From Chitinophaga sancti (lineage in GTDB: Bacteria; Bacteroidota; Bacteroidia; Chitinophagales; Chitinophagaceae): a stretch of DNA of 64,000 nt. The stretch spans positions 7,324,501 to 7,388,500 of the forward strand of contig NZ_CP139972.1 in assembly GCF_034424315.1 (NCBI RefSeq), given 5' to 3'. The notes beneath the pieces were generated by a model that made no database searches, was not told where the DNA came from, and saw nothing but the letters and a program-made list of their open reading frames with translations. The first letter of the stretch is position 1; each line of letters opens with the position of its first letter. The position numbers and the translations under genes are program-made. Shown here piece after piece: positions 1 through 64,000 of the stretch.

Positions 1-700
1 TGACGTCATGGAAATGTTTGAACTGGCTAACCTGACAGGTGGCGAGATTCATCGTTCTAATGTGATTATGACTGCCAACTGGCTTGTAGGCCGTGGTAAG
101 TTCGACGAGATCAATGAGCAGGACAATTTATACGTTCCACCTTCCGGCGCACTGGCAGGTAAGATCTATAAAACACTCATGTCACAGGTTACTGCCGGTA
201 AGAAATTTGGTGGTATCAACGAAGTAGATGGTGTGAAATTCGAACTGAAGAAAAGCGAAATTGCTAGCCTTGAAAAAATGGGCCTCATCCCAATGGTAAA
301 GGAATACGGCAAGGTAATGGCTTTCAGTGCAAAAACTTTGTTCAATGGTGATAACATTGGTCTGCAGACTTACTCTGTCGTACGCGTATTTGACTACGTG
401 ACCAAAGTATTGATGGACTTCCTGAATCGCCGTGCATTTGAAAACTTCAATGCAAATACCCGCAAAGACCTGATGAAACAGATCATCCGCTTCCTGGACA
501 GTATAACGGGGCCGGATAAACTGATTGAAGATTTCAACATCCGCCGCTTTGAGCAGGATCCTTCGCAAAAAGATCGTATTCACCTGGATATACACCTGAA
601 ACCATACTTCCCTGCCAAGAACTTCCTCATTAAAATGGATGGTCACAAAGGGGATGATGGGAATGATTGGAATACAGAATATGAGCAGGATAAAGCATAA
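1..700 (+). CDS. tssC: T6SS contractile sheath large subunit TssC (C-terminal part, cut by window start)
   Basis: TssC (VipB) assembles with TssB into the cytoplasmic contractile sheath around the Hcp tube. The frame is open from base 2 with no stop, and the first ATG at 8 is internal, so only about the last 232 residues of a protein normally near 450 are present. The visible part ends in the conserved sheath C-terminal region (RIHLDIHLKPYFPAKNF) followed by an acidic tail. The Bacteroidota TssC family (formerly DUF5458) is recognised by overall similarity and by the TssG, TssN, TssK and Hcp genes that follow. A strong terminator starts 47 bases after the stop, so the gene ends its transcription unit. 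TssB is expected just upstream, outside the window. Confidence 0.9.
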   Translation, partial: DVMEMFELANLTGGEIHRSNVIMTANWLVGRGKFDEINEQDNLYVPPSGALAGKIYKTLMSQVTAGKKFGGINEVDGVKFELKKSEIASLEKMGLIPMVKEYGKVMAFSAKTLFNGDNIGLQTYSVVRVFDYVTKVLMDFLNRRAFENFNANTRKDLMKQIIRFLDSITGPDKLIEDFNIRRFEQDPSQKDRIHLDIHLKPYFPAKNFLIKMDGHKGDDGNDWNTEYEQDKA

Positions 701-746
701 AATGATTCGTGGCGAATTAACTTATTGATGATAAACAAACTGTAGT

Positions 747-776
747 TCCCCCTCCTGGAGGGGGAGCCTGTTTTTT
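747..776 (+). terminator. Intrinsic terminator after tssC
   Basis: An eight-base stem, T747-C754 against G758-A765, is followed by a short spacer and a run of six T at 771-776. It separates tssC from the TraN-like gene, so the latter probably has its own promoter between about 777 and 827. Confidence 0.8.
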
Positions 777-827
777 AAGCCGTGATCACTGATGTAAACA
801 TAATAACAAAAGCAAGGAAAAAGTCAG

Positions 828-1700
828 ATGAAGCAATTGCTAACAGGCGTACTCTGTGTTTGCTTATTGTCGTGGGGCCATGCTTCAGGGCAAGCGCAGC
901 CAGACAGTATTATCACGACGAAAGGCGCCGTCACCCTTATAACCTGTGGATCTTCCATCAGCACATTTCAAATTGGCGATGGAAAAAATTCGGATTACGA
1001 CTATCGCATCGTAGATGGGAATGTCGTATTTATACGGCCGGTAGTGGCAAACCCAAGACCGACCAACCTGGTGATCAGGGAGGGAGATAATATTTTTTAC
1101 ATGATCCTGGCCTACAGGGAAAAGGTTGGATTGTCAAAACTAAAGTACAACCTGTCTGGCGGTGCTTCAGCATCCAGGACCTCTACCGGGGCCCAGAATA
1201 CGACAGGTGGCACTTCCTCCACTGCTAATACTTCTGATCCGGCGGCAGATGATAACACCCCGGTTCCGGATGTTGATACCGTAACCGTAGGCAACATCGC
1301 TGCTGACTTTATAAAGCAGCGGAAAGTGCAGCGGCAGTATGAAACTACCTCAGAGAGTATTACGGTGACGTTTTCACAGGCCATGAGTCTGAATAACCTG
1401 ATGTATTTGTGTTTCAGGATTAAGAACCAAAGTGGTACACCTTACCAGGTGGGTAAAATAACGATCATGCATAAAGTATATACCGATACTGCCACACTGC
1501 ATCACCTGCCTGTTGCATACAAAAAAGGACCTTCTTTTTTTGGAGGAAGAGATGAGAAGAACGTAGTGTTTGTAACACCTGCACCCGTACTGAAGAAAGC
1601 TGATGAACTCATCTTCATCATGTACAATGCAGCAACAAAGAGCCAGATTGTTCTCTACGTGCCAATGACAGGGCTGCCCAAATATATGGTCACTAAATGA
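828..1700 (+). CDS. TraN/VirB9-like periplasmic protein (DUF4138-like) inside the T6SSiii locus
   Basis: A 290-residue protein with a clear signal peptide (about residues 1-22, ending GHASGQA). Residues 25-95 form a beta-rich N-terminal domain resembling the N-terminal half of conjugative-transposon TraN. Residues about 100-150 are a low-complexity Ser/Thr/Ala/Pro linker. Residues about 175-285 resemble the TraN C-terminal domain: the order of elements MYLCFRIKNQSGTPYQ, a basic strand, then KNVVFVTPAP and a final beta hairpin matches it. TraN/VirB9 proteins are outer-membrane-associated parts of type IV machines. No other tra gene is present, so I infer a periplasmic part of the T6SSiii envelope complex. 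The stop overlaps the lytic transglycosylase start in ATGA, implying coupled translation. It could instead be one of the phylum-specific Tss proteins under another name. Confidence 0.65.
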   Translation: MKQLLTGVLCVCLLSWGHASGQAQPDSIITTKGAVTLITCGSSISTFQIGDGKNSDYDYRIVDGNVVFIRPVVANPRPTNLVIREGDNIFYMILAYREKVGLSKLKYNLSGGASASRTSTGAQNTTGGTSSTANTSDPAADDNTPVPDVDTVTVGNIAADFIKQRKVQRQYETTSESITVTFSQAMSLNNLMYLCFRIKNQSGTPYQVGKITIMHKVYTDTATLHHLPVAYKKGPSFFGGRDEKNVVFVTPAPVLKKADELIFIMYNAATKSQIVLYVPMTGLPKYMVTK

Positions 1701-2728
1701 TCCGGCGCTATCTCCATATAATCCTTGTTTGTGCCTGTTGTATGATAACAGGAGGACTGTCTGCACAGCAGGTAGCCTTTTGCGGAGAATCTGTGCCTAT
1801 GGAGCGTGATTTTGTCAATTACAGGCTGATGGATGTGATAAAGGGTCATCTTCGTTACCGTAATTTTCTGCCAGCTTTAAAGGCCAGATCAGAGCAGTAT
1901 TTTCCGCTCATTGTACCCATCTTACAGCAGTACCATATACCAGAAGATTTTAAATACCTGCCTATCGTGGAAAGTGGTTTTACCAATGCCACATCTATCG
2001 TAGGTGCACAGGGCGTGTGGCAGCTGATGCCGGCTACTGCTACTACCTTAGGACTGGATGTAAGTGATTCGAATGATGAGCGGAATGAGCTGCTGAAATC
2101 TACACATGCAGCCTGTAAATACCTTGTAAAACTTTACAACCAGCTACATTCCTGGACACTGGCTGCTGCAGCGTATAACTGTGGCGCAGGCAATATCTCA
2201 CGCAATATCCGCAAGCAGGGTAGTAGTGATTATTACCAGCTGATACTGAACAGCGAAACGGCACAGTACATTTACAAGATCATTGCCATAAAGCAATTAT
2301 TTGAATATCCTGAATTGTACATTCCTGAATTCGGTTACAATGTGTTCAATAAAACAACAGTAAATGCATCAGTTTTTAATGCAGGTTCTGCATTAGAATC
2401 AGATAAACGATTCAGGAGTATCAAAATCAATATCGGCGGAAAATCAGAAAAGGTAGCGGTTACATCACTGGCAGCTAAGATGCAGAGCAGTAAAAGCTTT
2501 GAAGATGGGCAGCTGGTAAGTATACTGTTGTTGGATGATCTGCAGGCGAATGGTGTGTATATCAGGAAACAAACAAAATTATCCGGTAGAGGATGGCTGG
2601 TGAGTAACCGTATTTATGTAGATCTTGGATTTGGAAATATGGTCGTGCTTTGCGATGCCGGGGGCAAGAAAGGAGTGACGCCGGAAACATTAAAAACAGG
2701 AGGAGAGGTGCGCCTCCAGAAAATATAA
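1697..2728 (+). CDS. Lytic transglycosylase (GH23/SLT) of the T6SSiii locus
   Basis: A 343-residue secreted murein lytic transglycosylase that cleaves the MurNAc-GlcNAc bond with a non-hydrolytic mechanism. It has a signal peptide (about 1-23). The SLT domain spans about 72-190, with catalytic Glu92 in the IVESGF motif, the GAQGVWQLMPATA motif near 104-116 and AAYNCGAGNI near 158-167. The C-terminal 100 residues are a separate domain with a LysM-like look but no clear LysM match. The start ATG overlaps the stop of the TraN-like gene by four bases. Cell-wall enzymes are used by T6SS to pass the membrane complex through peptidoglycan. That role here is inferred from position; a general MltD-like housekeeping role is the alternative. 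Confidence 0.88.
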   Translation: MIRRYLHIILVCACCMITGGLSAQQVAFCGESVPMERDFVNYRLMDVIKGHLRYRNFLPALKARSEQYFPLIVPILQQYHIPEDFKYLPIVESGFTNATSIVGAQGVWQLMPATATTLGLDVSDSNDERNELLKSTHAACKYLVKLYNQLHSWTLAAAAYNCGAGNISRNIRKQGSSDYYQLILNSETAQYIYKIIAIKQLFEYPELYIPEFGYNVFNKTTVNASVFNAGSALESDKRFRSIKINIGGKSEKVAVTSLAAKMQSSKSFEDGQLVSILLLDDLQANGVYIRKQTKLSGRGWLVSNRIYVDLGFGNMVVLCDAGGKKGVTPETLKTGGEVRLQKI

Positions 2729-2801
2729 AAGAGCTTGGCTCATAAATAAAAATGACGGCTGAGAATTGCTTAAACGGGTACCCGACTCCATCAGGGATAC
2801 G

Positions 2802-2847
2802 AATAACAAGAGGCTTTATCTGGATTATGATACAGCCTCTTGTTATT
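2802..2847. terminator. Bidirectional terminator between convergent lytic transglycosylase and tssF
   Basis: A perfect 14-base inverted repeat (2802-2815 against 2834-2847) with an 18-base loop lies between two convergent genes. The stem ends are A/T rich, so it can act on both strands, although T runs are short. Confidence 0.7.
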
Positions 2848-2901
2848 TCTGAAAATGACTTTCATGCCCGTTGGTGAACGCTGTCTTTCATGAATGTTTT
2901 A

Positions 2902-4734
2902 TTACATCAATACATCGTTCATAAATATTCTATACGGATAATTATTCGTTCCATTCTCTTTCAATTGCTGCAACATCTCATCCTTCATATACAACAAACT
3001 TCCTTCCGCATATAGGTTCGCCGGTTTCGATAACGTAATCTTGATATCCAGTGTTCTGCTATACCCCTCAGAAGCACCTGGTTTTACAGACACTCCTTTC
3101 ACAATGCTCACTTCTCTCAGTTCCTTACCCATCACAAATTTCACCATCGCCTTCATATCCTCCGGTGTTACTATTCTATTGCGTGTAAGCAAATGATACC
3201 TGTACAAATTGATCTTTTCATCAATACTCAGACGGTCCTTACCCCCCTGCGTATTCGACAGCAGGGCGATAGAATTAGGTTGTAACTGTACACTTCCATA
3301 CTCCTGCAATTTGCTGCCCATACGGATATTATTGGCAGTGCTCCCGTTGGTAGTGAAAAATTCTAAAAACAAATAATCAGCATTTTCCTTTGGCTTGATC
3401 ATCAGGTAAGGAATATTCCCCCTGTTGGCCGTAGGCTGTAACTGTTCTTCCAGCGAAGCAATCAGCTGGTGGAGTTCTCTCATTCTACTGGCTACATAGT
3501 CATTGCGCACCTCTTCGAAGAGCGAGCTTTCATCCCTGATTACTTCAATCAGGTAAGCAATGATCTCCTTTGCTTCGCGGCTATCGAACCTGCCAATTCC
3601 ACTGCTCCTGATTACCAGTTCCCCTTCCTGCATTTCTCCGCTAGTCGTAAAGTTACGCACATGGTAATCGGTGCCTGCTACATCGTATACACGTTTCACA
3701 TCAAAGTAAATATCGTTGGTGTGCAGCGGCATAATGTTCAGGTACTTGTTTAGTCGTTGTGATTGCTCGTTCAGTTTTTTATTGACCACCGGAAAACTGT
3801 TGATACTGCAAAAGATGTCTTCCAGTAAAGAGTGCCGGATAGTTTCCGGGAATTCAATCCTGATCCACACAATCTCCTGTTGCAATCTGCTGCTGGCCTG
3901 CCCAAATACATGATGCAGTGCAGGCGGAAAAGGCATGGCGGCTGGTAATTGATCCGTGCTGGTAATGGTCAGAAAATGCTGTTTAAAACGTTGTAATACC
4001 TGCTGTCCATAGCGTGTATTGGTATCGAAAGCCGGTTGCATAATGGCTTCCAGGTCTTCTTCAGCAGCACTCTTGCTATGAGTATAACCACTTTTTACCT
4101 GAAGCTGCGTTTCCCCTACATAAAATTTAGCCAGTGGCAGGTAATGATAAAACATTTCCTGCAGGTGTACATTTCGCAGATCAAAGAAAAATGAGAGCCC
4201 TTCTGCGGAGGTATGGGCGCCTTCCATACTTAGACCCAACCAAAGATGATTAGGCGGCGTATCGGCCTGTAAATTGCCTTGCAGGACCTGTTCCTTGAAC
4301 CAATGGTCCCTGGTCTCAAACAATTTACCACCAATCACGCTATATTTTACCTGTCCGCGGAACAGGCGCTGATGTGCAAGGGGCATGAAAAAAAGGTCCT
4401 GGCTATTAAAGCCGTTCCTCAGTGAATAGAAAAACTGGTGCTCAGGCGTCAGGGAGGCTGTACGTTCATTGCAGCTGGCATGCAGAATGCCATAGGCTGG
4501 CTGACTACTGGTAATGGGTTCCGGCATCATGATCTGTGCCAGCCGTTCTACCAGTCTTGCATGGGAAACCTCTGCCTCACCCTGGATCTTTTCCAGTTCA
4601 CTGGCACAGGCTTCCAACAGTAATTGTACAATGGGATCAAAGGAGGTTTCTACCTCTGCATCAGGGTATCCCCACAGCCTGGCGGCTGTTTTAAGCATCC
4701 GGTCTTTGATTCGTTCTTTTTGTTCTTTTGCCAA
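2902..4734 (-). CDS. tssF: T6SS baseplate subunit TssF
   Basis: A 610-residue baseplate wedge protein, close to the usual TssF length of about 600. The N-terminus is typical: RMLKTAARLWGYPDAEVE, then a conserved acidic helix and QIMMPEP, matching the MPxP region of the family. The chosen start is a TTG at 4734; the next in-frame ATG at 4698 would remove 12 residues that Bacteroidota homologs appear to have, so TTG is preferred. It is the last gene of a minus-strand unit PKD protein-tssE-tssF. TssE ends 61 bases upstream, with no terminator between. TssF forms the wedge with TssG and TssE, which here is transcribed divergently from TssG. Confidence 0.92.
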   Translation of the reverse strand: MAKEQKERIKDRMLKTAARLWGYPDAEVETSFDPIVQLLLEACASELEKIQGEAEVSHARLVERLAQIMMPEPITSSQPAYGILHASCNERTASLTPEHQFFYSLRNGFNSQDLFFMPLAHQRLFRGQVKYSVIGGKLFETRDHWFKEQVLQGNLQADTPPNHLWLGLSMEGAHTSAEGLSFFFDLRNVHLQEMFYHYLPLAKFYVGETQLQVKSGYTHSKSAAEEDLEAIMQPAFDTNTRYGQQVLQRFKQHFLTITSTDQLPAAMPFPPALHHVFGQASSRLQQEIVWIRIEFPETIRHSLLEDIFCSINSFPVVNKKLNEQSQRLNKYLNIMPLHTNDIYFDVKRVYDVAGTDYHVRNFTTSGEMQEGELVIRSSGIGRFDSREAKEIIAYLIEVIRDESSLFEEVRNDYVASRMRELHQLIASLEEQLQPTANRGNIPYLMIKPKENADYLFLEFFTTNGSTANNIRMGSKLQEYGSVQLQPNSIALLSNTQGGKDRLSIDEKINLYRYHLLTRNRIVTPEDMKAMVKFVMGKELREVSIVKGVSVKPGASEGYSRTLDIKITLSKPANLYAEGSLLYMKDEMLQQLKENGTNNYPYRIFMNDVLM

Positions 4735-4795
4735 GGGGTTAAGGGTTTAGGTTTAATAAATTACAAACACGGCATTTCCTCCTGAAAAAATAAAA

Positions 4796-5227
4796 TTAAT
4801 CATACGACAATGGGCTTACGTAAAAGAAACTACTATAGTGGAACTCAGTTTTATTCCTCGCCAACACACCCGTTACTGTCACTCTTATCTTCTTCTTTAC
4901 CTTCTTCGCACTGACCCCCATTAATTCCTCCTGACTGATCTGCGCCACTACCCTGGTCTGTGTCAGTCGTTTCTCATACCTGTTGATAGATGCCCTGATG
5001 GACAATTCTACCTGTTCCTTCACTTCATTGTTCGACGCCCTGATATCGAAATCGCTGTCCCACAACTGGCAGCCATACTGGGGATCATCTTTATTTTCCC
5101 CGAGTACGGTTGTGATTAACAACTGAATATGTTGTCCTACAGATTCTTCCAGGTTCACATCCGGCAAATCCTGCTTCTGCAAAATTCTGGAGAAGTCCAT
5201 CGGTAATTTATAATACTGCTGTTTCAT
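4796..5227 (-). CDS. tssE: T6SS baseplate protein TssE (gp25-like)
   Basis: A 143-residue gp25/GPW family protein that links baseplate wedges to the first sheath ring. Family marks are the N-terminal FSRILQ and the run GENKDDPQYGCQLWDSDFD, a variant of the conserved region around the EFG-type loop, followed by helices and a beta C-terminus. It is normal in length for the family. It starts 10 bases after the PKD protein stop and lies just upstream of tssF, so the three genes form one minus-strand unit. Confidence 0.9.
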   Translation of the reverse strand: MKQQYYKLPMDFSRILQKQDLPDVNLEESVGQHIQLLITTVLGENKDDPQYGCQLWDSDFDIRASNNEVKEQVELSIRASINRYEKRLTQTRVVAQISQEELMGVSAKKVKKKIRVTVTGVLARNKTEFHYSSFFYVSPLSYD

Positions 5228-5237
5228 TTTTTAATGA

Positions 5238-6302
5238 TTAAAAAATGCCTAAGAATTTCTTGTCATACCGCACACGTATTTCCTTCACACAACCGTTTTG
5301 ATCTTTGATCAGGTTTACTACTTCAATCTTAAACCTTCTCTTGCCGCGAATGCGTGAGCAGAAATGACTGAAGGTATCTGTATCCTTATCATTCAGCAAT
5401 ACTCTTGCATTGATGTTTTCACAAAGATATGCGGAGAAATCGCTGGCGTTTTTTTGTTTGTCCACCACCTGGCTCAGCATAAACTTAAATTCATCATCTG
5501 AAACGGATGGTACTTTAGGCTTCTCTGGCGCAGCAGGTACGGGCGCAGGCTCTGGTGTCTTATTCTCATCAGGAAATGGCATGGGAGTAAAGTCTGGTAC
5601 CTTGTGATTGCTTTGTGCAGGGAATACCATGATATGCTTGGTCACCATCTTACTGCTATCGCCATTGATGATCAGTGACAGAATACGTTCACCCGGGGAA
5701 GAGAATGTGTAAGTAACACTACGGCCACTATGCACTTCAGCACCTCTTTGCAGCAGCTGCCATTGCCATGTATTGGCATTTGCTGTACTATTGGTGAAAG
5801 TAACAGCACGACCAGCCAATATTTCTTCCGGACCATCGATTGTGGGGTAGAGGTCGGCGGCTGGCGCAGGTGTGTTATCTGCTAAAGCATTAATAATAAT
5901 CACCTCCTGGTTCCATGTACACTTGCCATGTGATAAGGTGACCATGTAGGTGCCAGCTTTGGTAAATGCATGGTAAACCTGTAGCCCTGAAGTGGTAGCT
6001 GTGGAATCACCAAAATCCCAGGTGAGTCCGCTGTCGCTGCCTGCGGTAGTGGCTGCCTTAAAAGTGATTACTTCTCCTGTACTGAAAGAAGTATGTTTTC
6101 CTGCATTGTTCCGGCTTGCCAGTTCGATGCTGATCTGACTGCAATCTTCACGGCCGGTAACCTGGAAAGCCAGTATGATCATACTAATGCTGAGTAATGC
6201 CAGGAATGTGTACAGAACCATTGGGTCGATATGGTTTGTTATCTTGCTGAATGGTCTATACGTAGTAACTTTTCGCTCATTTGCGGACTTTCTTGGGGCC
6301 AT
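5238..6302 (-). CDS. PKD-domain inner-membrane protein of T6SSiii, probably TssP
   Basis: A 354-residue protein from the ATG at 6302; the frame also allows a TTG start at 6323. From the ATG, a basic cytoplasmic N-terminus of about 25 residues precedes one membrane helix (about 27-46). Two PKD-like beta domains follow (about 51-139 with WDFGD and YHAFTKAGTYMVTLS, and about 151-233 with YTFSSPGERILSL). Then come a Pro-rich linker (about 233-268) and a C-terminal domain of about 85 residues. The topology suggests a periplasmic arm anchored in the inner membrane. T6SSiii loci lack TssJ, TssL and TssM and use TssN, O, P, Q and R instead. The position upstream of tssE fits TssP, but I am not certain which Tss letter belongs to it. 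Confidence 0.7.
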   Translation of the reverse strand: MAPRKSANERKVTTYRPFSKITNHIDPMVLYTFLALLSISMIILAFQVTGREDCSQISIELASRNNAGKHTSFSTGEVITFKAATTAGSDSGLTWDFGDSTATTSGLQVYHAFTKAGTYMVTLSHGKCTWNQEVIIINALADNTPAPAADLYPTIDGPEEILAGRAVTFTNSTANANTWQWQLLQRGAEVHSGRSVTYTFSSPGERILSLIINGDSSKMVTKHIMVFPAQSNHKVPDFTPMPFPDENKTPEPAPVPAAPEKPKVPSVSDDEFKFMLSQVVDKQKNASDFSAYLCENINARVLLNDKDTDTFSHFCSRIRGKRRFKIEVVNLIKDQNGCVKEIRVRYDKKFLGIF

Positions 6303-6466
6303 AGGTTTCTCGTATTTCTGCAATTTTAAATATTTTTTTAGAGAAATTAATAAACTACCTAAATTCGTAGTTGAAATTTTAACATTTGAATCCGTGAAAT
6401 CTGGTGATATTTGTTAGTATGTAACCCTGGAAAATAAGAGATCAGGAAAAACCTAAATTAACCCGT

Positions 6467-7423
6467 ATGGTAAATAATGCCCAAAAAGCCGCGGTACTGG
6501 AGGAAGTAATAGACCATATCAACAAATTGCAACATGATGTACGTGCCGAAGTAGTAGTAGGAGAGTTACTGGATAATCATGTGCGTGCCGAAGAAATTGC
6601 CGTACAAAATCAAAATGTATTTGTAAGGTCTTTCAATAAAGATATTTTAGATGCTCAACTGGATGATTCGCAACCTTACCATCCATTTATTTCGCTTACC
6701 CTTTCCCGTGATGGACTGTACGATCGTTTACCGGAGGGCATCTTCCACCAGTTTACACCGCAGCAGCAACAGCGCTCGGTAAGGGAAATGGTGCTCAACT
6801 ACAAGCGTCAGCAAAAAGAACAACAGGAAGCAAGAAAGTTTTTTCGCCCGCTTGAGAACGAATTTTTTCTACAAAGAGTTTTCCTGGAGCAGAAAGAAAA
6901 ACATTTACTCTTTGATGCATTCGGAAAAGATACAGATGAATTGTTCCTGGCATTCTGGGGTATCAGGTCTGATCTGCCAAAAACAGCACTGAAAAAGTTG
7001 GTCAAATTGTTGCCATACATTTACCGCATAGCAGGTAATCTGCCCCTGGTACAACTTTACCTGAAGGCAATACTGGACGAGCCGGTAAAGATTGTCCAGG
7101 AAGATATGTCTACTGCTGTGGAAACTGGTGCTGCTGTGCCCCTTGGTAATTCAAGGCTGGGCATGGATTCAATGACTGGTGACCTCTTCTATACAGATAT
7201 GCCTGTCTGGAAAATTACCATTGGCCCCCTGCAACAGCACAGGGTACACGACTTTCTTCCCTGGCAGCCATACGGCAAACTGTTAGAGACCTGTATTGGA
7301 TTCCTGGTACCAGCTGATGTAGAAGTAGCAACTATACTTGAACCTCACGCAGATGAACGCAAGGCCTTTATGGCAGACTCCCGGGAGAAGGAAGGATTGG
7401 GCGGCTATAATTTTTACCTGTAG
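6467..7423 (+). CDS. tssG: T6SS baseplate subunit TssG
   Basis: A 318-residue TssG of the Bacteroidota type. The central part (FFRPLENEFFLQRVFLEQKE, about residues 122-141) and the following region with LLPYIYRIAGN and LYLKAIL are characteristic. The C-terminus carries a WKITIGPL strand and a beta region seen in TssG proteins. TssG pairs with TssF to build the wedge core. It is the first gene of a plus-strand block and is divergent from the PKD/tssE/tssF unit. The gap of 143 to 164 bases between them must hold both promoters; I see only a weak candidate, GATATTTG at 6406-6413, one base off the phylum's minus-seven form. Confidence 0.88.
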   Translation: MVNNAQKAAVLEEVIDHINKLQHDVRAEVVVGELLDNHVRAEEIAVQNQNVFVRSFNKDILDAQLDDSQPYHPFISLTLSRDGLYDRLPEGIFHQFTPQQQQRSVREMVLNYKRQQKEQQEARKFFRPLENEFFLQRVFLEQKEKHLLFDAFGKDTDELFLAFWGIRSDLPKTALKKLVKLLPYIYRIAGNLPLVQLYLKAILDEPVKIVQEDMSTAVETGAAVPLGNSRLGMDSMTGDLFYTDMPVWKITIGPLQQHRVHDFLPWQPYGKLLETCIGFLVPADVEVATILEPHADERKAFMADSREKEGLGGYNFYL

Positions 7424-7437
7424 GCACTTAATGGAAC

Positions 7438-7445
7438 TATTTTTG
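7438..7445 (+). promoter_or_regulatory. Candidate minus-seven element for tssN-tssK-tssO
   Basis: TATTTTTG is an exact match to the Bacteroidota TAnnTTTG element, in the 117-base gap before tssN. No TTTG lies at the expected distance upstream, so this may be a weak or internal promoter. Confidence 0.4.
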
Positions 7446-7540
7446 CATGTTATATACCCTTATGGTATGATTCCGGGCCCAACGGAGTATTCCAACCCCA
7501 GATCATCCAACAGGCTTAACCCTTTCCGAGGAAATAAACT

Positions 7541-8395
7541 ATGATACTAAAAGCTAAGATCTACATTGTACTGGCGGCATTTATGGCTATCGGCTCCCTG
7601 ATAGTGGGTCTGCTAAGCCGTTATATTAAAAACTTTTCCCTATATAAGAAAAAGGCACTCTGGTACCTTGCTATTATGGTACTGGTATTTGCTGTCATCA
7701 GCTCCATTCCGTTCCTCTTTACACACCAGAATTCCATGAGCCAGTATATCTTCTACGAAGTATGGTTTCTGGGCCTCGGCATAGTACATTGTAACCTCAT
7801 GTATACCCGTTTCTGGGGCAGTGACGATTCATTTGGATCAGAGCTGGCATTCATTGTAGCCATCTGGCTGTTTGGTGGAATTGGCTTCATACTCATCCAG
7901 CATTTATTTGCAAAAGGAGAGTTTTCATTTTACCCCTTACTCACCTGTATGTTCGCATTTGCATTGCCTACATTTGTGTATAAGACCTTTGAAAAGATGA
8001 TGGCCATTCCAGCTAAGATATTCAAGTGGTGGCAATATCCCGCTTACCAGGAATTACCTGAAGTGAATGAAGATGATATGCGCGATCTGATCGTAATTGG
8101 TTTTGAACTGGAGAAGAAAGTAACTGATCATGACCGCACCTACTTCCGGGCACGTACACCGATTAAGATGGATCTCGGCGACCTCTTCTATCATTTTATC
8201 AATGATTACAACGACCGTTATCCCAATACGCCGATTGACGTAGTGGATGCAAACGGACAACCATATGGCTGGGTATTTCACCTGAAATCAAAATGGGCAT
8301 TTACAGCCAAAACACTCGATCCGGATAAGCCTGTATTCATGAATGGAATGCAGGAAAACAGCGTTATTATTTGTAACCGAATTATTATCAATTAA
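7541..8395 (+). CDS. tssN: T6SSiii membrane protein TssN
   Basis: A 284-residue inner-membrane protein with five predicted helices (about 5-25, 40-60, 70-88, 101-120, 129-147) and a soluble C-terminal domain (about 150-284) containing YRARTP-like and YGWVFHLKSKW segments. This matches TssN, one of the phylum-specific components that replace TssL and TssM of classical systems. It is followed at 26 bases by tssK, the baseplate-to-membrane adaptor, which fits a role in docking the baseplate through its cytoplasmic domain. Confidence 0.85.
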   Translation: MILKAKIYIVLAAFMAIGSLIVGLLSRYIKNFSLYKKKALWYLAIMVLVFAVISSIPFLFTHQNSMSQYIFYEVWFLGLGIVHCNLMYTRFWGSDDSFGSELAFIVAIWLFGGIGFILIQHLFAKGEFSFYPLLTCMFAFALPTFVYKTFEKMMAIPAKIFKWWQYPAYQELPEVNEDDMRDLIVIGFELEKKVTDHDRTYFRARTPIKMDLGDLFYHFINDYNDRYPNTPIDVVDANGQPYGWVFHLKSKWAFTAKTLDPDKPVFMNGMQENSVIICNRIIIN

Positions 8396-8421
8396 TCCCT
8401 ACATTTTAAAATTATTCATCC

Positions 8422-9597
8422 ATGGCAGAACCGCTCAAATATTTTCCCGTCAACTGGGTTGATGGAATGAAGATAAAAAAACAGCATTTCGTTGAAACAG
8501 AAAACGCAATGCTGGATCAGATAAGGGATGCTATTTCCAGCGGCTTGCATGCGCAGAACTACGGATTGCTGCCTGCAAAAGCAGAAAGTAAAGAATCATT
8601 ACGTTGCTGGTTTGTAACCGACAATCAGCAGCAATGGAGGATCAAACTCACCGAATGCCGTGCCGTTACCCCCGGTGGTGCAAGAATTGAGATCCCTGAA
8701 CATACTGTACACTCGCTGAAATATGCGACCACGTTTCCTGAAGCTACATTTAACTGGGATCCACTGCACTCAGAAAATGCATATTACATCCTCATACAGG
8801 TAAACCCTTTCGACCGCCAGCCAAGCGGAGAACCTTTGCTGCGTGAAGATCCGCCAAGATTGCCGTATGCTACACCGGAATACCATCTGTATGTAACACC
8901 TGCATCACAGTTACCACAAGGGCAACTCGGTAGTTATCAAATGATACTGGGGCGTATCAATATCGTAGATGGTCGTCCGCAGATGGATGATGATTACATA
9001 CCACCCTGTACAATGGTGTATGCGCATCCTTCCCTGGCAGACCTGCACCAGGAGCTGGATCAGTTCCTCGGTCAGCTGGAAATGTACGGCGTGCACATTG
9101 TTCAGAAAGTATATTCACGTAATCAGAATAATGACCTGGCACAGGTAGTATTGTACATCACAGAAAGATTAGTACAATACCTGGGTACGCGCATTTCTCA
9201 GTTCCGCTGGTTAGGTATTTATCAAACACCCGCAGCGATGCTGGAAGTAATAGCAGGCCTGGCCCGTACTATGAAGAATGCGATCGATCAGCGTGCAAGT
9301 GCAGGTAAAGAAGAACTGCTGAATTACTTTTCAGAATGGTGTGAACTGAAACAGGGTGAACTGGAAACCCTGATGATAAATTGTGCAAACATCCGCTATA
9401 AACACACAGATGTAAGAGAGTGTCTGCAACCTATGATCCCTTTTGTACGCGCGATCAACAAGTTGTTCGAAAGCCTGAGCAGGCTGGATTACATTGGTCG
9501 TAAGATGGATAGTGGCATCTTCGTAAAAGAAGAAAGTGCAGAGGATGCAGAATACATCCGTAAGCATAAAACCAAAAAATGGTTTTTCACAGATTGA
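8422..9597 (+). CDS. tssK: T6SS baseplate adaptor TssK
   Basis: A 391-residue TssK homolog. The N-terminus, LKYFPVNWVDGMKIKKQHFVETENAM, matches the family's conserved W-x-x-G-M-x-x-x-x-x-H-F motif that binds the wedge. A beta-rich N-terminal half is followed by a helical middle and C-terminal domain. In classical systems TssK joins the TssEFG wedge to TssL and TssM; here the partner is probably TssN. It sits between tssN and tssO with gaps of 26 and 29 bases, so it is almost certainly in the same operon. Confidence 0.9.
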   Translation: MAEPLKYFPVNWVDGMKIKKQHFVETENAMLDQIRDAISSGLHAQNYGLLPAKAESKESLRCWFVTDNQQQWRIKLTECRAVTPGGARIEIPEHTVHSLKYATTFPEATFNWDPLHSENAYYILIQVNPFDRQPSGEPLLREDPPRLPYATPEYHLYVTPASQLPQGQLGSYQMILGRINIVDGRPQMDDDYIPPCTMVYAHPSLADLHQELDQFLGQLEMYGVHIVQKVYSRNQNNDLAQVVLYITERLVQYLGTRISQFRWLGIYQTPAAMLEVIAGLARTMKNAIDQRASAGKEELLNYFSEWCELKQGELETLMINCANIRYKHTDVRECLQPMIPFVRAINKLFESLSRLDYIGRKMDSGIFVKEESAEDAEYIRKHKTKKWFFTD

Positions 9598-9626
9598 TCC
9601 TAATTATCAACTCAATTTAATATCAC

Positions 9627-10139
9627 ATGCGTGTACTGAACAAACAGGAAAGATTATCCGCTTTTTTATGGTTCCTGTTATTTTTTATAGTTACAGTAGG
9701 CCTGTTTGTACTGGCCGTATTTTTCAACTTCCAGGTGCCAAACCGCGAGAATGCAGAGCTACGTAAAGAGCTCGCTACATTCCGCCAGGAGCAGGCGTTT
9801 CAGGGTGAGTTCCTGGCAAAGCTGGAGAGAGTGAGAAACAATCTCGATTCTATTAATCTGCCTAATCAGAATGCGAATTATATGGATCAGGTAATTGCAC
9901 AGGATCTGGTGAGTATGCGTAACTCTATACCTAAGGATGCAGTAACTCATTATGGCTTGTATGCAAACATCATTCAGAACTGTCTTTTATTACAACAAAG
10001 TAAACAGCAATTGCGTGGATTATCTAATGCACAACAAAGTATTGCAGAGCTCAAAGAAAAGATCAGCGATCTGAACAAAGAGCTTGAAAATGCCCGCAGC
10101 GAGCTGGATTACAACAGGCAGTTAATGAGAAGCAGGTAA
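9627..10139 (+). CDS. tssO: T6SSiii transmembrane protein TssO
   Basis: A 170-residue protein with a short basic cytoplasmic N-terminus (NKQERLSAF), one membrane helix (about 12-34), then mostly alpha-helical periplasmic sequence. The C-terminal 50 residues (LRGLSNAQQSIAELKEKISD onwards) have a clear coiled-coil heptad pattern. This is the form of TssO, a phylum-specific part of the T6SSiii trans-envelope complex. It closes the tssG-N-K-O block. The 172-base gap that follows contains the hcp promoter. Confidence 0.82.
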   Translation: MRVLNKQERLSAFLWFLLFFIVTVGLFVLAVFFNFQVPNRENAELRKELATFRQEQAFQGEFLAKLERVRNNLDSINLPNQNANYMDQVIAQDLVSMRNSIPKDAVTHYGLYANIIQNCLLLQQSKQQLRGLSNAQQSIAELKEKISDLNKELENARSELDYNRQLMRSR

Positions 10140-10204
10140 ATATTCTACACATGTTGTTAATGATAAATGATTAAAATTCTAATTTGTTAAATGACCATAT
10201 GAGC

Positions 10205-10235
10205 TTTGCGGTAAATGGAATAATAATTATTTTTG
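10205..10235 (+). promoter_or_regulatory. Bacteroidota-type promoter for hcp/tssD
   Basis: TTTG at 10205-10208 and TATTTTTG at 10228-10235 are separated by exactly 19 bases, a textbook match to the phylum's minus-33/minus-7 promoter. It predicts a start near 10242 and a leader of about 70 bases before hcp, so hcp can be made in excess over the rest of the machine. Confidence 0.75.
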
Positions 10236-10311
10236 GAGCATCATAAATAGATAAATAAATAGATAGCTCTTAATTGTTAATTCTTTATTGTAAACCTTAA
10301 ACATTTAACCC

Positions 10312-10701
10312 ATGTCATTCAAATCCGTGTTTGAAGTAGCAGGAAAACAGATGGTTGTTAAACACTGTAGCTACGACCTCACCCAGGAAGTAGATGCAAC
10401 TGGTCGCCCTTCAGCTATTACCCGCGGCGGCCGCATCAGATTAACAGTAGAATCTAATGGTGATACCGATTTGTTTGAATGGATGGTAAACAACTTCGAA
10501 AGGAAGGATGGTACTATCACGTTCTACAAAAGAGATTCTGATGCTAAGCTGAAATCACTCAACTTCAAGGAAGGATACCTGGTGAAGTTCGAAGAAACCT
10601 TCGATGCTGATAACCAGAATCCGATGATGGTGTCATTCACTATCTCTGCCCGTGAAATTGCCATGGGTAACGCTTCCCATATCAATGAATGGGTAAAGTA
10701 G
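10312..10701 (+). CDS. tssD: T6SS tube protein TssD (Hcp)
   Basis: A 129-residue Hcp-like tube subunit of the Bacteroidota family. The family pattern is visible: MSFKSVFEVAGKQ at the start, the YDLTQEVDATGRPSAITRGG segment, and the FTISAREIAMG strand near the C-terminus. Hexamers stack into the inner tube, which is expelled through the sheath and can carry effectors in its lumen. It has its own near-consensus promoter upstream and a terminator 36 bases after the stop, so it looks monocistronic. No C-terminal extension is present, so it is a structural Hcp and not an evolved effector. Confidence 0.93.
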   Translation: MSFKSVFEVAGKQMVVKHCSYDLTQEVDATGRPSAITRGGRIRLTVESNGDTDLFEWMVNNFERKDGTITFYKRDSDAKLKSLNFKEGYLVKFEETFDADNQNPMMVSFTISAREIAMGNASHINEWVK

Positions 10702-10737
10702 TGGGATGATTTGCTAAAGAAAATTATGCCCTTTTTA

Positions 10738-10767
10738 AAAGCCCCTTCGCTGGCGCGGAGGGGCTTT
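10738..10767. terminator. Bidirectional terminator between hcp and the GntR gene
   Basis: A nine-base stem (10738-10746 against 10759-10767) with flanking A and T tracts lies between convergent genes and can end both transcripts. Confidence 0.85.
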
Positions 10768-10774
10768 ATATATT

Positions 10775-11521
10775 TTATGGCTTGTTGTATTCCCTTCTAC
10801 TCTCTACCGTGTATATAAAACTATCCGCTTTATAATACCCCAGGTTATACTCCACCGGTAAATCATTCTTATCATACACAAATCTCCTCCTGAACAGTAC
10901 CGGACTCCCCGCATCAATCTCTAATTTTCCTGCCACAAATTTATCCGCCGCTTTCGCACTCACTTCCTCCTTCGATAAAACAGCTACCACCCCATAATCC
11001 TTATCCAATATTTCATACAACTGCCGCTTAAAATCTTCCTCACCTGTCAACCCAATCCTGGGATGAAACCAGGAAATGAAATAAACAAAAGGGCCATCCG
11101 GTGTTCCTCTCAATCTTTCTAATTTCAATATCTTTTGTGTGGCTGTGATACCAAAAAATTCCGCGGTATCATTATCCGGCAATACCCATGTAACATGTAA
11201 CTCAAAATTTCGCACTTTTAAGCCCCGTGCCTGCATTTCCTGGGTGAAGCTGATCCAGTTCTTCGCCTTTGAACTAATCCGGTCTAATTCGGCCACTTTT
11301 GTGCCCACACCTTTCTTGCGCAACAGCAATCCCTCATATACAAGTTTATTCAGCGCCTGCCGCAATGTAGATCTTGAAATAGCCAGCTGCTTCGCCAGCT
11401 CTACCTCATTCGGTAAAAACTGCCCACCCGCATACTTCGGATCCCTGATCATATTCCGCAGCAAATGCTCCACCTGAATATGTAATGGAACCGGATTCTG
11501 ATGATCAATACTCATTTCCAT
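10775..11521 (-). CDS. GntR-family regulator with UTRA ligand domain
   Basis: A 248-residue HutC/FarR-type regulator. Residues about 10-75 are a winged helix (PLHIQVEHLLRNMI, then LAISRSTLRQALNKLVYEGLL, then a GVGTKV wing). Residues about 95-240 are a UTRA domain (LERLRG, then PVLFRRRFVYDKNDLPVEYNLGYYKAD) that usually binds a sugar or sugar phosphate. A 14-base palindrome lies 24 bases upstream of the start and is a likely operator, implying autoregulation. Divergently across that site lies the remnant of a glycoside hydrolase gene, so the regulator may have lost its original local target. Confidence 0.9.
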   Translation of the reverse strand: MEMSIDHQNPVPLHIQVEHLLRNMIRDPKYAGGQFLPNEVELAKQLAISRSTLRQALNKLVYEGLLLRKKGVGTKVAELDRISSKAKNWISFTQEMQARGLKVRNFELHVTWVLPDNDTAEFFGITATQKILKLERLRGTPDGPFVYFISWFHPRIGLTGEEDFKRQLYEILDKDYGVVAVLSKEEVSAKAADKFVAGKLEIDAGSPVLFRRRFVYDKNDLPVEYNLGYYKADSFIYTVESRREYNKP

Positions 11522-11544
11522 CTGCTAAAATTAATCATTATGTT

Positions 11545-11558
11545 TGTATGTACATACA
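11545..11558. promoter_or_regulatory. Palindromic candidate GntR operator
   Basis: TGTATGTACATACA is a perfect 14-base palindrome, 24 bases upstream of the GntR start. GntR-family operators are commonly short palindromes with GT and AC half sites. Assignment to this regulator is inferred from position. Confidence 0.55.
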
Positions 11559-11651
11559 TGCTATGGGGATAAAGATCTTCTTCGGTTATTTCATGCTTTC
11601 GCCCCCTGCTGGCGACTGCCTGGCAAAACGATCTGGCTGCCTCATATTTAA

Positions 11652-12002
11652 GGAAGTAGCAGAGAAAAATATGCCACCATCGGCATTACAGTGTATACTC
11701 CTTATCCTGAAAAGGAATTCCCTAACATGAAACCTTATGTCTATCTTAATGCCAGCGCCAGGAACTGGTTTGAAGGAAGAATGGTCATGGCCCTTGCCGC
11801 AAATGGTGTGATAAAAGAGGCATATGATGGACTCAGCCTATGCTGGATCGTGTCCTAAACCACTATGGTTTCTACGAATGGTATGATGTGCAGACAGGTA
11901 CCCTAAAGGGTCCGGGGATTTCAGGGGAGAAACGGGGAATTATACGATGGATTGGGCAGCTTATCAAAAATGATACTCATGTTTATATGTTCATACATTT
12001 AA
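11652..12002 (+). pseudogene. Remnant of a glycoside hydrolase C-terminus, frameshifted
   Basis: Three reading segments join into the C-terminal end of an alpha/alpha-toroid glycoside hydrolase (amylo-alpha-1,6-glucosidase or MGH1-like). In the frame of 11664 it reads EKYATIGITVYTPYPEKEF and RNWFEGRMVMALAANGVIKE. Near 11833 the frame shifts and continues QPMLDRVLNHYGFYEWYDVQ. Near 11917 it shifts back to read FQGRNGELYDGLGSL and then stops at 12000. The order TxYPPYP, WFxGRM, PMxDRV, GFYEWY, KGxG, FxG is that of the family. The N-terminal several hundred residues are missing, and upstream sequence has stops. The exact family is uncertain; the decay is clear. Confidence 0.65.
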
Positions 12003-12005
12003 TAC

Positions 12006-12029
12006 AGGAGGCAGCCAAAGCTGTCTCCT
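12006..12029. terminator. Hairpin at the yceI 3' end
   Basis: A ten-base stem with one G-T pair (12006-12015 against 12020-12029) and a CAAA loop lies 15 bases past the yceI stop. The T run is poor on either strand, so its efficiency is doubtful. Confidence 0.45.
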
Positions 12030-12043
12030 ATATTAAAAGCAAC

Positions 12044-12574
12044 TTAATTCACCGGTACATTCACTTCCATTTTAATTATATCATCCACTTTTCCACCCGG
12101 CGTTCCCACGCCATAATCACTTCTGTTCACATCAAATTTTGCTGTGAATGTGCCGCCATTACCCGCTTTCGTAAACGTAAACGGAATAGATAAAGGTTTC
12201 TTTACACCATGCATTGTCAACTCCCCTTTTGCAACATAGCCGCTTCCGGATTTCGTTATTTCTGTAGACGTAAATGTGATAGCCGGATACTTTTTCGCAT
12301 CAAACCATTTATCACCTTTCGCATGTGTATTCTTCAACCCATTGCCTGTATTGATACTGGATACATCAATCGTTACATCAAATTTAGATGTATTCAGGTG
12401 CTGCTCATCAAAGACAATCTTTCCCTTTAAATCTTTAAAAATACCATTGGCACCTGAGGCCGAAAATTTAACAGCGTAGCCTGCAGCAATTTTATAATCA
12501 GGTCCGGAGAGAACCGTAAATGCTGATGCAACCAAAATAACAAAGGCTGTTACAGGTAGGAGGAATTTTTTCAT
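12044..12574 (-). CDS. YceI-family periplasmic lipid-binding protein
   Basis: A 176-residue protein from the ATG at 12574; a longer frame to 12625 has an odd N-terminus lying in the upstream terminator. A signal peptide (about 1-22) precedes a lipocalin-like YceI domain (about 24-176) with FSASGANGIFKDLKGKIVFD, a D-V-S-S-I-N strand, FDAKKYPAITFTST and a GELTMHGVKKP turn, all family hallmarks. YceI proteins bind isoprenoid-type lipids in the periplasm; the ligand here is unknown. TACATTTA (minus strand, 12593-12600) is one base off the TAnnTTTG promoter form. It is separated from the upstream coaA gene by a strong terminator. Confidence 0.9.
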   Translation of the reverse strand: MKKFLLPVTAFVILVASAFTVLSGPDYKIAAGYAVKFSASGANGIFKDLKGKIVFDEQHLNTSKFDVTIDVSSINTGNGLKNTHAKGDKWFDAKKYPAITFTSTEITKSGSGYVAKGELTMHGVKKPLSIPFTFTKAGNGGTFTAKFDVNRSDYGVGTPGGKVDDIIKMEVNVPVN

Positions 12575-12603
12575 TGTGCTTGAAAATTTTGCTAAATGTA
12601 GGC

Positions 12604-12639
12604 GAAAAAAAAACGGTTTTGCCATTTAGCAAAACCGTT
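12604..12639 (-). terminator. Terminator after coaA
   Basis: An 11-base stem (12629-12639 against 12612-12622) with a six-base loop is followed on the minus strand by a run of nine T (A run at 12605-12613 on plus). It ends coaA before yceI. Confidence 0.85.
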
Positions 12640-12647
12640 CGAATATT

Positions 12648-13592
12648 TTAAGTCTTTCTTAACTTCAGTGACTGTACAAAATGATGATTCCCTTTCTCCA
12701 GAATTAAACTCGCCCTAAACCTTGTCGGCAGTATATTCTGCACCAAATTGGGCTTATTGATTTCATTCCAGATCTTTCTTGCTATCTCTTCGGCTTCCGC
12801 ATCCGTAAGATGTGCATACCTGTGAAAATAAGATTCCGGATTAGTAAATGCTGTTGTGCGCAGCGACTTGAACCGTTCTATATACCACATCTCCAGGTCT
12901 TTGTCTTCTGCGTCTACGAATATAGAAAAGTCAAAAAAATCCGATACGAAGATACTTGGCTCCGGTGAGCCCAGCGGCCTTGGCCTTACCTGTAATACAT
13001 TCACACCTTCTACAATCACAATATCCGGAGACTCCACCCACTGCATATCATTCGCCATCACATCATATTCAAGATGACTATACAGCGGTGCTGCCACCTT
13101 TTCTTTTCCTGACTTTAAGTTGGCCAGGAACTGTACTAACCTCCTGATATCATAACTCTCCGGAAAACCTTTCCTGTTCATAATGCCCCGCTGTTCCAAT
13201 ACCCTGTTAGGATACAAAAAACCATCGGTAGTTACCAATGCTACTCTCGGATGATTGGGCCATGCAGCCAGCAACCTTTGCAACACACGGGCTGTGGTAC
13301 TTTTCCCAACTGCTACACTACCGGCAATTCCAATAATATAAGGTACCTTGGTAACTTTGCTACCCAGAAATGTATTTGTAGTTGCATGTAGCTCCTGCGC
13401 AGCTGTTACATACAGATTAAGCAGGCGTGACAGCGGCACGTAGATTTGTGTAACTTCTTCCTTCGTTAGCGGCTCATTTAACCCATGCAGTTTGTCAAGA
13501 TCTTTGATCAGGTGTTCCGTGGGCTCATCACTTTTATTTGCCCATTCTTCACGGGCAATAGTGATATAGGGAGCGTAGTTGTTCCGTGTCAT
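12648..13592 (-). CDS. coaA: Type I pantothenate kinase
   Basis: A 314-residue type I pantothenate kinase, which phosphorylates pantothenate with ATP in the first step of coenzyme A synthesis. The P-loop GSVAVGKS is at residues 91-98. Further family marks are [13 protein letters not shown] (Walker-B-like region), the RKGFPESYD segment and the C-terminal [15 protein letters not shown]. The length matches E. coli CoaA (316). Type I enzymes are normally feedback-inhibited by CoA. It lies 50 bases downstream of the aldehyde dehydrogenase gene and ends at a strong terminator. Confidence 0.95.
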
Positions 13593-13642
13593 TTAGTTTA
13601 GATGCTGTTGACCTGTTGATTCGATTCCGTTGTTTCAGGGTG

Positions 13643-15001
13643 CTAAGCTATGTAAACCGTTTTAACATTCAAAAATTCATGTGTGCCTTCCTGAGAAAGT
13701 TCCCTTCCATATCCCGATTGTTTCACACCACCAAATGGCAAACGGGCATCAGAACGCACCATGGCATTGATAAATACATTGCCGCTTTCAATCTGTGTAG
13801 CCAGTTTTGCCGCTTTACCGGTATCGCTGGTCCAGAGAGATGACCCCAGTCCATATGGTGTCTGGTTCGCCAATGCAATAGCATGCTGTTCATTTTCAGC
13901 GTTAATGATCACAGCCAATGGTCCAAAGGTTTCTTCGTCAAAGGCTGTCATACCAGGTTTTACACCGCTAAGCAGGGTAGGAGCAAAATTGGCCCCGGAT
14001 CGCTGCCCGCCGGTTATCAGTTTCGCACCCTGTTCGATTGACTGATGTAACTGATGTCCTAACTCTGCTGCCAGATCCGGACGAGCCATTGGCCCCATGT
14101 CAGTGGTCTGCAAGATAGGATCTCCCTGGCTCATTTGCTGTATGAGTGTCGTCACCCGTTCTGTAAATTCGTCAGCTATTGCCTGGTCTACGATCCAGCG
14201 TTTTGCAGCAATGCAGGACTGACCAGCGTTCTGAAAACGGGCCTTCACAGCAGTACGTGCAGCGGCTTCCAGCTCCGCATCTTTCAGCACAATAAAGGGA
14301 TCACTGCCCCCCAGTTCCAATACCGTTTTCCTGATATATTTTCCTGCCAGCCCTGCCACGCTCATGCCCGCAGCGGTGCTCCCTGTCAGGGTTACGCCCT
14401 GTACCCGCTCATCCGCAATCAGGGGCTCCATGTGTTTGGAGTTCACCAGTACCGCTTGAAACACGCCTTCAGGGAAACCGGCTTCCAGGAAGACCTGCCC
14501 GATGGCCAGTGCGCAACCGCTTACATTACTGGCATGCTTGAGGATCCCCGCATTGCCCGCCAGAATATTTGGAATCGCAAAGCGGAATACCTGCCAGTAA
14601 GGGAAATTCCAGGGCATAATTGCCAGGATAATTCCTTTAGGTTCGTAGGAGATATAACTCTGCTGTGCATCAGATTTGATAATTTTCGGTGCCAGCATAC
14701 TACCAATATTTTGTACATAATATTCGGCCGAAGTGGCACATTTCAGTACTTCAGCTTTCGCTTCCTTCAGGGTTTTCCCCATTTCCTGGGTGATAATAAA
14801 GGCGTGTTCATCCGCGTTCTCTTTCAGCAGGTCCGCAAGCCGCTGCATCCATGTACAACGCTGCTCAAGTGAAGTTTGTTTCAATGCCTGATGTGCCCGA
14901 TGTCCTTTCGCTAATCTTTGTTCCAGTTCTGATGGAGTGTGCGCTGTATATTCAGCAATGGTTTCCTCTGTATATGGATTAATACTCTTGAAAATACTCA
15001 T
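13643..15001 (-). CDS. NAD(P)-dependent succinate-semialdehyde dehydrogenase
   Basis: A 452-residue aldehyde dehydrogenase of the YneI/Sad subgroup, oxidising succinate semialdehyde to succinate with NAD(P). Catalytic residues are visible: the Asn of MPWNFPYWQ near 132, Glu229 in LELGGSDPF and Cys263 in [11 protein letters not shown]. The C-terminus has [15 protein letters not shown]. It is about 30 residues shorter than GabD, typical of this subgroup. The next gene upstream on the same strand, 40 bases away, encodes an AraC regulator, which may control it. The substrate is inferred from the family. Confidence 0.88.
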
Positions 15002-15041
15002 GTGAATAAAGTTTTGATTCCCTGGGCTGTAAAAGTAAGGA

Positions 15042-16028
15042 TTATAATTTCCTGAACTGTTCAGGAGTACAATTATAATACCGTGTAAAACTATTCACGA
15101 AAGTATCCACATTTTTATACCCTGTTTCCTTTGCGATCTTCTCCAGGCATGCATCTTTCTTTGTTAATAACAACGCTGCTTTTTCCAGTCGCCACAGGAT
15201 CACAAAAGCCTCTACGCTGGTACCATACAAACCTTTGAAACCCTCCTGTAATTTTGCAACAGGAATATCGAACAGCTGGCACAATTCCACTGTGGAAATT
15301 CCAGTTGTATTCGCTTTAATATGCGCTTTCACACTATCAATACTATTCACATCTTCATTGGTGAGTGGCGGGTATTCAACAAGTTCTTTTTGTAGCCGTG
15401 CAAAGAAATGAATGAGTAACAATTCACATTGCTTACTAATGTACCGGCTGCGTGCAAAGGTATTTCCTCCCAGTGGATTCCGTATTTGTTCAAGGAGTAA
15501 TGAACAATAGGCATCCATTGTTACACCATTCATGTTGATCACACCACCACGCAGGTTATTTGCAATAGCAGGTAATATAGTTTCTTCAAGAAACGCATTA
15601 TCCGCCAGTGAAGGGAGTAAGGCTTCATCAAACTCGATGTTAAGAAAGCAATGCGTACCCGGATGTATAGTCACCGCTTTTTCTTCTTGGGTTACGTAAA
15701 ATAAATTCAGATCTCCCTGCTGCACATGTTCGGTGAACCCTCCACGCATCATGGAATGGACATTCAGGGAACTAAGAGTCACTCCTAAATGTAAACCCGG
15801 TGCATCTACCCGGGGATGAATTTCTGTAACCTGGGAAGTGATGGCATGATGTTGCCATACCCGGTATGGGGGCGCTTCCAGCAATTGCTTGAATACAAAA
15901 ACGCGGGCATTACCATATACCGTTCTCCTCGCGTAAGGAATAATATAGGAATGCATGATCTCGGGAACATTTTCGACCTTGACGAAGTCGGCGAAAATTT
16001 GTTGTTCTGCCTGTCTGATTAAATTCAT
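15042..16028 (-). CDS. AraC-family transcriptional regulator
   Basis: A 328-residue regulator with an unassigned N-terminal sensor region (1-225) and a C-terminal AraC DNA-binding domain (about 228-328: VKAHIKANTTGISTVELCQL, then YGTSVEAFVILWRLEKAALLL, then IAKETGYKNVDTFVNSFTRYY and CTPEQFRKL). The second helix-turn-helix is the better conserved one. It is divergent from the TonB-dependent receptor gene, with 261 bases between, and lies just upstream of the aldehyde dehydrogenase, so either could be its target. The effector is unknown. Confidence 0.88.
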   Translation of the reverse strand: MNLIRQAEQQIFADFVKVENVPEIMHSYIIPYARRTVYGNARVFVFKQLLEAPPYRVWQHHAITSQVTEIHPRVDAPGLHLGVTLSSLNVHSMMRGGFTEHVQQGDLNLFYVTQEEKAVTIHPGTHCFLNIEFDEALLPSLADNAFLEETILPAIANNLRGGVINMNGVTMDAYCSLLLEQIRNPLGGNTFARSRYISKQCELLLIHFFARLQKELVEYPPLTNEDVNSIDSVKAHIKANTTGISTVELCQLFDIPVAKLQEGFKGLYGTSVEAFVILWRLEKAALLLTKKDACLEKIAKETGYKNVDTFVNSFTRYYNCTPEQFRKL

Positions 16029-16289
16029 ATCAGATATAAGTAGCTTAACCTTAGCCCTTGGTACTCAAAATACCTATAAATAAAGCGATAAAATTTGAAT
16101 TTTAATCCCCTAAAATGGCAGCGGCATCCGTATGGGCCAGTGAATGGCTTAAAAATCAATAGCCTTGCCCGAAGGGAATCTGGCTGATTTCCGGGCAATA
16201 AAGAAGAGAACAGGTACGCCACCTGGTAATTGAGTAATAGTATTCTAACCCAAAAATGATTATATTTAATCATACCCAAACCTGTAAAT

Positions 16290-19064
16290 ATGGCAACCAA
16301 AATCGTGTCTTGTCTGGCATTGCTATGCCTTTGCCTCACTGTAGCCACCGCACAACAAAAAGTAACCGGAAAAGTCACAGATGCCACCACTGGCGCCCCA
16401 TTAGAAGGAATCACTGTAAGAGTCAAACTAAGTAGTGCCGGCTCCTTAACAAACAAGTCCGGGGAATATGTAATCGAAGCCAAAGCCACGGACGTGCTCG
16501 AAATCAGTGCCATCGGCTTCAATGCCCAGGCGATTTCAGTCAATGGCCGCTCCGTGGTCGATGTAAAATTAGTCTCCGCTGTCTCGGAATTGAACCAGAT
16601 CGTGCTCGTAGGTAGCCGTGGTACAGGTAGGGCCAGAACCGAAACCCCTGTTCCGGTAGATGTCATCCCTATCGCCCAGGCAGCCCTCCCCACTGCTAAA
16701 ACCGACCTGACTGCAATCTTAAACATGGCCGCCCCTTCCCTGAATTACAACAAGCAGAGTGGGAGTGATGGCGCAGACATGATTGACCTGGCTACTCTCC
16801 GGGGCTTGGGACCTGATCAAACCCTGGTACTGGTTAATGGGAAAAGACGGCACCAGACCGCCTTCGTAGCCGTTTATGGTACCCGTGGCCGGGGTAACTC
16901 CGGCACAGACCTCAATGCTATTCCAGAAGCTGCCATTGACAGGGTCGAAATTCTGCGCGACGGGGCCTCCGCACAATATGGCTCCGATGCCATCGCCGGG
17001 GTGATCAATATTATCCTCAAAAAAGATGTGAACCACCTCAATGTCACCGCAGGTTATGCCGGCTATTATGACCATAAGTATAATACCTGGTTTGGCCGTA
17101 AGCAATCTCAATATCAATACGGCGTTCCCATTGATGGTAATACGGGTACCCTGGGCCTTAGTTATGGCCTTCCACTGGGAAGACATGGTGGTTTCCTGAA
17201 CTTCTCCGGCAATTTTCTCATTCAGGGTAAAACCTACCGGCAAGCCCTGGATACAGACCTGAATCACAAAGATGGACTGCCTGTCAATAGTGTGAGAAGA
17301 GGAGCTGGTGATGGATCCCGCATGAATGGGGGAGGAATGATCAACCTGGAAGTACCCCTGGGTACGGGAAAAACTTCCTTGTATGCATTTGGTGGTTATA
17401 ATTATAAAAGCTCCGATGCCTTTGCCTATTCCCGCTCCTTTGCAGGTCACCCGGACCGTTTCCCGACTGATGACGGTGGTCATCTGATCTTCCATAAAGA
17501 TATTATGTATGCTGTGCCGGACGATACCATTTTCGATCCTCATATCCAGACCCATGTCAGTGATGTCTCTGCAGCTGTAGGGGTAAAAGGTGAATTTGGA
17601 GAAGGCTGGACCTGGGATGTGAGCAATACCCTGGGCAGAAACAATTTTCATTTTTATGGGGATAAGACCTTCAACGCCTCCCTGGGGGCAAAATCGCCCA
17701 CGCACTTCGATGATGGCGGTTTCTCATTTTTACAGAACACCACTAATGTGACCTTCACTAAAGCAATTCATCATTTAAACCTTGCCTTTGGTGCCGAATA
17801 CCGCTATGAAAGATATAGCATCTATGCTGGTGAAGAAGCGTCATACACCAATTACGATCCTACTTTCTATAAAGCCACGGGTTCCCAGGGCTTCCCCGGT
17901 TATCGCCCCAGCGATGAGGTGGCCGCCAATCGTGGTAACATAGCTGCCTATGTAGACGCAGAAATGGATGTAACCGATAAATGGCTGGTAGGTGCTGCTA
18001 TCAGGGCAGAGAACTATTCGGATTTTGGATTCACGACGAATTATAAACTGGCTACCCGTTACAAGCTTACGAGCAATTTTAATATCCGTGCCTCTGTCAG
18101 TACAGGTTTCAGGGCACCTTCCCTGCAACAGATCAACTACAGTTCCCAGTATACTAACGTACAGGGGGGTACTATTTCCGAAGTAAAGATTGCGCCTAAT
18201 TACAATGCGATCACCCGGGCAGCAGGCATCCCTGATCTGAAACAGGAAAAGTCGCTGAATGCCAGTCTCGGTTTTACCTGGAAACCAGTGCCTGTACTAA
18301 CTGTAACAGTAGATGGATATTATGTGAAGGTAAAAGATCGTATCGTACTCTCCGGGCAGTTTAATGCAGGGGATACAACCCTGGATGCAGAAGTATATAA
18401 CACACTTAACGCCCTGCACATTGACAATGCACAGTTCTTTGCCAATGCTGTGAATACTTCCAACTACGGGGTAGACCTCGTGGTAGATTACAACAAACGC
18501 TGGAGCAATCAGCATTTCCGTGTATTATTTACAGGCAATGTGCAGCAGATGAGTATTGACAAAATTAACGTACCAGCGAAGCTGAATGACAGCTATGTAC
18601 ATCGTCAATCTTTCTTCAGCGACCGTGAGCAGCGCTTTGTAAAAGCTTCTGCGCCACCGGTGAAGATGGGCCTCAACCTGGAATATGGTTTCGATAAATG
18701 GAGTTTTGGTTCACACCTCACTTACTTTGGTAAGATATCGCTCTTTGGTTACGGCTATTCCGGCGACCTGTCAGGTACCGGTATTAACCCGATCGTAGAA
18801 CTGGATGAAGGTGGAAAAACAGTGCCGGAATTATTTGTGTACAAAGGAAAGCTGGTGACTGATCTTTATGTAAGTCATAAATTCAGCCGGCATATCAACC
18901 TGTTTGTAGGGGTGGATAATGTATTTAATGTACATCCTGATTTAGGCTATGTGCAAGGAGCGAAGCTTTCAGCGTTTGATGGTGAAGCGGGTGGTGCCTG
19001 GGATCCTGTGCAGATGGGGGTCAATGGTATGCGCTTATTTACGAGAATCGCATTAGACTTTTAA
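16290..19064 (+). CDS. TonB-dependent outer-membrane receptor (no SusD partner)
   Basis: A 924-residue outer-membrane receptor. A signal peptide (about 1-21) precedes a CarboxypepD-regulatory-like domain (about 23-98: VTGKVTDATTGAPLEGITV). The plug domain (about 110-235) contains LVNGKRRHQTAF and the NAIPEAAIDRVEILRDGASAQYG segment. The rest is a 22-strand barrel ending in an aromatic residue (RIALDF). The plug is that of classical TonB receptors and not of the SusC type, and no SusD gene follows. It probably imports a siderophore, cofactor or small organic compound; the substrate cannot be told. It is monocistronic, with a very strong terminator 10 bases after the stop. Confidence 0.9.
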   Translation: MATKIVSCLALLCLCLTVATAQQKVTGKVTDATTGAPLEGITVRVKLSSAGSLTNKSGEYVIEAKATDVLEISAIGFNAQAISVNGRSVVDVKLVSAVSELNQIVLVGSRGTGRARTETPVPVDVIPIAQAALPTAKTDLTAILNMAAPSLNYNKQSGSDGADMIDLATLRGLGPDQTLVLVNGKRRHQTAFVAVYGTRGRGNSGTDLNAIPEAAIDRVEILRDGASAQYGSDAIAGVINIILKKDVNHLNVTAGYAGYYDHKYNTWFGRKQSQYQYGVPIDGNTGTLGLSYGLPLGRHGGFLNFSGNFLIQGKTYRQALDTDLNHKDGLPVNSVRRGAGDGSRMNGGGMINLEVPLGTGKTSLYAFGGYNYKSSDAFAYSRSFAGHPDRFPTDDGGHLIFHKDIMYAVPDDTIFDPHIQTHVSDVSAAVGVKGEFGEGWTWDVSNTLGRNNFHFYGDKTFNASLGAKSPTHFDDGGFSFLQNTTNVTFTKAIHHLNLAFGAEYRYERYSIYAGEEASYTNYDPTFYKATGSQGFPGYRPSDEVAANRGNIAAYVDAEMDVTDKWLVGAAIRAENYSDFGFTTNYKLATRYKLTSNFNIRASVSTGFRAPSLQQINYSSQYTNVQGGTISEVKIAPNYNAITRAAGIPDLKQEKSLNASLGFTWKPVPVLTVTVDGYYVKVKDRIVLSGQFNAGDTTLDAEVYNTLNALHIDNAQFFANAVNTSNYGVDLVVDYNKRWSNQHFRVLFTGNVQQMSIDKINVPAKLNDSYVHRQSFFSDREQRFVKASAPPVKMGLNLEYGFDKWSFGSHLTYFGKISLFGYGYSGDLSGTGINPIVELDEGGKTVPELFVYKGKLVTDLYVSHKFSRHINLFVGVDNVFNVHPDLGYVQGAKLSAFDGEAGGAWDPVQMGVNGMRLFTRIALDF

Positions 19065-19073
19065 TTTTTCAAT

Positions 19074-19110
19074 AAACAGGAACGGCTCCCTTCGGGAGCC
19101 GTTCCTGTTT
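19074..19110. terminator. Bidirectional terminator between TonB receptor and pyk
   Basis: A perfect 17-base stem (19074-19090 against 19094-19110) with a TTC loop lies between convergent genes, with A and T tracts at its ends. Confidence 0.92.
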
Positions 19111-19128
19111 TGTATTTTTATAAAGCTC

Positions 19129-20568
19129 CTACAGAACTTTAGAAACCTTGATAGTATTTGTTGGCAGGTGTTCTGCTACCGGAGTAGAACCAGTATTTAC
19201 AACGATATCATCAGTTTTCAGGAATCCTTTATCTTTCAGGGTGCTGATCTGATCTTTGATAATATTGTCCAGACCGATTTCTTCATTGTAGTAGAAAGCA
19301 CGTACACCCCAGCTCAGGCTCAGCTGATTTACCAAAGTCTTTTCTTTAGTAAATACGAACAGTGGAGAGCGTGGACGGTAGCTGCTCAGCATAAAGCCGG
19401 TGTAACCACTCTGGGTCATACCAACCAGTGCATTTGCTTCCAGGTCTTCAGCCATCTTACAAGCGTTGTAGCAAAGTGCATCGCTCAGGAAGGTTGGAGA
19501 ATGACGGTGAGGGATCAGGTTACGGTTGTAGATGATTTCTTCTTTCTCAACTTCACCGATGATCTTACGCATAGTCTGGATAACCAGTTCTGGGAACTGA
19601 CCAGTTGCAGTTTCACCGCTCAGCATCACAGCATCAGCACCTTCCAGCACCGCATTAGCTACGTCAGTGATTTCGCTACGGTTAGGGCGGGTACGGTCGA
19701 TCATGGATTCCATCATCTGGGTAGCCACGATTACCGGCTTAGCACGGTGAATACATTTACGGATAATATCTTTCTGGATCATTGGGATCTGCTCTACTGG
19801 CAGTTCCACACCCAGGTCACCACGAGCGATCATTACGCCGTCGCTTTCCCAGATGATCTCTTTCAGATTTGCGATAGCCTCAGGCTTTTCGATCTTAGAG
19901 ATAACTTTGATCTTAGAGTTACGTTCTTTCAAACGTTTACGAATCAGTTGCAGGTCAGCAGCATCTCTTACAAATGACAGGGCAACCCAGTCACAGTTAT
20001 GGTCGATGATGAATTCCAGATCTTCTACGTCTTTTGGAGTCAGCGCTGGCAGAGATACTTTAGTATCTGGCAGGTTGAAACCTTTCTTAGAAGACAGAAC
20101 ACCTGGCAGGGTAACTTCAGCTTTGATTTCACCTGCAGCAGTGATTTCTTTTACTACAGTTTCGATCTTACCGTCATCCAGCAGAATTTTCTGACCTGGT
20201 TTTACATCTTTATGCAGATCAGCATAAGATACATATATTCTTTCGGCAGTACCAACTACCTTCTCGTTTACGAAAGTCAGGATCATACCCGGAACCAGTG
20301 GCAGCGCATTGTTAGCGATTTCACCTACGCGCAGTTTTGGTCCTTGCAGGTCAGCCAGGATGGCAACATTGAAAGATTCAACTTCGTTGATCTGGCGAAT
20401 GTAGCCAATGATGCGAAGTTTGTCTTCGTGAGAGCCATGTGAAAAGTTCAGGCGGAACACGTTTACGCCGGCTTTTACCAGGGCCAGTAATTTGTCGTAA
20501 GTGTCGCATGCCGGTCCTACTGTGGCAACTATCTTCGTTTTGTGTTTAGATATATCTTGTGTACTCAT
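19129..20568 (-). CDS. pyk: Pyruvate kinase
   Basis: Pyruvate kinase converts phosphoenolpyruvate and ADP to pyruvate and ATP. From the ATG at 20568 the protein has 479 residues; a longer frame to 20589 would overlap pfkA and adds a non-family leader. Visible features are KTKIVATVGPACD at the start, VFRLNFSHG, ISKIEKPEA (catalytic Lys region), MIARGDLGVELP and MLSGETATGQFP. The C-terminal domain is complete. It starts 10 bases after the pfkA stop, so the two committed steps of glycolysis are made from one transcript. Confidence 0.97.
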   Translation of the reverse strand: MSTQDISKHKTKIVATVGPACDTYDKLLALVKAGVNVFRLNFSHGSHEDKLRIIGYIRQINEVESFNVAILADLQGPKLRVGEIANNALPLVPGMILTFVNEKVVGTAERIYVSYADLHKDVKPGQKILLDDGKIETVVKEITAAGEIKAEVTLPGVLSSKKGFNLPDTKVSLPALTPKDVEDLEFIIDHNCDWVALSFVRDAADLQLIRKRLKERNSKIKVISKIEKPEAIANLKEIIWESDGVMIARGDLGVELPVEQIPMIQKDIIRKCIHRAKPVIVATQMMESMIDRTRPNRSEITDVANAVLEGADAVMLSGETATGQFPELVIQTMRKIIGEVEKEEIIYNRNLIPHRHSPTFLSDALCYNACKMAEDLEANALVGMTQSGYTGFMLSSYRPRSPLFVFTKEKTLVNQLSLSWGVRAFYYNEEIGLDNIIKDQISTLKDKGFLKTDDIVVNTGSTPVAEHLPTNTIKVSKVL

Positions 20569-20578
20569 AGCTCTTATT

Positions 20579-21559
20579 TTAACTCGCAAGTATTTTTACT
20601 ATTTTAAACCATTCCGGATCGATCTGCTCTTTGGCTTTAATGGCCTGTTCCAGAGGTGTATATTGGATTTTGTTGTTTACAATTCCTACCATAACATTGG
20701 AAGTGCCATTCAACAACGCTTCTACAGCAGCATAACCCATACGGCTAGCCAGGATACGGTCCTGACAGGTAGGACTACCACCACGTTGAATATGTCCGAG
20801 GATGGTTACGCGGGTATCCAGTTGAGGACATTGTTCCTTAATCTGGCGTGCTACCGCTTCTGCGCCACCAGCAGCAGAACCTTCTGCTACCACGATGATG
20901 TTTACTAATTTCTTGCGGCGTTCGTTAGCCTGCAGTTCCAGGATAATGTCTTGAACATCGATAATGTGCTCAGGAGTCATAATGTGCTCAGCACCAGTAG
21001 AAATACCACTGTGGAGAGCTATATAACCAGCATCACGCCCCATTACTTCTATGATAAATAAGCGGTCGTGTGCATCAGCTGTATCACGGATCTTGTCTAT
21101 CGCATCTACTGCTGTATTCACAGCTGTATCAAACCCAATGGTAAAATCTGAACCGGCAATGTCTTTGTCAATTGTGCCTGGCAGACCTATGCACGGAATA
21201 TCAAATTCCTGGCTCATCTTGTACGCACCATTGAAAGAACCATCGCCACCGATTACTACGATACCATCGATGTTGTGCTTCTTTAAATTTTCGTAGGCTT
21301 TTTTACGGCCTTCGGCTTCGTAAAACTCTTTACAACGGGCTGTTTTTAAGATTGTACCACCGCGCTGTATAATGTTGGCAACAGATTTAGACTCCAAAGG
21401 AAAGATTTCGTTCTTCAACATTCCCCTGTAACCATACATGACACCAAAAACATTCAGCTGATTGTAAATTCCCGTTCTTACAACTGCACGAACGGCAGCA
21501 TTCATGCCCGGCGCGTCTCCGCCTGATGTAAGGACCGCAATGTTGTTAACTTTTTTCAT
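20579..21559 (-). CDS. pfkA: ATP-dependent 6-phosphofructokinase
   Basis: A 326-residue phosphofructokinase phosphorylating fructose 6-phosphate. ATP use is indicated by GGDGS at 104-108 (pyrophosphate enzymes have Asp for that second-last Gly). Catalytic PGTIDKDI and FDTAVNTA follow, as do the MGRDAGYIA and GHIQRGGSPT substrate motifs. The length is that of E. coli PfkA. It is the first gene of a pfkA-pyk operon. The divergent prolyl oligopeptidase gene lies 305 bases away. Confidence 0.97.
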   Translation of the reverse strand: MKKVNNIAVLTSGGDAPGMNAAVRAVVRTGIYNQLNVFGVMYGYRGMLKNEIFPLESKSVANIIQRGGTILKTARCKEFYEAEGRKKAYENLKKHNIDGIVVIGGDGSFNGAYKMSQEFDIPCIGLPGTIDKDIAGSDFTIGFDTAVNTAVDAIDKIRDTADAHDRLFIIEVMGRDAGYIALHSGISTGAEHIMTPEHIIDVQDIILELQANERRKKLVNIIVVAEGSAAGGAEAVARQIKEQCPQLDTRVTILGHIQRGGSPTCQDRILASRMGYAAVEALLNGTSNVMVGIVNNKIQYTPLEQAIKAKEQIDPEWFKIVKILAS

Positions 21560-21864
21560 AGTTATGTTATATTTCCCTCTCTACGTTGTTTTTATGTGGG
21601 AATTCCCCGACGTTGAACCTGTGATGCCCAGTTTATACCCCAAATGTGTCATAGTGGTATACTCCGAATATTCTAACAATCTCTTTCCGCAAGTCAGCTT
21701 CTTTTCCTGATTATCACATTCCTTATGCATAAATTGCCAGAAAAATATTTAATTGGCGCACAAAAATAACATTTTGGATATTCTTTCTAATAGTAATCTG
21801 ATGAATTAAAGAAAATTTTCAATTTCAGTTAACCAATAGAGTATTTTTTTAAAAAAATATACAT
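21560..21864. other. Intergenic region between divergent pfkA and prolyl oligopeptidase
   Basis: A 305-base divergent gap that must contain promoters for both genes. I found no exact TAnnTTTG element, no open frame with family character and no strong hairpin. The last 100 bases before the oligopeptidase start are very A/T rich. Confidence 0.6.
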
Positions 21865-24030
21865 ATGTATAATTTAAATGCAATAATGCAACGTCTACCT
21901 GCTTTAATTTTTACTTTTATTAATTCCTCTTTGCTTCTTACCACTATGTCTACAGCGCAAGCGCAATCACAACAACCTGGCATTGCTTATCCGCAAACAC
22001 GGAAAACCGACGTCTCAGATAACTACCATGGCACTACTATTGCCGACCCTTATCGCTGGCTGGAGGACGATAATAGTCCTGAAACCAAAGCATGGGTAAA
22101 GGAGCAAAATACGATCACCCAGAATTATCTTGCAAAGATACCTTTCCGCGACTCGATAAAAAATCGTCTGGAAGTGTTATGGAATTATCCAAAAACAGCT
22201 GCACCGGATCATAGAGGTAACTATCTATACTTCTACAAAAACGATGGTTTGCAAAACCAGGCTGTACTGTACAGGCAGGCAACCACCCCTGGCGCTAAGC
22301 CCGAATTATTCATCGATCCAAATAAATTATCTGCCGATGGTACAACAGCTTTAGGCACCGTACAGTTCTCTAAAGACGGAAAATATGCCGCTTACCTGAT
22401 TGCAAAGGCTGGTTCCGACTGGCAGCAGGCCCATGTAATGGACGTAGCTACCAAAACTTTGCTCCCCGATAGCCTGAACTGGCTCAAATTCACCGGTCTT
22501 TCCTGGAGAGGAGATGGCTTTTATTATAGTCGCTATGACGAACCCACCGAAGCCAGCAAACTCTCTAAAAAGAACGAATTCCATAAAATTTACTACCACA
22601 AGGTAGGTACTTCTCAGGATAAGGATGTACTGATTCACGCTGATTCAGATCACCCACTACGCAATTTTTCAGCAAGTGTTACCGAAGACGAACGTTTCCT
22701 GCTCTTAAGCGCGTCAGAAGGCACTTCCGGCAATGAAATATGGTTCCGCGACATGAAAAATCCTGACCAAAAGGAGTTCAAATTGCTGATCAAAGGCTTC
22801 GAATATGAGCCAAATGTAATAGACAATGACGGCGATAAGCTGCTCGTGATCACCAACGAAGGCGCACCGAACTATAAAGTAGAGCTGATCGATACCAAAA
22901 ATCCCCAGGGCCCCCGCAAGCTGATCATCCCTGAACGAAAAGAAACCCTGGTACATGTCGGTACCGGCGGTGGAAAACTGTTTGCCGTATACCTGCAGGA
23001 TGCCGCTAACCGTGTATACCAATTAGACTATGCAGGCCACCTGGAAAGAGAGATCAAACTCCCTGGCATCGGTACCGCCTCCGGATTCGGCGGTAAAAAA
23101 GAAGACAAGGAATTCTATTACACCTTTAATTCATATGTGACACCGGCCCTGATATATAAATATGAAATAACAAATGGCCACTCCTCCCTTTACTTCAAAC
23201 CTGAGCTGAAATTCGATCCTTCCCAGTACGAAACCAAACAGGTATTCTTTAATAGTAAAGATGGTACCCGCATTCCAATGTTCCTTTCCTATAAGAAAGG
23301 AATCAAACTAAATGGCAACAATCCTGTATTCCTGTATGGTTACGGTGGATTTAATATCCCGCTCACCCCTTCTTTCAGCGTATCCAACCTGTTCTTTATG
23401 GAGCAAGGCGGTATTTTTGCACAGGTAACCCTGCGTGGTGGTGCGGAGTATGGCGAAGAATGGCACAAAGCTGGTATGTTTGAGAAGAAGCAGAATGTAT
23501 TCGATGACTTTATCGGTGCAGCAGAATTCCTGATCAAAGAAAAATATACCAATACCTCCAAATTAGCAGTACACGGCCGATCAAATGGTGGGCTGCTGAT
23601 AGGGGCAGTGATGACACAACGCCCTGATCTGTTCAGGGTAGCAATACCCACTGTAGGGGTACTGGATATGCTGCGCTACCAAAACTTTACAATCGGATGG
23701 GCATGGGGTGTGGAATATGGCACCAGCGATAAGGAAGATCAGTTCAGATACCTGATCAAATACTCACCACTGCACAACCTGAAGCCAGGGACCTCTTATC
23801 CTGCTACTATGGTCACTACAGGCGATCATGATGATAGGGTAGTGCCTGCACACTCATTTAAATTTGCAGCTACACTGCAGGCAGATAATGCAGGCCCTAA
23901 CCCAACGCTTATACGTATCGATACCCAGGCAGGCCATGGTGCAGGTAAGCCGACAGGCAAGCTGATAGAAGAGTCTGCGGACATCTGGGCTTTTGTGATG
24001 TATAACCTGGGCATGCATTTCAAAAATTAA
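21865..24030 (+). CDS. Prolyl oligopeptidase (S9A), secreted
   Basis: A 721-residue serine peptidase that cleaves after proline in short peptides. An N-terminal signal peptide (ending near TMSTAQAQ, residue 33) points to the periplasm. The classic N-terminal DNYHGTTIADPYRWLEDD is present, followed by a seven-bladed propeller (about 100-450) and an alpha/beta-hydrolase domain. The catalytic Ser573 lies in GRSNGG, the Asp in GDHDDRVVP and the His in QAGHGAGKP. A second start at 21886 is possible. The gene stands alone and ends at a strong terminator. Confidence 0.95.
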   Translation: MYNLNAIMQRLPALIFTFINSSLLLTTMSTAQAQSQQPGIAYPQTRKTDVSDNYHGTTIADPYRWLEDDNSPETKAWVKEQNTITQNYLAKIPFRDSIKNRLEVLWNYPKTAAPDHRGNYLYFYKNDGLQNQAVLYRQATTPGAKPELFIDPNKLSADGTTALGTVQFSKDGKYAAYLIAKAGSDWQQAHVMDVATKTLLPDSLNWLKFTGLSWRGDGFYYSRYDEPTEASKLSKKNEFHKIYYHKVGTSQDKDVLIHADSDHPLRNFSASVTEDERFLLLSASEGTSGNEIWFRDMKNPDQKEFKLLIKGFEYEPNVIDNDGDKLLVITNEGAPNYKVELIDTKNPQGPRKLIIPERKETLVHVGTGGGKLFAVYLQDAANRVYQLDYAGHLEREIKLPGIGTASGFGGKKEDKEFYYTFNSYVTPALIYKYEITNGHSSLYFKPELKFDPSQYETKQVFFNSKDGTRIPMFLSYKKGIKLNGNNPVFLYGYGGFNIPLTPSFSVSNLFFMEQGGIFAQVTLRGGAEYGEEWHKAGMFEKKQNVFDDFIGAAEFLIKEKYTNTSKLAVHGRSNGGLLIGAVMTQRPDLFRVAIPTVGVLDMLRYQNFTIGWAWGVEYGTSDKEDQFRYLIKYSPLHNLKPGTSYPATMVTTGDHDDRVVPAHSFKFAATLQADNAGPNPTLIRIDTQAGHGAGKPTGKLIEESADIWAFVMYNLGMHFKN

Positions 24031-24054
24031 ATTGAATGGCCAATGCCGCTTCCC

Positions 24055-24090
24055 AAAAACGCTGATGCCGCAGGCATCAGCGTTTTTTTT
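24055..24090 (+). terminator. Terminator after prolyl oligopeptidase
   Basis: A 15-base stem (24055-24069 against 24073-24087) with a GCA loop is followed by T residues to 24090. It separates the peptidase from the RmlD-like gene. Confidence 0.92.
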
Positions 24091-24133
24091 TAACCAAACT
24101 CTTTTCTTCGTAATTTTAGCAAAAGGCATAATT

Positions 24134-25027
24134 ATGAAGGTATTAATCACAGGAAGTAACGGATTATTGGGCCAGCACCTTATCCCCCTATTTTCAAAGG
24201 ATTCCCGCTACGAAGTTATTGCTACCGGCAGGGGCGCCAATCGCCTCCCCAACCAGGATGGGTATCTCTATGAACCCGCAAATCTCAGGGATTCCTCCAG
24301 CGTAAATCAGTTACTACAGAAGCATCAGCCAGATATCGTTATCCACGCGGCAGCCATGACCCAGGTAGACGATTGTGAAAGAAACAAAGATGCCTGTTGG
24401 GATTGTAATGTCAACGCTACCCGCTATCTCCTCCAGGCCGCAGAAAAAAGCAAGAGCTTTTTCATTTTCCTTTCCACCGACTTTGTCTTCGATGGTTTAC
24501 AGGGTCCTTACTCAGAAGAAGATGCCGTAAACCCTATCAGCTATTATGGCGCTACCAAAGTAGCCGCAGAAAGGCTTGTCCAGAATAGCCATTTATCCTG
24601 GTCCATCGTGCGTACAGTATTGGTATACGGCATTGCCGCAGACCCTAAACGCAGTAATATTATCACCTGGGTAAAAACGAACCTGGAACAGGGCAAGAAA
24701 TTGAAAGTAGTAGATGACCAGTGGCGTACCCCAACCCTGGTGCAGGATCTGGCCGCAGGTTGTAAACTGGTAGCCGATAAGAAGGCAACAGGGATCTACC
24801 ACATTTCAGGTAGTGAAACCCTTACGCCCTATCAGATGGCCGTTCAGACAGCCGGTTATTTCCAGTTAAACCCACAATTGTTGGAGAAAGTAGATGCCAA
24901 AACCTTTACCCAGCCGGCTAAACGCCCCGCTAAGACAGGTTTCGTGATCAGTAAAGCCGTACAGGAACTGGGCTATCAGCCGCACAGTTTTGAAGAGGGA
25001 TTACAGATAGTAGCCAAAGAAATTTAG
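24134..25027 (+). CDS. RmlD-like sugar-nucleotide reductase (SDR family)
   Basis: A 297-residue extended short-chain dehydrogenase resembling dTDP-4-dehydrorhamnose reductase. From the ATG at 24134 it begins MKVLITGSNGLLGQHL, the dinucleotide-binding motif. The catalytic Y-x-x-x-K is in ISYYGATKVAAERLV, and the Ser/Thr is in STDFVF. A longer frame would start inside the upstream terminator. No other rhamnose genes are nearby, so the exact substrate is open; a general NAD-dependent epimerase/reductase role is the alternative. The stop lies four bases from the convergent SPOR gene. Confidence 0.82.
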   Translation: MKVLITGSNGLLGQHLIPLFSKDSRYEVIATGRGANRLPNQDGYLYEPANLRDSSSVNQLLQKHQPDIVIHAAAMTQVDDCERNKDACWDCNVNATRYLLQAAEKSKSFFIFLSTDFVFDGLQGPYSEEDAVNPISYYGATKVAAERLVQNSHLSWSIVRTVLVYGIAADPKRSNIITWVKTNLEQGKKLKVVDDQWRTPTLVQDLAAGCKLVADKKATGIYHISGSETLTPYQMAVQTAGYFQLNPQLLEKVDAKTFTQPAKRPAKTGFVISKAVQELGYQPHSFEEGLQIVAKEI

Positions 25028-25031
25028 GCCC

Positions 25032-26036
25032 CTAGAAAACAATACGACGTTTAGGTACCCCAAAGAATTTCTGGATAGAGTCGTTTGCTTTAGTCGTATC
25101 AGCCAGTGGGGCTGTGACCGGAACTAACAATCGGTAAAGGCTCGTATCAATGGCATCAGCTTGCAATGTTACGTAACCCCTGCCATTTTTATGATGAAAG
25201 TTCAGTTTTTTGGTCGCATCCTTCAGGTTGTGATATTCACCAACCACCACATAATAGGTTTTATCAGTCGGCGTAGGAGCAGATGCCGCTGCCTGTTGCA
25301 GACTGCTGTCTGAACGGGTAGTGGAATCCTGCACGCGCGTAGTATCTGCTACCACAGGCGCACTCCTGTCTGCAGAGATCACAGGTTCCTGGTTATTGCC
25401 CTGCTGACTAGCTATCAGCCACCATACCAAACCTGCTGCCAGCACAGCCGCTACAGGTACTGCCACCCACCACCAGCGGAAGGAAGAACCCCGCTCCTCC
25501 GGATAAGGAGGATAATCTGTGTTAGCCGTATACTCAGCATTGGGCTTTGCATTTTCTGATGAAGCAGACAAATGATTCACCACCTGGTTATTCACAAACT
25601 CCTTGTCACCAATGGTCACACGGTGGCTGACGTCTGTTCTGATCACAGGCTGTACCATCAGGGTTTCCAGCTCAATAGGCAGGTATTCTGCAATAAAGGT
25701 AATCTGCCCCGCTACATCCATTTTCAGCTGTCCTACGCCCGGAACGGCAAAGGTCTGACCCGATTTCAGCAGTGCATGCACCTCCGCTACATATTTCTCC
25801 ATCTTCATCCGGGCAATGTTATCCACCAGGTGCTCTCTCTGGGAAATCCATTTCACCAGTTGCTCTTCATCTCCCCATGTATCCTCAAACCGGATCACCT
25901 CCTGTGGAGGTTCCAGAGTTTTGGTTGTTACATTATAGCGCGCTGGAATATGTTGCACCAAAAAGATGCCTGTTTTGGGGAGAATACAAGGTTCCTTCCG
26001 GAACAAAGTGTCCTGTATATATTGCTGTAGTACCAA
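25032..26036 (-). CDS. HU-CCDC81 / SPOR-domain membrane protein
   Basis: A 334-residue protein if started at the TTG at 26036 (MVLQQYIQ, matching the usual start of the family); a TTG at 26078 would add 14 residues, and no ATG is available. It has two HU-related CCDC81-like domains in the cytoplasm (about 1-135), a charged linker, one membrane helix (about 189-209) and a C-terminal SPOR domain (about 259-334: YYVVVGEYHNLKDATKKLN). SPOR domains bind denuded glycan strands at division sites. HU-like folds usually bind DNA, though DNA binding is not established for this subgroup. It follows the TPR and barrel genes on the same strand. Confidence 0.8.
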   Translation of the reverse strand: MVLQQYIQDTLFRKEPCILPKTGIFLVQHIPARYNVTTKTLEPPQEVIRFEDTWGDEEQLVKWISQREHLVDNIARMKMEKYVAEVHALLKSGQTFAVPGVGQLKMDVAGQITFIAEYLPIELETLMVQPVIRTDVSHRVTIGDKEFVNNQVVNHLSASSENAKPNAEYTANTDYPPYPEERGSSFRWWWVAVPVAAVLAAGLVWWLIASQQGNNQEPVISADRSAPVVADTTRVQDSTTRSDSSLQQAAASAPTPTDKTYYVVVGEYHNLKDATKKLNFHHKNGRGYVTLQADAIDTSLYRLLVPVTAPLADTTKANDSIQKFFGVPKRRIVF

Positions 26037-26095
26037 TGTTAATATAAAATATTCCTTAGTAAAATGACTCTCTATCAATAAATATGCCTGTGTTT

Positions 26096-26123
26096 GCTAT
26101 CCTTCCCGTGTGAGAAGGATAGC
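26096..26123 (-). terminator. Hairpin between the OM barrel and HU/SPOR genes
   Basis: A ten-base perfect stem (26096-26105 against 26114-26123) with an eight-base loop lies 25 bases past the barrel gene stop. There is no strong T run, so it may be a partial terminator or an RNA-processing or stability hairpin. Confidence 0.5.
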
Positions 26124-26147
26124 CTCACAGTATGCAATGGTACGATT

Positions 26148-27782
26148 TTAAAATTTAACCATTACACCACCTACTACGTTGAAACCGTAGGTGTTGTAAC
26201 CATACCAGCGCTGATAGCGGGTATTGAAGATATTATTGGTGTTCAACCACAGGTTGAAGTTCTTGTTAATGTCATAGCTGGCGCCCGCATTCAGATCCCA
26301 GCCACTCTTCGTCTTCCGGAAGTCCCCGTTTGCCAGGTAATAGCTGCTGCCCAGGAAAAATGCATTTGCATTCAGGTGCAGTTTTCTGGCAAAAGTATAT
26401 TGTGCAAACGCTTCGGTCTGGAATGGCACCAGGCCCCACGGTTTCACCTCAGTCTTCTGTTTATTATAGTTAAACCAGTCTACTGTAAAGCGCAGCTGGA
26501 ACTTCTCTTCCTGGATATAACCTACTTCCGCATGCAGGTTGAAAGCACGCAGTTCTGCTTCGTTCCTGGAGTAGAAAGTCTTACCGTCCAGGCTATCATT
26601 TACAAACAGTGGCATGTTGTACCAGGTCACTGCTGCAAACTTGGTGTTGTAGTTGAAATGGCTACCCAGGGTTCCTTTGATACCTGTGTATTTCTCTTCC
26701 ACACGGGTATTCAGGATACCGCTGCCATAGCTGGCAAAGAACGGATTCGTATTGGTCATGTTGCGGTAGCTGTTCTTATTGATATAAGAGATCCAGCCAC
26801 TGCTCAGGATGACTTTCTTGTAGATGAGGTGTGATTCGTTCACAATGTCTGGCAGCAGGTAGAACTTGCTGTTGGTCCAGGTTGGGTTCACACCCGCATG
26901 CAGTACAAACCTTGGTTTGATGATCTCCAGTGCAGGATGAATAGCAACTACATTATTGTTGAACTGTGCACTATCCTTTGCTTTGAAAGAAGAGAGGTCA
27001 AAGAGTCCTTCCACACGCAGGAAGATGTCTTCGAACAGTTGCTTGCTCACCGGTGCCTTCAGGATCACAGTAGGTTCCTTACGGTTGTAGGCATCGCTGT
27101 AGTAAATGAATTTTGCAGAAGGCTGGAACATAAATGCCCAGTCATTCTGTGGCCTGTTCTTCACACCCACCTGTGCGGTGAACTGGTTGAAGGCCTGCTT
27201 TACATCGCTCTTACTGTAGTCGTATGCTGCGTGGTCATAGCCATAATAATGTAACTGGTTGCGATCATAACCTACACTACCATTGATCTCCAGGATAGGG
27301 GAGAAGTAAGTACCGGATGCCAGCACGTTGAGTGTACTGTAATCCTGGTTCTTGATGCTCCCTTTGGAGGAAGTGTAATTACCATAGATCCCGAAATTGT
27401 ATTTATCCTGTCTGCCGCTACCAAAGCCTGCCTGGATGAGCGGTGTACTCAGGTTACCATAACCTGCTTTGATAAAGTTGTTCTGCAGGGTTGCCAGTGT
27501 ATCCTTGCCCAGGGCCAGTGGTTTCAGGGGCACTGGCTGATAGAGGAAGGAAAGGTTCAGTGCAGGTACCTTGTACTGGTATTTAGGACGCGTGGTATCA
27601 GAAGCCGGCAGGGTCGCTGTCAGGTTCAGTTTAGCCGCATCCCGCAGTTTCGGGCGGTAGTTTGAGATGATATCAATCGTTTCCTGTTTCAGGTTTTTGT
27701 CCTGGGCAATACCCTGCTGTGCCAGCATTACTGCCCCTGTAACTGTTAAAACCCGTTGAATATGTTTGATATATGCGTTCAT
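26148..27782 (-). CDS. Outer-membrane beta-barrel protein, TonB-receptor-like without plug
   Basis: A 544-residue protein with a signal peptide (about 1-26). Residues about 30-110 are a short periplasmic N-terminus with a Y-R-P-K-L-R-D-A motif. From about 115 on, alternating aromatic and hydrophobic strands (NFGIYGNYTSSKG, NLWLNTNNIFNTRYQ) run to a terminal Phe, as in outer-membrane barrels. No plug domain is present, so it is not a TonB receptor in the usual sense, although the C-terminal strands look alike. It starts 20 bases after the TPR gene stop, so the two are cotranscribed and probably work together. Function unknown. Confidence 0.78.
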   Translation of the reverse strand: MNAYIKHIQRVLTVTGAVMLAQQGIAQDKNLKQETIDIISNYRPKLRDAAKLNLTATLPASDTTRPKYQYKVPALNLSFLYQPVPLKPLALGKDTLATLQNNFIKAGYGNLSTPLIQAGFGSGRQDKYNFGIYGNYTSSKGSIKNQDYSTLNVLASGTYFSPILEINGSVGYDRNQLHYYGYDHAAYDYSKSDVKQAFNQFTAQVGVKNRPQNDWAFMFQPSAKFIYYSDAYNRKEPTVILKAPVSKQLFEDIFLRVEGLFDLSSFKAKDSAQFNNNVVAIHPALEIIKPRFVLHAGVNPTWTNSKFYLLPDIVNESHLIYKKVILSSGWISYINKNSYRNMTNTNPFFASYGSGILNTRVEEKYTGIKGTLGSHFNYNTKFAAVTWYNMPLFVNDSLDGKTFYSRNEAELRAFNLHAEVGYIQEEKFQLRFTVDWFNYNKQKTEVKPWGLVPFQTEAFAQYTFARKLHLNANAFFLGSSYYLANGDFRKTKSGWDLNAGASYDINKNFNLWLNTNNIFNTRYQRWYGYNTYGFNVVGGVMVKF

Positions 27783-27802
27783 GCTATGGTCGTAGTTCGT
27801 AA

Positions 27803-30800
27803 TTATTTATTGGATTTGATCTTTGATGCCGCTTTTTCTTCAGCCTCTGTCTTCGCCAGTTTTTCTTTTGCTTCCGCTTTCAGCTCAGCGATAGAGCTGT
27901 TTTCGGCAATACTCTGGTAGGTCGCTTTGGCATTGAAATAGTCTTTCTGACGGGCGTAGATATCACCCAGCAGGATGTAGGATTTAGCTACCCACATTTC
28001 ATATCCCGGCGTATTTTTAATGACATCAAATCCTGCTTTTTCAGCAGCAGCCAGGTCGTTTTTGGCAAACAGGCAAACCGCAATATTATATCTTGCTTCC
28101 GCACCGGTTTCTGATTTTGTCAGACCAGCAGCTATTTTCAGTTCCTTCATCGCTTCGTCGTACTGACCTTGTTCCTGCTGGGATCTACCCAGGTTGAAGT
28201 GACCAATGATCTGGTCGTCAGTACTGATATTGGAGCTGGACAGCAGCACTTCTGAATAGTTACCAACTTCATCCCAGTGTTTCAGCTGGTAGTTTGTGCG
28301 GATCAGGCCCCTGGTTGCAGTAAAGGTATTTTCCTTGGTGGTAGAGAGGTCCTGCAATTGCAGGTAATAAGTACGTGCTTTCTCATAGTTCTTAGTCTGG
28401 TAGTAATTGATATTGGCAGCCTGCAGCGCAGCACGTTCTGCATACACGCTTGCATTTTTAGACAATACAAATTCATAACCAGGCAAAGCCCCGCTGTAAT
28501 CTTTATTATTATAAGCGCACTCTGATTTGTAGAACTGTGCAGGCAGAATAAACTGACCTTCAGGGTAGCGATGAATATAATTGCTGAATGCAGCTGTGGC
28601 ACCTGTGCAATCGCCGGTACTGAATTTGGATTCAGCAGCAGCATATGCCAGGGAGTCTTCAGCATTTGTAGAAACAGTACGACCGGTAGATTTCAGTAAT
28701 GCTACATAAGCATCGGTTTTACCCTGACCTACATAGATATCTTTGATACTTGCCAGTGCTGTATTTGCTTCAGGAGAGTTTGGATATTTCTCTACTACCT
28801 GGCGGTAATAGGAGAGGGCTTTGGTTTCATCATCTCTGTTGAAGTAGCAAAGACCCAGTTTCAGCAATGCTCTTGGCGCATTCGGACCATTCGGTTGTTT
28901 GTTCAGCACATTTTCCAGGTATGGAATGGCTTCGTTATATTTTTCTTCTGCCAGGTAAGTATTGGCAATTTCAAGATCAGCATCATTACCAAAACCGGAA
29001 GACGGAAATTTATCACCCAGTTGTTTCAGCAGCGCCACTTTTTCATTGGTCTTACCCTGGATCCCAAGGATGATACTTTTCTGGTAAATAGCGTAGTCAG
29101 AACCCGGTAGGCTGCCTGAAATAATACGGTCATACAGTGCCAGCGCCCTTGTATAATCTTTCAGCATGTAGTAGCAGTCAGCAGCACGCAGGGTAGCATC
29201 GTTGGTGATGCGTACTGCATTCGGCCCACTGGTGCGTTGTGCAGCTTCGAAGTGCTTGAGGGCATTGGTGTAATCTTCTTTTTTGAGCAATGCATAACCC
29301 ATGTTGTAGCTCGCAGTCTGAGGATTGGCTTCACCTGAAGAAGGTGCAGTGCTGGTCAGGTAAGTATTCAGGTGCGTGATGGCGCCATCAGTATTGTTCT
29401 GACGCATGGCAATTTCTGCTTTCCAGAAATGCGCCAGCTGAACGGTATTATTATCATAAGAATTCTTGATGGCGATGTCCAGCAGTTTGTCTGCATCCTG
29501 CAGTTGCTGGTCATTGATCAGTTCTACGGCACGGCCGTAAGCAATTTTCTGATATGCTTTCAGTACAGTAGGATTCTTGTCAGGAATCTGATCTACCACT
29601 GCCATCGCATCTTTGTAATTATTAGTGTTGAGAAAGGCGCTGACCAATACTTCCCTTGCTTCGTTTTTGTAAGCAGAATTCGGATACGTGCTCAGGAAAC
29701 TGGTGAGTTCAGAGATAGCCACATCGCCATACCCGAGTTCGTAGGAGAGCTTACCGTAGTTGAAGCGGGAAATCTCTTGTTGGCCGGGGTTTGCGCTGTT
29801 GCGTGCACAGAAAGCGAAGGCATTACGTGCATTGGCTTTCTGCCCTGTTTTCAGGTAACAATCACCCAGCAGGTACATGGAGTTCTGACCCAGGGAATCT
29901 TTCTCACTGCTCAGTTGTTTGAAACCATTGATTGCTTTTGCGTAATTACCTGTCTGGTAATAGCTGTAAGACAGCTGATAAATATCTTCTTTGCGAACTT
30001 CTTCTGCATTATCCTGGTATTCCTGGAGGTAAGGCAGTGCCTTTGCATAGTTACCTTTTTCGAAGTAGGTCTGACCCAGTAACTGTTTCAGTTCTGCTTC
30101 GTAGTACTGACCACCTGCATTTACGAGTGGCTCAGCATAGGAGATCACCTGGTCTGGTTTACGCTGGAAGTAATAAATTTCGGCAATATAATAAGGTACG
30201 ACAGTGCTGTATTTAGGTTCTTTTACTACACGCTGGAAACTGGTGAGCGCTTCAGCATACTGGTGATTGTAGTAGGCGATGAAACCATAGTAGTAGTTAG
30301 CCGGGATGTAGTATTTACCAGGCAGTTCCTTGATCGATTGAAACAGGGGTTGTGCCTTTTTAAAGTCTTTTACGTTGAAGTAGCAGTAGGCCAGTTCGAA
30401 TTTAGCTTCTGCAATTTCGTGGTTAGAGAGGTTTTCGATGCTGGCTTTTTCGTACAGCGGAATCGCTTCTTTCAGTTTGTTCTGGTGAAAGTAGTACTTA
30501 GCCAGTTGATAGCTTACCAGTTCTTCCCTTGCATTGTTATTGGAGGTAGCGAGAAATTCCAGGGCTGCTTTTTCAGCGTTTGCGTTATTCAGTTTGAGTG
30601 CGCAAACGGTGTAATAGTATTGAGCATCTGTTTTGACCAGGCTACGACTGGTTTCCTGAAAATAGCCGATGTTATCAAGTGTTTGCCTGAACAATTGCAT
30701 AGCCACGGCATATTTTTCCTGTTGGAAAAGTTGCTGGGCATCTTTGAACACTTTATCCGGCTCCGTGTATTTGCGGGTTTGCTGGGCCTCGGCAACCGAA

Positions 30801-30874
30801 GTAGCCAGGATACAGCAGGTGGCCAGATAGAGAAACAAATGTCCGGGAACAAGAAACTTTTTTATGAATTGCAT
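27803..30874 (-). CDS. Large secreted TPR-repeat protein
   Basis: A 1023-residue protein with a signal peptide (about 1-30, ending SVAEAQQ) and TPR units along nearly the whole length (for example AKFELAYCYFNVKDFKKAQPLF, ALLKLGLCYFNRDDETKALSYY, ARYNIAVCLFAKNDLAAAEKA), of the YbgF/Tol-Pal-associated and outer-membrane-lipoprotein kind. The last 30 residues are Lys/Glu/Ala rich. There is no lipobox or membrane helix, so it should be periplasmic. It is the first gene of the unit TPR-barrel-(HU/SPOR). The likely role is a scaffold that holds envelope partners, inferred only from repeats and neighbours. Confidence 0.85.
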   Translation of the reverse strand: MQFIKKFLVPGHLFLYLATCCILATSVAEAQQTRKYTEPDKVFKDAQQLFQQEKYAVAMQLFRQTLDNIGYFQETSRSLVKTDAQYYYTVCALKLNNANAEKAALEFLATSNNNAREELVSYQLAKYYFHQNKLKEAIPLYEKASIENLSNHEIAEAKFELAYCYFNVKDFKKAQPLFQSIKELPGKYYIPANYYYGFIAYYNHQYAEALTSFQRVVKEPKYSTVVPYYIAEIYYFQRKPDQVISYAEPLVNAGGQYYEAELKQLLGQTYFEKGNYAKALPYLQEYQDNAEEVRKEDIYQLSYSYYQTGNYAKAINGFKQLSSEKDSLGQNSMYLLGDCYLKTGQKANARNAFAFCARNSANPGQQEISRFNYGKLSYELGYGDVAISELTSFLSTYPNSAYKNEAREVLVSAFLNTNNYKDAMAVVDQIPDKNPTVLKAYQKIAYGRAVELINDQQLQDADKLLDIAIKNSYDNNTVQLAHFWKAEIAMRQNNTDGAITHLNTYLTSTAPSSGEANPQTASYNMGYALLKKEDYTNALKHFEAAQRTSGPNAVRITNDATLRAADCYYMLKDYTRALALYDRIISGSLPGSDYAIYQKSIILGIQGKTNEKVALLKQLGDKFPSSGFGNDADLEIANTYLAEEKYNEAIPYLENVLNKQPNGPNAPRALLKLGLCYFNRDDETKALSYYRQVVEKYPNSPEANTALASIKDIYVGQGKTDAYVALLKSTGRTVSTNAEDSLAYAAAESKFSTGDCTGATAAFSNYIHRYPEGQFILPAQFYKSECAYNNKDYSGALPGYEFVLSKNASVYAERAALQAANINYYQTKNYEKARTYYLQLQDLSTTKENTFTATRGLIRTNYQLKHWDEVGNYSEVLLSSSNISTDDQIIGHFNLGRSQQEQGQYDEAMKELKIAAGLTKSETGAEARYNIAVCLFAKNDLAAAEKAGFDVIKNTPGYEMWVAKSYILLGDIYARQKDYFNAKATYQSIAENSSIAELKAEAKEKLAKTEAEEKAASKIKSNK

Positions 30875-31083
30875 GCTTTTAACCTGTTATAAACTTTAAT
30901 ATGCGTTTTAAACGAATCCATTACAGTTATTATTTTCTGTTCAGGATCAATAAATAATGCTTTCAGGGAAACTAAAACAGGGACAAATATAGTTATTGCA
31001 TTTAATTAATAAACTGCGCGGGCTTTGCAGATACAACATGGGCAAGCCCGCTAAAATCATACACTATCAAAAAATCAAAGATT

Positions 31084-31091
31084 TATATTTG
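31084..31091 (+). promoter_or_regulatory. Minus-seven element upstream of doxX
   Basis: TATATTTG matches TAnnTTTG exactly, 26 bases before the doxX start. No TTTG is seen at minus 33. A hairpin (31018-31025 against 31044-31051) lies upstream in the same gap. Confidence 0.5.
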
Positions 31092-31117
31092 TGCAAAGAT
31101 CAAACCATTTTTGACAT

Positions 31118-31528
31118 ATGAGCAAACTGTTTTCTTCGAAAGCATCCAATGGTGCAATCAATTTCTCCTTATTATTGCTGCGTATTGCCTTTGGTGGCCT
31201 GCTGCTGTGGAATCATGGCCTGGGTAAATTAAAAGGATTTTCTGCCATGAAGGACTCCTTTCCGGATCCATTGCACATAGGGCATCCTATTTCTTTGGGC
31301 CTGGCCGTATTTGCAGAAGTATTTTGCGCAGGATTGGTAATAATAGGGCTGGCTACCCGCTTAGCGACTGTGCCTGTGATAGTTACGATGGGTGTGGCCT
31401 TGTTTTTGATTCATGGACACCAGGCATTAAAGGAGCAGGAACCAGCGATATTGTACCTGGTACCTTTTCTGGTGATCCTGTTTGCGGGTCCTGGTAAGGT
31501 AAGTCTGGACAATGCAATCGGGAAATAA
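31118..31528 (+). CDS. DoxX-family membrane protein
   Basis: A 136-residue protein with four hydrophobic helices and the family marks RIAFGGLLLWNHGLGKLKGF at the start and GLAVFAEVFCAGLVIIGLATRLA in the middle. DoxX proteins are small inner-membrane proteins; some take part in quinone or sulfide redox chemistry, but the role of this one is unknown. It stands alone after a divergent gap, with a promoter-like element in front and no partner gene. Confidence 0.88.
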   Translation: MSKLFSSKASNGAINFSLLLLRIAFGGLLLWNHGLGKLKGFSAMKDSFPDPLHIGHPISLGLAVFAEVFCAGLVIIGLATRLATVPVIVTMGVALFLIHGHQALKEQEPAILYLVPFLVILFAGPGKVSLDNAIGK

Positions 31529-31707
31529 GGACCTGGAAGAAAGATGGTTGAAACTGGATTTGGGCAATGGATGTACCAGACTATCATTCAGTCTGGAAAT
31601 GAACTTAGAAATAATTCAGAAGAGCCCTGTTCAAAGTCAGAAAACGGCGCATTTGATCCATGCAATGGATTGATAGCATTGTAAATGAGAAAGTTAAAGC
31701 AAAGGAT

Positions 31708-32118
31708 ATGTTCATAGAAACAACACAAATCAGGGTAAGATATGGGGAGACAGACCAGATGGGCTACCTTTATTACGGAAATTATGCTTTATATTATGAA
31801 GTAGGGCGTGCAGAAGCCATCCGTAAACTGGGCTTCACATACGCCCAGCTTGAAAAAGAAGGTGTAATCATGCCTGTAGCAGAACTAAATGTAAAATACA
31901 TACGGCCGGCTTACTATGATGACCTGATAACTGTGAAGACTATACTGAAAGAAATGCCTGTCGATCACAAGATCCGCTTTCATTCAGAACTGTATAACGA
32001 AAAGGGCGAGTTGCTGAACGTAGGTGTAACCACCCTCGTTTTTTTACACGCAGATTCCAAATTGAAATATGGCCTGCCTCCCCTTATGCGGGAAGCTTTA
32101 GCGCCTTTTTTTGAATAG
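31708..32118 (+). CDS. Acyl-CoA thioesterase, 4HBT/YbgC family
   Basis: A 136-residue hot-dog-fold thioesterase from the ATG at 31708, with AAAGGA just upstream; a longer frame to 31660 adds a non-family leader. The active-site motif is RYGETDQMGYLYYGNYALYYEVGRAEAIRKLG, given here as its key residues Asp in TDQMG, Asn-Tyr, and Arg in GRAE. It hydrolyses acyl-CoA or related thioesters. It lies 20 bases upstream of cinA and is probably cotranscribed with it. Confidence 0.9.
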   Translation: MFIETTQIRVRYGETDQMGYLYYGNYALYYEVGRAEAIRKLGFTYAQLEKEGVIMPVAELNVKYIRPAYYDDLITVKTILKEMPVDHKIRFHSELYNEKGELLNVGVTTLVFLHADSKLKYGLPPLMREALAPFFE

Positions 32119-32138
32119 CCTGTAATAATATTAATACT

Positions 32139-33389
32139 ATGGAAGGGCAAAAGGTAGTAGCCAGTATCATCACTATTGGCGATGAATTACTGATCGGACA
32201 GACGATAGATACAAATTCGGCGTGGATGGCCCAGCAACTCAATGCAATGGGTATCTGGGTGCACCGCCGTGTAGCGATTGGCGACGTGAAAGAAGCCATC
32301 GTAAAGGCATTGGACGACGAGAGTGCATTGTCGCCTATTGTATTGATTACGGGAGGTTTGGGGCCTACCGCAGATGATATCACCAAACCCACGCTGGCAG
32401 AATATTTTGGCGGCACACTGGTAAGGGATGAAGCTACTTTTAAACAGGTAATGGAGTTCTTTGAAAGCCGGGGCTTGCCTCCCTTGCAAAGGAATATGGA
32501 CCAGGCACTGGTACCGGATGTATGTACAGTGTTACATAATAAGAGAGGTACAGCGCCGGGTATGTGGTTCGAAAAGGATGGGAAGGTCTTTGTATCCATG
32601 CCGGGCGTACCATTTGAGATGAAAGGCCTGATGGAGGATCATGTATTGCCACGTTTGAAGCAATATTTCCAGACGCCAGTGGTGGTACATCAGACACTGA
32701 TCATTGCCGGTATGGGAGAATCCTTTGTAGCAGAGCGTCTGGTTGATTTCGAAGCGCAGTTGCCTGCCAATATCAAGCTGGCATACCTGCCGTCTTTAGG
32801 TACGATTAAGTTACGCCTTACAGCACATGGGCAGGATAAATTATCAACAGCTGCTTCACTGTCTATGCAGTTTCACAAGCTGAAGGATATTCTTTCAGAC
32901 ATTGTTATTGCAGACCAGGACCAGCCGATAGCTGCCGTAATTGGTCAGCTGCTGCAGGCAAAAGGGAAGACGGTAGGTACAGCCGAAAGCTGCACGGGTG
33001 GATATATTGCTCATAGCATGACATCAGTACCGGGTAGTTCTGCATGGTACAGGGGCAGTGTGATCAGCTATGCAAACGAAATAAAGACCCGTATACTGGG
33101 TGTGAAACCAGAAACCCTGGCGGCGCATGGAGCCGTAAGTGAGGCCGTGGTAAAGGAAATGGTGCGTGGAGCACTGGCACATTTGCAGACAGACTATGTC
33201 ATTGCTGTATCCGGAATCATGGGGCCTGATGGCGGAACGCCGGAGAAGCCTGTGGGTACAGTATGGATAGGTGTAGGAAGTGCAACAGAAACAGTGGCCG
33301 TGAAATTTCAGTTAAGATACGACAGGTATCTGAATATCCAGATGGCGGCGGCTTATGCGATGAGTGAGCTGCGGAAGATCATTCTATAA
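32139..33389 (+). CDS. cinA: CinA-family NMN amidohydrolase / ADP-ribose pyrophosphatase-like protein
   Basis: A 416-residue two-domain CinA. The N-terminal MoaB/Mog-like domain (about 1-170) has IITIGDELLIGQTIDTNSA and ITGGLGPTADD. A linker domain follows, then the C-terminal PncC-like domain (about 255-416) with the Ser in GTAESCTGGYIAHS and AVSGIMGPDGGTPEKPVGTV. The family recycles nicotinamide mononucleotide and hydrolyses ADP-ribose in NAD metabolism. Both domains look intact. It follows the thioesterase gene by 20 bases. Confidence 0.93.
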   Translation: MEGQKVVASIITIGDELLIGQTIDTNSAWMAQQLNAMGIWVHRRVAIGDVKEAIVKALDDESALSPIVLITGGLGPTADDITKPTLAEYFGGTLVRDEATFKQVMEFFESRGLPPLQRNMDQALVPDVCTVLHNKRGTAPGMWFEKDGKVFVSMPGVPFEMKGLMEDHVLPRLKQYFQTPVVVHQTLIIAGMGESFVAERLVDFEAQLPANIKLAYLPSLGTIKLRLTAHGQDKLSTAASLSMQFHKLKDILSDIVIADQDQPIAAVIGQLLQAKGKTVGTAESCTGGYIAHSMTSVPGSSAWYRGSVISYANEIKTRILGVKPETLAAHGAVSEAVVKEMVRGALAHLQTDYVIAVSGIMGPDGGTPEKPVGTVWIGVGSATETVAVKFQLRYDRYLNIQMAAAYAMSELRKIIL

Positions 33390-33452
33390 AATGATGTTCA
33401 TCAGAATAGAAGCAAGCTGTGGCCCTGTTCCTGATTATTAGTATTTAATTCA

Positions 33453-33460
33453 TACTTTTG
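33453..33460 (+). promoter_or_regulatory. Minus-seven element upstream of the E2 gene
   Basis: TACTTTTG matches TAnnTTTG exactly, 29 bases before the start codon. No clear TTTG lies at minus 33. Confidence 0.5.
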
Positions 33461-33489
33461 TTTTCTATCAAATAGTTAAACGCAATCTT

Positions 33490-34908
33490 ATGGCCATTGT
33501 AGAACTGGTAATGCCCAAGATGGGAGAAAGTATTATGGAAGCCACCATATTACGCTGGCATAAAAAACCGGGAGATCAGGTAAAATCTGATGAAACTATC
33601 CTGGAAATTGCCACTGATAAGGTAGACAGCGAAGTACCTTCTATCGCCGATGGCGAAATTACCGAGATACTCTACGCAGAAAATGATGTAGTTCCGGTAG
33701 GTGCTGTAATAGCACGTATCAGCACAAAAGTGGAAGCAGCAGCATCTGCGCCTGCTACAGCTCCTGAAGCCCCTGTACAGCAACAGCAACAGGCGGAAGT
33801 GGAGGTGGTAAAGCCACAGGTGGAAGTACATGAGCCACAGTTTACAACCGCTGCTGGCCCTCGTTTTTATTCTCCCCTGGTGCTCACGATCGCACAACAG
33901 GAGGGTATTGGTTTTGCCGAGCTCGAGAAAATTCCGGGTACAGGTAATGAGGGTCGTGTGACGAAGAAAGATATACTCAATTATGTAGAATCCAAGGCAA
34001 AAGGTTTTGTGCCTACGGCTACGCCAATGCCTGCTAAGGCGGCAGAAGCACCGGTAGCACAGGAACAGCCTAAAGCACAGCCACAGGTTCAGCCAGCTCC
34101 TCAGCCGGTAGCTGCGCAGGCTCAGCCACAGGCACCTCAGGTACAGGTACAGCCACAAACTGCGGCTTCATCCAATGGACAGGCCGCTACTTACAGTGGT
34201 GCTGTTGAAATCATTGAAATGGATCGTATGCGTAAGCTGATTGCAGATCATATGATGAAGAGTGTGCAGACCAATGCACACGTCACCAGTTTTGCAGAAG
34301 CAGATGTAACGAACATTGTGAGATGGAGAGACCAGGAGAAAAAGATCTTCGAAAAGAGAGAAGGAGAGAAGATCACCTTCACCCCACTTTTCATAGAAGC
34401 ATTAATAAAATGTCTCAAGAAATATCCTTTATTGAATAGCTCCCTGGAAGGTGATAGGATCATCGTCAAGAAAGATATCAATGTGGGTATGGCAGCAGCA
34501 CTGCCTACGGGCAACCTGATCGTTCCGGTGATCCGTAATGCAGACCAACTGAACCTGGTGGGTCTGACCAAACAGGTAAACCTGCTGGCGAACGCTGCAC
34601 GTAATAATAAACTGAGGCCGGAAGATACCCAGAATGGCACTATTACCTTAACGAATGTGGGTAATTTTGGTAGCCTGGCAGGTACGCCTATTATTAATAT
34701 GCCGCAGGTAGCAATACTGGCAGTAGGTACCATAAAGAAGCGCCCGGTTGTGATTGAAACAGAGCATGGAGATACTATCGCGATCCGCCACATGATGTAC
34801 CTGTCTATGTCTTATGATCACAGGATCATTGACGGGGCACTGGGATCAACATTCCTGAGTGCAGTGGTACATGAGCTGGAGCATTTTGATGTGCACAGAG
34901 AATACTAG
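33490..34908 (+). CDS. Dihydrolipoamide acyltransferase (E2) of a 2-oxo acid dehydrogenase complex
   Basis: A 472-residue E2 protein. The single lipoyl domain (1-80) has the lipoylated Lys44 in EIATDKVDSEV. A Pro/Ala/Gln linker, an E1/E3-binding domain (about 125-162: FYSPLVLTIAQQEGIGFAEL) and a second, very Gln/Pro-rich linker (about 172-232) follow. The catalytic domain (about 240-472) has the active His in SYDHRIIDG near the C-terminus. The form suits branched-chain or general 2-oxo acid complexes. No E1 or E3 gene is adjacent, so the substrate cannot be fixed from context. It has its own promoter element and terminator. Confidence 0.9.
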   Translation: MAIVELVMPKMGESIMEATILRWHKKPGDQVKSDETILEIATDKVDSEVPSIADGEITEILYAENDVVPVGAVIARISTKVEAAASAPATAPEAPVQQQQQAEVEVVKPQVEVHEPQFTTAAGPRFYSPLVLTIAQQEGIGFAELEKIPGTGNEGRVTKKDILNYVESKAKGFVPTATPMPAKAAEAPVAQEQPKAQPQVQPAPQPVAAQAQPQAPQVQVQPQTAASSNGQAATYSGAVEIIEMDRMRKLIADHMMKSVQTNAHVTSFAEADVTNIVRWRDQEKKIFEKREGEKITFTPLFIEALIKCLKKYPLLNSSLEGDRIIVKKDINVGMAAALPTGNLIVPVIRNADQLNLVGLTKQVNLLANAARNNKLRPEDTQNGTITLTNVGNFGSLAGTPIINMPQVAILAVGTIKKRPVVIETEHGDTIAIRHMMYLSMSYDHRIIDGALGSTFLSAVVHELEHFDVHREY

Positions 34909-34975
34909 CAGAAGATATTAATTGGATTTGCCGCGGCTTCAATTGCCCGCCGTTGGCGAACCTTATTAACAAATG

Positions 34976-35005
34976 GCGCTTTCACTCAGGTGGAGGCGCT
35001 TTTTT
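34976..35005 (+). terminator. Terminator after the E2 gene
   Basis: A ten-base stem with two G-T pairs (34976-34985 against 34990-34999) and a TCAG loop is followed by six T at 35000-35005. Confidence 0.7.
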
Positions 35006-35022
35006 GTTGGGAGTGCTAACTA

Positions 35023-35142
35023 ATGGGAGAACTGACTAATGAAGCGTTTAAGGATTTATTGCCGGAGATATTAACAAACTTAGTTTCCAGGAGGAAAGCG
35101 GGCCTGGATGATGTAAGCGCATTAAGTAAGCTATTTGGTTAG
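35023..35142 (+). CDS. Possible small protein of 39 residues
   Basis: An ATG frame beginning MGELTNEAFKDLLPEIL and ending SALSKLFG lies in the 338-base gap between the E2 gene and the convergent RRM gene. It is amphipathic and helical in look, with GGAG about ten bases upstream. It follows a terminator at once, so it would need its own promoter, and I recognise no family. It may be a relic of a larger gene. Confidence 0.22.
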   Translation: MGELTNEAFKDLLPEILTNLVSRRKAGLDDVSALSKLFG

Positions 35143-35180
35143 CACAACGAATGAATTGCTGGCATTTTCACAAATAAAAA

Positions 35181-35202
35181 GCTCCCAATTGGAATTGGGA
35201 GC
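35181..35202 (-). terminator. Terminator after the RRM gene
   Basis: A ten-base inverted repeat (35181-35190 against 35193-35202) with A/T tracts on each side; on the minus strand it is followed by TTTTTATTTG, ending the RRM transcript. Confidence 0.85.
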
Positions 35203-35246
35203 CTTTTAATTTCTTGACCGAAATAAGCTTTGGGCCAACAGAATAA

Positions 35247-35576
35247 TTAATAACGGCCACGGCCACCGCCGCCACCATATCCGCCACCACCGCGGTTTCC
35301 ACCAAATCCACCACCTCTTGAATTATTATTCGGTTGTTTAGGTCTTGCTTCGTTTACCATCAGTTGTTTGCCTTCGATTTCAGTACCGTTCAAACTATCC
35401 ATAGCCTTGCTACCTTCTTCCTGGTTTGGCATTTCCACAAAACCGAAACCGCGTGAACGGCCAGTCTCATGGTCCTTGATAATTTTTGCAGAAGTTACCT
35501 CGCCAAATTCGCTGAATATCTGGTGAAGGTCCGCATCGTTCAACCTGTAGTGCAGGTTGGCTACGTAAATGTTCAT
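35247..35576 (-). CDS. RRM RNA-binding protein with glycine-rich tail
   Basis: A 109-residue protein with one RRM domain (about 1-80). RNP2 is IYVANL at the start, and RNP1 is RGFGFVEM near 44-51. A C-terminal tail of about 25 residues is rich in Gly, Arg and Tyr. Such single-RRM proteins are abundant in Bacteroidota and cyanobacteria and act on single-stranded RNA, often in stress or cold responses; that role is inferred here. The 239-base divergent gap upstream is A/T rich and could hold a long leader. Confidence 0.93.
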   Translation of the reverse strand: MNIYVANLHYRLNDADLHQIFSEFGEVTSAKIIKDHETGRSRGFGFVEMPNQEEGSKAMDSLNGTEIEGKQLMVNEARPKQPNNNSRGGGFGGNRGGGGYGGGGGRGRY

Positions 35577-35815
35577 GACTAAAAAATTAAAAAAATGAAA
35601 AATAATACTGAAGTTAAAGAAATAAGTTCAATAAATGCATCAGCCCCAAAAATTATTTCCTTACAGGACTTTTTGACGTTCAAATTTACCCTCAAATCCC
35701 CACAGATAGTACCAAAGTTGACTCTCAGATCCGCTCAGATAGCACCAAAATGGGGGCTGGAATATGCGCTTTTTTTTGTAAATTAAGAATGATAATCCAT
35801 TAAATTTTGTTTAAT

Positions 35816-36535
35816 ATGAAGAGTCTGAGCGAAACCTGGTTTGCCGATGGTTATATTGATTTTGAGTCGAAAAAGTACTCTTTACTGGCTTATCTTCAAC
35901 AAATCAACCGTTATTTTAATGAAAACAAGCTGTATCCGCAGCTGGGGGATCTAATCTTTCACTACAACAACCTGGTATCTTTTAGGGACAATAAGCAGTA
36001 TTTACAACAACAGTTTCCCAAACGGCTGACAGCGGTGAACCTGGAGCGCCTCCAGTTATTGTATGAACAGATCGTATCAGATGATGAGCTGATGAAGGAA
36101 CTGGAGAGTATTATCCAGTTCGCCATGTTCAGGATGAATAATGCAATTAAGGATGGAACGGAGATCTATGACTTTGTGGAGGATAGCCTGAGGATTTCAC
36201 CCGTGGGCCTCATTCCCCTTGATTCCCAGGAGGGGTACTTCTTTTTGTGTGATGGCCGGCAGCAGGAGACTTTGGTATATGAGTACCGGTTAAGCATCTT
36301 TGAGCGGCATGATGAAAAGTACCGGGGAATTCATACTGAGTACCTGGAGTCTTATGCAAAAGACCTGGTTCACTCCTGTGAGCATATTAAAACAACGCTC
36401 ATAAAGAAACGCAAGAAACTGCCGAACCCCGCTGTGTACCGGGTGGATACTAAATTGGCATTTCCTGTGAACGAAACCTTATTACCGGTTGCGAAGCGAA
36501 GTCTCGTAAAATATATAGCGAATCACGCAGCCTGA
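35816..36535 (+). CDS. Conserved protein of unknown function
   Basis: A 239-residue soluble protein from the ATG at 35816; a start nine bases earlier is also open. It begins MKSLSETWFADGYIDFESKK, has a helical N-terminal half (LLAYLQQINRYFNENKLYPQ) and a mixed C-terminal half with FFLCDGRQQETLVYEYRLSIFE. There is no signal peptide, membrane helix or known motif. I recall similar proteins only as unannotated Bacteroidota sequences. It lies alone between the divergent RRM gene and a pair of hairpins. Confidence 0.75.
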   Translation: MKSLSETWFADGYIDFESKKYSLLAYLQQINRYFNENKLYPQLGDLIFHYNNLVSFRDNKQYLQQQFPKRLTAVNLERLQLLYEQIVSDDELMKELESIIQFAMFRMNNAIKDGTEIYDFVEDSLRISPVGLIPLDSQEGYFFLCDGRQQETLVYEYRLSIFERHDEKYRGIHTEYLESYAKDLVHSCEHIKTTLIKKRKKLPNPAVYRVDTKLAFPVNETLLPVAKRSLVKYIANHAA

Positions 36536-36541
36536 AAAATT

Positions 36542-36575
36542 GCTGGTTGGAGGCGGGAAACCGACTCCAACCAGC
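36542..36575. terminator. First of two tandem intergenic hairpins
   Basis: An 11-base perfect stem (36542-36552 against 36565-36575) with a 12-base loop, seven bases past the stop of the unknown protein. No T run follows. Confidence 0.55.
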
Positions 36576-36578
36576 GGG

Positions 36579-36625
36579 AGCAAGAGAGTTGGAACAGGGC
36601 TTAGCCCGACCCCAACTCTCTTGCT
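36579..36625. terminator. Second of two tandem intergenic hairpins
   Basis: A 14-base perfect stem (36579-36592 against 36612-36625) with a 19-base loop lies three bases after the first hairpin and touches the stop codon of the convergent DUF4230 gene. It can serve both transcripts as an end or stability structure. Confidence 0.6.
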
Positions 36626-37238
36626 AATTAAGTAAGGGCATCTTCGCGCCACCAAACTCCACCACCAGCTCATGATCCTTCAACCACGGTTTATAATATT
36701 CTCTTATAATCTTCACCACCTTCTCCTTACTCTGATTTATATATAATTTATTCCCCTCCAGCTGCCCTCTCGATTCCGTATACAACTTCTTCTGCACACC
36801 TGTATATGTCTCATCATTCGAAAACAATAACCAACCCTTCCTATTCGCCGTTTCCATCCTATCCACCCGCAATTCATAACTCAGCAATTTCGGTTCCGGC
36901 AGTCGCACCACAATCTTCTTATCTGAAATCTCCACTTTAAAATTCGTTGAATCCACATCGACCCCATACTTCGCTACATAAGGTACTGTTACCCAAACCG
37001 TATTCTCCACAAACGCTTTTTTCATATTATTCATCCAGGTACCATCATCCACCACATTACTCTGTTTAGTCGTCGCGCTTCCCTGCACCTCCAAACTCGC
37101 CAGTTCTGCAATTTCTTTTACAATCAAACTATTCGATAAGATCTCCTGGTTTACATTCTTACTCCCAAACTGTTTCCCCAGCCAGAAGAGTAATAATGCA
37201 AAAGCAATAAGTATTAAAAAAAGTAAAAATCTTTTCAT
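36624..37238 (-). CDS. DUF4230 membrane-anchored protein
   Basis: A 204-residue protein from the ATG at 37238 (a start at 37250 is also possible). One N-terminal helix (about 3-20) anchors it, with the rest predicted outside the cytoplasm. The body fits DUF4230: a region around LASLEVQG, a VWVTVPYVAKYGVDV strand, VRLPEPKLLSYEL, and a helical C-terminus. The function of the family is unknown. It lies downstream of the DUF985 cupin gene and a possible 38-residue acidic frame, all on the minus strand. Confidence 0.82.
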   Translation of the reverse strand: MKRFLLFLILIAFALLLFWLGKQFGSKNVNQEILSNSLIVKEIAELASLEVQGSATTKQSNVVDDGTWMNNMKKAFVENTVWVTVPYVAKYGVDVDSTNFKVEISDKKIVVRLPEPKLLSYELRVDRMETANRKGWLLFSNDETYTGVQKKLYTESRGQLEGNKLYINQSKEKVVKIIREYYKPWLKDHELVVEFGGAKMPLLN

Positions 37239-37253
37239 ATTGGCAATCATAAA

Positions 37254-37370
37254 TTATCTGGTTAAATCGGTAATAATTTCATCCATCACTTCAATCATCC
37301 CGTCATCATTCCCTTTGTCAACTTCTGTATCAATAATCTCCCAATCACCTCCATCCCTGTCATCACTCAC
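37254..37370 (-). CDS. Possible acidic 38-residue protein coupled to the cupin gene
   Basis: A GTG start overlaps the stop of the DUF985 gene in GTGA, the usual form of translational coupling. The frame reads MSDDRDGGDWEIIDTEV and ends DEIITDLTR, with 14 acidic against three basic residues. It ends three bases before the first possible DUF4230 start. It exactly fills the gap between two genes, which argues for a real gene. There is no known family. It could also be a frameshifted tail of the cupin protein. Confidence 0.35.
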   Translation of the reverse strand: MSDDRDGGDWEIIDTEVDKGNDDGMIEVMDEIITDLTR

Positions 37371-37882
37371 CTCGTCAATTCCCCAATAATCCCCGCATGC
37401 GCAGGATACGCCCGCTGCAACTCCTTCCTGGCCCCCAGCTCAAAATCCGCAAAATCAAATCCCGGCGCCACCGTACACCCTACCAAAGTATATCCATCCA
37501 CCACTTCCACCCTCGATGCAAACCAACTCCCCGCTGTTATCACCAGCTGCGGTTTCTCTCCCAGGTGCACATGCTTACCCAGCTGATGTACTACCAGTGC
37601 ACCCTCCGCCTTTATCTCATAAATAGTCAGCGTATACCCATCATAGAAATGCCACATCTCATCAGCTGCAATCCTGTGAAACGCAGAAAAATCCCCATAC
37701 TCCAGCAAAAAGTAAATCCCCGTCGATGCATTGCGCTCCCCCTTAAAAGCAGACGGTAATACAGACGTAGGTACTTTCAGCGCCGCCCGGTACGTTTCCC
37801 GGAAAGAACCGCCTTCCACATGAGATTCCAATTGCAAATGTTCGCGCCAGTACTCGGCATTATGTTGCTGGTTGATAATCAT
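37367..37882 (-). CDS. DUF985 cupin-superfamily protein
   Basis: A 171-residue protein with the full DUF985 pattern: YWREHLQLESHVEGGSFRETY at the start, STGIYFLLEYGDFSAFHRI, then DEMWHFYDG (metal-type His), a beta region, and APGFDFADFELG near the end. This is a double-stranded beta-helix like yeast YML079w. The ligand and reaction are unknown. It is first in a minus-strand group with the acidic frame and DUF4230, and is separated from the upstream AraC gene by a terminator. Confidence 0.92.
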   Translation of the reverse strand: MIINQQHNAEYWREHLQLESHVEGGSFRETYRAALKVPTSVLPSAFKGERNASTGIYFLLEYGDFSAFHRIAADEMWHFYDGYTLTIYEIKAEGALVVHQLGKHVHLGEKPQLVITAGSWFASRVEVVDGYTLVGCTVAPGFDFADFELGARKELQRAYPAHAGIIGELTR

Positions 37883-37910
37883 AGCGTTTTGTATGAACTA
37901 CAAAGAAAGC

Positions 37911-37941
37911 AAAAAAGGTGCCTTATGAGGACACCTTTTTT
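37911..37941 (-). terminator. Terminator after the second AraC gene
   Basis: A ten-base stem (37911-37920 against 37932-37941), A tract before and T tract after, with an 11-base loop, lies between the AraC gene and the cupin gene. Confidence 0.8.
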
Positions 37942-38049
37942 ATTGTATAGTAAAAATTATCTGCGCATAGTTTTTATCAGGCCATTACCTGAAATAAGGA
38001 TTCAAATTACATGAAATGATAATTTGCGATCCGGCACCGGCCATTTCCT

Positions 38050-38856
38050 TTATGCCACTGCCATTGTCTGTGCCACCGGCATCCTTGTAATCGTACTCTC
38101 AGACCCTTTGAAGAACTGAAAATCCTGGTTAAACAGATCCTGGTTATACCCCTCACTCTTCGTTATAAATGACTGCCACTGCTCCACATTCATCTGCTGC
38201 ATATGCCTCATGGCATCCCTGAACCTCAGCATTCTAGCATACAACTGCGGCGTAATACCAATCACCTCCATAAACTTCCTTTCCAGGGTAGGACGGGAAA
38301 TCTTAAACTTACGTACCAGCCGGTCAATATTCACATGCCCCTGGTGACGCAACATATAATCCGCTACCTCATCCATCTGCTTCAGGGAATGCTCCTGCGT
38401 TGCCATCATTTCCATGAAAGCCTTATCCAGGCTCGCATCCAGCTGCATATAATCAGTAGTTGCATTAATCGCCTCTACCAAATGCTGCCACTGCCCATTA
38501 TCCTGCTTCAATAAATCACGATAGTAATTGTTAAATGCAGACATATTCAGCCCCGCTAATTTATAACAACCATACGCATTCAGTTGTACCACAGTCATCT
38601 TTACCGGACCCTGCACCTTGATCGTATGATGACAGGTGAAATGCCCTACCACTGCAGCCTTCGGTAATGTAAACGCTGCATGTTGCTCAGGCTGAAAAGT
38701 TACCTCACCCTCCTGTAAGAAAACCATATACAGGTCTCCTAAAGAAAATAAATTCTGGGGAAGATGGAGCAAACCATCATTGGCATTCTGTAAATGATAA
38801 TAATGTTTTACATAAGGGGCAAGCGATGCTGCCGGAGAATAGATACGGAAGTTCAT
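38050..38856 (-). CDS. AraC-family transcriptional regulator
   Basis: A 268-residue AraC regulator with an N-terminal domain of the kind that begins with YSPAASLAPYVKHYYHL (common in Bacteroidota AraC proteins, about 1-150). A C-terminal DNA-binding domain (about 155-250) has ADYMLRHQGHVNIDRLVRKFKIS, then RPTLERKFMEVIGITPQLYARMLRFRDAM. The first helix-turn-helix is well conserved; the second is less so. It is monocistronic. No obvious target is adjacent, as neighbours are a cupin protein and an S9 peptidase. Confidence 0.88.
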   Translation of the reverse strand: MNFRIYSPAASLAPYVKHYYHLQNANDGLLHLPQNLFSLGDLYMVFLQEGEVTFQPEQHAAFTLPKAAVVGHFTCHHTIKVQGPVKMTVVQLNAYGCYKLAGLNMSAFNNYYRDLLKQDNGQWQHLVEAINATTDYMQLDASLDKAFMEMMATQEHSLKQMDEVADYMLRHQGHVNIDRLVRKFKISRPTLERKFMEVIGITPQLYARMLRFRDAMRHMQQMNVEQWQSFITKSEGYNQDLFNQDFQFFKGSESTITRMPVAQTMAVA

Positions 38857-39008
38857 AGGATCAGCATTAGGTGGTTAGTTCGGTTACATCACAATCCAAT
38901 CAGGGTCTCAATTGCAATACAAACATAGAGATTAGAAAGTATATAAAAAAAATTAATTTGAGTAGCTTGAAGCACAATACTTTATAAAAGAAAAATCCGG
39001 CTAAAAGC

Positions 39009-39037
39009 AGTAAGGGCCGCAATTTGCGGCCCTTACT
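39009..39037 (-). terminator. Terminator after the S9 peptidase
   Basis: A perfect 12-base stem (39009-39020 against 39026-39037) with an AATTT loop lies 27 bases past the peptidase stop, followed on the minus strand by a short T-rich stretch. Confidence 0.8.
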
Positions 39038-39063
39038 CATCCAAAAAATATCCCTGAAATCAG

Positions 39064-41814
39064 TTAGTTTTGCTCCAAATCCCATCCCCAGTTTTTACCC
39101 TTATCCAGGGCCGGTACCCCCTTCGAAATCCACTCAGGTGCCGGTGCCCCCTTCAGAAAATGATCAAAAAACTGCTGCTCCCTACGTGATATATCCTTCC
39201 TGTTCTGCCGCTGTACCAGGTTATGCGCTTCATTATTATAATTCAGCATCCACACCGGTTTCCCCAATCTGCGCAGCCCTGTAAACAGCTCTATACCCTG
39301 GTACCAGGGCACTGCACCATCCGCATCATTCGCCATAATCGCCAGTGGCGTTGTCACATTTGGTAAATGAAACAGCGGAGAATTCTCTATATACAATTCC
39401 GGTTTCTCCCACAGCGTAGCCCCGATACGACTCTGTGAACGCTCATACTGAAACTGCCTGTTCATCCCACTTTCCCATCTTATACCACCATAGGCACTCG
39501 TCATATTTGCCACCGGAGCACCTGCCCACGCTGCACTAAACAACTTCGTCGCTGTTACCAGGTAAGATACCTGGTAGCCACCCCAGCTCTGACCCTGGAT
39601 CCCCATCTTCGTACTATCTACCCATTTATTCGCTGCCAGTGCACGCGCCCCACTCACTACATAATCATACGCACTCTTTCCCGGATGCCCTTTCTCATAA
39701 TGAATATCAGGTACCAAAACTAAATAACCCCTGCTCACAAAGAATGAAATATTCAACCTGGAAGGCGTTGGCGCAGGTGGTATATACCAGTATAATTGCT
39801 CAGATAATTTCTCATAGAAATACATCAATACAGGATATGATTTTGTGCTGTCAAAATCTTCCGGTTTATACAGGATGCCTTCTGCTGGCTGGCCATTGTA
39901 AGCCGTCCATTTAAAGAGAGAAGCTGTACCCCAGTTGTAGGTTGCCTGCTGCGGATTAAGATGACTTAATTGCACCGCATGCGGAATATCATTACCTACA
40001 TATACATCAGGAGATTGTTGATAATTCTCTTTTGAATACAAATAGTAATTCGCATGCTCTGCCTTTAACAATTTAGTATAGTTGTAAGGCCCCATCACTA
40101 CAAGTTTCAGGTTACTCTTTGTACTTTCAGTCGTGTAGTAACCATTCTCTTTTGTAATTTCATTGAATGTAAGTAATACCAGCTGCTGACCTGCTTTCAA
40201 AAAGCGTTCATCTTTCGCCAGCTTTACATACCGGAACACCAGGTGTTGCTGCCTGCCTGCACCAGCGGTAATCATGACTGGTACCTGCTTGCCGGCAGGG
40301 TCTACTTTCCATATATCATAACGGTCATAGATATACACTGCTGCGTCGTGTTCCAGCCACGCTGCAATCCCATAATTGCCAGGTGTTTCCGGCTGATCAT
40401 CTTCTTCATCATATACCTGTACCGGAATATTTGCAGTGATATTTCGCGTGGTGCCTGTAGCCGTTTCGTAAGTGAAATAATGTTGCTGATTCAGATCATA
40501 CCAGATCACATATTTTCCATCAGGAGAAATGAATGAAGTACTATCCAGGTCTCTGATAATTAACTTGCGGGATGCATCGGTGATACGCAGCAGGTAAGAT
40601 GTCTTCAAAGTACCACCCGTCCATTGCATAGCTACCCGCTGATCCTTATCTGTATAAGCGATGGCATAGTCACTATTTCCTTCATCTGCAACCACTACAT
40701 TATCCGCATCTTTATCTGCAAGCTGCAATACTTTTTTATTCCCGGGAAAATATGCAGCAAGAAAATTCTTCTGCTGATCTTTCTCCAGGTTCTTCAGCTG
40801 CATAGGTTGCAAATAATCATCGTGATAATTCCACACATCTACTTTTGCTACTTCAAAATCTACAATGTTCGTATCCTTTGCAGGTGGTACAGGTGCAGAA
40901 CCAAAGAATAATCTTTCTCCATTCCTGCTGAACCACACTTTCCCGTTCTGACTTACAGACCAGCCAGCAGGAAAGGCTTTGGTATTTTTATCTGCAACAA
41001 TATTACCTGTATCCTGCCCCGCAGTATAGTAATACAATTCATAGAATTGTTGCAGTGCTTTTGCACTGTCTCTGGTGTTTACCCATGCAGCCTGTTTACC
41101 TGCTTCATCAAATGCGAGTTGTGTTCTGTTGCCACATCCCCTGCTCAGTGTATCTGCTTTTCTCGCAGCTACATCCCATCGCAACAATGCATCGTGCGTA
41201 GCAGAATCCTTTTTATCAGCCACCAGTTCTACCAGCAGGTAATTACCAGTTTTACTGATCACATAATCCTGCACATTTTTGATGGTATCCTGTTGTCGCG
41301 TGTTGAGAGATACAATCACGAGGTTGCCACTGGCCGTATCAGCCTGTGGTTTCTCCAGCAGGTAAGCAAGCAGACCGCTGCCTTTTTCCGGTGTTTTAAA
41401 ACTGCGGATAGTACCTGTTTTGTATACAGTATCTGCACCCGGGTATAAGATCCCCAGTGAATCTTTTGGCATCTCTGCCGGTTTTTTCTTTTTGATTTTT
41501 GCCTGTCTTACAGCCGCAAAAGTAGGCTTGATAGCAAATACCACATAACGGTTATCTTCCGTGATCAGGGGCGTGCTGCCGCGCGGTACCGAAATCTGTT
41601 TCTTTGATTTTGTGTCATAAATCACCAGGGAAGCATCACCTTCCTGCGGTGTAATGGTGTAAGCAACTAATTGTCCATTGTTGCTGATTACTTTGGTGCC
41701 AATGCTTTGCCAGCTGTCATATACACTGTGATCGAGTGGTTTTTTGGCTGCTTGCTGGGCATGGGTGAGAAGAGAAATGCCGGATAGAACGGCTGTAACC
41801 ATCATTTTTTTCAT
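39064..41814 (-). CDS. Secreted S9-family serine peptidase (916 residues)
   Basis: A signal peptide (about 1-19, ending THAQ) precedes a long propeller region (about 30-640) and a C-terminal alpha/beta-hydrolase domain. The catalytic Ser743 is in GQSWGGYQ, the Asp in NDADGAVPW and the His in NNEAHNL, all in the order of prolyl oligopeptidase-like enzymes. It is closer to the dipeptidyl or acyl-aminoacyl peptidase groups than to S9A, and longer than either (usually 650-780). It is probably an exopeptidase of the periplasm. The gene is alone, with a terminator after it. Confidence 0.9.
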   Translation of the reverse strand: MKKMMVTAVLSGISLLTHAQQAAKKPLDHSVYDSWQSIGTKVISNNGQLVAYTITPQEGDASLVIYDTKSKKQISVPRGSTPLITEDNRYVVFAIKPTFAAVRQAKIKKKKPAEMPKDSLGILYPGADTVYKTGTIRSFKTPEKGSGLLAYLLEKPQADTASGNLVIVSLNTRQQDTIKNVQDYVISKTGNYLLVELVADKKDSATHDALLRWDVAARKADTLSRGCGNRTQLAFDEAGKQAAWVNTRDSAKALQQFYELYYYTAGQDTGNIVADKNTKAFPAGWSVSQNGKVWFSRNGERLFFGSAPVPPAKDTNIVDFEVAKVDVWNYHDDYLQPMQLKNLEKDQQKNFLAAYFPGNKKVLQLADKDADNVVVADEGNSDYAIAYTDKDQRVAMQWTGGTLKTSYLLRITDASRKLIIRDLDSTSFISPDGKYVIWYDLNQQHYFTYETATGTTRNITANIPVQVYDEEDDQPETPGNYGIAAWLEHDAAVYIYDRYDIWKVDPAGKQVPVMITAGAGRQQHLVFRYVKLAKDERFLKAGQQLVLLTFNEITKENGYYTTESTKSNLKLVVMGPYNYTKLLKAEHANYYLYSKENYQQSPDVYVGNDIPHAVQLSHLNPQQATYNWGTASLFKWTAYNGQPAEGILYKPEDFDSTKSYPVLMYFYEKLSEQLYWYIPPAPTPSRLNISFFVSRGYLVLVPDIHYEKGHPGKSAYDYVVSGARALAANKWVDSTKMGIQGQSWGGYQVSYLVTATKLFSAAWAGAPVANMTSAYGGIRWESGMNRQFQYERSQSRIGATLWEKPELYIENSPLFHLPNVTTPLAIMANDADGAVPWYQGIELFTGLRRLGKPVWMLNYNNEAHNLVQRQNRKDISRREQQFFDHFLKGAPAPEWISKGVPALDKGKNWGWDLEQN

Positions 41815-42281
41815 AAGACTGGCAATTTAAAAAAAATACGGTAGTGTGTCATTTTGAATTTAGTTACGCCGTAGGCAACGAAAGCGTATTCCAGTGATTT
41901 GATGAAAATAGAAAATTCTAACAGGTATGTAATAGTATTTTATCCTGATTGCCACTTTCTGCATGAATCAACAAACATATTTGCATAAATGCCCCAAATA
42001 ATTGCAGGAATATGCAGTTTTTATCCTTTTTTTTATTTGTTTTATGCTACAGGGAAGTAAACCCATTATGGAAGAATTTTTATCAACCAGCTTTAACTAT
42101 TGAACTTAATATTTCATCTGAGCCATAGTCATCGTTAATCGTAAACAATAGCACTATTGAGCCACAGGATTTTCATTTACTGAGGTAAACCAGTTGCCAC
42201 TCAGTTTATTCTGGTTTGTTAAAACTGCGCCTGCACGCGCAGCAGGGATGCTTTTGCCTATTTATTCATAAAATCAATGCT
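41815..42281. other. Intergenic region between S9 peptidase and SusC
   Basis: A 467-base divergent gap, A/T rich, holding the promoters of both genes. I found no exact TAnnTTTG, no sigma/anti-sigma or hybrid two-component gene, and no strong hairpin. A frame that extends the SusC gene upstream to 42216 lacks signal-peptide character and is discarded. Confidence 0.6.
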
Positions 42282-45200
42282 ATGCGAAAAATTGCCGGAA
42301 TGATGATAGTCCTGCTACTATCCTCATTATTACAGTCATTTGGCCAGACGGCACCGGTAACAGGTACCGTATTGGCGGAAGACGGAAAGACCCCATTGAT
42401 TGGTGTGACTGTACTCAATGCAGCAACCAAAAAGGGCGCACAGACTGATGCCAGCGGTCGTTTCAGCATTGCCGCTGAAAAAGGACAGCCACTCGTCTTT
42501 ACCTACATCGGCTATGGCGTAGTAAAAGTAAATGCCAGCGATGCGATGAAAATTACGATGAAGCCCAGCAATGGTGAACTCGGCGAGGTCGTAGTCACTG
42601 CAATGGACATCAAGCGTAATGCCCGTGAACTCGGTTATTCCGTACAGCGTGTGGGTGGTGATGAAATTGCGGCTACGCAGCGTGAGAACTTCGTCAATGC
42701 CTTACAGGGTAGGGTAGCGGGTGTCACTATTACACCTACCACCGGTCAGGCAGGTGCCGGTTCTTCTATCGTACTCAGAGGTTTCAACTCCCTCTCTCTC
42801 AGCAACCAGCCGCTCTTTGTGGTAGATGGTATCATCGTTGATAACCAGACACTGAACCAAAGTTCTAACGGAGGCACTGGTATTGGTCTTGTATCCGACA
42901 TGGCAAACAAAAACAGTGATTACACCAACCGTGCAGCCGACATCAACCCTGCCGATATCGCCAGCATCACCGTACTGAAAGGCCCCGAAGCCACTGCATT
43001 ATACGGTAGCCAGGCCAGCTCCGGTGCCATCGTGATCACCACCAAAAGAAGTAAAGGTAACGGCCTTCATGTGAGCTATGACAACAGTTTCCGTACACAA
43101 AAAATTACCCGCTACAATAAAGTAACCAATGCCTACAACTCAGGCACCGACGGCGTTTATGCAAATATCTTCCAGGCAGGTAGCGGCACCTTCTTCGGTC
43201 CTAAATACAGCGATACTACCAAACTGTATGATAACGTGCATAACTTTTTCAGAACCGGTTTTACCCAAAGCCATAACCTCGGCGTTGACTTTGGTGTAAA
43301 GAATTCCGGCTTCCGTTTTTCTGCATCTTACATCAACCAGGACGGCGTAATCCCTAACAATAACTATAAGAAACTGAACCTGCGCTTATCCAATTCCACC
43401 AAAATCGGGAAGTATGTAGAGATCACTCCCAGCTTCTCTATCATCAACAGTGTGAACAACAAACCGCTGAGAGGCGCAGGTGGATACTTACTTGACTTAT
43501 ATCTCTGGCCTACAGATCATAACATTCATGACTGGCAGGATTCTACAGGTGGCAAGGCCACACTCGTACCTTCCAACTCTCCGAATGCAGAAGTAGATAA
43601 CCCTGTATTCAATGTACAACGCAACCTGAGCCAGGATAAAAACAATCGTTATATCGCTACCCTCGGTATCAACATCAATCCATTCTCATGGTTGTCACTT
43701 GCAGGCCGTTTTGGTTACGATGCCTATCACACAAACGGCTATATGTTGTATAATCCCGATTCCTATTATGTGACTGCCGCGCAGAATGGTTCACTTGAAA
43801 ATTACTACCTGAAATACTGGAGCTACAACCACACCATCACAGCTACCGCTACTAAAACATACAGGAAGTTCAATGGCCGCCTGATGATCGGTACCATGTG
43901 GCAGGATAACGAAACCGGCATGTACGCTGTAAGAGGTACCAACCTCACGGATCCGATGGGAACAGATAGCAGCAATACAGATCCCTCCACCCGTACCCGA
44001 CTGCTGAGAAATGCAAAGGGCGAATACAACATGAGCATCAACCGGAATATCGCTTATTTCGGCGAAGCTGCTATCAGTTACAATGACCTCGCTTTTGTGA
44101 GCTTTACACAGCGCTTCGAAACTACGAGCATTATGCCTGCAGCCTCCCGTAACTATAATTATCCGGGCATCAGCGCCAGCTTTATTGCCAGCGAAGTAAT
44201 TCCTGGCATGAAAGAAAGCAAGGTGCTCCGCTACTGGAAACTCCGCGCTTCCATGGCAAGTACGGCCCGCCTCTCTGCTCCCTATGCTAACCAGTGGGTC
44301 TTTGTAAATAACCTGGCAAGCGGAGGTGGTTATTCTTACGGATATACGAACTCTAACCCCTACCTGTTGCCCGAAAGACAAAAGACCTTCGAAGTAGGTA
44401 CTGAACTCAGGATGTTCGATGGCAGGATCAATGCAGAAGTATCTTACTACAATACACTGGTGAAAGACCAGATTGCAGAGAACTTTCGTTCCAGCTATGC
44501 CACAGGTTTTATCCTGAATACCATGAATGCAGCTTCAACCCGCAATAAAGGTATTGAAGCCATGATCTCTGCTTCACCTATACGCAAAGAGAATTTTGGA
44601 TGGGATTTCACCCTGAACTTTAACAAGATGTACAATAAGGTACTCGCTATCCCGAACACACTCTCTGAATACTACATTGCTGATACCTGGGTATATGCCA
44701 ATGCCAGGGGCGGTTTGCTGAGAGGTGGCGCCACCACAACAATCACAGGGTATCATTATTCACGCAACAATAAAGGAGATATCCTTATCAACCCGCTTAC
44801 CGGCCTGCCTGTGATCGATGCCACTTTTGGAGTGATCGGTGACCGTAATGCCAACTTCACGCTCGGTATCAACAATACCCTGCGCTATAAGAAATGGACC
44901 CTGAGTTTCCTCTGGGATCTGAAAGTAGGTGGTGATGTATTTGATGCCACAGATATGTATCTCACCGTACAGGGTAAAGGAATCAAAACTGCAGACAGGG
45001 AAACTGCCCGCGTGATCAAAGGTGTACTGAACGACGGATTACAGAATACAGAGAAGCCCACAGAAAACAATATCGTAGTACTCCCTTACCGCCAGCAGGG
45101 ATATTACACGAATATGCCTGAAGAAGAATTTGTACAGAAAGATGTAAACTGGTTTCGCCTCAGAGACCTGACTATCAGCTACAACTTTGGTAAGTGGAAA

Positions 45201-45386
45201 AAGATCAGCAATATCGGTGCGTTTGCCACCTTCAATGACCTGGTGCTAATTACCAATTACAAAGGCGCAGACCCTGTGAGCAATGGTAATACTTCTGCTA
45301 ACAGGGGCGTAGGTGGTTTTGGATTTGACTATGGCAACCTGCCTGCCCCGGTGGGTGCCAACTTTGGTTTAAGGGTTTCATTTTAA
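42282..45386 (+). CDS. SusC/RagA-type TonB-linked outer-membrane transporter
   Basis: A 1034-residue SusC-like importer from the ATG at 42282. It has a signal peptide (about 1-22), a CarboxypepD-regulatory-like domain (about 25-100: VLAEDGKTPLIGVTVLNAA), then the plug (about 110-240) with GEVVVTA, NALQGRVAGVTI, IVLRGFNSLS and PLFVVDGI, which are SusC marks. The barrel runs to the terminal RVSF. It works with the SusD-like lipoprotein 17 bases downstream to import an oligosaccharide, peptide or other large nutrient. No glycoside hydrolase is in the operon, so a glycan substrate is not shown. Confidence 0.95.
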   Translation: MRKIAGMMIVLLLSSLLQSFGQTAPVTGTVLAEDGKTPLIGVTVLNAATKKGAQTDASGRFSIAAEKGQPLVFTYIGYGVVKVNASDAMKITMKPSNGELGEVVVTAMDIKRNARELGYSVQRVGGDEIAATQRENFVNALQGRVAGVTITPTTGQAGAGSSIVLRGFNSLSLSNQPLFVVDGIIVDNQTLNQSSNGGTGIGLVSDMANKNSDYTNRAADINPADIASITVLKGPEATALYGSQASSGAIVITTKRSKGNGLHVSYDNSFRTQKITRYNKVTNAYNSGTDGVYANIFQAGSGTFFGPKYSDTTKLYDNVHNFFRTGFTQSHNLGVDFGVKNSGFRFSASYINQDGVIPNNNYKKLNLRLSNSTKIGKYVEITPSFSIINSVNNKPLRGAGGYLLDLYLWPTDHNIHDWQDSTGGKATLVPSNSPNAEVDNPVFNVQRNLSQDKNNRYIATLGININPFSWLSLAGRFGYDAYHTNGYMLYNPDSYYVTAAQNGSLENYYLKYWSYNHTITATATKTYRKFNGRLMIGTMWQDNETGMYAVRGTNLTDPMGTDSSNTDPSTRTRLLRNAKGEYNMSINRNIAYFGEAAISYNDLAFVSFTQRFETTSIMPAASRNYNYPGISASFIASEVIPGMKESKVLRYWKLRASMASTARLSAPYANQWVFVNNLASGGGYSYGYTNSNPYLLPERQKTFEVGTELRMFDGRINAEVSYYNTLVKDQIAENFRSSYATGFILNTMNAASTRNKGIEAMISASPIRKENFGWDFTLNFNKMYNKVLAIPNTLSEYYIADTWVYANARGGLLRGGATTTITGYHYSRNNKGDILINPLTGLPVIDATFGVIGDRNANFTLGINNTLRYKKWTLSFLWDLKVGGDVFDATDMYLTVQGKGIKTADRETARVIKGVLNDGLQNTEKPTENNIVVLPYRQQGYYTNMPEEEFVQKDVNWFRLRDLTISYNFGKWKKISNIGAFATFNDLVLITNYKGADPVSNGNTSANRGVGGFGFDYGNLPAPVGANFGLRVSF

Positions 45387-45403
45387 TTTAAAAAACTACA
45401 GGT

Positions 45404-47032
45404 ATGACCAGGAATAAATTGTTAAAATATGCCTGCTTTGGCGCTATCATATGTATGCTGGGTACAGGATGTAAAAAGCTGATCGATGATGCTTATGCCA
45501 ATCCCAATGCAGATGTGAAACAACCGGTAGAAACTTTATTGCCCAACCTCATCTCTAACCTGGTGAACAGCTATACTGCCAATGGAACCAATTATGGCAC
45601 CGTGGTAGATAACTATTACATCGGTCGCTATATACAATACTGGTGTGCAAATGCCAATGGCAATCAGTACGACAAAATGGGCGGCGCTACAGGTTCCAGC
45701 GACATCATGGGGAACATGTGGGCAGCCCACTATTTTGGAATGGGACAGAACCTGAACAAAGTGATAGAGTGGGGAACGGAAGAAAAGAAATGGGATTATG
45801 TAGGTGTCGCCTATGCATTGCGTGCCTGGGGATGGCAGAGCCTTACAGATCAATATGGTGAAGTGATCCTGAAGGAAGCTTTTAACAGCAGCAGGGATCA
45901 GTTCGACTACGATTCACAGGCAGAAGTATACGATACCGTGCGTGCTGTTGCTTTCCGGGCGCTGACTTACCTGGACATGACAGGCGATCATGTAAGTGCT
46001 GCCAACCTTGCCAAAGGTGATGCATACCTCTACAATGGTGATGTGAATAAGTGGAAGAAATTCGTATACGGTGTACTGGCACGTTCTTACAATCACCTCT
46101 CCAATAAAGCTGCCTACCAGCCGGATTCAGTGATCAAATATGCTGATCTGGCCATGAGCAGCAATGAAGACAACGCAGTCTACAGGGTAGAAAATGCATC
46201 TACCAGTGCTACTAAAAGCTACTTTGGCCCTTTCCGTGCAAACATTGGTTCACTCGTTCAGGGTGAGTTTATCGCGAACCTGGAAAGTGGTAGCAACCCC
46301 GTTTTTCCTGTTGCTGATCCCCGTGCTTACTACCTGATCCGTGAAAACTTTAATGGCACCTTCAAAGGTATCCGCCCTAACTATGGCGCTACCGGTAGCA
46401 CAGGTTTGGATACCGCTGATCTGCCCCGTAACTATTGGGGTGGTCAGTATAGCTCTTCCAAATCACTGAATCCCCGTTATCTCTATGCAGATGATTCCCC
46501 ATGGCCGGTGATGACCGCTACTGAGATGCAATTCATGAAAGCAGAAGCTGCCTATCGCAAGGGTGATAAAGCTACTGCATTGATGGCTTATACAAATGCA
46601 ATTTCTCTCAGTATGGATATGATGTACAACTATCCAACCAACATCCCTGCAGGCAAAGTAATGACCGCTACTGCAAAAGCTGCTTACATGGCAAATACCA
46701 GTGTGATACCAGCCAGCGCTGCTAACCTGACCCTCACACAGATCATGTTGCAGAAATACATTGCGCTGTATTGCTTTGGTGTGAGTGAGACCTGGGTTGA
46801 TATGCGTCGTTTTCACTATACAGACATTGACCCTGCTACAGGTGCCCAGGTATATGCAGGATGGACGCCACTCGCCGCTGCTGATCTGTTCCTGAATAAT
46901 AACCAGAAACTGGTGTACCGCTGTCGTCCAAGGTATAATTCAGAATACCTGTACAACATTCCTGCACTGACAGCATTGGGTGCTTTGGAACTGGATTATC
47001 ACACAAAGGAATGCTGGTTTTCACAACAATAA
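45404..47032 (+). CDS. SusD/RagB-like nutrient-binding lipoprotein
   Basis: A 542-residue SusD-family lipoprotein (SusD-like 2 type). The lipobox is LGTGC with Cys near residue 23. The helical TPR-like fold includes WDYVGVAYALRAWGWQSLTDQYGEV and, near the C-terminus, LTLQIMLQKYIALYCFGVSETWVDMRR, a typical SusD stretch. It sits on the cell surface as the lid of the SusC barrel. It lies between SusC (17 bases) and a DUF4397 lipoprotein (11 bases) in one operon. Confidence 0.93.
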   Translation: MTRNKLLKYACFGAIICMLGTGCKKLIDDAYANPNADVKQPVETLLPNLISNLVNSYTANGTNYGTVVDNYYIGRYIQYWCANANGNQYDKMGGATGSSDIMGNMWAAHYFGMGQNLNKVIEWGTEEKKWDYVGVAYALRAWGWQSLTDQYGEVILKEAFNSSRDQFDYDSQAEVYDTVRAVAFRALTYLDMTGDHVSAANLAKGDAYLYNGDVNKWKKFVYGVLARSYNHLSNKAAYQPDSVIKYADLAMSSNEDNAVYRVENASTSATKSYFGPFRANIGSLVQGEFIANLESGSNPVFPVADPRAYYLIRENFNGTFKGIRPNYGATGSTGLDTADLPRNYWGGQYSSSKSLNPRYLYADDSPWPVMTATEMQFMKAEAAYRKGDKATALMAYTNAISLSMDMMYNYPTNIPAGKVMTATAKAAYMANTSVIPASAANLTLTQIMLQKYIALYCFGVSETWVDMRRFHYTDIDPATGAQVYAGWTPLAAADLFLNNNQKLVYRCRPRYNSEYLYNIPALTALGALELDYHTKECWFSQQ

Positions 47033-47043
47033 AAATATTCGAT

Positions 47044-47805
47044 ATGCGTAGATTCATATTCACAGGTATAGCCTTATTAATGGGGATCACCGCCTGTAAA
47101 AAAGAATTCACGGTACATGCTACTGAAGAAGGAACAGGTGGAAAAGCATTTTTAAAAGTAGTACATGCATCAACTAACCTGGATACATTCAATATTTATG
47201 TGGGAGGCACAAAGCTGAATGGCGGTGCTATCACCTACAATGGTATCTATCCTGTATCTGGTGTCAATTCTTATCTCACGGTTGATCCGGGCAAACAAAC
47301 AGTAGCGCTGTTTAAACCAGGGGTGCTGGTAGGTGATTCTGTCGGTCTGCAAAGCTTCAGTGATAATTTTGAAACAGGTAAATACTATACGTTTATCCTT
47401 ACCAGTGCAGGGCAGATCTTTACAGAAGACGCATTTCCAAAACCAGATACCGGTGTGATAGCAGTTCGCTTTATTCACACGGTATTAAATGATACCACCG
47501 GCAAAAAAGTTGACCTGTATTCAGCAAAACATGGGGTCGTAGCAGCCGGCCTGAGCCCTGGTGAGTTGAGTGATTATAAGACGGTTCCTTATAGTGTAAA
47601 CATAAAGGATACCCTGTATGTAACACGTTCTGCAGATGCTGCTACTCCGTTATCAGGTCGTGCTGTATTTGCTACTATGGCATTGACTACAGGGAATATC
47701 GCGAACCTCACGGTGCAGCGTAGTTATACGGTAATTTTCAAAGGAAGTATATCAGTGAGCTCCGGCACCAAAGCCCGGGGTTTAATTGGATATGTGCACT
47801 ACTAA
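47044..47805 (+). CDS. DUF4397-domain lipoprotein of the Sus operon
   Basis: A 253-residue lipoprotein from the ATG at 47044 (the longer frame from 47011 begins inside SusD). The lipobox is GITAC. The body is beta-rich with VVHASTNLDTFNIYVGG and VRFIHTVLNDTTGKKVDLY, the VxHASP-type signature of DUF4397. In SusCD operons a third lipoprotein is often a surface ligand-binding protein; that role is inferred. It is followed by a large inverted repeat that may end the operon. Confidence 0.85.
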   Translation: MRRFIFTGIALLMGITACKKEFTVHATEEGTGGKAFLKVVHASTNLDTFNIYVGGTKLNGGAITYNGIYPVSGVNSYLTVDPGKQTVALFKPGVLVGDSVGLQSFSDNFETGKYYTFILTSAGQIFTEDAFPKPDTGVIAVRFIHTVLNDTTGKKVDLYSAKHGVVAAGLSPGELSDYKTVPYSVNIKDTLYVTRSADAATPLSGRAVFATMALTTGNIANLTVQRSYTVIFKGSISVSSGTKARGLIGYVHY

Positions 47806-47812
47806 AAAAACA

Positions 47813-47913
47813 GGGAACTGACTAAAGAGTAAAATGAAGGCGCCGGGAATTGCGTAAAAGCCATTACGTCTCCATCACCCACCCGAGAGGGGTACCCTTT
47901 TTAGTCAGTTCCC
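47813..47913. repeat. Long-looped 14-base inverted repeat after the Sus operon
   Basis: GGGAACTGACTAAA at 47813-47826 is matched by its exact complement at 47900-47913, enclosing 73 bases. The 307-base gap from 47806 to 48112 is otherwise without genes. The enclosed sequence shares words with the gap at 2748-2800. It may be an operon-end RNA structure or a small mobile or repetitive element. Confidence 0.6.
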
Positions 47914-48112
47914 AAATATCAGCTCCTATTTCATATACCGATCCCGTACCCCTAATGGAACTTAAATATAACAGGTTATTTTCCACGGATTAACTTTTAA
48001 CCAGCGTACTGTAAATTTCAAAAATTGTCATACATTCAGTAAGTATTACCTCAAATCCCCCAAATACTTGAAATAACTGCTTATCTCAAATTTCACCACA
48101 ACAAATCCGCAC

Positions 48113-49828
48113 ATGGAAAACACACCATTCACCGTTGCTGATTACCTCCTGACGCGCCTCAAACAACTCGATGTCACGGAAGTATTCCAAATCCCCGGCG
48201 ACTACGTCAAGCACTTCACCCAGGCACTGGAAAATTTCCCGGGTGTCAATGCCATTGGCAACATCAATGAACTGGATGCTGGTTATGCCGCCGATGCCTA
48301 TGGCCGCACCAGGGGCCTCGCTGCCATATCACTCCAATATGGAGTAAGCACTTACAGTGCCCTCAATGCTATTGCCGGTGCTTATGTAGAACGGAGCCCG
48401 ATCGTAGTCATCTCTGCTACTCCCGGTGCCGATGCCAGGCAGATGACTAAAATGTACGATGTACTTTTTCATCACTCTACCGGCAACTTCCAGGCAGATG
48501 AGGAAATTTTCCGTCATGTCACTGTTGCCGCAGAAACCCTGAGCACATCTGCAGGTGCCCCTGAAAAGATCGACAACCTGCTCATTGCTGCCCTTACCCA
48601 TCAACGGCCTGTGTACATTGCCTGTTACAAAGAAGTATGGGGAGAACCTTGTCCGCAGCCATCCGGAACACCCCTGCAGGCTATCGTTCCACAAAGCGAT
48701 CCGCTTGCCCTTGAAAATGCGGTAAACACCGCCTGGGCACAGATCACCGCTGCAACCAAACCCGTGATATTCGCAGGGGTGGAAATCCTGCGGCATGGCC
48801 TTTCCGACTTGCTGCAACAGCTCATCGATGCCAGTGGTTTCCTCTACACCACTACAACATTAGGCAAAACAGTGCTGGATGAAAAAGGCGATAAATTCAT
48901 TGGCACCTATGCTGATGCAGCTTCTATTCAATCAGTCACAGATGTGGTGACCGCTGCTGATTGCTTCCTTACTTTAGGCACGATCATCACTGATGATTAC
49001 CTCTGGTTTATAGAGAACAAATATGCCGATATGGTATTGGCCACTACAGAACAAATCAGGGCAGGCTATTTCATTTATGAGCAGGTGACCATGAAAGATT
49101 TTATGGAAGCGCTGCTGGTCAGATTTAAGACGACCAAGGGCTATCCGTTGTCCGTTACCGCTCCCCCACAACCAAAGTTCCCCGAGCCCTGGATCTCGAA
49201 TTCAGATCCTGTGTATGATGCGCAACCCAATGTCATTACCTACAATCGTTTCTTCCAGCATTCCATGCAGTTCCTGGATCAGCAGAACATGCTGGACAAG
49301 ATCATCATGACCTTTGGTGTCAGCTCTTCATTATATGTAGCTACCAACGCCTATGGTTTGTACAAAAACACTTTCCTCAGCTCTGCAGCCTGGCAGGTCA
49401 TCGGTTATGAAACCGGCGCTGCTGCAGGCGCTCAACTTGGTAGTGGAAAGCGTGCCTGGACGATAGCCGGGGATGGCGGTTTTATGATGATCTGTCAATC
49501 GCTGTCCACATTATCAAGAAACAAACTGAATGCAGTCATCTTCGTTATGAGCAACAAGGTATATGCCATCGAACAGGTATACGTAGACATGGACGCCTTC
49601 AAACCAGGTCCGGAACATACTTTCGATACCTTCGACATCCTGCCGGAATGGGATTACCTTGCCCTGGCACAGGCATTCGGGGCCGATGGGTATCGGGTTA
49701 CCACCCTCGATGAACTGAATGAGGCACTGCATATGCTAAAAGATACCACGGACCGCCCCAGTCTTGTAGAAGTGGTCATTCCACAAAAAGACCTTCCGGG
49801 TCAGATGCGCAGATTAGGATTAGAATAA
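48113..49828 (+). CDS. Thiamine-diphosphate 2-keto acid decarboxylase (PDC/IpdC family)
   Basis: A 571-residue enzyme of the pyruvate/indolepyruvate decarboxylase family, turning a 2-keto acid into an aldehyde and CO2. Catalytic marks are all present: Glu53 in NINELDAGYAADAYGRTRG, the His-His pair 120-121, the cofactor motif GDGG at 453-456 ending at Asn481, and Glu487 in YAIEQ. The substrate pocket cannot be read with confidence, but the neighbour suggests an aromatic or large keto acid. The oxidase gene follows 26 bases downstream in the same direction, so the two steps are probably linked. Confidence 0.88.
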   Translation: MENTPFTVADYLLTRLKQLDVTEVFQIPGDYVKHFTQALENFPGVNAIGNINELDAGYAADAYGRTRGLAAISLQYGVSTYSALNAIAGAYVERSPIVVISATPGADARQMTKMYDVLFHHSTGNFQADEEIFRHVTVAAETLSTSAGAPEKIDNLLIAALTHQRPVYIACYKEVWGEPCPQPSGTPLQAIVPQSDPLALENAVNTAWAQITAATKPVIFAGVEILRHGLSDLLQQLIDASGFLYTTTTLGKTVLDEKGDKFIGTYADAASIQSVTDVVTAADCFLTLGTIITDDYLWFIENKYADMVLATTEQIRAGYFIYEQVTMKDFMEALLVRFKTTKGYPLSVTAPPQPKFPEPWISNSDPVYDAQPNVITYNRFFQHSMQFLDQQNMLDKIIMTFGVSSSLYVATNAYGLYKNTFLSSAAWQVIGYETGAAAGAQLGSGKRAWTIAGDGGFMMICQSLSTLSRNKLNAVIFVMSNKVYAIEQVYVDMDAFKPGPEHTFDTFDILPEWDYLALAQAFGADGYRVTTLDELNEALHMLKDTTDRPSLVEVVIPQKDLPGQMRRLGLE

Positions 49829-49854
49829 AATCACCATATAAATCAATACCTCAA

Positions 49855-51861
49855 ATGAGCAACAAAACCTACTCGATCTTCGGCGCAGGTGCAGCAGGTC
49901 TATACACCGCCTGGCGCTTGCTGAACGGCACCCCTAATGATTCCGACACCACTGCTAAAGGTAAACAACTCGTAAGCGGCGATATCCTTGAACTTTATGA
50001 CTGGGGGCAATATGACTTCAATAAAGACAATCCTGGAACCCGCGAAGCCGGTGCCAGGGTTTGTACCTGGCACTATCAGAACGACAAAAGCAAATCTTAC
50101 CTGGAAGTAGGAGGGATGCGTTATTCTGACTGGGATTTTTCTGCACAGGGTGGCGGACACAGGCTGGTGACCACCGTGATCCGCGATCTGGATCTCGATC
50201 AGTATGCAGTACCTTTCAATGAGTCTACGAACCCGCTCTTTTACCTGCGTACAAAGAATATGTACCTCGACCAGATCACCTCTTCCAATCCCGCTCCTTA
50301 CAATGTAGATCATTATGGTGCAACTGATTCTCCTGATACAGGTTTCAATACGATCGAGAACCTGGCTGTAACGGCTACCAGTGGACCTTCTACCAGAGCT
50401 GAATGGTGTGCGTTCTATGAGAATGGTCGTATCAATGTAGACCTTCCCGAATCATCCATATTTCAAAAAGGTGATCTCCTGAAAGACATTGGTTACTGGA
50501 ACCTCATGTTTGATCAGCTGGGAGCAGAGGGCTATGCTTATACATCTGCCGGTAATGGGTATACGTCAAATGTGATCAACTGGAATTCGGCAGTTGCCTT
50601 CGACGCCAATAATGAATTTACACCAGGTACGGAATACAAAACCCTCACGACCGGGTATTCTTCCATGTTCAATGCATTGTTTGATGATATCGTTAAACTG
50701 GCGAATGAAAAAGGCGTGATCTTTAATTATTACCCCAATACAAGATTGCATTCCATCCTGCAAATTGATGGTCAGATCCGCTATTCATTTGCAACAAGAG
50801 AGAATCCGAATAAGAAAGCGGGAACTAAGATCACACAGGCGGCATGGCTGGCGATGCCAAGGTATGCTATTGACCTGGTGGCGCAGGCTACCCGCTATGA
50901 AGACCATGATGGAGTGGATGTGCTCAATGATCAGAAAGTGCAGTTGTACCTGGAATCTGCGATTATGCAACCTTCTTACAAGGTGGGTATGTTCTTCAAA
51001 GAACCCTGGTGGGCAAATAATTCAGATAATCCACCCCCTTATCCTGCACAGATCAACAGTTATGAAATTACCAAAGGTGTCATAGAATCGCTCTCCATGC
51101 AGGGATTCCCGGGTGCTTATATCACGGCCATTGCGATGGACAACGATCTTATGGAAGTGCCTTATGCAGATACAACAGCATTTATTGCTGCAGTGGAACA
51201 TTGCATCCAGAACAGGCTTACTATTCCTGAAGAGGAAATGCTGTTGAAAACTGCGGAAAGAAACACCATCGGCCCAAGTGTAACTGATACGCCTATCCGG
51301 CAGGTGGTTTACTTTGGTAATAATGCACTGGATCAGTCTGGAGATAAAATTTATGGTCTGCTGGCAGCTTATGACGATGAGATGTTCACTGACTTCTGGC
51401 AGGAACTGGAGATAGGTCCTGATGGAACCAGAGAGATTCCCATCTCTGAAAATTACCAGACACTGATCGGGCCCCGGGAAGCGCCACCAATAATGGTAAA
51501 AATGCTGCGTGCACAACTGGCGGCGGTACATTTCGGTCCACAGGCTGATTATACAGCGGTACCGGAACCTTTGGAAACAAGGTATATGGACTGGTCATTG
51601 CCTCCTTTTAATGCCGGCTATCATGCCTATGCTGCGCATTACAACATCTGTGATGTACAGCAAAAGATCAGGAAACCTTCACAGTTGATTCCGGGTGCAG
51701 ATGCCAATATCTTTATTGTGGGAGAGGCTTATTCAAATGATCAGGCCTGGGTAGAAGGGGCCTACTGTACAGCAGAATCTGTATTGAATGATTTCTTCGG
51801 TATACTTCCTTTGATCGATCCGGCGAATTATCCATTTATCTGTCCTTGTGGGAGTAAATAA
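49855..51861 (+). CDS. FAD-dependent L-amino-acid oxidase-like enzyme
   Basis: A 668-residue flavoenzyme of the amine oxidase superfamily. The dinucleotide-binding motif is GAGAAG at 10-15. A second family motif, EVGGMRYSDW, lies at 84-93, and the C-terminal FAD contact is FIVGEAYSNDQAWVEGAY near 620-640, as in L-amino-acid oxidases. There is no signal peptide, so it is cytoplasmic. The reaction would be oxidative deamination to a 2-keto acid with NH3 and H2O2. The length is nearer to large bacterial L-amino-acid or phenylalanine oxidases than to the 450-residue monoamine oxidases. It is the second gene of the decarboxylase operon. An amine or cyclic substrate remains possible. Confidence 0.78.
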   Translation: MSNKTYSIFGAGAAGLYTAWRLLNGTPNDSDTTAKGKQLVSGDILELYDWGQYDFNKDNPGTREAGARVCTWHYQNDKSKSYLEVGGMRYSDWDFSAQGGGHRLVTTVIRDLDLDQYAVPFNESTNPLFYLRTKNMYLDQITSSNPAPYNVDHYGATDSPDTGFNTIENLAVTATSGPSTRAEWCAFYENGRINVDLPESSIFQKGDLLKDIGYWNLMFDQLGAEGYAYTSAGNGYTSNVINWNSAVAFDANNEFTPGTEYKTLTTGYSSMFNALFDDIVKLANEKGVIFNYYPNTRLHSILQIDGQIRYSFATRENPNKKAGTKITQAAWLAMPRYAIDLVAQATRYEDHDGVDVLNDQKVQLYLESAIMQPSYKVGMFFKEPWWANNSDNPPPYPAQINSYEITKGVIESLSMQGFPGAYITAIAMDNDLMEVPYADTTAFIAAVEHCIQNRLTIPEEEMLLKTAERNTIGPSVTDTPIRQVVYFGNNALDQSGDKIYGLLAAYDDEMFTDFWQELEIGPDGTREIPISENYQTLIGPREAPPIMVKMLRAQLAAVHFGPQADYTAVPEPLETRYMDWSLPPFNAGYHAYAAHYNICDVQQKIRKPSQLIPGADANIFIVGEAYSNDQAWVEGAYCTAESVLNDFFGILPLIDPANYPFICPCGSK

Positions 51862-51907
51862 AGACCCGGGATGCTCTTAAAACAGCAAATCCGGGTACTC
51901 CGGAAAC

Positions 51908-51943
51908 AGCAAGTCCGGGATGCGATCGCATCCCGGACTTGCT
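51908..51943. repeat. 36-base perfect palindrome
   Basis: Two 18-base arms (51908-51925 and 51926-51943) are exact complements with no spacer, centred on GCGATCGC. An imperfect copy of one arm (CAGCAAATCCGGG) and a CCGGGATGC word lie just upstream at 51865-51898, so the site looks like a repeat cluster. It lies between the oxidase gene and a terminator. Confidence 0.8.
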
Positions 51944-51946
51944 CCC

Positions 51947-51989
51947 GCGCAAAAAATGCATTTACCGAAGGTAAATTTGTTTTTTGCGC
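51947..51989. terminator. Bidirectional terminator between the oxidase and EamA genes
   Basis: A stem of ten bases (51947-51956 against 51980-51989) plus an inner seven-base stem (ATTTACC against GGTAAAT) carries A6 and T6 tracts on its two sides, between convergent genes. Confidence 0.85.
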
Positions 51990-51990
51990 C

Positions 51991-52857
51991 TTATATAGTT
52001 TTAGTAATTCTTCTCATTTGCAAAAACACTGACAGAATAATACACCCCAACCCCGCATAAAACGCCCAACTCAACTGCTTATTCTCCTGGAACAAAATAA
52101 ACGCAATAATAATGCTATACACCGGTTCTAAATTGAAAGTCAAATTCGTCGTAAACGAACTCACCTTCTTCAGTGCCGCCATCAGCAGCATATACATACA
52201 CACCGTACAAGCCCAGCTCAATATCAGCAGATAAATAAAATCCCTTGTAGAAGGCAGTAAAAAATGCTGATTCACCACACCTAAATACATCGGCATAAAC
52301 AGTGACAACACCACAAATCCTACCAGCAATTCATAAAATGTAATAGAAGGAGAATCATAATGTACCAGCAGTTTCTTATTCACGATGGTAAACAATGCAG
52401 CAAAGATCGAAGACACAATCCCCATAATAATCCCTGTATGATACTGCGAATCAAAATGGAAGATCATCACGATGCCGGCCAGGGTAATGCCGCTCAACAT
52501 TAACTCCCTTACATCAAATCGCCTGCGGCTGATAATGGGATCCAGGATAGCAGTAAACAAACTTGTCAATGAAAAACAGACAACGCCGATACTTACATTC
52601 GAGTACTTGATACTCCCATAAAAGAACAGCCAGTGCATAGCGATCACCACCCCATTCAATCCAATAGGAACTAATTGTTTCCGCGATAGTCGCGACAACA
52701 TCCCCTTCCAGCTAAATATAATAAACAGAGAAATGACAGTGAATAATAGTCGGTACCAAACGAGCAATCCTTCATTGAGGGAAATCAGCTTCCCCAGGAT
52801 GCCCGTAAAACCTGCCAGGAAGACTGACAGGTGTAATTGCAGCAAAGGTTTTTTCAT
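51991..52857 (-). CDS. EamA-family (DMT superfamily) transporter
   Basis: A 288-residue inner-membrane protein with about ten hydrophobic helices in two repeats, beginning MKKPLLQLHLSVFLAGFTG and with LNGVVIAMHWLFFYGSIKYSNVS in the first EamA repeat and NLEPVYSIIIAFILFQE in the second, both typical. Members export or exchange amino acids and other metabolites; the substrate here is unknown. It is convergent with the oxidase gene and 51 bases downstream of the glycosyltransferase gene on its own strand. Confidence 0.9.
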   Translation of the reverse strand: MKKPLLQLHLSVFLAGFTGILGKLISLNEGLLVWYRLLFTVISLFIIFSWKGMLSRLSRKQLVPIGLNGVVIAMHWLFFYGSIKYSNVSIGVVCFSLTSLFTAILDPIISRRRFDVRELMLSGITLAGIVMIFHFDSQYHTGIIMGIVSSIFAALFTIVNKKLLVHYDSPSITFYELLVGFVVLSLFMPMYLGVVNQHFLLPSTRDFIYLLILSWACTVCMYMLLMAALKKVSSFTTNLTFNLEPVYSIIIAFILFQENKQLSWAFYAGLGCIILSVFLQMRRITKTI

Positions 52858-52908
52858 TTTGTATCAGTCCGCTGCCAAAAGGCTGTGACAGCTATATCAG
52901 CATGCTCT

Positions 52909-53673
52909 CTATTGTTCCTGTTCCTGTAACTGTTCTTTCCGCACTCTTCTCTCATACTTCCTAAACAGGCTTTCCCACTGTATTTTGAGTACACCCAGGA
53001 TCCCTTCTTTCACAATCCCCTTACTCATCTTGGAATACCCTTCTTTACGATCTATGAAGGTGATAGGCACTTCCTTCACCTTAAAGCCCAGTTTCCAGGC
53101 AGTGAACTTCATTTCGATCTGGAATGCATATCCTACGAAGCGGATTGCATCCAGGTTGATGGCTTCCAGCACTTCCCGCTTATAACACACGAATCCGGCG
53201 GTTGCATCTTTTACACGCATCCAGGTTACGAAACGTACGTATACAGAGGCACCGTAGGAGAGGACAGCCCTATCCCATGGCCAGTTTTCTGTTCTGCCAC
53301 CTTTTACATAGCGGGAGCCTACGGCTACATCCCCACCTTCTCTTGCACAGGCATTATAAAGCCTTGGGAGGTCTTTAGGGTTGTGAGAAAAGTCCGCATC
53401 CATCTCAAAGATGTAGCGGTATCCTTTGTCCAGCGCCCACTTAAACCCATGAATATAGGCAGTACCCAGCCCCTGCTTTCCGCTTCTTTCCGAAAGGAAG
53501 AGTTCCCCCGGATGTTGCTTCTGCAAGGACTTTACTATATTCCCGGTTCCATCCGGCGACCCGTCGTCAACGATCAGGATATGAAAGTCTTCCTGCAGTG
53601 TGAATACCGCGTCTATGATCTTTCTGATATTATCCTTTTCGTTGTAGGTCGGAATGATGACAAGCTTTTCCAA
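52909..53673 (-). CDS. Polyprenol-phosphate sugar transferase (GT2, DPM1-like)
   Basis: A 254-residue family 2 glycosyltransferase resembling dolichol/polyprenol-phosphate mannose synthase. The start is a TTG (MEKLVIIPTYNEKDN); no ATG lies nearby. Motifs are ILIVDDGSPDGTG, EMDADFSHNP (DxD-type metal site) and GYAFQIEMKF. The C-terminus is basic with no membrane helix, as in the DPM1 group. It moves a sugar from a nucleotide onto polyprenyl phosphate at the inner face of the membrane, for envelope glycans or protein glycosylation. Confidence 0.92.
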   Translation of the reverse strand: MEKLVIIPTYNEKDNIRKIIDAVFTLQEDFHILIVDDGSPDGTGNIVKSLQKQHPGELFLSERSGKQGLGTAYIHGFKWALDKGYRYIFEMDADFSHNPKDLPRLYNACAREGGDVAVGSRYVKGGRTENWPWDRAVLSYGASVYVRFVTWMRVKDATAGFVCYKREVLEAINLDAIRFVGYAFQIEMKFTAWKLGFKVKEVPITFIDRKEGYSKMSKGIVKEGILGVLKIQWESLFRKYERRVRKEQLQEQEQ

Positions 53674-53742
53674 TCAGCTAAGTGTTGTTTTAGGACTGCG
53701 AAATTATAATAATCGGGAAATAAGTTCCCTATTTTATAAACA

Positions 53743-54516
53743 TTAAATCTTTTTTAACATCATACTGTGGTAGATGTCTGTGAGCTTTTGCTTGGTATTC
53801 AGTGGAAAATCGGCCTTCATCATCCAGTCATAATATTGAGGCTCAATCTTCAACACTTCTCTCACGGCCCTGCCTTTATACTTACCGAAGTTGAAAGTTT
53901 CTACCCCATTCTGCATGATCATGCGGCGGGCGAAGTCAACATATTCGTCTTCTTTGGTAAATTCTGCCAGGTGTTCCACCTCGGATTGTAACTGTTCGTA
54001 ACGGCCGAGCTGGGCTTCCAGGATCTCGTAAGTAGCAAGCGCATCGGCTTCCGCGCTGTGTGCATTCTCCAGGTTCTTATCGCAGTAAAACTTGTAGGCT
54101 GCGCTGAGGGTACGTTTCTCCATCAGGTGGAAGATCTTCTGTACATCGATGAAATTGCGTCCTTTCACGTCGAATTCCAGTCCTGTACGCAGGAATTCTT
54201 CAACCAGCAGCGGTATGTCAAAACGGTTTGAGTTATATCCGGCTATATCGCAATTGTCCATGAACTGTCTCAGTTCATTCGCAGCTTGTTTGAAAGTAGG
54301 ACAATCCTTCACATCTTCGTCACTGATGCCATGAATGGCTGTGGTAGCTGGAGGGATCGGCATGCCTGGGTTGATGCGTTTTGTTTTCTGTTGAATGCTC
54401 TTATCGGGCATTACTTTAACGATCGCAATCTCGATAATACGGTCTGTGGCCACGTTGGTACCAGTTGTCTCAAGGTCAATAACGGCCAGGGGCCTTTTAA
54501 GTTGCAATGATGGCAT
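53743..54516 (-). CDS. DEDDh 3'-5' exonuclease (DnaQ-like)
   Basis: A 257-residue protein with a DnaQ-like exonuclease domain (about 8-175). Exo I is AVIDLETTGT, Exo II is GYNSNRFDIPLL and Exo III is HSAEADALATYE with the DEDDh His. The C-terminal part (about 205-257, FNFGKYKGRAVREVLKIEPQ) is a short helical motif found in many Bacteroidota homologs, similar to DUF3820. It is probably a proofreading or repair nuclease and not the replicative subunit. The mpl stop codon lies nine bases from its start on the same strand, so the two are cotranscribed. Confidence 0.92.
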   Translation of the reverse strand: MPSLQLKRPLAVIDLETTGTNVATDRIIEIAIVKVMPDKSIQQKTKRINPGMPIPPATTAIHGISDEDVKDCPTFKQAANELRQFMDNCDIAGYNSNRFDIPLLVEEFLRTGLEFDVKGRNFIDVQKIFHLMEKRTLSAAYKFYCDKNLENAHSAEADALATYEILEAQLGRYEQLQSEVEHLAEFTKEDEYVDFARRMIMQNGVETFNFGKYKGRAVREVLKIEPQYYDWMMKADFPLNTKQKLTDIYHSMMLKKI

Positions 54517-54525
54517 GACTAAAAA

Positions 54526-55878
54526 TTATAAATACTTTGTGAGCGAAGGTACGTTCATTCCTTCATAATCTCCTGAACTCATCAGGAGGAGGTTGGCATT
54601 CTGGTAGTTTTGTGCATCCAGGAATGCCTGCAGGTGCTCTCTGTTATTAAATACCCGGAGATCGTTTCTGCCAAATCCCTGGGCAATGCCTTCGGGCTGC
54701 AGGTCTGGCATCCGCTTGATTTCCAGGGCGTGACGGCTATAGAATACAGCAGGAATATCTGCCTTGTCCATAGCACCCTGGTACTGCACCATAAAGGCGG
54801 CATTCAGGCTGCTATAAGTATGTAATTCCAGTACTGCGATGAGCGTACGGGAAGGATATTGCTCTTTCAGGGCTTCGATCGTCGCCTTTACTTTGGAAGG
54901 GGCATGGGCAAAATCGCGGTAAATAGCGCAGTGCTCATTTTTCCCTACCAGTTCCAGCCTTTTCGCAGCCCCCTTAAAGGTAGCAATGGCAGCCAGGAAA
55001 GTAGGATCATCTACCCCCAGTTCATTGCAAACCAGGCGGGCAGCGTGCATATTCAGCAGGTTGTGGTCACCGAATACTTCCATGGCTTTTGTTTCACCAC
55101 CGAAAGTAACGCTGGTAACGCCATTACTTATTGTGTGAGCAGGCACGCCATAAGGAACCAGTTTCAGGTGTGCCGCTTCCGTATTCACCAGTTTTACCAG
55201 TTCAGGGTCCGTCTCATTATAGATCAGGGTAGCACCCTTTTCCATGGTTTTGATGAAGATGACAAACTGTTCCAGGTAGTTCTCGTAAGTGGGGAATACA
55301 TTGATATGATCCCAGGCAATGCCGGTTAAAACAGCAATTTGCGGGTGCAGGAAATGGAATTTAGGGCGCTTTTCGATCACAGAAGCGGGATATTCATCTG
55401 CTTCCATGACAATAGTAGGCGCATTGGTAATATTCACAGATTGTGCAAATCCTGCTAAACGGGCACCTACCAGGTAGTCGAACTCCTGGCCGGCCTGTTG
55501 TAACACATGCATAATCATAGCAGTTGTGGTCGTTTTACCATGACTGCCTCCCACTGCAACACGTTTTTTCTGCAGGCTCTCCTGGTAAATATATTCGGGG
55601 AACGAGTAGATCTTAAGGTTCAGTTCTTTAGCTTTCAGGAGCTCAGGGTTGTCGCCACGGGCGTGCATCCCAAGAATAACAGCATCCAGATCAGGGCTGA
55701 TACGGGAATCATCCCAGCCCATCGTAGCGGGCAAAATTCCCGCCTGGCGCAGGTTAGAGAGAGCCGGCTCGAAAATCTCGTCGTCGCTCCCGGTCACCTG
55801 GTAACCTTTCAACTTCAGCGCAATTGCAAGCTGGTGCATGACGCTACCACCTATAGCAATAAAATGTACTTTTGTCAT
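54526..55878 (-). CDS. mpl: Mur ligase Mpl (UDP-MurNAc:tripeptide ligase)
   Basis: A 450-residue Mur ligase from the ATG at 55878 (two codons upstream a TTG is also open). The ATP loop is GGSHGKTTTT near 107-116. MEADEYPAS, LTGIAWDHINVFPT and FAHAPSKVKATI follow the Mpl form and not that of MurC. Mpl attaches L-Ala-gamma-D-Glu-meso-Dap from turned-over wall to UDP-MurNAc, recycling murein. It is followed by the exonuclease gene at nine bases. A MurC-like alternative is less likely because the residues around HxNVFPT fit Mpl. Confidence 0.88.
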   Translation of the reverse strand: MTKVHFIAIGGSVMHQLAIALKLKGYQVTGSDDEIFEPALSNLRQAGILPATMGWDDSRISPDLDAVILGMHARGDNPELLKAKELNLKIYSFPEYIYQESLQKKRVAVGGSHGKTTTTAMIMHVLQQAGQEFDYLVGARLAGFAQSVNITNAPTIVMEADEYPASVIEKRPKFHFLHPQIAVLTGIAWDHINVFPTYENYLEQFVIFIKTMEKGATLIYNETDPELVKLVNTEAAHLKLVPYGVPAHTISNGVTSVTFGGETKAMEVFGDHNLLNMHAARLVCNELGVDDPTFLAAIATFKGAAKRLELVGKNEHCAIYRDFAHAPSKVKATIEALKEQYPSRTLIAVLELHTYSSLNAAFMVQYQGAMDKADIPAVFYSRHALEIKRMPDLQPEGIAQGFGRNDLRVFNNREHLQAFLDAQNYQNANLLLMSSGDYEGMNVPSLTKYL

Positions 55879-55970
55879 ATGCAATAAAACAGTTGCCGGT
55901 ATTTTGCGTTATATTTATGAGAATCGGGAAAATGGACTGATATTATCAATAAATTTTTTAATATAAATTT

Positions 55971-55978
55971 TATATTTG
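55971..55978 (+). promoter_or_regulatory. Minus-seven element upstream of the lipoprotein-ytxJ pair
   Basis: TATATTTG matches TAnnTTTG exactly, in an A/T-rich stretch 18 bases before the first possible ATG (55996). That spacing makes the later starts at 56029 or 56062 more comfortable. Confidence 0.5.
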
Positions 55979-56028
55979 CAAAGTAACGTCAAAAAATGGC
56001 GATTAAAAAAGTGATATCACCTTTCCCT

Positions 56029-56208
56029 ATGAAATTTCATTTACCACTTAAAAATCCCTTTATGCAAGTATCATTCAAAGTTTTGGGCGGCGCAGCGCTT
56101 ATTTGTATCTTTGCTACTTTATTTACTTCGTGTGCGTCTCAAAACAAATTGGGCTGTCCGATGAAGATAGGCAAGGTGAGCCATGCGGCAAACAGCAAGG
56201 ATTGTTAA
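56029..56208 (+). CDS. Small lipoprotein upstream of ytxJ
   Basis: A protein of 59 residues from the ATG at 56029 (70 from 55996, 48 from 56062). A basic start and hydrophobic stretch (VLGGAALICIFATLF) end in the lipobox TSC. The mature part is only about 24 residues (CASQNKLGCPMKIGKVSHAA and a few more) with a GCPMK segment; short lipoproteins with GCP occur beside ytxJ in other Bacteroidota as I recall. Its stop overlaps the ytxJ start in TAATG. Role unknown. Confidence 0.65.
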   Translation: MKFHLPLKNPFMQVSFKVLGGAALICIFATLFTSCASQNKLGCPMKIGKVSHAANSKDC

Positions 56209-56537
56209 TGAATTGGATACCTTTAACTACTGAAAATCAGTTAGAAACCATCAAGGAAGCATCTGAAACGGAAACCGTCGTTATTTTTAAGCACAGCACC
56301 CGCTGTTCCATTAGCGCGGTAGCTAAGTCAAGGCTCGACAGAGCTGAAACGCCTGAGAATATGACCTTCTATTATCTGGACCTAATCAAGTATCGGAAAA
56401 TATCAGATGAAATTGCAGCGGCTTATGGAGTAGAACATGAATCTCCCCAGGTGTTGCTGATTAAAAATGGAAAGTGTGTGTACGATGAGAGCCATAGTGC
56501 CATAGCAATGGATGAGCTGGTATCACATGCAAATTAA
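56208..56537 (+). CDS. ytxJ: Bacillithiol-system redox protein YtxJ
   Basis: A 109-residue thioredoxin-fold protein from the ATG at 56208, which overlaps the stop of the small lipoprotein. The active Cys is in FKHSTRCSISAVAKSRLD, a TRC-type site with one Cys where thioredoxins have two, followed by FYYLDLIKYRKISDEIAAAYGV and a cis-Pro in ESPQVLLI. The family is proposed to de-bacillithiolate proteins or move thiols. Bacillithiol genes themselves are not in the window. It ends at a strong terminator. Confidence 0.85.
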   Translation: MNWIPLTTENQLETIKEASETETVVIFKHSTRCSISAVAKSRLDRAETPENMTFYYLDLIKYRKISDEIAAAYGVEHESPQVLLIKNGKCVYDESHSAIAMDELVSHAN

Positions 56538-56574
56538 GTCGAGTAGCTTGCAGCTATTTATCCAAAGAAATTAG

Positions 56575-56602
56575 TACCGGCCTGGTGGCCGGTATTTTTT
56601 TT
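56575..56602 (+). terminator. Terminator after ytxJ
   Basis: An eight-base perfect stem (56575-56582 against 56587-56594) with a TGGT loop is followed by eight T. Confidence 0.93.
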
Positions 56603-56736
56603 ATATAAGGGAGATCCTGTAATTTTTTTACCGGTGAGTTTTTATTTCCCCTGGCGAATTACTTCTTTCGTGAATTGCAGGAGGGAATTATACCCCCTTA
56701 CAAATGGGATCGCTCTTTTTAACTAGCTTTGTAATT

Positions 56737-57300
56737 ATGAAACACCGTATAGTTGTCGCAGTTACCGGGGCCAGTGGGGCCATATATGCACGTCAGTTGT
56801 TGCAAAAGTTGGAACGCGCGACTGCACAGACCGGGCAGGTTGCCATTGTGATGACCGAAAATGCAAAAACGGTGTGGGAAACGGAGCTAAAAACGGACGA
56901 TTACAAAGCTTTGCCCTTTAAGACCTATACCCAGCAGGATTTTATGGCACCTTTTGCCAGCGGATCCGGGAGGTTTGATACAATGGTGATCTGCCCCTGT
57001 TCTATGGGTACCCTGGGCCGGATAGCCGGTGGGATCAGCAATGACCTCATTACCCGGGCTGCTGATGTGGTGCTGAAGGAACGCCGCAAACTGATCTGTG
57101 TGGTGAGAGAAACACCTTATAATGTGATTCATATTAAGAACATGCTGACGGTGACAGAGGCAGGAGGGATTATTTGTCCGGCTACGCCTTCGTTTTACAG
57201 TGTGCCGGCTACTTTGGAAGAAGTGGCGGCGACCGTTGTGGATCGTGTGATTGATTTAATCGGGATACAGCAGGATACTTATAGATGGGGACAAGAATAA
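56737..57300 (+). CDS. ubiX: Flavin prenyltransferase UbiX
   Basis: A 187-residue UbiX from the ATG at 56737; the longer frame from 56704 adds a non-family leader. The start MKHRIVVAVTGASGAIYAR carries the FMN-binding GASG, and the end has CPCSMGTLGRIAGGISNDLITRAADV and LKERRKLICVVRETP, both strong family marks. It makes prenylated FMN for UbiD-type decarboxylases, here probably in quinone synthesis. It is 17 bases upstream of aroQ and likely cotranscribed. Confidence 0.95.
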   Translation: MKHRIVVAVTGASGAIYARQLLQKLERATAQTGQVAIVMTENAKTVWETELKTDDYKALPFKTYTQQDFMAPFASGSGRFDTMVICPCSMGTLGRIAGGISNDLITRAADVVLKERRKLICVVRETPYNVIHIKNMLTVTEAGGIICPATPSFYSVPATLEEVAATVVDRVIDLIGIQQDTYRWGQE

Positions 57301-57317
57301 ATTAGTAATTTGTACCA

Positions 57318-57731
57318 ATGAAAATAGCAATCATTAATGGACCCAACCTGAATCTATTAGGTAAAAGGGAGCCGGGCATATACGGGAATGAAGCTTTTGA
57401 AGATTATTTCCTGAAGCTGAAGCAATTATTTGCGGATGTGGAGCTGGAGTATTTTCAGAATAATTCTGAGGGGAATATCATTGATATATTACATGAAATA
57501 GGATTTACTTATGATGGGATCCTGTTGAATGCAGGTGCGTATACGCATTATTCGATCGCTATCAGGGATGCAATAGCGGCCATCAAGACGCCGGTGCTGG
57601 AGATTCATATCAGTAACGTACATGCACGGGAAGAATTCAGGCATAAATCGGTGATTGCGCCGGTGTGCATTGGTACAATTGCTGGCCTGGGCCTCAAAGG
57701 ATATGCGCTTGGGATTAACTACTTTCTATAA
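57318..57731 (+). CDS. aroQ: Type II 3-dehydroquinate dehydratase
   Basis: A 137-residue type II dehydroquinase, dehydrating 3-dehydroquinate in the shikimate pathway. The family motifs are complete: INGPNLNLLGKREPGIYG (Arg and Tyr of the lid), FQNNSEGNIIDILHE, LNAGAYTHYSIAIRDA and EIHISNVHAREEFRHKS (catalytic His). The length is slightly under the usual 145-150. It follows ubiX and ends 49 bases before a long terminator. Confidence 0.96.
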   Translation: MKIAIINGPNLNLLGKREPGIYGNEAFEDYFLKLKQLFADVELEYFQNNSEGNIIDILHEIGFTYDGILLNAGAYTHYSIAIRDAIAAIKTPVLEIHISNVHAREEFRHKSVIAPVCIGTIAGLGLKGYALGINYFL

Positions 57732-57780
57732 TTCCAATTTTATGCAGCAAGCTCCGCTCGTTGCATAAAATTGTGAACAA

Positions 57781-57829
57781 GTTCAAATAAAAAGGCTTTT
57801 ACCGGAGGTAAAAGCCTTTTTATTTGAAC
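57781..57829. terminator. Very long bidirectional terminator between aroQ and bioB
   Basis: A perfect 23-base stem (57781-57803 against 57807-57829) with a GGA loop and internal A5 and T5 tracts lies between convergent genes. The CTTTTACC...GGTAAAAG core recurs at 62601-62633 and, shorter, at 51960-51976. Confidence 0.93.
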
Positions 57830-57840
57830 TATTTGCTTTT

Positions 57841-58833
57841 TTAAAAAATCGCTTCCTGTATTTCCTGGTTCTTGAATGCCTCTCTGGGCTTCAATCCCAG
57901 CAACTCAAACATCATATGATCCTCTTCAAATGAAGGATTCGCAGTCGTCAGCAACTTCTCGCCCGTAAATATAGAATTCGCACCCGCCATAAAACACAGC
58001 GCCTGCTCAGACATACTCATCTCCGCACGACCCGCACTCAACCTCACCATTGCCTTCGGCATCAATATACGTGTAGTCGCTATCATCCTCACCATATCCC
58101 AGAACTGCACCTTCGGCATATGCTCCAATGGCGTACCCTTCACCCTTGTCAATGCATTGATAGGCACTGAATCCGGATGTACAGGCAGATTGCTCAGCGT
58201 ATGGATCATACCAATACGATCTTCATGACTCTCTCCAAGACCAATGATACCTCCACAGCATACACTCACACCCGCTTTACGTACATTATCCAAAGTTTTT
58301 AAACGATCATCATAAGTCCTGGTCGTAATGATCTGCTCATAGTACTCACCAGAAGTATCCAGGTTGTGGTTGTAAGCATATAAGCCTGCATCCGCCAATT
58401 TCTGCGCCTGTTCTTCCGTAAGCATACCGAGCGTACAGCATACTTCCATACCCATTTCATTTACACCTTTTACCATATCAAGTACACGATCAAAGTCGCG
58501 GTTATCCCGCACCTCTCTCCATGCAGCCCCCATACAGAAACGGGTAGAACCAGCATCACGCGCCTTCTGCGCATAAGCCAGTACCGCATCCTTCTGCATC
58601 AGGCCATGTACTTTAATATCGGTATTATAGCGCGCTGCCTGCGGGCAGTAAGCACAGTCTTCGGTACAACCACCGGTTTTGATGGAGAGCAAAGTACAAA
58701 CCTGTACTTCTGCAGTATCCTGCGTCTGCCTGTGAACAGATGCCGCACGGAAAACCAGCTCCAGTAAGGGCGTATTGTAGATCTCTTTTATTTCTTCAAT
58801 AGACCAGTCGTGACGGATCTGCACATCTTGCAT
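57841..58833 (-). CDS. bioB: Biotin synthase
   Basis: A 330-residue radical-SAM enzyme inserting sulfur into dethiobiotin. The radical-SAM cluster is in [12 protein letters not shown] (CxxxCxxC), followed by [31 protein letters not shown] and the Arg and Asn residues typical of the barrel, ending with [14 protein letters not shown]. The length is usual. Its promoter is very clear. No other bio genes are in the window, so it stands alone. Confidence 0.97.
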
Positions 58834-58852
58834 AATAATGAAATTTGAGAAG

Positions 58853-58883
58853 CAAATCTATACATTTAATCCATACTGCCAAA
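58853..58883 (-). promoter_or_regulatory. Consensus promoter of bioB
   Basis: On the minus strand TTTG (plus 58880-58883) is followed after exactly 19 bases by TAGATTTG (plus 58853-58860), 19 bases before the bioB ATG. This is a complete minus-33/minus-7 pair. Confidence 0.75.
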
Positions 58884-58922
58884 CTAACGGAGTATGAATG
58901 GATTAGGTGTGTAAACACCTAA

Positions 58923-60023
58923 TTACAGGTATAGGAAGTTTGTTTTTGGTGTAATGTTAAGTAAGGTATTGTAAATCAATAATATAGTATTCTCAATATC
59001 GTCTTTCTTCACCATTTCTACCGTAGTATGCATATAGCGCAGTGGTAAACTGATCAATGCTGAAGGTGTACCATCATTTGCATAGGCAAATGCATCTGTA
59101 TCTGTACCCGTGCTACGGCTTACAGCATGCAGCTGGTGAGGAATATCATTCTTCTTTGCTGTTTTAATGATCAGGTCACGCAGAATGTTATGAACCGCCG
59201 GGCCATAAGTAATGCTTGGACCGGAACCACATTTGATCTCACCTTCTATGTTCTTGTTGATCATAGGCGTAGTGGTATCATGCGTAACGTCAGTAATGAT
59301 CGCAACATTTGGCTTAATGCGTTTTGCAATCATCTCAGCACCTCTCAGCCCTACTTCTTCCTGCACTGCATTTACGATGTACAGGCCAAAAGGCAGTTCC
59401 TGCTTCTTTTCTTTCAGCATACGTGCTACTTCTGCAATCATAAAACCACCAATGCGGTTATCGATCGCACGGCATACGTAATAGTCATTTGACAGCTCTT
59501 CGAAGCCATCTTCGAAAGTTACCACACAGCCCACATGAATACCCAGTTCATCCACTTCCTTACGGCTGCGTGCACCGCAATCCAGGAAGATGTTATCTAC
59601 TTTCGGTTGGGGCTCTTTGCCTTCTGTACTACGCATACGTGTATGGATAGCCGGCCATCCGAACACTGCCTTTACAGTACCATTTTCAGTATGGATATTC
59701 ACTCTCTTCGATGGCGCAATCTGCTGATCAGAACCACCATTGCGGATCACATAGATCAATCCTTCAGGAGAAATATAATTTACAAACCAGGAAATTTCGT
59801 CGGCATGTGCTTCAATCACCACTTTGAAAGGTGCCTTGGGATTGATAACTCCCACAGCAGAACCATATGCATCTACAAAGTGCTCATCAATGTAAGGCTT
59901 CAGATATTCCAGCCACAGTTTCTGTCCTTCCTTCTCAAAACCGGTAGGGGAGGGATTATTCAGGTAATTCCGCAGGAACGTAAGCGCGTCCTTGCTTAAT
60001 ACGGACTTTTGCTTTTTTGACAT
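58923..60023 (-). CDS. M42-family metallopeptidase
   Basis: A 366-residue aminopeptidase of the M42 (FrvX/endoglucanase M type) group, from the ATG at 60023. Metal-binding marks are EAHADEISWFV (His and Asp), a central CRAIDNRIGG (bridging Asp), VQEEVGLRGAE (catalytic Glu pair), ITDVTHDTT and, near the C-terminus, RYMHTTVEMV with the last His. It cleaves N-terminal residues from peptides as large cytoplasmic tetrahedral complexes. There is no signal peptide. An exact promoter element lies 23 bases upstream. Confidence 0.94.
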   Translation of the reverse strand: MSKKQKSVLSKDALTFLRNYLNNPSPTGFEKEGQKLWLEYLKPYIDEHFVDAYGSAVGVINPKAPFKVVIEAHADEISWFVNYISPEGLIYVIRNGGSDQQIAPSKRVNIHTENGTVKAVFGWPAIHTRMRSTEGKEPQPKVDNIFLDCGARSRKEVDELGIHVGCVVTFEDGFEELSNDYYVCRAIDNRIGGFMIAEVARMLKEKKQELPFGLYIVNAVQEEVGLRGAEMIAKRIKPNVAIITDVTHDTTTPMINKNIEGEIKCGSGPSITYGPAVHNILRDLIIKTAKKNDIPHQLHAVSRSTGTDTDAFAYANDGTPSALISLPLRYMHTTVEMVKKDDIENTILLIYNTLLNITPKTNFLYL

Positions 60024-60045
60024 GCTGTTAAAGTAATTTATGGCA

Positions 60046-60053
60046 CAAAAGTA
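60046..60053 (-). promoter_or_regulatory. Minus-seven element of the M42 peptidase gene
   Basis: On the minus strand TACTTTTG matches TAnnTTTG, 22 bases before the start codon. A CTTG lies 18 bases further upstream, one base off in both sequence and spacing. Confidence 0.55.
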
Positions 60054-60086
60054 AGGAAAAGCTATTAGGTGCAAGAACCTTAATTA

Positions 60087-60917
60087 TCATGCAACCACTG
60101 CTATATAATGTAGTAATGCAGATAACATAACCAGCCCATCCAGTACAAAGTAATAGTAATAATCAGACTTTGTATGGAGCGTATATTTCGTTAAAATCGC
60201 GGTAATGACAATGGGGATCAGCAGGTAAAAAGTAATGAGATCCCTGCTCACAAGGCACCCAAAGACAGCAGAAATAAACAGTGAAAAGAAATATAAACGC
60301 ATCAGCCCCTGCTTATTCAGCCAGGTGATCAGCGATCGGATCCCTTCTTTTTTATCAGATTCCAGGTCGCGGTGATCAAAGAGGATACATAATGCATAGA
60401 TGATAAAGAACCGGTGCACAATGTAATACACTGCCTGCGCAGTAAAGTGTGCGCCACTGAGTAAGATGGGCAGTACATTCGTGACGTATACCCATACTGC
60501 AGAGAGAAAGATCGTTTTACCGATAGCAATTTTGCGCAACCAGGTGAAAGGAGGAATGGGTATTTTGGGGGCTGAATAAAGAAAGGTCAAAAACGCTGCA
60601 CCACTCAGTTCCAGCCACCAGGCTTTCAGATCCAGGAAGTAAATGGCCGCACCAATGCCACCTATTATAGTAAAGACCAGTTGCAGGTTCCTGTGCCTGA
60701 CGCCCCATTGCAATCGCGGTGAACCGGAGTATGCAGCCGGTGTAAGGTACCAGTGAAAATTATAACTGCAGACGGTCGAGAAAAAAGCGAATTTATAATA
60801 GTCGAAATTGACCGCTTGTAAATTCAACAAGGTGTTCGTTTGCCATATTAATAATACGGCACAGAGCGAGACGTAGACCGACGAGAACAATAAGAAATTT
60901 GTGAATGCCCTGAACAT
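60087..60917 (-). CDS. UbiA-like prenyltransferase-family membrane protein with degenerate first motif
   Basis: A 276-residue protein from the ATG at 60917 (a TTG four codons earlier is open). It has eight or nine hydrophobic helices. The second Asp motif of UbiA is visible as LFDHRDLESDKKEGIRSL (DxxxD region). The usual first motif, NDxxDxxxD, is not found at its expected place near residue 50, where the sequence reads SYNFHWYLTPAAYSG. It may use another substrate or have lost prenyltransfer. It is downstream of the carboxylase gene, with a perfect hairpin lying just before its start. Confidence 0.68.
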   Translation of the reverse strand: MFRAFTNFLLFSSVYVSLCAVLLIWQTNTLLNLQAVNFDYYKFAFFSTVCSYNFHWYLTPAAYSGSPRLQWGVRHRNLQLVFTIIGGIGAAIYFLDLKAWWLELSGAAFLTFLYSAPKIPIPPFTWLRKIAIGKTIFLSAVWVYVTNVLPILLSGAHFTAQAVYYIVHRFFIIYALCILFDHRDLESDKKEGIRSLITWLNKQGLMRLYFFSLFISAVFGCLVSRDLITFYLLIPIVITAILTKYTLHTKSDYYYYFVLDGLVMLSALLHYIAVVA

Positions 60918-60934
60918 AGTGGGATGCAATTTAA

Positions 60935-60977
60935 GGCAATAGTTTGCTTTTGCCTACACCAAAAGCAAACTATTGCC
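60935..60977. terminator. Perfect 18-base hairpin between the carboxylase and UbiA-like genes
   Basis: An 18-base stem (60935-60952 against 60960-60977) with a seven-base loop ends 18 bases before the UbiA-like ATG and starts 30 bases after the carboxylase stop. No T run follows on the minus strand, so it could be a terminator of low efficiency or a leader structure. Confidence 0.6.
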
Positions 60978-61006
60978 GGGGCTGGGCCTGCGGGGGGCTT
61001 AATAAA

Positions 61007-62545
61007 TTACAGGGGAATATTTCCATGTTTTTTCCGGGGCATTGTCACCACCTTATTCTCCAGCATTGCATATCCTTTAATTAGTTTAATCCTTGTCAGA
61101 TCGGGTTCTATCACCTCATCAATATATCCTTTCTCTGCCGCTAAATAAGGATTGGCAAAACGTTCAGTATACTCTGCTACCAGTTCATTCATTCTCGCTA
61201 CAGGATCTGCTGCAGCATCAATTTCTCTTTTATAAATAATCTCTACCGCTCCTTTAGGCCCCATCACCGCAATCTCTGCCTGTGGAAAAGCAAAGTTGAG
61301 ATCGGCCCCGATATGCTTGGAGTTCATTACACAATAAGCGCCCCCATAAGCTTTGCGGGTAGTCACGGTGATCTTGGGCACGGTGGCTTCACTAAGTGCA
61401 AAAAGTAATTTTGCACCATTGGTAATGATCCCGTTCCATTCCTGGTCTGTGCCTGGCAGGAATCCCGGTACATCTACCAGTACCAGCAGGGGAATATTAA
61501 ATGCATCGCAGAAGCGGGTAAAGCGTGCACCCTTTACAGAGGCTTTAATATCCAGTACTCCCGCCAGGTGTGCCGGCTGATTGGCTACGACACCAATGCT
61601 CCGGCCTGCAATACGGGCAAAGCCTACGATGATATTCTCAGCATAGTTGGCATGTACTTCGAAAAAACTATCCGTATCTGTTAACTGTTCAATCACCTCC
61701 TTCATATCATAAGGCTGATTGCTGTTTGCCGGGATAATTTTATTCAGCGATGCCCTGTGTTCATCGGCAGGTGTGTAAGGGTATTTCGGCGCATCTTCTT
61801 CACAGTTCTGCGGTACATAGCTGAGCAGTTGCCGGATGTTGTGAATACATTCTACTTCATTGGCACAGCTAAAATGGGTAACCCCGCTTTTGGATGCATG
61901 GGTATTTGCACCACCCAGTTCTTCGGAAGTGACCTCTTCGTGTGTCACCGTTTTCACTACATTGGGGCCTGTTACAAACATATAGGAGCTTTGCTCCACC
62001 ATCAGGATAAAATCGGTGATAGCAGGCGAGTAAACGGCCCCTCCTGCACATGGCCCCATAATAGCTGAGATCTGCGGAATCACACCCGAGGCCCGGGTAT
62101 TGCGATAAAAGATATCTGCATAGCCACCCAGGCTTACCACCCCTTCCTGTATGCGAGCCCCGCCACTGTCATTCAAACCAATGACAGGTGCACCATTTTG
62201 CATAGCCAGGTCCATGATCTTACAGATCTTGCGGGCATGGGGTTCAGAGAGGCTGCCGCCATAAACGGTAAAATCCTGCGAAAAAACGTAGACGAGACGG
62301 CCATTGATAGAACCAAAACCAGTGACTACGCCATCTCCGGGAAATTGTTCCTGGTCGTCGGTTATGCCACGGTTACGGTTATGTACAAACATGTCCAGTT
62401 CTTCAAACGAACCATCATCCATGAGTAATTGTAATCTTTCACGAGCTGTCAGTTTTCCTTTTTTATGCTGCGAGGCGATACGGGCTTCGCCTCCGCCGAG
62501 CATAGCTTCGGCTATTCTGTTTTGGAGTTCCGTGGTCTTATCCAT
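61007..62545 (-). CDS. Acyl-CoA carboxylase carboxyltransferase (beta) subunit
   Basis: A 512-residue carboxyltransferase of the PccB/MmdA type, which moves CO2 between carboxybiotin and an acyl-CoA, most likely propionyl-CoA. It has two crotonase-like halves: N-terminal ([52 protein letters not shown]) and C-terminal ([37 protein letters not shown]). The end KKHGNIPL is typical. No biotin carboxylase or BCCP gene is next to it, so the partner lies elsewhere; a decarboxylase complex is also possible. Confidence 0.93.
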
Positions 62546-62600
62546 TGTATCAAGGTGTTAAATAACGCGCGAACACTAAATATCGGGGAAAAAAACATAA

Positions 62601-62633
62601 AAAAACGCTTTTACCAGCGGTAAAAGCGTTTTT
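62601..62633 (-). terminator. Terminator after the 148-residue lipoprotein
   Basis: A 15-base perfect stem (62601-62615 against 62619-62633) is followed on the minus strand by T7 and a second T7 tract. Its core is the same as that of the aroQ/bioB terminator. Confidence 0.9.
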
Positions 62634-62658
62634 AATAATAAGGTATATAAGTATATAT

Positions 62659-63105
62659 TTAATTCTGAGGGTATACTACCTGCAATTTAGGTGTGACGAT
62701 GGTATCGCTATAATTCCCTGCGTCATCCTGTATGAATACCAGGTAGTGCACGCTGTCCTTTTTTATCGGATTATCAGCAATTTGCGGAAAGTCAGTGTTA
62801 ATCAGGTGAAGAACAACCTCGGCGGTCAGCTTGGTACCTTTGTGGGCATCCAGTTTGGGCATCGGGCGGGATGTGAATGGCGTGTCCAAAGGTTTCACAT
62901 CGTAGATAGCTGCGAAATTGAACGTATTTTCAATGTCCCCGTCTCCGTCGGTTACATTAAATGTAATATCCATTCCGGCATCAGCAGAAACGGGAGAAGA
63001 AGAATAAGATTTGAAGGTGATCACCGGTTTGGTGCCTATTGAATCTTTCTTACAGGCACCAATAGCCAGTAAAGAAAAGAGGGATAAAAAAGCTATTTTC
63101 TTCAT
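62659..63105 (-). CDS. Lipoprotein of unknown function
   Basis: A 148-residue lipoprotein with basic start, hydrophobic stretch and lipobox AIGAC (Cys18), followed by Lys-Lys-Asp. The mature part is beta-rich, with a DADITFNVTDGDGDIENTF-like segment (exact residues D-G-D-G-D-I near 54-59) and ends with VHYLVFIQDDAGNYSDTIV, giving an immunoglobulin- or cadherin-like feel. I recognise similar proteins only as hypothetical in Chitinophagaceae. It is a single-gene unit. Confidence 0.75.
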   Translation of the reverse strand: MKKIAFLSLFSLLAIGACKKDSIGTKPVITFKSYSSSPVSADAGMDITFNVTDGDGDIENTFNFAAIYDVKPLDTPFTSRPMPKLDAHKGTKLTAEVVLHLINTDFPQIADNPIKKDSVHYLVFIQDDAGNYSDTIVTPKLQVVYPQN

Positions 63106-63267
63106 ATAACAAACCTACATTATTTTTTTAACTCTATCTAGTTTTAACTCTTCCTGGTAGTGTTTCAGTTTGATTTTCAAGCAGGCCGCAGGCCATTTAA
63201 AAACCAACAAGATTCCCCCCGAATCCTAATAACGTTGAATTCGCATTTTTTGTTACGTCTTTCCCCC

Positions 63268-63275
63268 TAACTTTG
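63268..63275 (+). promoter_or_regulatory. Minus-seven element upstream of the LuxE-like gene
   Basis: TAACTTTG matches TAnnTTTG exactly, 23 bases before the start. A TTTG-like TTTTTTG lies upstream, but only 15 bases away. Confidence 0.5.
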
Positions 63276-63298
63276 TACGGTTTTACTAATCAGTGTTT

Positions 63299-64000
63299 AT
63301 GAGTGGCATTTCTACAGCAGCAATATTTTCTTCAGACGGATCGGACCTGGAAGCATTGTCCCTTGAGGCCTTTCGTTTCCAGTATCGTGAAAATGCATTA
63401 TATCGTGCTTACACAGATGCCCTGCGCATTCAGCCGGACAAGGTCCGTTCCCTGGCGCAGATCCCTTTCCTCCCTATCCAGTTCTTCAAAACCCACCAGG
63501 TCACCTGTGGTACCTTTGAGCCCCAGCTGGTATTTGAAAGCAGTGGTACTACCCAGACCATCAATAGCCGTCACCTGGTAAAAGAGGCTGTCATTTATGA
63601 GCAGAGTTTCCTGACCGCCTTTGAGCGTTTTTACGGCCCTGTTACGGATTTTGTAGTAGTTGGCCTGCTGCCTTCCTACCTGGAAAGAAAGCACTCCAGT
63701 CTGGTTTACATGGTGCAGAACATGGTGAAGCGCAGTGCTCACCCTGCCAGCGGTTTTTACCTGTATGAACATGACAAACTCTACCACCAGCTGCAGGAAC
63801 TGGAAGCACGTGGGCAGAAAACCCTGCTCATCGGGGTTACCTTTGGTCTCCTGGATTTTGCAGAGCAATATGCCCTGCAGCTCAAACATACCATCGTGAT
63901 GGAAACGGGGGGTATGAAAGGCAGGAGAGAAGAATGGACCCGTGAACAGGTGCATGCCTTCCTGAAGGAACGACTGGGTTGCAGCCAGATTCATGCAGAA
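63299..64000 (+). CDS. LuxE-like acyl-protein synthetase family protein (cut by window end)
   Basis: An open frame from the ATG at 63299 runs to the window end, giving 234 residues of a protein expected to be about 325. It begins MSGISTAAIFSSDGSDLEAL. Residues about 50-95 read IPFLPIQFFKTHQV and then FESSGTTQTINSRHLV; SSGTT is the nucleotide-loop motif shared by LuxE and adenylate-forming ligases. LVYMVQNMVKRSAHP and LIGVTFGLLDFAE follow. LuxE activates fatty acids, but Bacteroidota members have no luciferase, and their role is unknown. The true gene end is outside the window. Confidence 0.78.
   Translation, partial: MSGISTAAIFSSDGSDLEALSLEAFRFQYRENALYRAYTDALRIQPDKVRSLAQIPFLPIQFFKTHQVTCGTFEPQLVFESSGTTQTINSRHLVKEAVIYEQSFLTAFERFYGPVTDFVVVGLLPSYLERKHSSLVYMVQNMVKRSAHPASGFYLYEHDKLYHQLQELEARGQKTLLIGVTFGLLDFAEQYALQLKHTIVMETGGMKGRREEWTREQVHAFLKERLGCSQIHAE

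What the first reader, a model, noticed from the sequence alone, without database searches (positions are those of the whole stretch)
828..2728. TraN/VirB9-like protein and lytic transglycosylase coupled inside a T6SSiii locus
Between tssC and tssF lie two genes with a four-base overlap: a secreted protein whose two domains look like the conjugative-transposon protein TraN, and a secreted GH23 lytic transglycosylase with Glu92 in place. T6SSiii lacks TssJ, TssL and TssM. A VirB9-type periplasmic part plus its own wall-cutting enzyme would be a hybrid way to cross the envelope, borrowing from type IV machines. The similarity is my reading of the translated sequence, and the joint role is inference.
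Basis: partly seen in the sequence, partly recalled or inferred. Interest (0 to 1): 0.72.

Follow-up and report, generated by a model that had tools for sequence, protein, structure and literature searches.

The report
T6SS borrowing parts from conjugation machine
Soil bacteria of one family carry, inside the gene cluster for a toxin-injecting machine, two genes that resemble parts of DNA-transfer machines, one of them fused to a wall-cutting enzyme, which may be how this variant of the weapon crosses its own cell wall.

Summary
At 828-1700 and 1697-2728 (ATGA overlap), between tssC and tssF of a T6SSiii locus, lie a TraN/VirB9-type protein and a GH23 lytic transglycosylase (LT), both apparently secreted. 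TraN homology is marginal for the single protein but firm for its orthologue family: profile-profile 98.6%, E 5e-16, 259 columns over both domains against conjugative-element TraN; one orthologue passes Pfam's DUF4138 cut-off. One same-genus conjugative element carries TraM, TraN, an SLT+TraM-type LT and a TraO-like gene in a row. In the genus, TraN lies 5.0-9.5 kb from tssN in 52 of 52 loci and in 0 of 22 genomes without tssN over cut-off; the LT accompanies it in 46 of 51 genomes. No TssR (possible outer-membrane lipoprotein of the Bacteroides complex) was found in these loci, and no TraN in 7 TssR-type loci. Best reading: a T6SSiii variant using TraN plus a TraM-tailed LT where others use TssR. 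Function is inferred; no structure could be modelled.

The parts
828..1700 (+). TraN/VirB9-like protein, 290 aa: signal peptide by eye, N-terminal domain (about res 26-110), low-complexity linker (about 111-147), C-terminal domain (about 148-288)
   Evidence: family-level homology; in 51 of 79 genus genomes
1697..2728 (+). GH23 lytic transglycosylase with TraM-like C-terminal domain, 343 aa, signal peptide by eye
   Evidence: SLT PF01464 6.4e-23, TIGR03779 TraM 5.8e-5, PF12508 0.0091; family-level
1697..1700 (+). ATGA overlap of the TraN stop and the LT start
   Evidence: TraN-to-LT spacing in the fetched genus loci
1937..2239 (+). SLT catalytic domain (LT residues 81-181)
1970..1972 (+). codon of the presumed catalytic Glu92
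   Evidence: invariant in 22 of 22 aligned LTs
2396..2620 (+). TraM-like stretch of the LT, residues 234-308
   Evidence: TIGR03779 E 5.8e-5; profile-profile 86%, E 5.2e-6, 113 columns
745..767 (+). terminator-like hairpin between tssC and the pair, suggesting a separate two-gene transcript
   Evidence: 10-pair stem plus T run, (consensus match only)
2802..2847 (.). 19-nt inverted repeat (95% complementary), possible shared terminator between the LT and convergent tssF
2..700 (+). 3' part of tssC (gene begins upstream of the window)
   Evidence: PF17541 1.1e-233
2902..4734 (-). tssF
   Evidence: PF05947 3.5e-4 (below cut-off); position
4796..5227 (-). tssE (gp25)
   Evidence: PF04965 1.3e-14
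5238..6323 (-). tssP-like protein with PKD domains
   Evidence: PF18911 3.3e-14
6467..7423 (+). tssG
   Evidence: PF06996 3.2e-7
7541..8395 (+). tssN, T6SSiii membrane-complex hub
   Evidence: PF17555 2.9e-64
8422..9597 (+). tssK
   Evidence: TIGR03353 1.9e-10 (below its cut-off)
9627..10139 (+). tssO
   Evidence: PF17561 1.7e-27
10312..10701 (+). tssD/hcp
   Evidence: PF17642 6e-49

Best explanation
In the Chitinophaga-type T6SSiii the periplasmic/outer-membrane end of the membrane complex is built from parts related to conjugation machines. TraN (VirB9-like) forms or lines a periplasmic ring under the outer membrane in the place that TssR holds in the Bacteroides-type complex, and the LT is held to it through its TraM-like tail, so that the wall is opened only where the machine is built. 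Shown here: homology of both proteins to the TraN and TraM/SLT families, fixed linkage to TssN-bearing loci, purifying selection, and no overlap with TssR in the loci examined. Inferred: location, ring formation, TraN-LT binding, wall opening for the T6SS, replacement of TssR, and descent from a conjugative element. Recalled, not shown: that Bacteroidota TraM is the VirB10 counterpart.
For: Homology: 20 T6SS TraN proteins (A1, from the 51 genus genomes) against 33 conjugative TraN: hhalign 98.6%, E 5e-16, both domains; 14 control pairs of other T6SS, TraM, LT-tail and TraN profiles gave at most 9.2% (pairwise E-values). At E 0.1, 13 of 20 members match DUF4138 (best 8.2e-8, over the cut-off), 3 of 20 CagX, 10 of 20 TIGR03780. 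Among the models tried, the T6SS TraN profile scores best for 20 of 32 conjugative TraN loci, best 4.1e-12. LT tail: TraM matched in 15 of 22 LTs at E 0.1, best 3.7e-5, hhalign 86%, alignment. Element with TraM-TraN-LT-TraO in a row. Linkage: TraN in 51 of 57 TssN-positive and 0 of 22 TssN-negative genus genomes, Fisher p 1.9e-14, 52 of 52 loci within 10 kb of tssN; full-length LT in 9 of 14 TssN-positive and 0 of 46 TssN-negative family genomes, p 1.4e-7. LT beside TraN in 46 of 51 genomes, same strand each time. TssR: no hit in the own genome while the same model rang in 13 of the 29 genomes searched; no TssR hit in the 56 genus stretches, 37 of them 14 kb or longer; TraN in 0 of 7 TssR-type family loci. 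In T4SS, VirB1 is an LT that opens the wall and contacts VirB8, VirB9 and VirB10 (PMC12624023, passages).
Against: No experiment and no usable structure (AF2 mean pLDDT 37.5 and 32.9). The window TraN itself reaches no family cut-off; PDB profile hits are only suggestive (CagX 0.038, TraO 0.33). The LT tail is short and its TraM match partial and below cut-off; T6SS LT tails and the element's LT tail do not match each other directly (2.0%), and the element's tail against TraM gives 45.9%. Three TraM proteins match no VirB10 family in Pfam at E 0.1. Only one conjugative element with such an LT was found, and the LT trees leave its place unresolved, so direction of transfer is open. 5 of 51 genus genomes have TraN without an LT hit beside it and 2 have an LT without the tail. 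G089 has a T6SS in which neither TraN, LT nor TssR was found. In G001, G007 and G043 the pair was not found linked to the T6SS, and G001 also has a TssR-type T6SS. The TssR profile used in hhalign holds 8 rows, several cut at stretch ends. TssQ was not searched.
Confidence: 0.6

Rival explanations
1. The LT is an antibacterial T6SS effector and the TraN-like protein its immunity or loading protein.
For: Wall-cutting enzymes are known among T6SS effectors (general knowledge); the genes lie in a T6SS locus.
Against: Both look Sec-exported by reading the N-termini (no predictor was run); fixed position and strong constraint, unlike variable effector cassettes; TraN persists without an LT hit beside it in 5 of 51 genomes; TraM-like tail and a conjugative homologue of the pair.
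Confidence: 0.08
2. The pair is a structural add-on to an otherwise complete T6SSiii membrane complex (like MltE or TagX helpers), not a replacement for TssR; TssR function is supplied by an unrecognised protein.
For: Some TssN loci have neither TssR nor TraN by these models (G089, G003:C2), and 9 of the 29 genomes have neither full-length LT nor TssR. LTs of another lineage sit in TssR-type loci too, so an LT as such is not tied to TraN.
Against: No TraN in 7 of 7 TssR-type family loci and no TssR in the TraN-type genus stretches; among genus TssN loci that score weaker than 1e-80, 52 of 53 have TraN beside them, the exception being G089.
Confidence: 0.21
3. TraN-like is simply a diverged TssR and no borrowing from conjugation machines took place.
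For: Same kind of locus, non-overlapping presence.
Against: hhalign TssR against T6SS TraN 0.8% and against conjugative TraN 3.0%, while T6SS TraN against conjugative TraN is 98.6% (the TssR profile has 8 rows, several truncated). Folds could not be compared.
Confidence: 0.05
4. A passenger remnant of a conjugative element caught in the locus.
For: Conjugative elements are frequent in the phylum (DUF4138 in 34 of 296 genomes).
Against: Found beside tssC in the genus genomes down to 23% TraN identity and under purifying selection.
Confidence: 0.03

Closest known systems
Bacteroidota T6SSiii membrane complex TssNQOPR (Bacteroides fragilis, PMC10781749)
   Same: Same kind of baseplate/tail genes and TssN, TssO, TssP-like proteins
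   Different: TssR not found; TraN plus TraM-tailed LT instead. The paper reports tssR absent or unidentifiable in 31% and suggests other genes may have been co-opted (sections read); a word search of its text finds no TraN, TraM, VirB9, VirB10 or type IV secretion
TraN (TIGR03780/DUF4138) of Bacteroidota conjugative elements
   Same: Two-domain homology over 259 columns; TraM-TraN-LT-TraO order in one element
   Different: Sits in a T6SS locus; in other genera of the family the protein is longer, with coiled-coil-like or TPR stretches
VirB1/VirB9/VirB10 of type IV secretion
   Same: LT plus VirB9-like plus TraM-like (VirB10 by recall) parts; VirB1 contacts VirB9 and VirB10 (passages)
   Different: Here the LT and the TraM-like domain are one protein, and no conjugation genes were seen elsewhere in the T6SS locus
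TagX of Acinetobacter (PMC5061870, abstract and outline) and MltE of EAEC (mentioned in PMC10781749)
   Same: Wall enzymes serving T6SS assembly
   Different: TagX is an L,D-endopeptidase and MltE a housekeeping transglycosylase; what I saw of these papers does not tie them to VirB9/VirB10-like parts

Membership tests
TraN / DUF4138 (PF13595, TIGR03780) | Profile score over curated cut-off | tested here: inconclusive
   Window protein below (13.0 v 31.1 bits; 16.2 v 164.1); orthologue L064 over Pfam's (32.3 bits)
TraN / DUF4138 (PF13595, TIGR03780) | Homology across both domains | tested here: met
   hhalign 98.6%, columns 21-307 v 7-275
TraN / DUF4138 (PF13595, TIGR03780) | Lies in a conjugative tra operon | tested here: not met
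   T6SSiii locus; so TraN-like, not a conjugation TraN
VirB9/CagX superfamily | Sequence link | tested here: inconclusive
   3 of 20 members match CagX at E 0.1, best 1.6e-6, below cut-off; 3 of 20 match TIGR02781 VirB9, best 5.4e-4; PDB hits 0.038 and 0.33
VirB9/CagX superfamily | Two beta domains, ring with VirB7/VirB10 | not testable with these tools
   AF2 model too poor
GH23 lytic transglycosylase (MltD-like) | SLT domain over cut-off with catalytic Glu | tested here: met
   81 bits v 21.3; E92 invariant 22 of 22; closest solved chain 8rhe E 2.8e-32
TraM (PF12508) | Profile score over cut-off | tested here: not met
   17.0 v 25.1 bits for the window LT; relation seen at family level only
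TraM (PF12508) | Full-length TraM: N-terminal part and the complete C-terminal domain | tested here: not met
   The LT has an SLT domain in place of TraM's N-terminal part and lacks about 50 residues near the end; TraM-like tail, not a TraM
VirB10 | Link of TraM to VirB10 | tested here: inconclusive
   No VirB10 family match for 3 TraM proteins in Pfam at E 0.1; the equivalence is recalled
T6SSiii | Baseplate, tail and TssN genes | tested here: met
T6SSiii with TssNQOPR complex | TssR | tested here: not met
   No PF17643 match in the genome; the model rang in 13 of the 29 genomes searched
T6SSiii with TssNQOPR complex | TssQ | not tested
   No TssQ profile was used

The most novel reading that the evidence does not exclude
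A contractile injection machine has swapped the outer part of its envelope-crossing complex for a minimal type IV secretion outer-membrane core: VirB9-like TraN plus a lytic transglycosylase fused to a shortened VirB10-type (TraM) C-domain. The pair would act as a portable adaptor that lets unrelated machines cross wall and outer membrane, and T6SSiii would come in two envelope versions, TssR-type and TraN-type.
Probability: 0.45. Interest if true: 0.85.

Novelty: new variant of a known kind. Interest (0 to 1): 0.72.

Why it matters
How T6SSiii crosses the wall and outer membrane is open, and the 2024 study could not say where its membrane complex came from or what stands in for TssR where it is not found (sections read). 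A conjugation-type pair in systems of one family in which TssR was not found gives a concrete, testable answer for that clade and would show parts moving between two kinds of secretion machine. In ten searches of the open-access library I saw no report of it in the titles and abstracts listed; several listings were capped (for example 20 of 41, 12 of 55), most subscription papers are not held, and bioRxiv was not covered as such.

Tried and rejected
Viral-contig search with A1: 76 pattern matches, no relative. Genome-contig search: 2 loci. The LT of the conjugative element against plasmids: 40 records, none covering 80% of it; against 294 family genomes at E 1e-45: only itself and the T6SS LTs of G006 and G000. 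Hope that the LT tree would place the T6SS LTs with the element's LT: not resolved (repeated with four more LTs). The trees do set the LTs of nine TssR-type loci apart, next to MltD-like LTs (careful tree with five of them 100/99 for the joint branch and 98/93 for the five; quick tree with nine, SH-aLRT 100 and 95; long branches were warned of). Idea that TssR is a hidden TraN: disfavoured by profiles, fold not tested. Rows dropped: the LT trees leave out 10 of 70 LT domains (near-copies and the partial L033); A1 holds 20 TraN proteins of the 51 genomes; the LT-tail profile leaves out the element's LT and the two tail-less LTs. The 29 genomes are 24 from the phylum sample plus 5 Chitinophagaceae added because, so shares of 29 are not phylum frequencies.

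Full report
What is there. The window lies at 7324501-7388500 of an 8.42 Mb single-contig genome. The nearest named records found for the locus are Chitinophaga silvisoli and [Flexibacter] sp. ATCC 35208 (90% and 87% TraN identity). The order is hcp(-), clpV, tssB, tssC, TraN-like, LT, tssF(-), tssE(-), tssP-like(-), tssG, tssN, tssK, tssO, tssD (tssB and tssF are below Pfam's cut-offs and named partly by position). A terminator-like hairpin at 745-767 and an inverted repeat at 2802-2847 frame the pair, which suggests, but does not show, a two-gene transcript.

TraN-like protein. The window sequence alone gives only TIGR03780 at 0.0042 and DUF4138 at 0.067 and nothing in the PDB by phmmer. With orthologues the relation is firm. 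Of 20 members of A1, 13 match DUF4138 and 10 match TIGR03780 at E 0.1, best 8.2e-8 and 7.5e-7. L064's orthologue in the same slot passes the DUF4138 cut-off with 32.3 against 31.1 bits and matches CagX at 1.6e-6, below its cut-off. A profile of T6SS TraN built only from T6SS loci is the best-scoring of the models tried for 20 of 32 conjugative TraN loci; 7 more are best matched by the single TraN of L039, and 5 by neither at E 1e-3. Profile against profile: 98.6%, E 5e-16, 259 columns; the 14 control pairs reach at most 9.2% (E-values are pairwise). The PDB profile search lists only two chains at E 1, both VirB9 family (CagX 0.038, TraO 0.33), neither significant.

Lytic transglycosylase. SLT at 6.4e-23 and Glu92 conserved in 22 of 22. 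The C-terminal 138 residues resemble TraM: TIGR03779 5.8e-5; 15 of 22 members match PF12508 at E 0.1, best 3.7e-5; profile-profile 86%, E 5.2e-6, 113 columns. In the alignment the tails follow TraM up to its DxxGxxG stretch, miss about 50 residues (alanine-rich in TraM, helical by eye), and resume in a last strand-like piece. That TraM is the VirB10 counterpart, and that the missing part corresponds to the outer-membrane helices of VirB10, is recalled knowledge; Pfam gave no VirB10 match for three TraM proteins at E 0.1.

A conjugative element with the same pair. L039 (G006, same genus) carries TraG P-loop (1.4e-49), TraM (3.2e-27), TraN (8.8e-15), an LT with SLT (2.2e-20) and a TraM-type tail (4.6e-5; 24.5 against a cut-off of 25.1 bits), and a TraO-like gene (4.2e-4, below cut-off), TraN and LT again sharing four bases. 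In one search this LT is the next best match to the window LT after the nine full-length ones (48% over 8-203). It is a single case: none of 32 other TraN loci showed an LT in flanks of about 1.5 kb, and 294 family genomes gave no second one at E 1e-45. Descent from a conjugative element is therefore my preferred reading, from the breadth of TraN there, but not shown.

Distribution. Genus: TraN in 51 of 79 genomes, all 51 with TssN over cut-off; TssN over cut-off in 57 of 79. The 52 TraN loci all lie 5.0-9.5 kb from a tssN. Of 67 TssN loci 15 have no TraN near: 14 whose TssN scores better than 1e-80, plus G089. Across the 51 genomes the LT follows TraN on the same strand in 46, at -29 to +132 bases; 14 of the 51 stretches with an LT (56 fetched, five genomes counted twice) show exactly -4. 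Five genomes (G122, G071, G110, G116, G121) have no LT hit there; G110 and G121 have a DUF2490 protein in the gap. Two LTs (G133, G106) lack the tail. Family: full-length LT in 9 of 60 genomes, all among the 14 TssN-positive. In the 7 non-genus genomes the LT has a larger neighbour on the same strand (390 to 948 aa; G043's is cut off), before the LT in 6 and after it in G011. Its likeness to TraN varies: G001, G003, G022 and G043 as a group 95.7% over the C-domain, G004 90.2% and G011 73.8% over the N-domain, G007 only 35.6% though 7.5e-5 by phmmer; TPR matches occur in G004 and G007. In G003, G004, G011 and G022 the pair is inside the T6SS locus; in G001, G007 and G043 no link was found. Phylum: TssN over cut-off in 24 of 392 genomes; of those 24, full-length LT in 3 and TssR in 12.

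TssR-type loci. In 7 family loci with TssR no TraN was found. Five carry an LT (G001, G009, G026 twice, G055); in G063 and G087 none was found in the stretches fetched. Four genomes of another family (f24, unnamed) have an LT right after clpV (L116, L167, L168, L172). All nine such LTs group together, apart from the TraN-type LTs and beside MltD-like ones (long branches warned of). So an LT seems to have joined T6SSiii at least twice, and TraN with a TraM-tailed LT is one solution. Family genomes with two T6SS mostly were not examined at the second locus.

Mechanism. TssR is the possible outer-membrane lipoprotein of the Bacteroides complex, and its loss abolishes Hcp release there (PMC10781749, passages). 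In type IV machines VirB1 opens the wall and binds VirB8/9/10, and VirB9 with the VirB10 C-domain makes part of the outer-membrane core (PMC12624023, passages). The simplest reading is that TraN makes the outer periplasmic ring, the LT docks on it by its TraM-like tail, and the wall is cut locally while TssN, TssO and the TssP-like protein hold the inner part. Only the sequence relations and linkages are shown; each physical step is inference. Papers seen: PMC10781749 passages, outline, two sections and a word search; PMC11854122 passages; PMC12624023 passages; PMC5061870 and PMC10564176 abstract and outline only; others as search listings.

Noticed in passing
L167, L168, L172, L116 and family loci L171, L198, L208, L209, L211: TssR-type T6SSiii loci carry their own LT of another lineage, right after clpV in six and otherwise next to TssR or tssK; the 2024 membrane-complex paper does not use the word lytic.
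   Followed up: partly
L097/L177 (G400:C8), L177:4943-9173: A TraN (DUF4138 1.7e-14), TraO (8.7e-16) and TraQ-cadherin gene run lies about 7 kb past a T6SSiii of another family (f25, unnamed): perhaps a second case of conjugation parts near a T6SS, or only a neighbouring element.
   Followed up: partly
L066:7613-8494 and L068:8156-8992: A DUF2490 protein stands between TraN and tssF where the LT is missing.
   Followed up: no
L215/L216 (G089): A Chitinophaga-genus T6SSiii with no TraN, LT or TssR hit, tssC and tssF being almost adjacent: a natural loss worth testing for activity.
   Followed up: no
L031:5885-10127 (G004): A protein kinase fused to an FGE-sulfatase domain, a second FGE protein and an FHA protein sit beside the LT, suggesting phospho-control of that T6SS.
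   Followed up: no
L214:4040-6466 (G055): A TPR-rich 808-aa protein after tssP matches the expanded TraN profile (1e-17) with no LT beside it; repeats may inflate the score.
   Followed up: partly
window 10775-11521 (-): A GntR-like regulator, by reading of its sequence only, lies just past the T6SS genes.
   Followed up: no
L039:11888-15721: The conjugative genes are followed by a 1277-aa PKD/Ig protein with a type IX sorting tail.
   Followed up: no
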